DNA from: a virus
Reading direction: 5' to 3' (one strand)
Virus record (IMG/VR): IMGVR_UViG_3300042900_000194
Coordinates: 1-24,623 of that record
DNA: 24,623 nucleotides
Shown here: positions 1 to 24,623 of the stretch, one piece after another
Position numbering within the stretch: position 1 is the first letter of the stretch
Layout of the letters: every line of letters begins with the position of its first letter
Translations under genes and position numbers: made by a program
Notes under the pieces: model-generated
Told to the model about the DNA's origin: nothing
What the model saw: only the letters and a program-made list of their open reading frames with translations
Databases searched by the model: none

Positions 1-633
1 AAACATATCCTGTGATGCGTATGTGTGATTGGTACAAACCAAACCCACATTGTATGAACCAAACATGTTCACACAGTTGCGCACCAAGGCGGTGAGAGCT
101 TTGGGTTTACGTCCTAGATCACCCTTCATTTCGCCTGCATCAAACTGGTTCACATCAGTGGGCGTTAGCAACATACCCAATGAGTCAATCACAAACATGA
201 CCTTGGGACGCTCACCATCAGGCAAGGCCTTGTAGTCACTCATGAATGTGGAGATAGTTTTAGCCACATCATCAATCATGGCCATACTCAGCTTGAGTAG
301 TTTACTATCGCTTGTGTCAACTCCGAGTGCTTTGAGCCAATCTTCATCAAGAGCATTTTCACTGTCAATTAGCACCACAAAGATGCCTTGCTCTTGTGCG
401 TTCTTCACAATGTTACCTGAACAGATATAACTTTTACCTGCACCCGAGTCGCCAGCAAACACAGTGACCTTGCCTAGTGGAATGCCACGGTTAAAGTCTC
501 CTGAGATCAGGTAGTTCAAGGCATAGTTGCCTGTAGATATCCAGTCTGTAGGATCGTTAAATCCAATACTAAGACCATCAATGCTCTTAGTGATTTCCTT
601 GCGGAACTTGCTTACGTCAAATGGTTTTCCCAT
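1..633 (-). CDS. uvsX: UvsX-type RecA-like recombinase, partial (3' end outside window)
   Basis: The recombinase coats single-stranded DNA and drives strand exchange in phage recombination-dependent replication and repair. The 211 visible residues begin at ATG 633 and run off the left edge with no stop. Walker A is GDSGAGKS at residues 61-68, followed by a typical RecA-fold region (FVVLIDSENAL, 85-95) and Walker B VMFVIDSLGML at about 145-155. The 160-183 stretch (NQFDAGEMKGDLGRKPKAL) matches the DNA-binding loop region of phage UvsX. The start has a good Shine-Dalgarno sequence (AAGGA, about 7 nt before ATG). It lies 2 nt downstream of the orphan gene's stop and two genes after gp32, its functional partner in T4. 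A sigma70-like promoter about 170 nt upstream could drive it separately. The family assignment is firm; the missing C-terminus cannot be judged. Confidence 0.95.
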   Translation of the reverse strand, partial: MGKPFDVSKFRKEITKSIDGLSIGFNDPTDWISTGNYALNYLISGDFNRGIPLGKVTVFAGDSGAGKSYICSGNIVKNAQEQGIFVVLIDSENALDEDWLKALGVDTSDSKLLKLSMAMIDDVAKTISTFMSDYKALPDGERPKVMFVIDSLGMLLTPTDVNQFDAGEMKGDLGRKPKALTALVRNCVNMFGSYNVGLVCTNHTYASQDMF

Positions 634-635
634 GT

Positions 636-1409
636 TTATTCCTTTAGTATGCTTACTGTTTGTTTAACTTCTAAATTTCTTAACCAGATATTTTTAAGAT
701 CTAACACATTATCATAGTAGTTGTGAAAATTGCCAATTGGCAAACTATTACCCAGTGCAGGCAACTTACGCTGTTGACACCATGTTTGATATTCAGGTGG
801 TGGTGTAACAGTATAAAATTTTTCTAACAAAATGTCAACCGCTCGTGTGGTTACAATATTAAAATTATTTGTTTCACTATCTGGCTCACTGCCAACACAC
901 CATTGATTATAAGTATCACGTCCTAAATTATCATAGTGTATGCTTATTTGGTACTTGTCTAGTGTCAGCATCTCTTCAACATCGTGTCTGCTAGGCACAA
1001 AAGTTTTGTACGTTTTGGACTCTAGTCGAACATATTTAAAATAAATTTCAACTTGATGAATCAGGTCATTGATCAAATTATAATCAATGCCGTTATGACT
1101 GCACAAATTTCCTAAATTAGGATGTTCGGAAATTTTTGAAACCCATTGTTTATGTAACAAATTAAAGTATGACTGATCTATTGACTTTTGTACTGTAAAC
1201 TTTACAATTTTAACACGGTCTAAAAATTGGTTAATGATATCCAACGCAGATAGTAGATTGTCCAGTACTTGATGAATCTTTGCATAATACATCGTTGCAG
1301 TGAACAAACTAGCATCCGTGGTTACTGAATCGATCCATGTTTGAACAATTTTGTTTTTACATGGATCGATTAGCAATGTGTCACCAGTTTGATTAAAAAC
1401 CAGTTTCAT
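636..1409 (-). CDS. Hypothetical protein (257 aa) between gp32 and uvsX
   Basis: I do not recognise a family. The protein is soluble-looking, rich in Asn, Tyr, Leu and Ile, with no signal peptide or membrane segment. The region around residues 30-75 looks alpha-helical. The DNA is visibly more AT-rich than the flanking gp32 and uvsX genes, which suggests a later insertion into a replication operon. The start ATG 1409 lies 7 nt after the gp32 stop, but the only purine-rich stretch (AGGA) abuts the ATG, so translation may depend on coupling to gp32. The 3' part of the gene contains a strong sigma70-like promoter for uvsX. It is real by position and length, but its function is unknown. Confidence 0.8.
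   Translation of the reverse strand: MKLVFNQTGDTLLIDPCKNKIVQTWIDSVTTDASLFTATMYYAKIHQVLDNLLSALDIINQFLDRVKIVKFTVQKSIDQSYFNLLHKQWVSKISEHPNLGNLCSHNGIDYNLINDLIHQVEIYFKYVRLESKTYKTFVPSRHDVEEMLTLDKYQISIHYDNLGRDTYNQWCVGSEPDSETNNFNIVTTRAVDILLEKFYTVTPPPEYQTWCQQRKLPALGNSLPIGNFHNYYDNVLDLKNIWLRNLEVKQTVSILKE
810..838 (-). promoter_or_regulatory. Sigma70-type promoter inside the orphan gene, directed at uvsX
   Basis: On the minus strand there is TTGACA (838-833), a 17-nt spacer and TATACT (815-810). The -35 is perfect, the -10 is five of six, and the spacing is optimal. Predicted transcription starts near 803, about 170 nt before the uvsX ATG. The same two hexamers with the same spacing occur in front of gp32, which argues against chance. 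It lies within coding sequence, so the boxes are also constrained as codons. Confidence 0.65.
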
Positions 1410-1416
1410 TCCTGGC

Positions 1417-2415
1417 TTATTGCTTGTTTTGACGAGCGCGGATCATGGCCAAGATGTCTTGGGCATTACCACTAGGTTTGGCTGCTGTGACTGGCGCGGC
1501 AGCAGGTGCTGGTTCTTCATCAAATGCATCTTCGGCAACAGCCGCTGCTGGAGTAGCAACTTTGAGTACTGGCTTGGCAGCAGGTGCTGGTGTGTCTTCT
1601 GCATCACCGGCTGCGGCACCACCAGGTGCAGCCACGCCAGCTGGGCGGAAGTATTGACCCCAACGCTCAGTGTCGTATGGTTGTCCATCTACTGATGCTT
1701 CAAACATCTCTTTGATGACCTTCAACTCAACATCGCCGGGACGCTTGGGCAGGAATGTGCTCAAGTCATACAAGCCGTGAGTTTCAATTGCAGCCTGTTC
1801 AGCTTCTGTGAGTGCTGATTCTTTTCTAGCCCACTTGGAACTGTTGTAGTCAGCAAAACCACCCTTTTGTGTTTTGGTGATACGGAAGTCCAAGCCACGC
1901 ATCAAGTCAGTTGGCAATTCTTCCAACTCAGGATCCATCAACGCACCCTTGATTAGAGTAAACAGCTGAGGTCCAATGATGAACTTACGGATGGGATTGT
2001 CCGGAGTTTTGTCTTCGGAGATGGGATTCTCACGCACAAAACCTTGGAACAGGTATGAACGTTTCTTCCAGTACTTACGACCCATGTCTTCAAGGCTCTT
2101 GTCCTTGAACCAAGTACGAACTTCTGCCAGTACCGGGCAGGCGTCTCCCCACATTTCCACGCAGGGTACTTGTACAAATACTTGTTTTGATTCCATCTCT
2201 CCTTTGACGCCATTGAATGGCAGTCGGATCATTGCTCGTTCGACCCAGAAAAATGTGTTTTTTGTGTTACCGTCAGGTAGGAAGCGTAGTGTGGCCGATT
2301 GACCTTCTTCCATGTTCCAGTGTGGATAAATTGCTCGATCGCCTCCACCTTGGTTTGAGTTGCCTTTTGTGTCAGCTGCCTGTAGTCTTGCTCGGATTTC
2401 TGCTAAAGATGCCAT
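1417..2415 (-). CDS. 32: Single-stranded DNA-binding protein gp32
   Basis: Cooperative ssDNA-binding protein of phage replication, recombination and repair; in T4 it also represses its own mRNA. The 332 residues have a basic N-terminal arm (LAEIRARLQAADTK, 4-17), an OB-fold core (about 30-250) with aromatic and basic surfaces (TWFKDKSLEDMGRKYWKKRSY), and an Ala/Pro/acidic low-complexity linker (about 258-320). The end is DILAMIRARQNKQ instead of the strongly acidic tip of T4 gp32. The zinc region is altered: C85 and C93 are present, but the CPxC pair reads CPVL, so the T4 His-Cys3 site is incomplete. Start ATG 2415 has an excellent Shine-Dalgarno (AAGGAGA). It sits after a sigma70-like promoter and a repeat-rich leader, and precedes the orphan gene and uvsX. 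Confidence 0.92.
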   Translation of the reverse strand: MASLAEIRARLQAADTKGNSNQGGGDRAIYPHWNMEEGQSATLRFLPDGNTKNTFFWVERAMIRLPFNGVKGEMESKQVFVQVPCVEMWGDACPVLAEVRTWFKDKSLEDMGRKYWKKRSYLFQGFVRENPISEDKTPDNPIRKFIIGPQLFTLIKGALMDPELEELPTDLMRGLDFRITKTQKGGFADYNSSKWARKESALTEAEQAAIETHGLYDLSTFLPKRPGDVELKVIKEMFEASVDGQPYDTERWGQYFRPAGVAAPGGAAAGDAEDTPAPAAKPVLKVATPAAAVAEDAFDEEPAPAAAPVTAAKPSGNAQDILAMIRARQNKQ

Positions 2416-2435
2416 AGTTTATTTCTCCTTAAAAA

Positions 2436-2480
2436 GTTGCCTATGTGTTGCCTATCTAAAATTAGATCTTTGTTGCCTGT
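2436..2480 (-). repeat. Direct repeats and a small inverted repeat in the gp32 leader
   Basis: Three copies of a 9-mer (plus strand GTTGCCTAT at 2436-2444 and 2447-2455, GTTGCCTGT at 2472-2480; RNA sense ATAGGCAAC) lie just upstream of the gp32 ribosome-binding site. Between the second and third is an inverted repeat, ATCTAA-AA-TTAGAT (2454-2467), sharing two bases with the second repeat. T4 gp32 represses its own translation by binding a pseudoknot and unstructured repeats in its leader; this block is positioned to do the same. The regulatory role is inference. Confidence 0.55.
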
Positions 2481-2496
2481 GACGCACAAACAATAA

Positions 2497-2524
2497 AGCG
2501 CATACACCATGTAGTATATGCGCT
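2497..2524 (-). repeat. Inverted repeat overlapping the gp32 promoter
   Basis: AGCGCATA (2497-2504) pairs perfectly with TATGCGCT (2517-2524). In minus-strand RNA the stem grows to 11 bp with one G-U pair (2505/2516) and a 6-nt loop; in plus-strand RNA that position is a mismatch. The minus-strand RNA continues TTTATTGTTTG, a poor U-tract, so it may be a weak terminator for transcription arriving from the exostosin-like gene. It also covers the -10 box of the gp32 promoter and could be a DNA operator. The two readings cannot be separated from sequence. Confidence 0.5.
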
Positions 2525-2541
2525 ATTTGCCTTGGTGTCAA
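2513..2541 (-). promoter_or_regulatory. Sigma70-type promoter for gp32
   Basis: On the minus strand TTGACA (2541-2536), a 17-nt spacer and TATACT (2518-2513) form a near-consensus host promoter. The predicted start near 2506 gives a leader of about 90 nt before the gp32 ATG. The -35 box overlaps the TGA stop of the upstream gene. The hexamers are identical to those of the internal uvsX promoter. It is expected to act early in infection, when host polymerase is unmodified. Confidence 0.75.
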
Positions 2542-3542
2542 GAGTATTTATGAGCAAGTTGTTCTAAACTAATAATATCATAAGGCTTTTGCCGAAGCTG
2601 TTGTTGATTATGAGCAAACACATCAACATTGGCTACAAACAGCTCGTGCAGTTGTTCTATGTTTGATGCCAACTCTACCAAACTTTTGATATAGGCCATA
2701 AATCTAGGTTCCGTGGCAACTATATGTGAATCAGCGTCGTGATCTTCTACGTCATCCCAACTGTAATCTACTCCAATAGGTAGTTTCCATCCATCATTCA
2801 CAAGAGTACGATAAAAATACCTTGGACCAAAATTCATCACAAATCTTCCCTGGATTAGCTGATCATAAGTTTTTTCCGAATACAGCACAGTGGGCCCTTT
2901 ACACAATGACTCAACTTGTGCTGATATGTATGTGTTGTCAAAATATTTTCTAGCAGGTGGTGCTGCCATCAATTTCTCAAGGTCTGTAACTCCAGTTTCA
3001 CTTGGTAAACTTGCTGATGCAAGTTGTCCGCTATGGTAGCCAGAAAGATGTTTTACTTGATAGTATAAATGTTGTTTAATTGGCCAATTGTTTTTGCCGT
3101 ACAAAGAAAGCAGTGCACCGGGCCGTCTAGCCAATTCTATAGGCCATTGATTGTAATTTTCGGGCGGCAATTGTTTCCATGTAGGCCGACGGTCAAGATA
3201 CGCAGATTTAGTTCGATTCCAGTAGAAATCATAATGCAACAGATTTTTTATGCCAGGAATGGGTGTTTTACAAGCTGTTAATAATACAGTTGGTATGATT
3301 TTTTGATAATGCTCAACTAACGCAAGACATTCAGGGGGTGTTGCTGGGTGAGCGTGAAATACATCGTAGAAAACTAATTTTTTTACTAAGTGAGTTTTTA
3401 TGTACTGCTTGAGTTTTTTTGAATCAACCCACCAAAAGTAAACCCATAGTTCGGTCGACTGTTGATTCTGAACTATGGGTAACCAGCTGGGATATTCAAA
3501 AATATTAGGATCGCTGCCGGGCAATAGTGCTACCTCATGCAT
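2538..3542 (-). CDS. Exostosin/glycosyltransferase-like protein
   Basis: This is a 334-residue soluble protein. Its second half carries SEKTYDQLIQGRFVMNFGPR followed by a DYSWDDVEDHDADSH segment. A SEKT(Y/F)-x-x-hydrophobic-x-x-G(R/K) element is shared with the C-terminal, sugar-nucleotide-binding half of exostosin-like and GT10-like glycosyltransferases, and proteins of this look are common in aquatic T4-like phages. The N-terminal half (LWVYFWWVDSKKLKQY, VFYDVFHAHPATPPECLALVE) would then be the acceptor-side Rossmann-like domain. No signal peptide or membrane segment is seen. It could modify phage DNA, virion proteins or host surface sugars, but the substrate is unknown. The DNA is AT-richer than the gp17 and gp32 genes. 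Start ATG 3542 has only a weak Shine-Dalgarno (AGG). The glycosyltransferase call is tentative. Confidence 0.5.
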   Translation of the reverse strand: MHEVALLPGSDPNIFEYPSWLPIVQNQQSTELWVYFWWVDSKKLKQYIKTHLVKKLVFYDVFHAHPATPPECLALVEHYQKIIPTVLLTACKTPIPGIKNLLHYDFYWNRTKSAYLDRRPTWKQLPPENYNQWPIELARRPGALLSLYGKNNWPIKQHLYYQVKHLSGYHSGQLASASLPSETGVTDLEKLMAAPPARKYFDNTYISAQVESLCKGPTVLYSEKTYDQLIQGRFVMNFGPRYFYRTLVNDGWKLPIGVDYSWDDVEDHDADSHIVATEPRFMAYIKSLVELASNIEQLHELFVANVDVFAHNQQQLRQKPYDIISLEQLAHKYS

Positions 3543-3556
3543 GATTGCCTATTGTG

Positions 3557-5983
3557 TTATTTTAACAAAGCCAGTGATTTTATTCTTGCCAAAAGTGCGT
3601 TGTCAGCTTTGCTTTCATAGTAAGCCTCTTGCTGTTCTCCCATGACAGGAGCCACTGAACCAGCCACTGTGCCCATTTCGTACATGCCACATTCGGTTAG
3701 GCCGTGTTCTGGACAGTATTCACCTTCCATGGTTGCATTGCATGAACCTTCTTTTATTTCTGTGTTTTTGTCTAGTTGGTCTGCAAAATGCGCAATTGCT
3801 GGACTCTTGCCTGCCATGTATGCATCAACGGCTGCGCCTTCGGGCATTATGCTAACATTGTCTTCGTCTAGTCCGGGATTGGATTGATAGTGGTTGTATG
3901 ATGTTGCTACATCGCCTATAAAATCCTCGTCATACGAAATCAAATTGCGAGCAGATCTTGGTGTCATCCCAATAGCAATCAATTCATGATATACTGCATT
4001 ATAAAAATCTTTGCTGGTTTTAAGTGTTGCCATTCCTGGTTTTTCGCGTGCCAACGTCTTGGCAACTATTTCATGGGTGTACTCAGAATTTTCATGAATA
4101 CGACTTTCAGATATAGGTACACCAGCATATTTCAGCATGTCATTGAGTTCTGTGTTTTCTGCCATTCTGCCTATAGCGCGACTGATACCAACTTTGCGAT
4201 TGGCAATCTTAGGATCTTTTTCAAATCGTCCAGGTTCTTTGCTTCCACCTGCAAATGCCTGACTTGCAACTCTAGCCCCTTTACGAAATCCGGTACTATT
4301 GCTACGGTCGGCTACGTCATCAACTGCTTGGTTTACATAGTTGCTGAGTGTGCTGGGACTCAGCTCATCCAACTGATCTTCTGCCACGCCTCTTTTTCTC
4401 ATGGCTGGATTGTTAGCGTCACCATAGCCGCCTTGTTTTGCCCAATCATACGGCTCTACGTTGCCCATGTTAACATTGGCTCCTTTGCCGACTGCTTGTT
4501 TTACACCGGCAGCTCGTTTTTGTTGGAACTTGGCATACTGGTCGCCTTCTGGTCCTTTAATTGCTGATGCTACGCCGTGTGCCCAACCTGCTTGGCCAGC
4601 TGCTTTTCTACCATAACTACTCAATGTTGCTGGACTCAATTCAGCCAACTGATCTTCTGCCACGCCTTGTTCAGGAGTAGTGCCTGGTGCTTGTCGGCCA
4701 GCAGCAGGTGCCACTGGCTGTTGTTGTTCAGCATCAGGTGTGGTGTTCATTTGAATGCCAAGTTCTTGCAGTCTGGCTTGCACATCTGTGTCATCCCAAA
4801 TGTTAGCACGAGGATCTTGTTCGGCCAAATCACCCAGGATATCAAACAATCGATCATCGCCGATGACATCATACAGTTGTTGTGTGGCATTGGTAGCATC
4901 TGGACCAACAATGAGTTCTTGGCTCATGAGTTCGTTTAGTTTGGCTTGTGCTTCTGGTGTATCTGGCAAGGCCCATGTGCCTTCCATGATGTTGTTTATC
5001 CAGTTTTCAAAAATTTGTGCTTCTTTCATAGCGGTTCCTCGTTGTTGTATTTTGGCCAGTGTGGGCAATGCAGCCTCTATTCTGGCGTCTAATGTTTGTT
5101 CAATAAACATGGTCTTAAGATCTTCTACCAAGGCAGTTTCATCTCCAATGTCTGCTGGCGTCCAAGATTCAAAATATTGTGTGTATCCACGGCCTGTGGC
5201 CATGTGCTGTAGATTTCCGCGCAGTTCACTATAGTAGTGCTGTGCAGTTTCTACCAGTTCTTGTGTTACGCCTTCAAACACTCGTTGTTGGCTGGCTCTA
5301 TTGAATCTGCTCAACACAGCCATTTCGCTTACAATTTCGTTGATGTGTTGCCCGCGAATGTCGTAAGGTCTGCCACCTTGTTTCACGTGTTCCAGCATGG
5401 CTCGGCCACCTGACAGTTTCACAAATGGCAGTTTGAATCGTTCGCCTTCGGCTGTTTCAATGAACAAACTTTCCACATAGCGATAGCGTTTGTCATCTTC
5501 GCCAATCATTCGGTTGTGTTTAATCACCAGTCTGGCTTCTGTTTGCTCACCCACATAGCTGATTTTGCGTGTGCCATAGTAGCCTTCGAATAGGCCTTCT
5601 TTGATAGCTGCCATACCTTGCATGGTATGTTTGAGTTGATTGATGTCTTTGGGACTGAATGTGTATCTGTGCTGTGTGGCAAAGTTCTTGAGTTCGGGTA
5701 AAAAGCCTGTTTCACGTTCAGAGCCAAACCAGTCCAGTTTGTCCTGAGGATTTTCCATGGTCTTGCCTAGGTTGTCTCCAAAGAACAACTGTAGGTCGTT
5801 TTCGTCACCTAGTACAATTACTACTGTGCCGTAGTTTTTTCCGGATCCTGCAACCCAGTCAAACGCAAACGTTTTGGCTTCGTCTGGTGAAGAGTCTTGC
5901 CCTTGTCCGTCTGTGTATTTGACGTCGTAGTCTTTGGTTGCCAGCAAGTCAGCAACGTCTTGAGAAATGTTTTCTATAGCCAT
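3557..5983 (-). CDS. Large low-complexity phage protein (808 aa), probable virion or prohead protein
   Basis: There is no catalytic family that I recognise. The N-terminal third (about 1-330) looks globular and mixed alpha/beta. A Gln/Ala/Pro-rich spacer follows (about 415-440). Two copies of GVAEDQL-[AD]-ELSP-[AS]-TLS-[SN]-Y start near residues 440 and 532, the second followed by a basic stretch ending RKVGISRAIGRMAEN. The C-terminus has a Cys/His cluster (SCNATMEGEYCPEHGLTECG) that could bind a metal, and ends ALLARIKSLALLK. ELSxxTLxxY and RxxGIxRA elements recur in head or internal proteins of T4-like phages of aquatic bacteria, so a prohead-core or injected protein is plausible. It follows gp17 by 10 nt. 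ATG 5983 lacks a clear Shine-Dalgarno site and is preceded by GCTAAATA. Confidence 0.75.
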   Translation of the reverse strand: MAIENISQDVADLLATKDYDVKYTDGQGQDSSPDEAKTFAFDWVAGSGKNYGTVVIVLGDENDLQLFFGDNLGKTMENPQDKLDWFGSERETGFLPELKNFATQHRYTFSPKDINQLKHTMQGMAAIKEGLFEGYYGTRKISYVGEQTEARLVIKHNRMIGEDDKRYRYVESLFIETAEGERFKLPFVKLSGGRAMLEHVKQGGRPYDIRGQHINEIVSEMAVLSRFNRASQQRVFEGVTQELVETAQHYYSELRGNLQHMATGRGYTQYFESWTPADIGDETALVEDLKTMFIEQTLDARIEAALPTLAKIQQRGTAMKEAQIFENWINNIMEGTWALPDTPEAQAKLNELMSQELIVGPDATNATQQLYDVIGDDRLFDILGDLAEQDPRANIWDDTDVQARLQELGIQMNTTPDAEQQQPVAPAAGRQAPGTTPEQGVAEDQLAELSPATLSSYGRKAAGQAGWAHGVASAIKGPEGDQYAKFQQKRAAGVKQAVGKGANVNMGNVEPYDWAKQGGYGDANNPAMRKRGVAEDQLDELSPSTLSNYVNQAVDDVADRSNSTGFRKGARVASQAFAGGSKEPGRFEKDPKIANRKVGISRAIGRMAENTELNDMLKYAGVPISESRIHENSEYTHEIVAKTLAREKPGMATLKTSKDFYNAVYHELIAIGMTPRSARNLISYDEDFIGDVATSYNHYQSNPGLDEDNVSIMPEGAAVDAYMAGKSPAIAHFADQLDKNTEIKEGSCNATMEGEYCPEHGLTECGMYEMGTVAGSVAPVMGEQQEAYYESKADNALLARIKSLALLK
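4369..4667 (-). repeat. In-frame direct repeat within the 808-aa gene
   Basis: An identical 23-bp sequence occurs at 4369-4391 and 4645-4667, exactly 276 bp (92 codons) apart. Both copies encode GVAEDQL followed by closely related ELSPxTLSxY segments. This marks an internal duplication of a short module rather than of a whole domain, because the sequence between the copies differs from that after the second copy. Confidence 0.8.
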
Positions 5984-5990
5984 AGTTTGT

Positions 5991-5998
5991 TATTTAGC
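5991..5998 (-). promoter_or_regulatory. GCTAAATA element before the 808-aa gene (possible late promoter variant)
   Basis: The octamer GCTAAATA (5998-5991) contains the TAA stop of gp17 and ends 7 nt before ATG 5983. It matches the T4 late element TATAAATA at six of eight positions. The same octamer precedes the fibre-like gene and the HNH gene. If active, the mRNA would start about 2 nt before the ATG. It may also be a chance product of the stop codon context. Confidence 0.3.
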
Positions 5999-7577
5999 GC
6001 ATCATTGATATGAATGGAAACGGCTCAACAATCATATCTCCGTGGTCTTTTAGGTGTGTGTCCAAGTCTGAGTGGTAGGTTTGCAACAACAACAGCATGC
6101 GCACCGCCAGCAAACTGGCCATGACCAAATCGTCAGTTTCGCCGGGTTTTGCGGCATAGCTAGTGCCCATGGCCACAAACGTTTTGAGTTCTGATACCAA
6201 GGGTCTTGAGTTAATTTTCATACGACCAGACTCTACCAAGATTTTGAACTTGTTACAGGCTGTGATTTTGCTTTTGTTTGTGGTGTTAAAGCCCTTGCGG
6301 AATCTGCGCCCTGTGGAGCCTGTAACTGAATTATCGCTGAGAAAGTATCCTGGAATGTTGTCTTCGCCATATTCTGCTATGCTGATCAAGGCAGCTTCAC
6401 CAATGGTGTTGTTTTCCACTGAGAAATAAATGCTTTTTTCATCTTGAACTACCGCATGCAGTTCTTTAATGATATCTGCAAGAATTCGTATCTGTGTGGG
6501 AATGTCAGTTTTGTTGTGGCGCCATTCAGCAATTTGATCTGTAGTTCTAGCGTCAAAAACTTGTATGGCAGCAGGATCGCCACCTGTGCCCAAGCTGGGA
6601 TCTAATGCCACAACATACATGCCATCTTTAGTGGGAGTCTTGTACCAGCGTACTTGTCCAGTTCTGTGAATGGGTTCTGCACCTTCTAAATCCATCAGTT
6701 TGATAGGTGCTATTAGTGTTTCGTCATTGATAACAAATTCACAATCCATCTCTCTGCGAAAACGTTCTTCGCCCAGCTGAGCCAACTGTTCTGCACCCCA
6801 CTCGTCCCCGCGGTCAGGATGCTCGCGCCAGTATGATCTAAATGCTCGGAATCCGTTGATGCCAAGTTCTGTGGTGTTGCCGTGCTCATCTTCTGTCTTG
6901 TTAGCACCTTTCCACAAGAACGCAAATTGATCCTCGTCTGAGTTGGGAGTACTTGTGATAATTGCTTTACCACCAGTGGCCAGTGTGGGCGAAATTGAAG
7001 TCCAAAACTCTTTGGCAATTGTGGGTCGCACAAACGCAAATTCGTCAGCGTACAGCAAGGATATTGACATACCCCGACCTGTTGTTTCTGTTGTGGTCTG
7101 ACTCACAATGCGTGAGCCGTTTTCAAACTCTACTGATCCTTTGTTATAGCTAGTAGCACCTGCTCGAATGTGGTTAGGGCACAGTTCATAAGCATATCTT
7201 ATACGTTGCATGATTTCTTGTGCGCCTGTGTATTTGTGTGCGGCAATAAGAATTGTGGAGTCTGGCACAAACATAGCATACCACAACAGGTAGCCAGCAG
7301 CAGATGTTGACTTGCCTGTTTGTCGAGGCATCAAGGATATCGAATATCTGTAATTGTGATAGGTATGGATCAGTCGTTTTTGATAGTCAAAAGGATGATA
7401 CAACATCTTGCCGCGTGTGGGGTGCTGAATAAAGAAAAAGTTATCCATGAAATACAGCGGTCCAGTCACAGGATCAGCACACATTGCAAACTCTGTTAGT
7501 TCTTGCTCAGTATATGTTTCAACCCTGTGCGGTGCTTTGACCAGCACTGTTTCTAAATTACTTTTTGGAGAAATCAT
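5994..7577 (-). CDS. 17: Terminase large subunit gp17 (packaging ATPase-nuclease)
   Basis: This is the motor and nuclease that cuts concatemeric DNA and pumps it into the prohead. Counting from ATG 7577 (527 aa), the ATPase domain has Walker A MPRQTGKST (83-91), Walker B SLLYADEF (173-180) and the coupling motif TSTPN (208-212). The RNase H-fold nuclease domain has its first acidic motif VALDPSLGTGGDP near 323-335, a second acidic region around VENNTIGEA, and TDDLVMA near the C-terminus. An in-frame TTG at 7592 would add five residues. ATG 7577 is preferred because it forms an ATGA overlap with the oxygenase stop, implying translational coupling. It is separated from gp16 by about 7 kb, unlike T4. 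Confidence 0.95.
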   Translation of the reverse strand: MISPKSNLETVLVKAPHRVETYTEQELTEFAMCADPVTGPLYFMDNFFFIQHPTRGKMLYHPFDYQKRLIHTYHNYRYSISLMPRQTGKSTSAAGYLLWYAMFVPDSTILIAAHKYTGAQEIMQRIRYAYELCPNHIRAGATSYNKGSVEFENGSRIVSQTTTETTGRGMSISLLYADEFAFVRPTIAKEFWTSISPTLATGGKAIITSTPNSDEDQFAFLWKGANKTEDEHGNTTELGINGFRAFRSYWREHPDRGDEWGAEQLAQLGEERFRREMDCEFVINDETLIAPIKLMDLEGAEPIHRTGQVRWYKTPTKDGMYVVALDPSLGTGGDPAAIQVFDARTTDQIAEWRHNKTDIPTQIRILADIIKELHAVVQDEKSIYFSVENNTIGEAALISIAEYGEDNIPGYFLSDNSVTGSTGRRFRKGFNTTNKSKITACNKFKILVESGRMKINSRPLVSELKTFVAMGTSYAAKPGETDDLVMASLLAVRMLLLLQTYHSDLDTHLKDHGDMIVEPFPFISMMR

Positions 7578-8146
7578 ATTGTAGTTATCCAACTATAGCT
7601 GCTTACTCGGAATTGGTCAGCAGGAACTGGATTCAACATTGCATGCCATTGCAATTTTCTATATCCATCAGTTGGACAATTAATCATAACATATCCTGTA
7701 TTAGGCAGCACTTCAAACTGATGTCGCAGTGCATCTGGCTGTTTGTAATGATAAAATGCAGTACCTAAATTGACAGCGCCAATCCAAGTCATTTGCATGG
7801 CGCCGGGCATTTCGCCGTCAGTGTGCATGGAGCAAGTAAATCCTGGTTCATCAACCCACCATGCAGTGCCTTGATAGTTCTGAACTTTGTATCCGATAGC
7901 GTGTCCTATAATGGGCCAAAGCTGTTGACAAATTTGGTCCCATTCATGCCCCCAAGACAGTGCTGCATTATCTATGCGTCTGCGCGACCATAGTTCTTGT
8001 CCTTCTTGGCGTTGCCATGGTAGTGTCATCCAATCAGTAGAAATTATTTGATCCACCAACGGTTGTGGAAACACATCCGTGATTGCAAACAGATTGTTGT
8101 CTTGATCAACAGGTGTTACTTGCATAGGAATGCCAACTCCGGCCAT
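7574..8146 (-). CDS. 2-oxoglutarate/Fe(II)-dependent oxygenase-like protein
   Basis: A 190-residue protein with the facial triad expected of 2OG-Fe(II) oxygenases: H108-x-D110 in SMHTDGEMP, the distal H168 in QWHAML, and R180 in DQFRVSSY for the 2-oxoglutarate carboxylate. The conserved LPNTGYVMINCP region between them fits the double-stranded beta-helix core. Phage members of this superfamily may hydroxylate proteins, nucleobases or small molecules; the substrate here is unknown. The start is either ATG 8146, inside the radical SAM gene, or ATG 8125 (residue 8); both have a GGAG somewhat far upstream (about 11-13 nt). Tight overlaps with the radical SAM gene (31 or 10 bp) and gp17 (4 bp) suggest co-translation. 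Confidence 0.8.
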   Translation of the reverse strand: MAGVGIPMQVTPVDQDNNLFAITDVFPQPLVDQIISTDWMTLPWQRQEGQELWSRRRIDNAALSWGHEWDQICQQLWPIIGHAIGYKVQNYQGTAWWVDEPGFTCSMHTDGEMPGAMQMTWIGAVNLGTAFYHYKQPDALRHQFEVLPNTGYVMINCPTDGYRKLQWHAMLNPVPADQFRVSSYSWITTI

Positions 8147-9264
8147 AAGCGTTCAAACTCTCCAGCTTTGTCTGGATGATATCGAGTTTCGTTATCGTGT
8201 ATGTGTTTGAAAAATGCTGTGTCAATTTTGCTGACTTTGTTCTCACTCAATCTGTCACGATAGGTGGCCAATGCATTGTCAAAGAACTGTCGTTCAGCAG
8301 GGGTAGCAATGTTCATAGCATAGAAGCGTTCAATCTCTGCTATAGCTTCCCGTGCCACACCTGCACCATGCAAGAACGGATCAAGGTATTCAGGCTGAAA
8401 CAAGTTTTGCCACAGCACTGTGGTTCCTGTATCTTCAGCAAACTGTCTTAACTCACAAATGCGTGTGGCATTGTATATGTTGTATACCGCATGTATACCA
8501 CCCCATTGACCGTGTGTAGTCATTAGGTGTTTGATCTTACTCAAGTTTTCTTTGATTAACGCCCAGCTGGCACCGTGTCGCACATACTCCACTCGCTCAC
8601 CTATATTGTCAAAGCTCATTGACCAACCTACTCGATTGCGTGTTGATAACTTTTGAAATATCTTGTTTGAATCCAAGTCCACATTCAAGTTTGTGATCAG
8701 CGTGACTATGGCATCCTTGGGTATGACATCTAACAATCGATTGTTTTCTGGCAGCAACAACGGTTCGCCACCCACAAGTGCTACTTCGTGTATGTGTTCA
8801 TAGTGTTGTTCAATAAAATCGCATACTGAATCATAGTAAGGTCTTGCACCACTCTTGAATGGAATACCCTTAATGCTGGCCCATTTTGAACTGCATGACT
8901 CACCGCAATAGTTACAACTCAAATTGCATGTGGTGTTCCAACGCACATCCACAATCACAGGATAGTGATACTGGTCTCCGGCTGTGGCATAATCAAAGTT
9001 GGGATTTACATTGTTGTGCCATTGACGTTCTGAATCAGCACCAAAGCGTTCGGCTCGCACACAGTTAGAACAGTATTCATGCGGCTTGCCTTGGGCCAAA
9101 CTGGTGCGTATCTCTGACATGAGATTGGAATTTAATATTTGTTCAATTGTTTGGGTATTGAGGTTGCCCAGCATGTTGGGGTTGCCAGCACAGCAGGTTT
9201 TAACATCGCCACGGGGATTGATATGTAGGCCACGCCACGGAGCGGCACAATAGAAATTGCTCAT
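8116..9264 (-). CDS. Radical SAM enzyme with N-terminal SPASM/twitch-like domain
   Basis: Radical SAM enzymes cleave S-adenosylmethionine at a 4Fe-4S cluster to start radical chemistry. In 382 residues the cluster motif is C113-x3-C117-x2-C120 (CNLSCNYC), followed by the glycine-rich SAM-binding segment VALVGGEPLL. The N-terminus has a SPASM/twitch-like Cys set: FYCAAPW (C6), GDVKTCCAGN (C24, C25) and EYCSNC (C65, C68), suggesting an auxiliary cluster. Such enzymes typically modify peptides or proteins. The frame is open upstream to a TTG at 9414, but that extension is rejected because the family starts at FYCxxPW. ATG 9264 has no spaced Shine-Dalgarno, and TAAATA sits exactly 4 nt before it. 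The adjacent 2OG oxygenase suggests a joint modification pathway. Confidence 0.88.
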   Translation of the reverse strand: MSNFYCAAPWRGLHINPRGDVKTCCAGNPNMLGNLNTQTIEQILNSNLMSEIRTSLAQGKPHEYCSNCVRAERFGADSERQWHNNVNPNFDYATAGDQYHYPVIVDVRWNTTCNLSCNYCGESCSSKWASIKGIPFKSGARPYYDSVCDFIEQHYEHIHEVALVGGEPLLLPENNRLLDVIPKDAIVTLITNLNVDLDSNKIFQKLSTRNRVGWSMSFDNIGERVEYVRHGASWALIKENLSKIKHLMTTHGQWGGIHAVYNIYNATRICELRQFAEDTGTTVLWQNLFQPEYLDPFLHGAGVAREAIAEIERFYAMNIATPAERQFFDNALATYRDRLSENKVSKIDTAFFKHIHDNETRYHPDKAGEFERLWPELAFLCK

Positions 9265-9278
9265 CCTGTATTTACAGG
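9265..9278 (-). repeat. Inverted repeat directly in front of the radical SAM start codon
   Basis: CCTGTA-TT-TACAGG (9265-9278) abuts ATG 9264 and contains both the stop of the preceding small gene (9272-9274) and the TAAATA element (9274-9269). As RNA it would form a 6-bp hairpin, although a 2-nt loop is too tight without opening one pair. As DNA it is a near-perfect palindrome that could be an operator. Confidence 0.45.
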
Positions 9279-9463
9279 TGTATTTGGATGAGCTGTGCTT
9301 TTGTTGTCGGGGTTTCTGGAGGACAGCAAAATCTAGGATTGCACCATTCGTCTTGGGTGTTATGGTAGTCGTTTGCATAAGCCAAACTAATACCTGCGCA
9401 ACACAATCCTGCAAACACTATCTTTAAGATATTTTGTATTGTCATTATTCTGATTGTCTGCAT
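9272..9463 (-). CDS. Tiny secreted Cys-containing protein (63 aa or 57 aa)
   Basis: The ORF encodes a clear signal peptide (ILKIVFAGLCCAGISLAYA with cleavage expected before ND) and a mature part of about 33 residues with a WCNPRFCCPP cluster. Start is ATG 9463, or more conventionally ATG 9445 (MTIQNILK...), which gives a short basic n-region. Neither has a good Shine-Dalgarno. It begins 15 nt after the thermonuclease stop and ends 7 nt before the radical SAM ATG, so it fits the operon without overlap. I know no family. A role in the periplasm with the secreted nuclease, or as a peptide substrate of the radical SAM enzyme, is speculation. Its small size leaves some doubt that it is expressed. 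Confidence 0.55.
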   Translation of the reverse strand: MQTIRIMTIQNILKIVFAGLCCAGISLAYANDYHNTQDEWCNPRFCCPPETPTTKAQLIQIHL

Positions 9464-9478
9464 TTTGTTGTTTGGCGG

Positions 9479-9919
9479 TTAGTTACACCAAGATGTTTTG
9501 GCTTCGCCGTAGTATTCACGGGCAAAACCTTGTGCAATAAGCATTTGACGCAGGCTCTGTCCGTTTAACAAGACATCTCCTAGCACACGGCCACCATACT
9601 TGTCCCAGTCCATGAGTACAACCTGACGTTGTGAAGCCTGAGCAACGGCTGCTTTAGTGAATGCTGAAGCTGCTTCGCCGCGCTGTGCTTCACTAGCACA
9701 CTGAGCACGATGTCCTTTTTCAGGGGTGTCCACACCAAACACTCTGATTGAAAGTTCTTTTTTGAGTGGAGCAGGCAAGAAGTCTGCTTGAAAAGCCACT
9801 GTGTCACCGTCTATGACTCTGGTGATTTGTGCGTCATAGGTCACACCGGGTTTTTGTCGGGGTTGTGCAATGGCCAGCACGGGTACGATGAGTAAGAGTA
9901 GGAAGAGTTTTTTTATCAT
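9479..9919 (-). CDS. Secreted thermonuclease (staphylococcal nuclease family)
   Basis: Ca2+-dependent phosphodiesterase of the SNase fold that degrades DNA and RNA. The 146 residues start with a signal peptide (MIKKLFLLLLIVPVLAIA, cleavage before QP), so it should be exported to the periplasm or medium. Catalytic motifs are complete: VIDGDT (D37, D39), IRVFGVDTPE (R59, D64, E67) and KYGGRVLGD (R111). The C-terminal QGFAREYYG helix is typical. Start ATG 9919 overlaps the fibre gene stop by 4 bp (ATGA). A leadered SNase among virion genes is unusual for a T4-like phage. It may scavenge host or extracellular nucleic acid, attack competing phage DNA, or act during lysis; the sequence does not decide. 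Confidence 0.9.
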   Translation of the reverse strand: MIKKLFLLLLIVPVLAIAQPRQKPGVTYDAQITRVIDGDTVAFQADFLPAPLKKELSIRVFGVDTPEKGHRAQCASEAQRGEAASAFTKAAVAQASQRQVVLMDWDKYGGRVLGDVLLNGQSLRQMLIAQGFAREYYGEAKTSWCN

Positions 9920-10524
9920 GCTATTTGATATGTGCCAGAAAGATCAAAGTGTGCGCCTGATTGCCAGGCGCCTGTGGCCGGAGTGTTGAATTTCCAAACT
10001 AGATCAGTGGTGCTACCAGAATAGTATAGTTTCATGACTGTGGTGCTGTCAATGACGTCTGTGATTCCAGCAATATGGTACAAGGCAGGAGAACCAGCAC
10101 CGGCTGTTTGATGCAGACTGCCGCCGGCCAGTCTAAATGTGTTTAGTGCGGGTGTGGGCAGTGTAATCTGATATCCTGTGCTGCCAAAGTTGGTAACTCC
10201 TGCAAAATCCACATACACATGTATAAACATCAGCGGACCCATACGCACATAGGATGCTGTGGCAGTGCCGCCAGCAAATGTGCCTGATCCGTCAGTAAAC
10301 TGCGGGTTGAATGTTGTGGTGCTGGTAACGCCAGATCCGTATGCAACCAAATTTAGATTTCCATTGACGTTGCCTACATAGATATCTTGTGTGAGTTGGT
10401 TGACTACTAATTCACTAGGTCTAGCAACACCATTGTAATTGCCAATGGTTTCTTGTGCATTGTCTTTCATCACAGCACGGCTTATGCCTGTGATGTTGTC
10501 GTATGGTGGGGGTGGATTGGCCAT
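9916..10524 (-). CDS. Fibre-like virion protein (202 aa)
   Basis: The N-terminus (MANPPPPYDNITGISRAVMK) is followed by ARPSELVVNQLTQDIYVG and NVNGNLNLV. This short collar-like motif occurs at the N-termini or repeats of phage fibre and appendage proteins (ARPGELVVD...LYVGD...GNL). The C-terminal half is Thr/Gly/Ser-rich and beta-strand-like (FAGGTATASYVRMGPLMFIH...YQITLPTP), as expected for a trimeric head or tail appendage domain. It is short for a tail fibre, so a head fibre or whisker-like decoration is possible. GCTAAATA lies 18 nt upstream of the ATG; the Shine-Dalgarno is weak. It overlaps the thermonuclease start by 4 bp. Confidence 0.65.
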   Translation of the reverse strand: MANPPPPYDNITGISRAVMKDNAQETIGNYNGVARPSELVVNQLTQDIYVGNVNGNLNLVAYGSGVTSTTTFNPQFTDGSGTFAGGTATASYVRMGPLMFIHVYVDFAGVTNFGSTGYQITLPTPALNTFRLAGGSLHQTAGAGSPALYHIAGITDVIDSTTVMKLYYSGSTTDLVWKFNTPATGAWQSGAHFDLSGTYQIA

Positions 10525-10542
10525 AATAATTCTAAGTTGAAT

Positions 10543-10550
10543 TATTTAGC
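10543..10550 (-). promoter_or_regulatory. GCTAAATA element before the fibre-like gene
   Basis: GCTAAATA (10550-10543) lies in the 37-bp gap between the 129-aa gene and the fibre-like gene, just after a run of eight T on the minus strand. It would give a leader of about 13 nt if it works as a T4-type late element. It is the only one of the three GCTAAATA copies with normal promoter-to-ATG spacing. Confidence 0.45.
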
Positions 10551-10561
10551 AAAAAAAACAA

Positions 10562-10951
10562 TTAGCGTGGGTAGCCAACAAATGCTTTTACGGGGCTTGT
10601 TTTATCAACAAAGTTGGGTTCTGTACTGTCGGGAGTTGACACCAATTTCTTGCCACCGGGCGTGTTGGTCATGGTCAATGCTTGATCAATAAGTTGTGCA
10701 ATGTTTGGACTCATACCTGCTACCACGCCGTGTTCACCAAATGCTGTTTCGTCATGCCAGGCTGGAATGCTATCAACAATGCCATCTGTTCCAGCATCAC
10801 TTCGTGCTCGAGCAAGAGCCACACCAAATCTATAGTTGCGATAAGGGTCAGCAGCACTCAGCCCCGGAACTACATATGTGTAACGCATGGGATCTGCTTG
10901 CTCAGGTGGCAACATAGCAGCCTGTTCACGAAGAAATTCTCTTGCTCTCAT
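10562..10951 (-). CDS. Small probable internal head protein (129 aa) with capsid-targeting-like N-terminus
   Basis: Starts MRAREFLREQ, close to the capsid-targeting sequence of T4 internal proteins (MKTYQEFIAE), and ends TSPVKAFVGYPR. The upstream neighbour begins MRALEFIAEN and ends TSPVTAFKGYPR, while the middles of the two proteins do not resemble each other. The middle here (YRNYRFGVALARARSDAG) is basic and mixed. In T4 such N-termini direct proteins into the prohead and are removed by the gp21 protease; applying that here is inference. ATG 10951 overlaps the stop of the upstream gene by 4 bp. No enzymatic motif is visible. Confidence 0.7.
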   Translation of the reverse strand: MRAREFLREQAAMLPPEQADPMRYTYVVPGLSAADPYRNYRFGVALARARSDAGTDGIVDSIPAWHDETAFGEHGVVAGMSPNIAQLIDQALTMTNTPGGKKLVSTPDSTEPNFVDKTSPVKAFVGYPR

Positions 10952-11319
10952 CGTGGATAGCCTTTGAATGCTGTTACTGGGCTGGTGGCATTTACTCCTG
11001 GATGTTCTTGGCTGTGTAAATCGCCTTTGTTTAGATCTTTAAAATTGGATCCAGCGGCTCGGTATGCCATTAACAGCATGTTGTGTTCTTCTTTTGTGTA
11101 AGGCGCAGCAATGTCATATCGTCCAGCCCAACTTTCATTGTCTATTGTGGGAACAAAAGTTCCATCAGTAGCTGCGGTTGCCATCATAATTCTATTAAGT
11201 TCATACACACGATCCGCAAGATTTTTGTCTCGAAATTTATGTAGACCTACAGTGGCATTTTGATTGCGTTTGCTAATCTTTCCAGCGCCATTTTCAGCAA
11301 TGAACTCAAGTGCTCTCAT
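10948..11319 (-). CDS. Small probable internal head protein (123 aa), terminal motifs shared with its neighbour
   Basis: Starts MRALEFIAENGAGKISKRNQ, similar to T4 internal-protein capsid-targeting sequences, and ends ATSPVTAFKGYPR. The centre contains KFRDKNLADRVYELNRIMMA and ESWAGRYDIAAPYTKEEHNM, an all-helical-looking block that I associate with uncharacterised proteins of aquatic T4-like phages. No catalytic residues are evident. The start codon shares one base with the stop of the 98-aa gene (TGATG), and its stop overlaps the next gene by 4 bp, so the three are translationally coupled. A role as a packaged or injected protein is an inference from the termini. Confidence 0.72.
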   Translation of the reverse strand: MRALEFIAENGAGKISKRNQNATVGLHKFRDKNLADRVYELNRIMMATAATDGTFVPTIDNESWAGRYDIAAPYTKEEHNMLLMAYRAAGSNFKDLNKGDLHSQEHPGVNATSPVTAFKGYPR

Positions 11320-11615
11320 CAGGCACTACCATAGCCAATCACACCTTCTTGTGCAGACGATGCTGTGCCAAGTTCTGCGGCAGTAAAGTTAGATCCAGTG
11401 ACTGTTAATTTATTTCCAGCACCAACATAAATTTGTGCCGAGTTGTTTGCTGGTATTGATGGTGCTGCACTCCAGATATTACCCACTGGTGAAGCTGTGC
11501 CCAATGCAGTTGCATAAACATTATAAGTCACTGCGGTGTTGCCTGTTACAATTTCACATTTGTCTGTGTACCAGGTGGCATTGGCCACCGAAGTATAAAC
11601 GTTTGCTTGACTCAT
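11319..11615 (-). CDS. Small putative virion protein (98 aa)
   Basis: Composition is Ala, Thr, Ser, Asn and Gly-rich and beta-strand-like (AVTYNVYATALGTASPVG, NKLTVTGSNFTAAELGTAS), resembling small decoration or appendage proteins, but I cannot assign a family. There is no signal peptide; the two polar halves look like a small beta-sandwich. ATG 11615 overlaps the stop of the 58-aa gene as ATGA, and its stop touches the 123-aa gene start. It sits in the structural gene run, which is the main support for a virion role. Confidence 0.6.
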   Translation of the reverse strand: MSQANVYTSVANATWYTDKCEIVTGNTAVTYNVYATALGTASPVGNIWSAAPSIPANNSAQIYVGAGNKLTVTGSNFTAAELGTASSAQEGVIGYGSA

Positions 11616-11788
11616 TTGTTGTCCTTGTTGGGTTGACTGACCACGGGTTGAAATAGTTCACGACTTTGATACATCACTCCAGGAATTTCCACAGGTTGTT
11701 GTCTCACTGAAGGAATAACTGGAGGTACATATTCATTGGCTTTGCGTTGTGCCAATTCGGCTGCAAGTTCGCTGTATGGTCTCATCAT
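11612..11788 (-). CDS. Small hypothetical protein (58 aa)
   Basis: An ORF from ATG 11788 (second ATG 11785) to TGA 11612-11614 encodes a Pro- and Gln-rich peptide starting MMRPYSELAAELAQRKANEY and ending QPNKDNK. It has a strong Shine-Dalgarno (AAGGGG, about 8 nt before the first ATG), begins 4 nt after the stop of the 795-aa gene, and overlaps the 98-aa gene start by 4 bp. Those three features make it a convincing gene despite its size. The N-terminal helix followed by VPPVIP suggests a short adaptor or core-associated peptide, but its function is unknown. Confidence 0.72.
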   Translation of the reverse strand: MMRPYSELAAELAQRKANEYVPPVIPSVRQQPVEIPGVMYQSRELFQPVVSQPNKDNK

Positions 11789-11792
11789 TTTT

Positions 11793-14180
11793 TTACCCCT
11801 TGTAGGCTGTCCATTGGTTGGTCAAAGCAAAAATACTTTCTTCAACTTTTTTCTCTTTGTCTTTTGCAGCTTTTTTCATTGGCTCTTCTTTGTCGCCATC
11901 TTTGTCTATGTCTAAGAAGTCAGGCTTTTTGCCTTCTTTAATTCCTGCAATGCCACGCATGCGGTTTAAAGTTTGTTCAAAACTTTCTTCAAGTTCTTTT
12001 TCCTCGGCTTCTTCTTCAGTTTCTTCTTCTGCATCTTCTTTCATGGTGCGTTCCCATGGCTTGAGATTATCTTGTTGAATGCCAGACATTTCCATCATTC
12101 TACGAAGTTCTTGGTCATCTTCATATGTGTGTTGACGGTCTTCTTGGCTGGCCAATACTGGTACAGTTGATTGCCCAGTTGACTTAGGACCGTTCAACCC
12201 ACCTGAATATTGTAGTGCATCGTCACTGGTTTCCTGGTCAGTTGGCCAATCTGGATTGTTTTCGTCCAGAGTTTCATGTACATCACCGCAACCGCAGCTA
12301 CTCATACCGCAGTCTGCGCATGATTCTTCGCCTTGGTCCATTTCTTGTCCCATGCCCTCACCACCACCTAGTCCTGCATTTTTAAGCAGTCCTGCTAGTT
12401 TGAGTGCATCATCATCTGTAGCAGTGATAGTCAAGCTCTTGCCGCCCTCAGTTGAGTCGCTCATGTTCACGCTCATTGATTCAGCAATCATCTTTTCCAG
12501 TTCGCGATTCATTGAATCGTAAATGCCTTTTCCATAGCTAAAGCCGCTTGATGCTGTTGGGGTGTCTGTGCCGCCTTGCTCTTTGACTTTTTTAGGCTTG
12601 TCCTCTTTGCTGTCTTTCTTTTCGTCGTACTCGATATCTTTGGCAACTTTCTTGCCGGCCTTTTCCGCCTTGGCATCTTCAGAGCCACGCTTCTTGCCGT
12701 GGATATCATCTTTCTTCTTCTCGTCGTACTCAATGTCTTTGGTAACTTTGCGGCCGGCCTTTTCAGCACGGTTGTCACGTTTGTTGGTTGACTCTTCGCC
12801 CATGGCCATTTCTTCGTCGTCACCTTCTTGATTCTGCATGTAGTCGTCCACAGCAGTCATCATGCTTTCAATCTTGGCCAACTTGGATTGTACCCATTCT
12901 GGCAAGTTGTCGTTGTCGCCTAGAATCTTTTCCAAGGCCTGAGCATGCCGCACCACAGTCTTGATGCTGTCTTTGGCCATGTCGCCTTCTTGGTCGTATT
13001 CGCCTTTTTCCGCTGGATCAAGGTCGTTTTCTTTGGTCATTAGTTTAGACCGACCTGATGGTCCTTTGGCACCCATTTTGCTGCCTGTGCCTGCTGGTCT
13101 ACCACGACCACGCTTTTGTGGTTCAGTATCAGCAGCATCATCTGCACCTACTGAATTACCTTGGTCATCTACTCTGCGAGTTACTTTACGGCCTGTGGCA
13201 GTGTGTTCAATATCATGCTTGTGGCCACGTTCAATGGATCCAACACGAGGTTTTTCTGCACGTGGCTTTTTCCATGATGTAAACGGATTGTTATCATCTT
13301 CTTCGGTAGTTTCTTGTTTGTTGCCGCCTTTACGGAGCATAGCAAAGTCATTAGCATCAAGTTTGCCATTTTTGTTCATGTCAATTTTCTTTTGCTTGGG
13401 ACTCAATGCTGATTTTATTGCTTCGGCAGCAACGTCACCTAGCATTTCGTCAACTTCTTTTTTGGCGCCGGCAATCTTGTCAGCAAAAGTGATTTTGTCT
13501 TTGGGTTCAGCGAGTGCGGCAAATGATTTTTGCTTGGCAGTCATTGGAGAACTTCCTTCGCCAAATTGTACATTGTCGCCTGCTGAGAATTGTGTGTTGG
13601 CCAAACGCTTTGGTAACCGACCTTTGGCAATGATAAAATCTAATTCGCGATCAGTTGGTCCAGCCTGTGCAAGATCGTTAGCTAGATCCTGCATAGCATC
13701 ATTTTCCCACATGTCATCACCATACAATGCGGCAATGGCGTTTAACACTTTGTCAAAATCAATTGGAGCAGTTACTTCTTTAACTTGCTTTGGATTAGGT
13801 TCAGCACCAGGCTTCATACCAGTTTGTGGCATGTCCATTTTGCGTTGCAGGTCACGAATCATGTCTACATCGCTGCCGTGACCCAGTTTGTTTAACACCG
13901 CGCCGCCAACTTTCTTGGCCATGCTGCCAACTTTCTTGACTGCATCCCCCATGCCTTCGTCTACTTCTTTGTTGTCATACTTGTCATACTTGTTGCGAAT
14001 AGGATCCAATGACTTGCCTTCACGACCGGCTTTGGCCAAGGCTTCCATGCCTTCTTTGCCGTATTTTTCGTAGCCCTTGGCAGCACGGCTCATGTCGCGT
14101 TCGTTCAACTGGCCGTGTGTTTTGCTAGGTGTGGCACGAATTTCGTCCAGTTTTTTGTTTAAGTCGTAAAAAAATGTCAT
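11793..14180 (-). CDS. Highly charged low-complexity protein (795 aa), probable prohead core or internal protein
   Basis: There is no enzyme family that I recognise. The protein is Lys/Glu/Asp-rich throughout. Visible elements are two EF-hand-like loops, DMNKNGKLDANDF (about 267-279) and LDIDKDGDKEEP (about 755-766); an imperfect tandem repeat with core AEKAG[RK]KV[TA]KDIEYDEKK 33 residues apart (about 470-520); a Cys cluster CADCGMSSCGCGD (about 640); an acidic stretch EDAEEETEEEAEEKELEE; and two segments, ELRRMMEMSGI and TLNRMRGIAGI. Charged repetitive composition fits a scaffold or core protein in a head gene run. Start ATG 14180 has a GAGGAT Shine-Dalgarno. The EF-hand-like loops suggest Ca2+ binding, but they may be isolated linear motifs. 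Confidence 0.75.
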   Translation of the reverse strand: MTFFYDLNKKLDEIRATPSKTHGQLNERDMSRAAKGYEKYGKEGMEALAKAGREGKSLDPIRNKYDKYDNKEVDEGMGDAVKKVGSMAKKVGGAVLNKLGHGSDVDMIRDLQRKMDMPQTGMKPGAEPNPKQVKEVTAPIDFDKVLNAIAALYGDDMWENDAMQDLANDLAQAGPTDRELDFIIAKGRLPKRLANTQFSAGDNVQFGEGSSPMTAKQKSFAALAEPKDKITFADKIAGAKKEVDEMLGDVAAEAIKSALSPKQKKIDMNKNGKLDANDFAMLRKGGNKQETTEEDDNNPFTSWKKPRAEKPRVGSIERGHKHDIEHTATGRKVTRRVDDQGNSVGADDAADTEPQKRGRGRPAGTGSKMGAKGPSGRSKLMTKENDLDPAEKGEYDQEGDMAKDSIKTVVRHAQALEKILGDNDNLPEWVQSKLAKIESMMTAVDDYMQNQEGDDEEMAMGEESTNKRDNRAEKAGRKVTKDIEYDEKKKDDIHGKKRGSEDAKAEKAGKKVAKDIEYDEKKDSKEDKPKKVKEQGGTDTPTASSGFSYGKGIYDSMNRELEKMIAESMSVNMSDSTEGGKSLTITATDDDALKLAGLLKNAGLGGGEGMGQEMDQGEESCADCGMSSCGCGDVHETLDENNPDWPTDQETSDDALQYSGGLNGPKSTGQSTVPVLASQEDRQHTYEDDQELRRMMEMSGIQQDNLKPWERTMKEDAEEETEEEAEEKELEESFEQTLNRMRGIAGIKEGKKPDFLDIDKDGDKEEPMKKAAKDKEKKVEESIFALTNQWTAYKG
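12622..12770 (-). repeat. Imperfect tandem repeat in the 795-aa gene
   Basis: Two related blocks of about 50 bp (near 12622-12671 and 12721-12770) are offset by 99 bp, i.e. 33 codons, so the repeat is in frame. They encode the two AEKAGxKVxKDIEYDEKK segments. Several synonymous differences separate the copies, so the protein repeat is older or under selection, not a fresh slippage event. Confidence 0.75.
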
Positions 14181-14185
14181 TTCAA

Positions 14186-14794
14186 TTATCCTCGAGGTTG
14201 TGCGCCAGTAGCGGGCTTGGGTTGACGCTTGATATTGGTCATAGGGCTTGTGTTGCCCTGGGGAAGTTCATTAGTGGTCTTAGCAGGAGGTGTCTTACCA
14301 CCGGCCACTGTGAAATCACTGCGGTAAGCATTTTTCAACACAGCATGATTGTACGGACCAGTTGAATAGTCTTTCTTGAGTGCTCGTTGTTCAGCATCAG
14401 GTGCTGGATAGTCTGTGTTGGCTAACAGGTCTTTGTTTTCTGTTTCAACTCGATCTGCTTCGTCAACAAGTCCATCTACATATGGCTGTGTTTGCATCAC
14501 AATAAGATTGGGGTTGCCGCCAAGCATTTGAAACAACTGTTTGATCTGTGGTTCAATTGCAGGATACTTGAAACTCACATCAAACATTGTCACAGCATCA
14601 TTCTGATTGTTCGGAAAGTCTGTAAGGATCTTTTGTATGGGAGTGGTCTTGGCATCGCCCAATTTGGCTGGATCAAATTGATCCAGTTTTGATTTGAGTT
14701 GACGCACAAGATCGTCTGGAATGCGACCGCACATTTTGATACGATAATCGTATGTACGTTCACTTTCTGCTAGATATTTGGCAAATGGTTTCAT
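14186..14794 (-). CDS. Conserved T4-like virion structural protein (202 aa)
   Basis: Recognisable by RTYDYRIKMCG (14-24), an FDPAKLGDAKTTPIQK segment, and VTMFDVSFKYPAIEPQIKQL (about 69-88), features I associate with an uncharacterised structural protein of cyanophages and other aquatic T4-like phages. The N-terminus MKPFAKYLAES resembles capsid-targeting sequences. The C-terminal tail is a low-complexity Pro/Lys/Thr segment containing NTSPMTNIKRQ. Start ATG 14794 has an AGGAA Shine-Dalgarno, and AATAAATA lies just upstream. It is followed after 5 nt by the 795-aa gene. The exact virion role is unknown. Confidence 0.75.
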   Translation of the reverse strand: MKPFAKYLAESERTYDYRIKMCGRIPDDLVRQLKSKLDQFDPAKLGDAKTTPIQKILTDFPNNQNDAVTMFDVSFKYPAIEPQIKQLFQMLGGNPNLIVMQTQPYVDGLVDEADRVETENKDLLANTDYPAPDAEQRALKKDYSTGPYNHAVLKNAYRSDFTVAGGKTPPAKTTNELPQGNTSPMTNIKRQPKPATGAQPRG

Positions 14795-14811
14795 GTCAGG
14801 TTCCTGTGATA

Positions 14812-14819
14812 TATTTATT
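14812..14819 (-). promoter_or_regulatory. T4-type late promoter variant (AATAAATA)
   Basis: AATAAATA (14819-14812) matches the T4 late element at seven of eight positions. The predicted start near 14806 gives a leader of about 12 nt containing AGGAA before ATG 14794, the same geometry as the two perfect elements in this window. It overlaps the stop codon of gp16. Confidence 0.55.
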
Positions 14820-15309
14820 CTTTTTGAGCATTTTGATTCTTGCCCAGAATTCTTTCCAGCAGTTCATTGCGGCTGAGCACATGGCCTTGACCTTGCTGTG
14901 CGGCTGCGCCGTCGGGGTCTTTGTCTGCTTGTTGCTGATCCAATCGCACCTTTTTCATTTGCAAGTCGATCATCTTGAGTTTTTTGTCCAGCTTGGCTGT
15001 TTTAGCTGTGATAGCATGGCCTAGCATGTTGCTGGCTACTGAAAATATTTCGCTGGCAAATCTTGAGTCAACTTGCATGCCAAGGTCCATTAAGTCCTTG
15101 TAGCTGCCTGTGGCTAGTCCTGCAAGTTCATCCATTTCTGTATCAGTAGATTCCAAACCGCGCACAGCCGGCAAGGCAGCATCTATCTTGTCGATAGCAG
15201 CATCTAAGTTTTGGATTATGGTGCGATTTTCTGCTATCGAAGGAACAGCAGTTTCCACTTCTTCGGTGGTAGGGGGTAAATCAAAAAGTTCTTCAAGTTT
15301 ACGGGTCAT
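14815..15309 (-). CDS. 16: Terminase small subunit gp16
   Basis: Recognises DNA and regulates the gp17 motor at packaging initiation. At 164 aa it has the same length as T4 gp16. The central helices (ENRTIIQNLDAAIDKIDAAL, 27-46, and SRFASEIFSVASNMLGHAI, about 82-100) fit the coiled-coil oligomerisation core, followed by the basic helix TAKLDKKLKMIDLQMKKVRL, typical of gp16 in aquatic T4-like phages. The ends are low complexity, as in the family. ATG 15309 has no Shine-Dalgarno; TAAATA is placed exactly 4 nt before it. It lies 14 nt after gp4 and is about 7 kb from gp17, so the packaging genes are split. Confidence 0.82.
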   Translation of the reverse strand: MTRKLEELFDLPPTTEEVETAVPSIAENRTIIQNLDAAIDKIDAALPAVRGLESTDTEMDELAGLATGSYKDLMDLGMQVDSRFASEIFSVASNMLGHAITAKTAKLDKKLKMIDLQMKKVRLDQQQADKDPDGAAAQQGQGHVLSRNELLERILGKNQNAQKE

Positions 15310-15323
15310 GCCATATTTAGTGG

Positions 15324-15755
15324 CTATGCTTTACCGTTCTTAAACATATCGTCTTCAGTTATGACTCTAAAAGTCAGGCCTTGATTTCTGCACCATTTGG
15401 TTGCAGCGTCCCATTTGGCGTAATTCACCGCTACCACAGCACGGTCTCTGGGTTTTTGACCTTCTGTTATGGCACTCTGACCTTTGGGCTTGATTTCAAT
15501 CAGCTCAGCTTTGAGGGTGTTGTTGCGAGTCTTGTAAGTGATCAAAAAGTCTGGCACATACGTGGTCATTTTGCCAGTCAAGGGATGAAGGTACGGTATG
15601 CGGATGCTTTCACTTGCCCATTGCATGATGTTGTCATTGGTGTCGCAAAAACGCATGAAAGAATGTTCCCATCCCGATCTGTATCTGGGCATGCCTTGGC
15701 CCACATATTTTTTAGTGTTAATAACTTGGTAGACGCCTTGTGCCCACTTGCTCAT
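15324..15755 (-). CDS. 4: Head completion protein gp4
   Basis: Acts on filled heads before tail joining in T4. The 143-residue protein has a restriction-endonuclease-like core: E30 in YRSGWEHSF, PDF at 68-70 and the E-x-K segment ELIEIKPK (84-91), preceded by the MQWASESIRIPY strand. These are the typical landmarks of phage gp4, which has a PD-(D/E)xK fold. The likely catalytic acid and lysine residues are retained. The start overlaps the upstream stop by 4 bp (ATGA), coupling it to the 121-aa gene. Placement between baseplate/tail genes and gp16 differs from T4. Confidence 0.9.
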   Translation of the reverse strand: MSKWAQGVYQVINTKKYVGQGMPRYRSGWEHSFMRFCDTNDNIMQWASESIRIPYLHPLTGKMTTYVPDFLITYKTRNNTLKAELIEIKPKGQSAITEGQKPRDRAVVAVNYAKWDAATKWCRNQGLTFRVITEDDMFKNGKA

Positions 15756-16117
15756 TGCAACACTGTTCTAGCAGCATAATAGTTGGGCACTGGCTGTGCA
15801 TTCACACCCAACAGTGTGGCTCTGCTACGAATGCTGTTTAGATAGTAAGCCATATTGAGAGTCAAAGTCATTGAGTCTACGCCTTGAAAAGTGTCCAACA
15901 GCGTTAGTGCAGGAATGTTAGTTTGCTCTGCTACCTGAAACAAACTCACTGTAAAGTTACCTGCTACCCTGGCATCGCCCATTTGTTGTTTGAAATAACT
16001 CAACACAATGTCATACTCGGCAGCAGGCACATTGGCATCATACTTGTAGAACTTGTCAAAAATTCTTACAGTTTGATCAATATTTTGATTGGGGTTATTA
16101 ATTGAGCCAGTGTACAT
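15752..16117 (-). CDS. Conserved small structural protein (121 aa)
   Basis: The helical middle FKQQMGDARVAGNFTVSLFQ with VAEQTNIPALTLLDTF, and the ending GVNAQPVPNYYAARTVLQ, resemble a conserved protein encoded near gp4 and tail-tube genes in cyanophages and related phages; I know no biochemical role. No Cys, signal peptide or membrane segment. Moderate GAGA Shine-Dalgarno before ATG 16117, which lies 9 nt after the tail-tube-like gene. The linkage with gp4 by an ATGA overlap suggests a neck or tail-completion job. It does not look like T4 gp53. Confidence 0.6.
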   Translation of the reverse strand: MYTGSINNPNQNIDQTVRIFDKFYKYDANVPAAEYDIVLSYFKQQMGDARVAGNFTVSLFQVAEQTNIPALTLLDTFQGVDSMTLTLNMAYYLNSIRSRATLLGVNAQPVPNYYAARTVLQ

Positions 16118-16126
16118 TTGTTAATC

Positions 16127-17287
16127 TCAAGGATAAAATTGTGAGCCAGGTAAACCAGCTCTGGTGGCTTGAGCATTAGGAAACACCCACCCATCAGCTT
16201 TGTTGATTACTGATCTAACAGCACCTGCACCTTGTTGGCTGATAACCTGTTTGCCCAGCGATACAGCTTCACTCTGAACAATTGATTTCAAATTTTTACC
16301 TTTAAATGTGTTGTAAGTGGCACCAGCTTTTTGTGCAGCACCAATGAGACCAGCCACTGACCCAGATTCTAAATCTGCCATGATACCTTCTCCAGTAGAT
16401 AGCAGGCCGCCTTGACCAAAGATGCTGGCAGTGGATCCTGCACGAGCCAACGGGCTTGGAGTTTCGTCATAGTGTGCTGTATCTGGCCATGATATGTTTT
16501 TGTCTGGTTTACCAAGGCCACCATTGAGATATTTCACAGTTTCGTAACGGATAGTCATGCTGTGTTGCATGGTACCGCTGCCTTGTGAGTAATCGTAAGT
16601 GTCGTGATTCCATGCAGTAATCAGCGGATTGATCAAAATATATCTAGCATACTTGTGTTGATCAAACCCAATGATTTGTATGTCTTTGAAAAATGGTGGC
16701 TTACCTGATGCTGTGCTGGTGCCATCCATAAAGTTTTCGCCAATAAATCCCCAATCACTAACACTGCCTATTCGATTTTGTGCGTAGATGTCTCTGTTGT
16801 TGTAACTGAATCCATTTTGTTTGGTAGCATTTTCGCCAACGGTGCCATAAGAAGTGGGTGCATTGCTGATGTATTGCTGTGCTGGATCTTTGTAGTAGTA
16901 AGAATAATACTGATACCACATCTCACGAATGTTGTCACCACCGTCATCATGGAACGTGATGTTTACAGGTTCGTAGTTGATTTTTGTTTGCACAAGGCGT
17001 TTGCGATTGTACTGATTTAATGTAGCAACGTCAATGTTGTATTTGGGCAAGTCAACAGTTTTTACCGCCAAGCTCAGTGTTGAAATTTGTGTTGGACCAA
17101 ATATTTTAGAATTTTTTAGTGCTTGTATTTCTTCCACGTTCAGGGTAAACTGAACATGGAATAAAAATTTAAATCTGGGTTTTAGTTCGTAGGCATTAGT
17201 GCGAAAAGTTTTACTTGCGTGAGTGTAATCACGCAAGCTGTTTGTCGCAGTAAAACCTTTAAGAAAGTCTTGGCCGAAGCTAGACAT
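16127..17287 (-). CDS. Tail-tube-like virion protein (386 aa), possibly gp54/gp48-related
   Basis: FLKGFTATNSLRDYTHASKTF leads into LKPRFKFLFHVQFTLN, then LAVKTVDLPKYNIDVATLNQYNRKR, INYEPVNITFHDD and HSMTIRYETVKY. Strand order and the PxFxFxVxF...VDLPxY...PVxITFHDD pattern follow the tail-tube fold used by gp19 and the tube-initiator gp54. In T4-like phages of aquatic bacteria a longer tube-like protein of this type is common. The C-terminal 120 residues are Gly/Ala/Ser-rich and extended. It starts 10 nt after gp19, with an AAGGT Shine-Dalgarno. Role as tube initiator, cap or terminator is plausible; the specific T4 equivalent is uncertain. Confidence 0.6.
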   Translation of the reverse strand: MSSFGQDFLKGFTATNSLRDYTHASKTFRTNAYELKPRFKFLFHVQFTLNVEEIQALKNSKIFGPTQISTLSLAVKTVDLPKYNIDVATLNQYNRKRLVQTKINYEPVNITFHDDGGDNIREMWYQYYSYYYKDPAQQYISNAPTSYGTVGENATKQNGFSYNNRDIYAQNRIGSVSDWGFIGENFMDGTSTASGKPPFFKDIQIIGFDQHKYARYILINPLITAWNHDTYDYSQGSGTMQHSMTIRYETVKYLNGGLGKPDKNISWPDTAHYDETPSPLARAGSTASIFGQGGLLSTGEGIMADLESGSVAGLIGAAQKAGATYNTFKGKNLKSIVQSEAVSLGKQVISQQGAGAVRSVINKADGWVFPNAQATRAGLPGSQFYP

Positions 17288-17297
17288 TGATTAGACC

Positions 17298-17933
17298 TTA
17301 CGGTGCTGTGCCGATACCGGTAACAACATCGTTTATAGTGCGACCAATAACACCGCCAATACCACCACCACCTTGATTGCCTTGGTTGGCGTTGTCATAA
17401 GAAATGTTCAGTGTAATTGACACTGCTTCGTTGGTGCCATATGCCATTGGGCCGTAGTCGGCGCTCACAATGTAGCAACCATACAGTTCCCATGATTCAA
17501 GCACTACTGGTTCGTTGGCGCCGTTGCCACCGTCAAGCATTTCTAATTTGGTCAAAAACTTGTAGTCAATACCAGATGCCGCTGAACTCATTTCTAAGAA
17601 GTCCATTTGTTTCTGGACTTGTTCACCAATCAACTTGGACACATTGCCTGATGCGTCATCGCGAATCTCAACAGCAACGTCTGCCCAACTGTGACGACCG
17701 GCCAACTTCAATGTTGAGTTATAAATTGGCAATGTAATTGCTTCGAACGTCAAGTTAGGACGAGCAAAGCTCACCACTTGCTTGGTTAATTCTGTAGTTG
17801 GTGTCGAAACTCCCAAATTCTCAAACATCACTCTAAAGCGATATCTAAGTTTTGGCATTAACAGACCTTGGGTGCTTGAGCTTTGATCGCTTGCAAGCGG
17901 TACTGTCATTTTATTTAATGATGAACTTGGCAT
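17298..17933 (-). CDS. 19: Tail tube protein gp19
   Basis: Major subunit of the inner tail tube through which DNA passes. The 211 aa include LMPKLRYRFRVMFENLG (about 25-41), ARPNLTFEAITLPIYNST, the AGRHSWADVAVEIRDD strand pair, and LESWELYGCYIVSADYGPM, which together give the expected tube-domain pattern. A Gly/Asn-rich tail ends the protein (NANQGNQGGGG...). ATG 17933 has an AGGAGAT Shine-Dalgarno; a second Met at residue 9 is less likely. It has its own late-type element (GATAAATA) after a strong terminator behind gp18, so gp18 and gp19 can be expressed at different levels. Confidence 0.88.
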   Translation of the reverse strand: MPSSSLNKMTVPLASDQSSSTQGLLMPKLRYRFRVMFENLGVSTPTTELTKQVVSFARPNLTFEAITLPIYNSTLKLAGRHSWADVAVEIRDDASGNVSKLIGEQVQKQMDFLEMSSAASGIDYKFLTKLEMLDGGNGANEPVVLESWELYGCYIVSADYGPMAYGTNEAVSITLNISYDNANQGNQGGGGIGGVIGRTINDVVTGIGTAP

Positions 17934-17952
17934 TGTGTATATCTCCTAGTTT

Positions 17953-17960
17953 TATTTATC
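17953..17960 (-). promoter_or_regulatory. T4-type late promoter variant (GATAAATA) for gp19
   Basis: GATAAATA (17960-17953) matches the late element at seven of eight positions. The predicted start near 17947 gives a 14-nt leader carrying AGGAGAT before ATG 17933. It sits between the gp18 terminator and gp19, where a promoter is needed. Confidence 0.65.
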
Positions 17961-17975
17961 TTAGACTTGAGGTCA

Positions 17976-18003
17976 AAAAATAGGGTCCAAAGACCCTATT
18001 TTT
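17976..18003 (-). terminator. Rho-independent terminator after gp18
   Basis: A perfect 12-bp stem (17976-17987 with 17992-18003) encloses a 4-nt loop. The stem has a GGGTC/GACCC core, with A-tracts on one side and a T-run (TTTTTT on the minus strand) after it. It begins within the gp18 stop codon. The A/T symmetry makes it potentially active on both strands, but only minus-strand genes flank it. Confidence 0.9.
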
Positions 18004-21000
18004 ATAGTCCTGCTGCTATGTCTCCAGTGTTCTTGATACGCAATGGGATGTAGATAAACTCCACAGCCTTCACTGGTTCAATGGCAATATCAACCCACAA
18101 TTCGTTGCGGTCAATACGAGCTGGTGTGTTATTGCTCAAGTCGCAAACAACCAAGTAGTCATAGATAGCACGTTTGGCAATCAAATCAACCATCAAGCTG
18201 TTGCAGGTGTTGGTGATTTCATTACGTGTGATCTGATCGTTAGGTTCAAACAGATACAACTTACCAATTTCTTCCAGGCGTCCACGCAAGAACGCAACCA
18301 AGCGTGCAACGTTGATACGATCCAGTGCTGTGGTAGTTGTGGTTGATGTTTTGTTACCAAAGTTGGTAATACCCACACCTGGAATGAATGTAATTGGGTT
18401 GACATTCAAACTGTACAGTACATCACGCAAGCCTTGGTTCACACCAATTGGTTGGAACTCACCTGTAGCAGCATCAATGTAACCAATTTGTGTGGCATTG
18501 TCTACCACACCACGACGTGTACCGGCTGGTGCCAACCATGGATAACTCACTTCGTCACTGCGGATGATTGTTCTAACCATCATGTGACTTGGTGCTGTTA
18601 CCACAGTATTACCACTCAAGTCTGTGGTTGTACAGCTTGGGTAGAAAGTAGCGCAGTAGTTACTGGTACTAGATTGCCCGTCACCGGCTATAGTACCCAG
18701 TCCGTTGTTGTTGGTAGCCCAAGTTGTGATGTCAGTGCCTGTGGCTGGCAAACGCATTGGAGTGTCGCCTACCACAAACAATGTGTTGTTGCGCTCATTG
18801 CTGAGTGCAATCATGTTGGGGATCAACTCTGGATAGCCAGGTGTTGCAATCAGTGTGTACTGGGCAGTATCTTCTCTAGCGCCTTGGCTAGTATCAACAC
18901 CAGCTTTCAGTGCCTCCACAATCATTTGACGTTGTGCCAAGCGACCAGCATACATGCTGCCGTCTTGCTTGTTGCCCGATGCGGTGAGCCAGGTACTGGT
19001 CACTGCTGGTAGTGTGTCATCAGGGTAAGAAGTAGCATTAAAGTAATCATTTTGATAGCTCTTGACATTGTAACCTGAACGGCGTGTGTTCCACAACAAC
19101 ATACCTTGTGGATATAGTGCAGGATCTGGAGCATCTAAATCCAAGTAATTGCTGGTCAGCAAACTCACAATGGTCGGAATTGGGTCTGAAACAGGATTTG
19201 TTGTACCATTTGGCGCCCAACGAGCATCAGCAAACAACACACCATTCTGTGTGACCTGATCAGTGGTGTTAACAGACACCCATTGATCTACTCCACTTAC
19301 AAGTTCCCAACGATACAACTTGGGATAGTTTTCCAAGTCGCTGGTGTCAACCCACAAGTCTCCATACACCAATGCACTTTGAGCCACATTATTTTGTGTA
19401 GTAGGTGCTGTGGCAGCGCAAATTGGACCCGATGCATTGGTTGCACTGAGGTCATATCCACGCACATCATTAGAAACGTTTTGATAACCCAACCAAAGAC
19501 CATTGTTCTGAATCATGATATCAACTTGTGTGGCAGTTGAATAATACCACAGTCTGCCATCAGCAGGATCTTGATAAGGTGCTGTGGCACTGGAGGTGTA
19601 CTCAAACTCAGATGCTGTACAAAAATTGCTCAAAATCAACGTGGTTGGTATGGCTACTGCTGGTCGGCAAAGATCAGTGCTATTGGCAAATCCAGCAGTA
19701 GTAATAGGAGTACCTTGTCCTGCCACTGGAGCCAAGGTCATAATACCACCTTGACTGTGAGTGAACACAATGTTTCCTGCGCTGTTTACACTTGCTGAAA
19801 CATACGGCACATTGGCTGCACTAACAGCAGTGATAAAACTAGAAATACTAGTTCCAGTTAGTGTTACTGTGGCAGTATTTGCACTTGTTGATCCTGGAAT
19901 AGAACCTTGTAATACAAACTGATTTCCAGCAACAAACAAACTGTCACCATTTACTCCAGGAGTAGTGTCCCCTGTGACTATAGTTTGGCCAAATACAACC
20001 TGTTCGTAAATTTCAAATCCAAACGAATTAAGTGGTGTTGTTTCGCCGGCATTAGCACCAGATTGTGCCCATAATGTTCCAACTGGAATATTTTTGCCGC
20101 CGCCTGCGGGATCTAATGTATAAATTGCATTAGTGCCTGTGGTGAATATAGGGCAACTTTGTAGGACCCATTCTCCTAATGCGGCACTGTATTTTTTTAC
20201 TTGCAGTGCAACACCATTGTTTGCTGCGCTGATATTGTTCCACATTGATCCTGTTGGTCTTGGTGTGGTGTCTGTGGTTCTCCAACGCGGTGCTTGATAA
20301 CTATATCCAGTAACAAAAACTGGAGCAAAGTATTCAATTGCTGAAATACCAAGAGCAGTACACAACGCAGTGCCACTGGCATTGGGAATAATACTGACAA
20401 TACCACCATTGGCAGTACTGCCGTCATTGGTTGCTGTGTCATCTGCGTAGATAGTAAATTTACCGCTAACTGCGGCTGCGGTCACCCCTGTAATGGCTGC
20501 TGAATTCACCGCAGCCACAAATCCTGCCAAGTCGTTGTTGGGTGCAATAGGCACAGCAACCGACGTGCCGTTGATGAAAATGCTTTGTCCTGCTGTGAGT
20601 GTGGGATTGGTTACATTGCCTTGAATTGTGGGCCAAGATGCTTGCCAAGCTGCGTCACCAACTGCTACCCAGGTATTACTGGCATTTTTGTACCAACCAA
20701 CGTTGCGTAGATCATAGCTGTTGTTAGCACCATATGCTACCACGGCGTAATCACCAATGCTGCCTATGGTAGAGACAGGAGTATAAATGTCAAAACCAGT
20801 TGTGCCGCTGACAGATGCTGTGACATCAGCTGCATCAGTAATTACCAATGGGGTGATCACAGTAAATTCACTAGTGCTTTGATTCCACTCTTGCATGCCC
20901 CATACTGAAGTCGAAGTATCCAACCAATAGGCGCCATCATTTGGCGTTCCAGTTGGACGAGTCAAGCTGGCAGTAAGGTCAGTTAAATCCACATCCACAC

Positions 21001-21331
21001 GCTGAACATAAGCGCGGTTTGAAATGCCCAATGAACTGTAAGCAGCCAACAAACCGTATTCATTGAGTTCGTAACCATTGATAGGTGTACCAGTGGTTGT
21101 GTTATAGAAGAATGGCACACCAAAAGTGGCTGTCAAATCACGCTGACTGGTGATTAAATATGTTTTGTTAACGTTAGCTGCGGTGGTACCAGCTGCTACT
21201 CCAACGCCAGAGCCAGAAACTTTGTTCTGCGCTGTGGCAATCAAGAAGTATGGTACTGTGTTGACTGCTGATGGAATATATTGACTTTCGTCAATTACTG
21301 TTACTTGTACGCCGGGTGATATGAGAGCCAT
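18002..21331 (-). CDS. 18: Tail sheath protein gp18, enlarged by inserted domains
   Basis: Contractile sheath subunit. The N-terminus MALISPGVQVTVIDESQYIP, the KTYLITSQRDLTATFG segment and a C-terminal region containing RINVARLVAFLRGRLEEIGK and ITNTCNSLMVDLI...DYLVVCD are diagnostic. At 1109 aa it is far longer than T4 gp18 (659 aa). The extra material lies between about residues 125 and 780. It includes repeated G-x-[LMY]-W segments (GAYWLDTST, GSMWNNIS, GTLWAQSG, GRLWYYST, GDLWVDTSD) and two flagellin-IN-like modules (about 243-330 and 455-548). These probably form surface protrusions on the sheath. ATG 21331 has an AAGGA Shine-Dalgarno and a perfect late promoter. Confidence 0.92.
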   Translation of the reverse strand: MALISPGVQVTVIDESQYIPSAVNTVPYFLIATAQNKVSGSGVGVAAGTTAANVNKTYLITSQRDLTATFGVPFFYNTTTGTPINGYELNEYGLLAAYSSLGISNRAYVQRVDVDLTDLTASLTRPTGTPNDGAYWLDTSTSVWGMQEWNQSTSEFTVITPLVITDAADVTASVSGTTGFDIYTPVSTIGSIGDYAVVAYGANNSYDLRNVGWYKNASNTWVAVGDAAWQASWPTIQGNVTNPTLTAGQSIFINGTSVAVPIAPNNDLAGFVAAVNSAAITGVTAAAVSGKFTIYADDTATNDGSTANGGIVSIIPNASGTALCTALGISAIEYFAPVFVTGYSYQAPRWRTTDTTPRPTGSMWNNISAANNGVALQVKKYSAALGEWVLQSCPIFTTGTNAIYTLDPAGGGKNIPVGTLWAQSGANAGETTPLNSFGFEIYEQVVFGQTIVTGDTTPGVNGDSLFVAGNQFVLQGSIPGSTSANTATVTLTGTSISSFITAVSAANVPYVSASVNSAGNIVFTHSQGGIMTLAPVAGQGTPITTAGFANSTDLCRPAVAIPTTLILSNFCTASEFEYTSSATAPYQDPADGRLWYYSTATQVDIMIQNNGLWLGYQNVSNDVRGYDLSATNASGPICAATAPTTQNNVAQSALVYGDLWVDTSDLENYPKLYRWELVSGVDQWVSVNTTDQVTQNGVLFADARWAPNGTTNPVSDPIPTIVSLLTSNYLDLDAPDPALYPQGMLLWNTRRSGYNVKSYQNDYFNATSYPDDTLPAVTSTWLTASGNKQDGSMYAGRLAQRQMIVEALKAGVDTSQGAREDTAQYTLIATPGYPELIPNMIALSNERNNTLFVVGDTPMRLPATGTDITTWATNNNGLGTIAGDGQSSTSNYCATFYPSCTTTDLSGNTVVTAPSHMMVRTIIRSDEVSYPWLAPAGTRRGVVDNATQIGYIDAATGEFQPIGVNQGLRDVLYSLNVNPITFIPGVGITNFGNKTSTTTTTALDRINVARLVAFLRGRLEEIGKLYLFEPNDQITRNEITNTCNSLMVDLIAKRAIYDYLVVCDLSNNTPARIDRNELWVDIAIEPVKAVEFIYIPLRIKNTGDIAAGL

Positions 21332-21355
21332 GGTTGAATCCTTTTCAAGTTCTAA

Positions 21356-21363
21356 TATTTATA
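21356..21363 (-). promoter_or_regulatory. T4-type late promoter (TATAAATA) for gp18
   Basis: An exact T4 late element reads TATAAATA on the minus strand (21363-21356). The predicted start near 21350 gives a 19-nt leader with AAGGA before ATG 21331. In T4 such promoters need gp55, gp33 and the gp45 clamp; none of those genes is in this window. Confidence 0.8.
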
Positions 21364-21415
21364 GAGACCTTGAAAAAAACAGCCGTTTTGAATACCTTTG
21401 GCAAAGGTCCATGCC

Positions 21416-21423
21416 GCTAAATA
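21416..21423 (+). promoter_or_regulatory. GCTAAATA element before the HNH gene
   Basis: GCTAAATA lies 4 nt before ATG 21428 on the plus strand. As a late-type element it would start RNA at about the ATG itself. It is divergent from the gp18 promoter, 52 bp away. No sigma70-type pair is convincing in this 97-bp divergent region. Confidence 0.35.
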
Positions 21424-21427
21424 CCGT

Positions 21428-21772
21428 ATGAGACCCATTTGTCAAGCCTGTCACCAGCGACCTTGTGCTGTGAACTACAAACGTGATGACATCACACACT
21501 ATCGATCAAGGTGTGAGACTTGTGCTAGGAAGGGACGTGGACTAAAACCTAGAGAGCCACGCTGGAAATCAGCTGGCTATAAGAAAAAGATGAGTTGCGA
21601 TCGCTGTGGATTCAAAGCCAAATACGCTGGTCAGATCTTTGTGTATCACGTGGATGGCAACTTGAACAATGCCGCACTTAAGAATCTCAAATCAGTTTGT
21701 AGAAACTGTGAAGTAGAGCTGTCTAAGAGCGATCTTGCGTGGCGGCAGGGCGATCTTGAACCAGACTCTTGA
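21428..21772 (+). CDS. HNH/zinc-finger endonuclease-like protein
   Basis: The only plus-strand gene. The 114-aa product has four Cys pairs (CQAC, CETC, CDRC, CRNC), suggesting two zinc knuckles, and the HNH-like core YHVDGNLNNAALKNLKSVCRNC (H-x-D-G-N...N-L-x3-C-x2-C). Similar short proteins (starting MRPICxxCxxRPCAVNY) are encoded in cyanophages and relatives. It may be a nicking or homing-type nuclease or a DNA-processing factor. ATG 21428 is chosen; an in-frame TTG at 21398 would add ten residues but lacks support. No Shine-Dalgarno is visible. Its 3' end overlaps the kinase gene by 50 bp in convergent orientation, so transcription of one could silence the other. Confidence 0.8.
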   Translation: MRPICQACHQRPCAVNYKRDDITHYRSRCETCARKGRGLKPREPRWKSAGYKKKMSCDRCGFKAKYAGQIFVYHVDGNLNNAALKNLKSVCRNCEVELSKSDLAWRQGDLEPDS

Positions 21773-22385
21773 CCTGCTGATACAAGTCATCCAAGGTACC
21801 GTTGTTGTCTAACACAGCGTCAAATTCAGTGCCCACCCATGCAGTTTCTGATGCATGAATCCCCAGCTTTTCTAGTTTTCGATGACTTAGTGCCCAAGTT
21901 GAATTGCCATTAGCGCCACGATTCACACTCACAGCTGAATTATACCATGTAGGCTCTGGTCCACGTATAACTCTAATCACACGCCCACCAGCATTTTTAA
22001 TAGCTAGAATTTCGTTGGGAAAACGGCAATCTGAAATCACAACATCATCTTGGCTGTGACGCAGTTTGTTTTCTAAACTGGCAATCCAGATATCATCGTG
22101 AAATCCTGCTCTACACACTTCGGTGCCCCAGTACTGCAAGATCCAACGTGGCGTTAGGGTGGGCATGCCCAGGCGTTCTGCCCACCATGGATCCACACGC
22201 TCACGCCATTCACGAGCTTGTTTTGTGCGCCCTTCCAGCATGGTTCGGTCCCAACCAAACACTTGTGCCACAGCATCTTTTAGTGTTGAAGCAAAACTTT
22301 CTCTGCGAAAGTGGTGTAAATTTACAAGGTAGTCAGCAATAGTGTCTTTGCCAGACCCAATGAATCCACAGATGCCAATGATCAT
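21723..22385 (-). CDS. 1: Deoxynucleoside monophosphate kinase (T4 gp1-like)
   Basis: Phosphorylates dNMPs for phage DNA synthesis. The 220-aa protein has the P-loop GFIGSGKDT (7-15), the FASTLKDAVAQVFGWDRTML substrate-side helix, RTKQAREWRERVDPWW, and VVISDCRFPNEI leading to VIRVIRGPEP, all expected of the phage dNMP kinase family. The last ten residues (DRPAATQDRS) fall in the 50-bp overlap with the HNH gene and could be a run-on tail. ATG 22385 overlaps the exonuclease stop by 4 bp, so the two are coupled. It is an early-type function placed between neck and sheath genes. Confidence 0.88.
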   Translation of the reverse strand: MIIGICGFIGSGKDTIADYLVNLHHFRRESFASTLKDAVAQVFGWDRTMLEGRTKQAREWRERVDPWWAERLGMPTLTPRWILQYWGTEVCRAGFHDDIWIASLENKLRHSQDDVVISDCRFPNEILAIKNAGGRVIRVIRGPEPTWYNSAVSVNRGANGNSTWALSHRKLEKLGIHASETAWVGTEFDAVLDNNGTLDDLYQQVKSLVQDRPAATQDRS

Positions 22386-22903
22386 TTTAACTCCCGAACG
22401 TTGAGATATTTAAGTGTATTTTGTAGCATGCCAATTTGTCTGCGACAGTCTTCTAGTGCATGGTGTGTGGTAGGAGGCATGGGTTGTTCAGGCCATAACG
22501 AGAACACTGTGCGGCTATCACGTACCATATAGTATTGCCAGGGCAGGGGTTTGTTGTAACTCTTGTAGGCATGCTCTAGGATGTTCATGTCGTATGTTGG
22601 ACCTTGTGCCCACACACGTTTGGCATGCCAAATCAGCCGGCCCAGGCCATCCAATGCTTGATCTAAGGGTATACGGTCTTCTTCGGAGAATGCTTCGTCA
22701 CGCACCACAGCAGGTTGTGTGGCCCACCATTCTATAGTGCCTTGCTGTATGCTACGAGTTTCTTGGCTTTCCAAGGTAACTCTGGCATAGAATGATTGCT
22801 CATAATGGCCCGTGCCAAACGGATCAAATGCTTGGGCAGCAATGGTAAGAATAGTAGTGTCGGGGCCTGTTCCCAAGCCTTCAAGGTCAATCATCAAGTC
22901 CAT
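22382..22903 (-). CDS. DEDDh 3'-5' exonuclease (DnaQ-like/Rv2179c-type)
   Basis: A 173-aa nuclease of the RNase H-fold DEDD group. Motifs are D6-x-E8 in MIDLEGLGTGPD, D105 in GPTYDMNILE, and H147-x4-D152 in HHALEDC, giving the DEDDh set. GTIEWWATQ and the RxxF/W positions resemble the compact Rv2179c-like phage exonucleases and T4 DexA. It may trim DNA 3' ends or RNA and recycle nucleotides, consistent with coupling to the dNMP kinase. ATG 22903 has no Shine-Dalgarno; a second Met at residue 4 (22894) also lies before the catalytic D6. TATAAT ends 6 nt before ATG 22903, so the mRNA may be leaderless. Confidence 0.87.
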   Translation of the reverse strand: MDLMIDLEGLGTGPDTTILTIAAQAFDPFGTGHYEQSFYARVTLESQETRSIQQGTIEWWATQPAVVRDEAFSEEDRIPLDQALDGLGRLIWHAKRVWAQGPTYDMNILEHAYKSYNKPLPWQYYMVRDSRTVFSLWPEQPMPPTTHHALEDCRRQIGMLQNTLKYLNVRELK

Positions 22904-22909
22904 TTGATG

Positions 22910-22938
22910 ATTATAACAGATTTATGACTGTGTGTCTA
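22910..22938 (-). promoter_or_regulatory. Sigma70-type promoter for the exonuclease-kinase pair
   Basis: TAGACA (22938-22933), a 17-nt spacer and TATAAT (22915-22910) on the minus strand: five of six, optimal spacing, six of six. The whole promoter lies in the 42-bp gap between gp13 and the exonuclease. Predicted +1 is at about 22903, the A of the ATG. It would allow early expression of nucleotide-metabolism genes embedded in a late region. Confidence 0.75.
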
Positions 22939-22945
22939 GTGTGTG

Positions 22946-23713
22946 TTAACCAATTACCCAAGTAAGAGGTTGCGAACCATCCACATACATTTTGAGTTGC
23001 TCAAGTAGTCCATCCATTTGGGTTTGAGCTTCGGCTTTCATGGCAGCGCCATTTAGACTACCACCGCCCTGCGGTCCGGCGATAGTGCCAAACTTTTCAC
23101 GTGCTTCACCAATGATCATTTTACAGTTGGCCACCATGTAGTCACGGATCCATTGTGATATTTGATAGTCACTCAGCAAGTTGATTTCAGGTTTTAGATT
23201 GTACGTCCAAATCAACACAGCTTCACCGGTGTTTTTAGGATCACGCATGAGTTGTAATTTTTTAGTAACCTGATTGAATGTGTAATTAAAAAAGCCGCCA
23301 AACATCTTGGCAGCCAACTCAACGTATTGACTGTAAAAGTCGTAGGTAGCAAGGCCGCCTGCCACGTTAAAGTTCATCAAGTAAACATTTAATGATGCTT
23401 GTGCAAACGGATCAAAATTTGACGCAAAGGGTCCGCTAGAATCACCAAAAGTTCTGCGAAAGCACTGGCGCACACTCACAACTTCTTGGGGTAGTGTGTA
23501 GATGTTTTCGTCTTTGACTAGTGTGAAAAAACTATAACTTTCTTCATACGCATTGTTGGCTCGTTGACGGTAGGTGCCAATTGTTTTGGCATACGCGGCT
23601 TCGTAGTGTGCTGGATCCAATTCTAAATCAATGATTTGACTGCCCAGTTGAAGCTGTACATATTCAATGAGATTTTGTTTGAGCTGAGATAGTGTGTCTT
23701 GCTGTTCTGCCAT
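22946..23713 (-). CDS. 13: Neck protein gp13-like
   Basis: The 255-aa product from ATG 23713 (MAEQQDTLSQLKQNL) contains DLELDPAHYEAAYAKTIGTY, the EESYSFFTLVKDENIYTLPQ strand region, VVSVRQCFRRTFGDSSGP and a C-terminal block CKMIIGEAREKFGTIAGPQGGG followed by LNGAAM. These resemble the gp13 neck proteins of cyanophages and other aquatic T4-like phages. Gp13 joins the neck complex between portal and tail. The open frame continues upstream to 23767, but only ATG 23713 follows a late promoter and has a GGAG Shine-Dalgarno. Gp14 and gp15 are not in the window, so this neck gene is separated from its usual T4 neighbours or they lie upstream. Confidence 0.7.
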   Translation of the reverse strand: MAEQQDTLSQLKQNLIEYVQLQLGSQIIDLELDPAHYEAAYAKTIGTYRQRANNAYEESYSFFTLVKDENIYTLPQEVVSVRQCFRRTFGDSSGPFASNFDPFAQASLNVYLMNFNVAGGLATYDFYSQYVELAAKMFGGFFNYTFNQVTKKLQLMRDPKNTGEAVLIWTYNLKPEINLLSDYQISQWIRDYMVANCKMIIGEAREKFGTIAGPQGGGSLNGAAMKAEAQTQMDGLLEQLKMYVDGSQPLTWVIG

Positions 23714-23729
23714 AGGAACTCCAGTGCTA

Positions 23730-23737
23730 TATTTATA
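23730..23737 (-). promoter_or_regulatory. T4-type late promoter (TATAAATA) for gp13
   Basis: An exact TATAAATA on the minus strand (23737-23730) overlaps the TAA stop of the radical SAM gene. The predicted start near 23724 gives an 11-nt leader containing GGAG before ATG 23713. Confidence 0.8.
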
Positions 23738-24623
23738 GCTTGATGCTGCCTTTGCGTACCGGAGCAATCATTATATTTTTTCTATGTGTAGGACAAAACT
23801 TACACTGAGCAATAGGGTTGTTTAGACTTTCTAAAAACTCATCTTTATATTCAGCAAAATTATCCACTGTAAGCGGCTGGTAGGAGTTTAGTAGTTCTCG
23901 GTCGCTATCAGAAATATCAAATTTATGTTGAAGATCAAACTCAGGCAAGAGTGCCGCAGGGCCGCATTTGTACAGTTTGCCACGTATAAAATGATAGCTT
24001 TTAAATTTTACAAAAGTGCATGCGTCATGTGCTATTGCAGGGTCATTGTTGAATAATGCATAACGCCCTTCTGGGTTAACTTGCACTGTAGATGTATCAA
24101 AACTGTTTTGAAAATAAACATTTATAAACACACCATTGCGGTCTGAATATTGATAGTCAGCGTTCCACAAATCAGGACGGTGCGTGTTTTGTTTTACAGG
24201 ACCTTCCAAAAATTCATGTATGTCTGCTTGTAATTGCTCCAAGTCTGCTAAATTGTGCAAACTTATGGCAATACTGTTCTTGTTTCCGTTCCGTGGTTTG
24301 GCATGTGCAATAGCGTCATACAGGCCCCGTACTTGGGTAAGTCGGGTGCCATTTGTTAGCACTTGCACTTCAATCCCAAATGCATCGTTAAGGCCGTGTA
24401 TCCATTCTACGATTGTGGGATTGAGCAAAGGCTCACCGCCCATTATGGTGATGGCCTTTAGATCAATTAACTCTGCCCACTGCTTGTATTGTTCAGCATG
24501 ATCGCTCCATCGTTGCCAGCCCTTGAAATCAAAATTATTAAATCTATTACATTGTTCGCAAGTTAGATTGCAAACGTTGGTAATGTAAACTTCAATTTTG
24601 TTAAAAACAGTGCGGGCATTGTT
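23733..24623 (-). CDS. Radical SAM/SPASM protein, partial (5' end outside window)
   Basis: The frame stays open to the right edge, so Met 24443 is internal. About 296 residues are visible. Near the start is YITNVCNLTCEQCNRF, the CxxxCxxC cluster motif, then the SAM-binding segment ITIMGGEPLLNP. A C-terminal SPASM-like Cys set follows: DACTFVKF, LYKCGPA and CKFCP. SPASM enzymes usually modify peptides or proteins; phage members are common in aquatic T4-like genomes but their substrates are not established. It differs in architecture from the other radical SAM protein here, whose auxiliary Cys cluster is N-terminal. Its stop codon lies inside the gp13 late promoter. Confidence 0.88.
   Translation of the reverse strand, partial: NNARTVFNKIEVYITNVCNLTCEQCNRFNNFDFKGWQRWSDHAEQYKQWAELIDLKAITIMGGEPLLNPTIVEWIHGLNDAFGIEVQVLTNGTRLTQVRGLYDAIAHAKPRNGNKNSIAISLHNLADLEQLQADIHEFLEGPVKQNTHRPDLWNADYQYSDRNGVFINVYFQNSFDTSTVQVNPEGRYALFNNDPAIAHDACTFVKFKSYHFIRGKLYKCGPAALLPEFDLQHKFDISDSDRELLNSYQPLTVDNFAEYKDEFLESLNNPIAQCKFCPTHRKNIMIAPVRKGSIKL

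Follow-up and report, generated by a model that had tools for sequence, protein, structure and literature searches.

Most of what is known of capsid-targeting leaders comes from T4-type phages; in T4 itself, the leader of the internal proteins reads MKTYQEFIAE. Internal head proteins are usually hard to recognize, because their bodies vary. In T4, the internal proteins IPI, IPII, and IPIII and the Alt protein carry a 10-residue capsid-targeting sequence (CTS) that is cleaved by gp21 (PMC9026906, PMC10229621, PMC3012670), which cuts after L/I-x-E (PMC9026906). Within the IPIII leader, targeting is governed by residues 4 and 7 and processing by residues 8 and 10 (PMC9026906).

We analyzed a 24,623-nt fragment of viral DNA, IMG/VR virus record IMGVR_UViG_3300042900_000194 (the window), in which two adjacent genes, A and B, encode proteins that share both a leader and a C-terminal motif. 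The resemblance to the T4 internal proteins lies in the short N-terminal leader ending in phi-x-E, the small size of the proteins, the presence of a gp21-type (S77) protease in the phage, and the reuse of the leader on unrelated bodies. Unlike the T4 proteins, A and B are strictly conserved tandem paralogues in a head-gene block and end in a conserved peptide; their bodies showed no sequence relation to those of IPI, IPII, IPIII, or Alt. DarB of phage P1, a phage that appears to have no separate scaffold, is comparable in that residues at its N terminus are enough to send cargo into the head, but about 30 residues are used and they form no phi-x-E leader family (PMC9024508). The ejected head proteins of SPN3US and phiKZ are likewise processed by a gp21-like protease, at a motif like that of T4, and their propeptide is thought to target them, but SPN3US propeptides have about 110 to 130 residues (PMC7411985), compared with 9 in the A/B leader.

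Results

The window carries T4-like genes for the tail sheath, tail tube, head completion protein, large terminase, and single-strand DNA-binding protein. All features located in this section by window positions alone are on the minus strand if they belong to A, B, or their conserved neighbors. Gene A (10948 to 11319) encodes 123 amino acids (aa), MRALEFIAEN...TSPVTAFKGYPR, and gene B (10562 to 10951) encodes 129 aa, MRAREFLREQ...TSPVKAFVGYPR. The two overlap by 4 nt, ATGA at 10948 to 10951, with the start of B inside the stop codon of A. The leaders, MRALEFIAE in A (11293 to 11319) and MRAREFLRE in B (10925 to 10951), have a predicted cleavage site after E9, and B from residue 10 onward would read QAAMLPPEQADPMR. 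The cores comprise residues 10 to 112 of A (10984 to 11292) and residues 10 to 118 of B (10598 to 10924). They are followed by SPVTAFKGYPR and a stop codon in A (10948 to 10983) and by SPVKAFVGYPR and a stop codon in B (10562 to 10597). No downstream gene overlaps B, and its C-terminal motif is therefore not there as a ribosome site. Both open reading frames (ORFs) are as an earlier note on this DNA had described them, with a common start, MRAxEF[IL]xE, and a common end, SPVxAFxGYPR.

When a DNA pattern for SPVxAFxGYPR followed by a stop codon was scanned over IMG/VR, at least 120 stretches matched, and relatives of A and B are present in hundreds of IMG/VR contigs. Among the matches listed, ORFs marked by the C-terminal motif are almost all 122 to 138 aa long, and 169 of 177 distinct full-length ones start with MRAxEF[ILV]xE. 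This co-occurrence of the two ends is far beyond chance. Even when leader and tail were trimmed off, the 177 sequences formed a single cluster (BLAST, E of 1e-5). Core-only clustering resolved two subgroups of 80 distinct members each, one of the A type and one of the B type, and several small ones, which core-only BLAST and hhalign link to the A core. The A and B core profiles aligned over their full length (hhalign; probability, 89%; E of 2e-6), and an alignment of all types contained an invariant Y39, R43, S102, and E104 in addition to both ends. Core linkage, profile comparison, and alignment therefore identify A and B as diverged tandem paralogues and, as judged from these comparisons, all carriers of the motif are one diverged domain family. 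The earlier claim that the centers of A and B differ did not hold, and unrelated cores with shared tags are ruled out by the BLAST linkage and hhalign. Tandem arrangement is common: of 244 locus-strands with a family member, 171 hold two, 21 hold three, and 6 hold four, and 194 consecutive family pairs in the fetched loci share the 4-nt overlap, although these counts are not all independent, since certain contigs contributed more than one locus.

The C-terminal motif does not travel on its own. In its relaxed form, it was found only at extreme C termini, with no internal occurrence, and a second scan with the peptide SPVx[AG]FxGY[PK] gave 475 stretches, 444 of which encode an A/B-family relative. 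By this count, the motif belongs to the A/B domain and is not a portable tag, contrary to the proposal of identical tags on different cores; it is most likely a binding peptide.

Neither A nor B matched any sequence in Pfam, PHROGs, NCBIfam, or PDB. No convincing homologue was found among about 50,000 cultured phage records (one match with an E of 0.8 was set aside), and no relative was found in bacterial or archaeal genomes. AlphaFold models were of moderate quality (pLDDT, 68 for A and 79 for B), and the leader was the least certain part; in B it contains a short helix at residues 3 to 7, with pLDDT below 50 at residues 5 to 9. With these only moderate models, fold searches gave no match for A and no PDB match for B. 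The B model aligned with A0A6J5KNQ7 in BFVD over 122 columns (Foldseek; E of 4e-4; TM, 0.50; 24% identity), and this unannotated protein of an uncultured Caudovirales phage is probably a member of the A/B family. At one further locus (L115:4458-5189, minus strand), a HELVH metallopeptidase-like domain (weak Peptidase_M78 match) precedes a B-type domain in one fused protein, and the sequence IYE at the junction keeps the phi-x-E site.

Among 301 distinct family members, R2 and F6 are each present in 300 and E9 is present in 293. Leader positions 1 to 3, 5, 6, and 9 are almost fixed, positions 4 and 8 are variable, and variability jumps from residue 10. Residue 7 is I, L, or V, and the valine found in 70 of the 301 extends the L/I rule of T4. 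Eight members lack E9: seven are extended, as in MRAREF-VSAK-ITE, and the other reads MRAREFVIQE. All eight keep phi-x-E, shifted by 1 to 4 residues. Of 329 closed family ORFs, 327 have the leader, among them 38 whose C termini are altered; the leader is thus the more constrained end. Codons vary synonymously throughout the leader and the C-terminal motif, indicating selection on the protein. Relative to T4 IPIII, the A/B leader is one residue shorter and keeps equivalents of residues 7, 8, and 10 but not of residue 4.

Five records of 286 to 349 kb (G001 to G005) were read whole. Each genome contains 2 to 6 leader-like starts among about 360 to 450 genes, compared with 0.02 to 0.05 expected from internal frequencies. 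The exact leader DNA pattern matched 26 times in nine records, always at a gene start on the coding strand, and had no match in reversed controls. Two leader-like calls, MRTVDFLPE on a long tail-like ORF of G002 and MKWQYLRE in G001, are looser, start with GTG, and are probably coincidences. A second cluster, in which the leader stands on unrelated bodies, was found in G003 (L209:6855-10903; G003 266855 to 270903), G001 (L192:11389-12955), G002 (60.4 to 65.3 kb), and G004 (61530 and 184569). In G003, it encodes a double GNAT protein, a DUF6321 protein, a weak RegB-like protein, and a protein that is ParB-like by eye; in G001, it encodes one untyped protein and a weak GNAT. A NUDIX protein of G001 starts with MRANEF and lacks the glutamate. 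None of the second-cluster proteins carries the C-terminal motif. It is this cluster, and not A and B, that fits the idea of one tag on different bodies, and its enzyme-like proteins are candidates for injection.

Tiny proteins of 65 to 72 aa were also observed in which the leader is followed by a copy of the gp23 sequence found after its predicted cleavage site (NASAGSTSAGxIA). They are located at L209:10703-10903, G002 65051 to 65248, and G004 186603 to 186821 (gp23 itself is in L182:6455-7648), appear to mimic the N-arm of mature gp23, and have a similar stretch in EST35_0203 of Pseudomonas phage PA5oct.

The 202-aa protein encoded upstream of A (14186 to 14794) starts with MKPFAKYLAES, as had been noted earlier, and its leader (residues 1 to 10; 14765 to 14794) is in the T4 register, MKPFAKYLAE|S. 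F4, Y7, L/I8, and E10 are each present in 64 of 64 homologues. All four functional positions of IPIII (4, 7, 8, and 10) match in the same register and, on this alignment, the leader is even closer to that of T4 than are those of A and B. The protein is a weak match to phrog_14802, a virion structural protein, and has a PA5oct homologue, EST35_0202 (profile E of 5e-20), which is annotated as a structural protein from electrospray tandem mass spectrometry (ESI-MS/MS). The sequence NTSPM, about 20 residues from its end, had been grouped with the C-terminal motif of A and B; this assignment is ruled out, since NTSPM is part of a separate conserved tail, ..SPMTxIKRPPKPATGANPRG.

The gp21 protease (PF03420) was found above the cutoff in all five records of >280 kb, and no gp21 gene is within the 24.6-kb window. 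The head genes are in a T4-like order: portal (gp20), gp67-like, gp21, gp22-like, and gp23. The gp23 homologue contains YLKE|NAS(A/S)GST in all five records; in G001, the sequence after E42 is NASAGSTSAGNIATLNR. The gp21-type protease probably cuts gp23 at YLKE|NAS, as predicted from this sequence. Together with the conserved phi-x-E and the unrelated bodies elsewhere, the protease and the matching gp23 site bear out the suggestion that these N termini are like T4 capsid-targeting leaders.

The genes around A and B have a conserved order: sheath, tube, gp4, 164 aa, 202 aa, 795 aa, 98 aa, A, B, and terminase. All four of the large records that cover the whole region have this order; the fifth, G005, ends just after B, and the 98-aa gene, A, and B are consecutive in all five. 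The 98-aa gene (11319 to 11615) lies directly upstream of A, is the upstream neighbor in 149 of 194 loci, and has no match in cultured phages. The 795-aa modular protein (11793 to 14180) is syntenic in all five records; the PA5oct protein at its place, equated by position and not by sequence, is annotated as structural and was detected by MS. Also syntenic are the gp4-like head-closure/completion protein upstream (15324 to 15755; phrog_218, E of 3e-40) and the large terminase gp17 downstream (5994 to 7592; phrog_36964, E of 1e-117).

Several other features of the window were recorded. The product of 9916 to 10524, a 202-aa protein starting MANPPPPYDN, is 97% identical in G001, whose neighboring genes are 40 to 80% identical, and a nuclease (9479 to 9919) is 90% identical in G002; these identities suggest recent gene exchange. 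A radical SAM gene of the NF033640 twitch-domain type, above the cutoff, lies near the terminase gene (8116 to 9414), and a second radical SAM-like ORF is at the window edge (23733 to 24623). A second tail-tube-like protein of 386 aa (16127 to 17287; phrog_13438 and phrog_4542) adjoins the tail tube gene. Repeated short modules are found in the 808-aa product of 3557 to 5983 and in the 795-aa protein (GVAEDQLDELSP..; KKPDFLDIDKDGDKEEPMKKAAKDK).

Discussion

A and B are probably paralogous CTS-tagged prohead-core or internal head proteins of uncultured T4-like jumbo phages. This reading draws on homology, conservation, the modular N terminus, the protease gene, and the head-gene context seen in the genomes. 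According to this model, the first nine residues, MRAxEF[ILV]xE, would dock A and B on the assembling prohead core, and the gp21-type protease would then cut after the glutamate. After maturation, the domain would remain inside the DNA-filled head, from which it may be ejected. The leader would be reused in a modular way, on the 202-aa protein and on the enzyme-like cargo of the second cluster. A and B are strictly conserved and have a constant position between the genes for head completion and terminase, which suggests that the core has a structural or DNA-organizing role more than a host-specific counterdefense role.

Some observations stand against this reading. The nearest cultured phages by gp23 (66 to 67% identity), namely, Vibrio 2.275.O, Sinorhizobium Phosso, and the Pseudomonas PA5oct group, were searched as 2.275.O, Phosso, and PA5oct, and neither A/B nor the exact leader was found in them. 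EST35_0202 lacks the phi-x-E site, having YYDAS at that place. A loose phi-phi-x-E N terminus is not enriched among the MS-detected proteins of PA5oct (4/93 versus 12/352); since PA5oct also lacks the strict leader, its MS data are no test of leader cleavage. In addition to its shorter length, the A/B leader has no fixed counterpart of the T4 targeting residue Y4.

A and B could instead be tagged effectors that are injected against host defense, like IPI and Alt of T4, and not part of the head structure. T4 internal proteins with a CTS counter host defense (PMC3012670), tandem paralogues diversify, and the second cluster carries enzyme-like cargo. We nevertheless regard this as a possible but rather unlikely account of A and B, which occur in synteny in each of the five large records, whereas the T4 internal proteins are hypervariable, and which have no catalytic motif and no structural match to an inhibitor.

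It is more doubtful that A and B are ordinary structural proteins of the neck or head shell that fold and remain uncleaved in the virion, the N terminus being no more than their first helix and resembling the T4 CTS by convergence. The location of A and B among head and tail genes and the short helix predicted in B agree with such a protein, but this N terminus is also carried by unrelated bodies encoded elsewhere in the genome, the phi-x-E site persists when its spacing from the start shifts, and the AF2 confidence at the N terminus is low.

Equally tentative, and offered by analogy, is a wider reading of the preferred model as a general cargo system. One cleavable leader would load the conserved A and B together with variable enzymes, for which acetyltransferases and ParB-like and RegB-like nucleases are candidates, and the invariant C-terminal peptide of A and B would serve to dock them on the inside of the capsid wall or on DNA. 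Such docking can be likened to that of encapsulin, in which cargo peptides dock on an HK97-fold shell.

The model of the earlier note, a modular family of different cores with an independent targeting signal at each end, appears improbable. In its favor, both ends are highly conserved and occur together, but the cores are homologous, the C-terminal motif stays with one domain in 444 of 475 cases and is absent from the second-cluster proteins, and the 38 members with altered C termini keep the leader. Of the two proposed signals, the N-terminal one is upheld and the C-terminal one is not. Finally, it is scarcely credible that A and B share their ends only as a consequence of recent duplication or DNA-level signals such as a ribosome site or ATGA coupling in the C-terminal codons: the ATGA overlap puts the end of A just before the start of B, but A and B are strongly diverged in the core, and a DNA-level cause is ruled out by the synonymous codon variation and by equal conservation of the motif without gene overlap (Lys at x of FxGYPR in 62/90 overlapping and 67/107 nonoverlapping genes).

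As CTS-tagged internal head proteins, A and B would add a new family, with one more conserved end, to the T4 system as it is known. In these uncultured jumbo phages, the leader can be read directly from the sequence, where it marks a strictly conserved family of probable internal proteins as well as enzyme-like candidates for injection. It is a simple genomic rule that may serve to predict other phage payloads.
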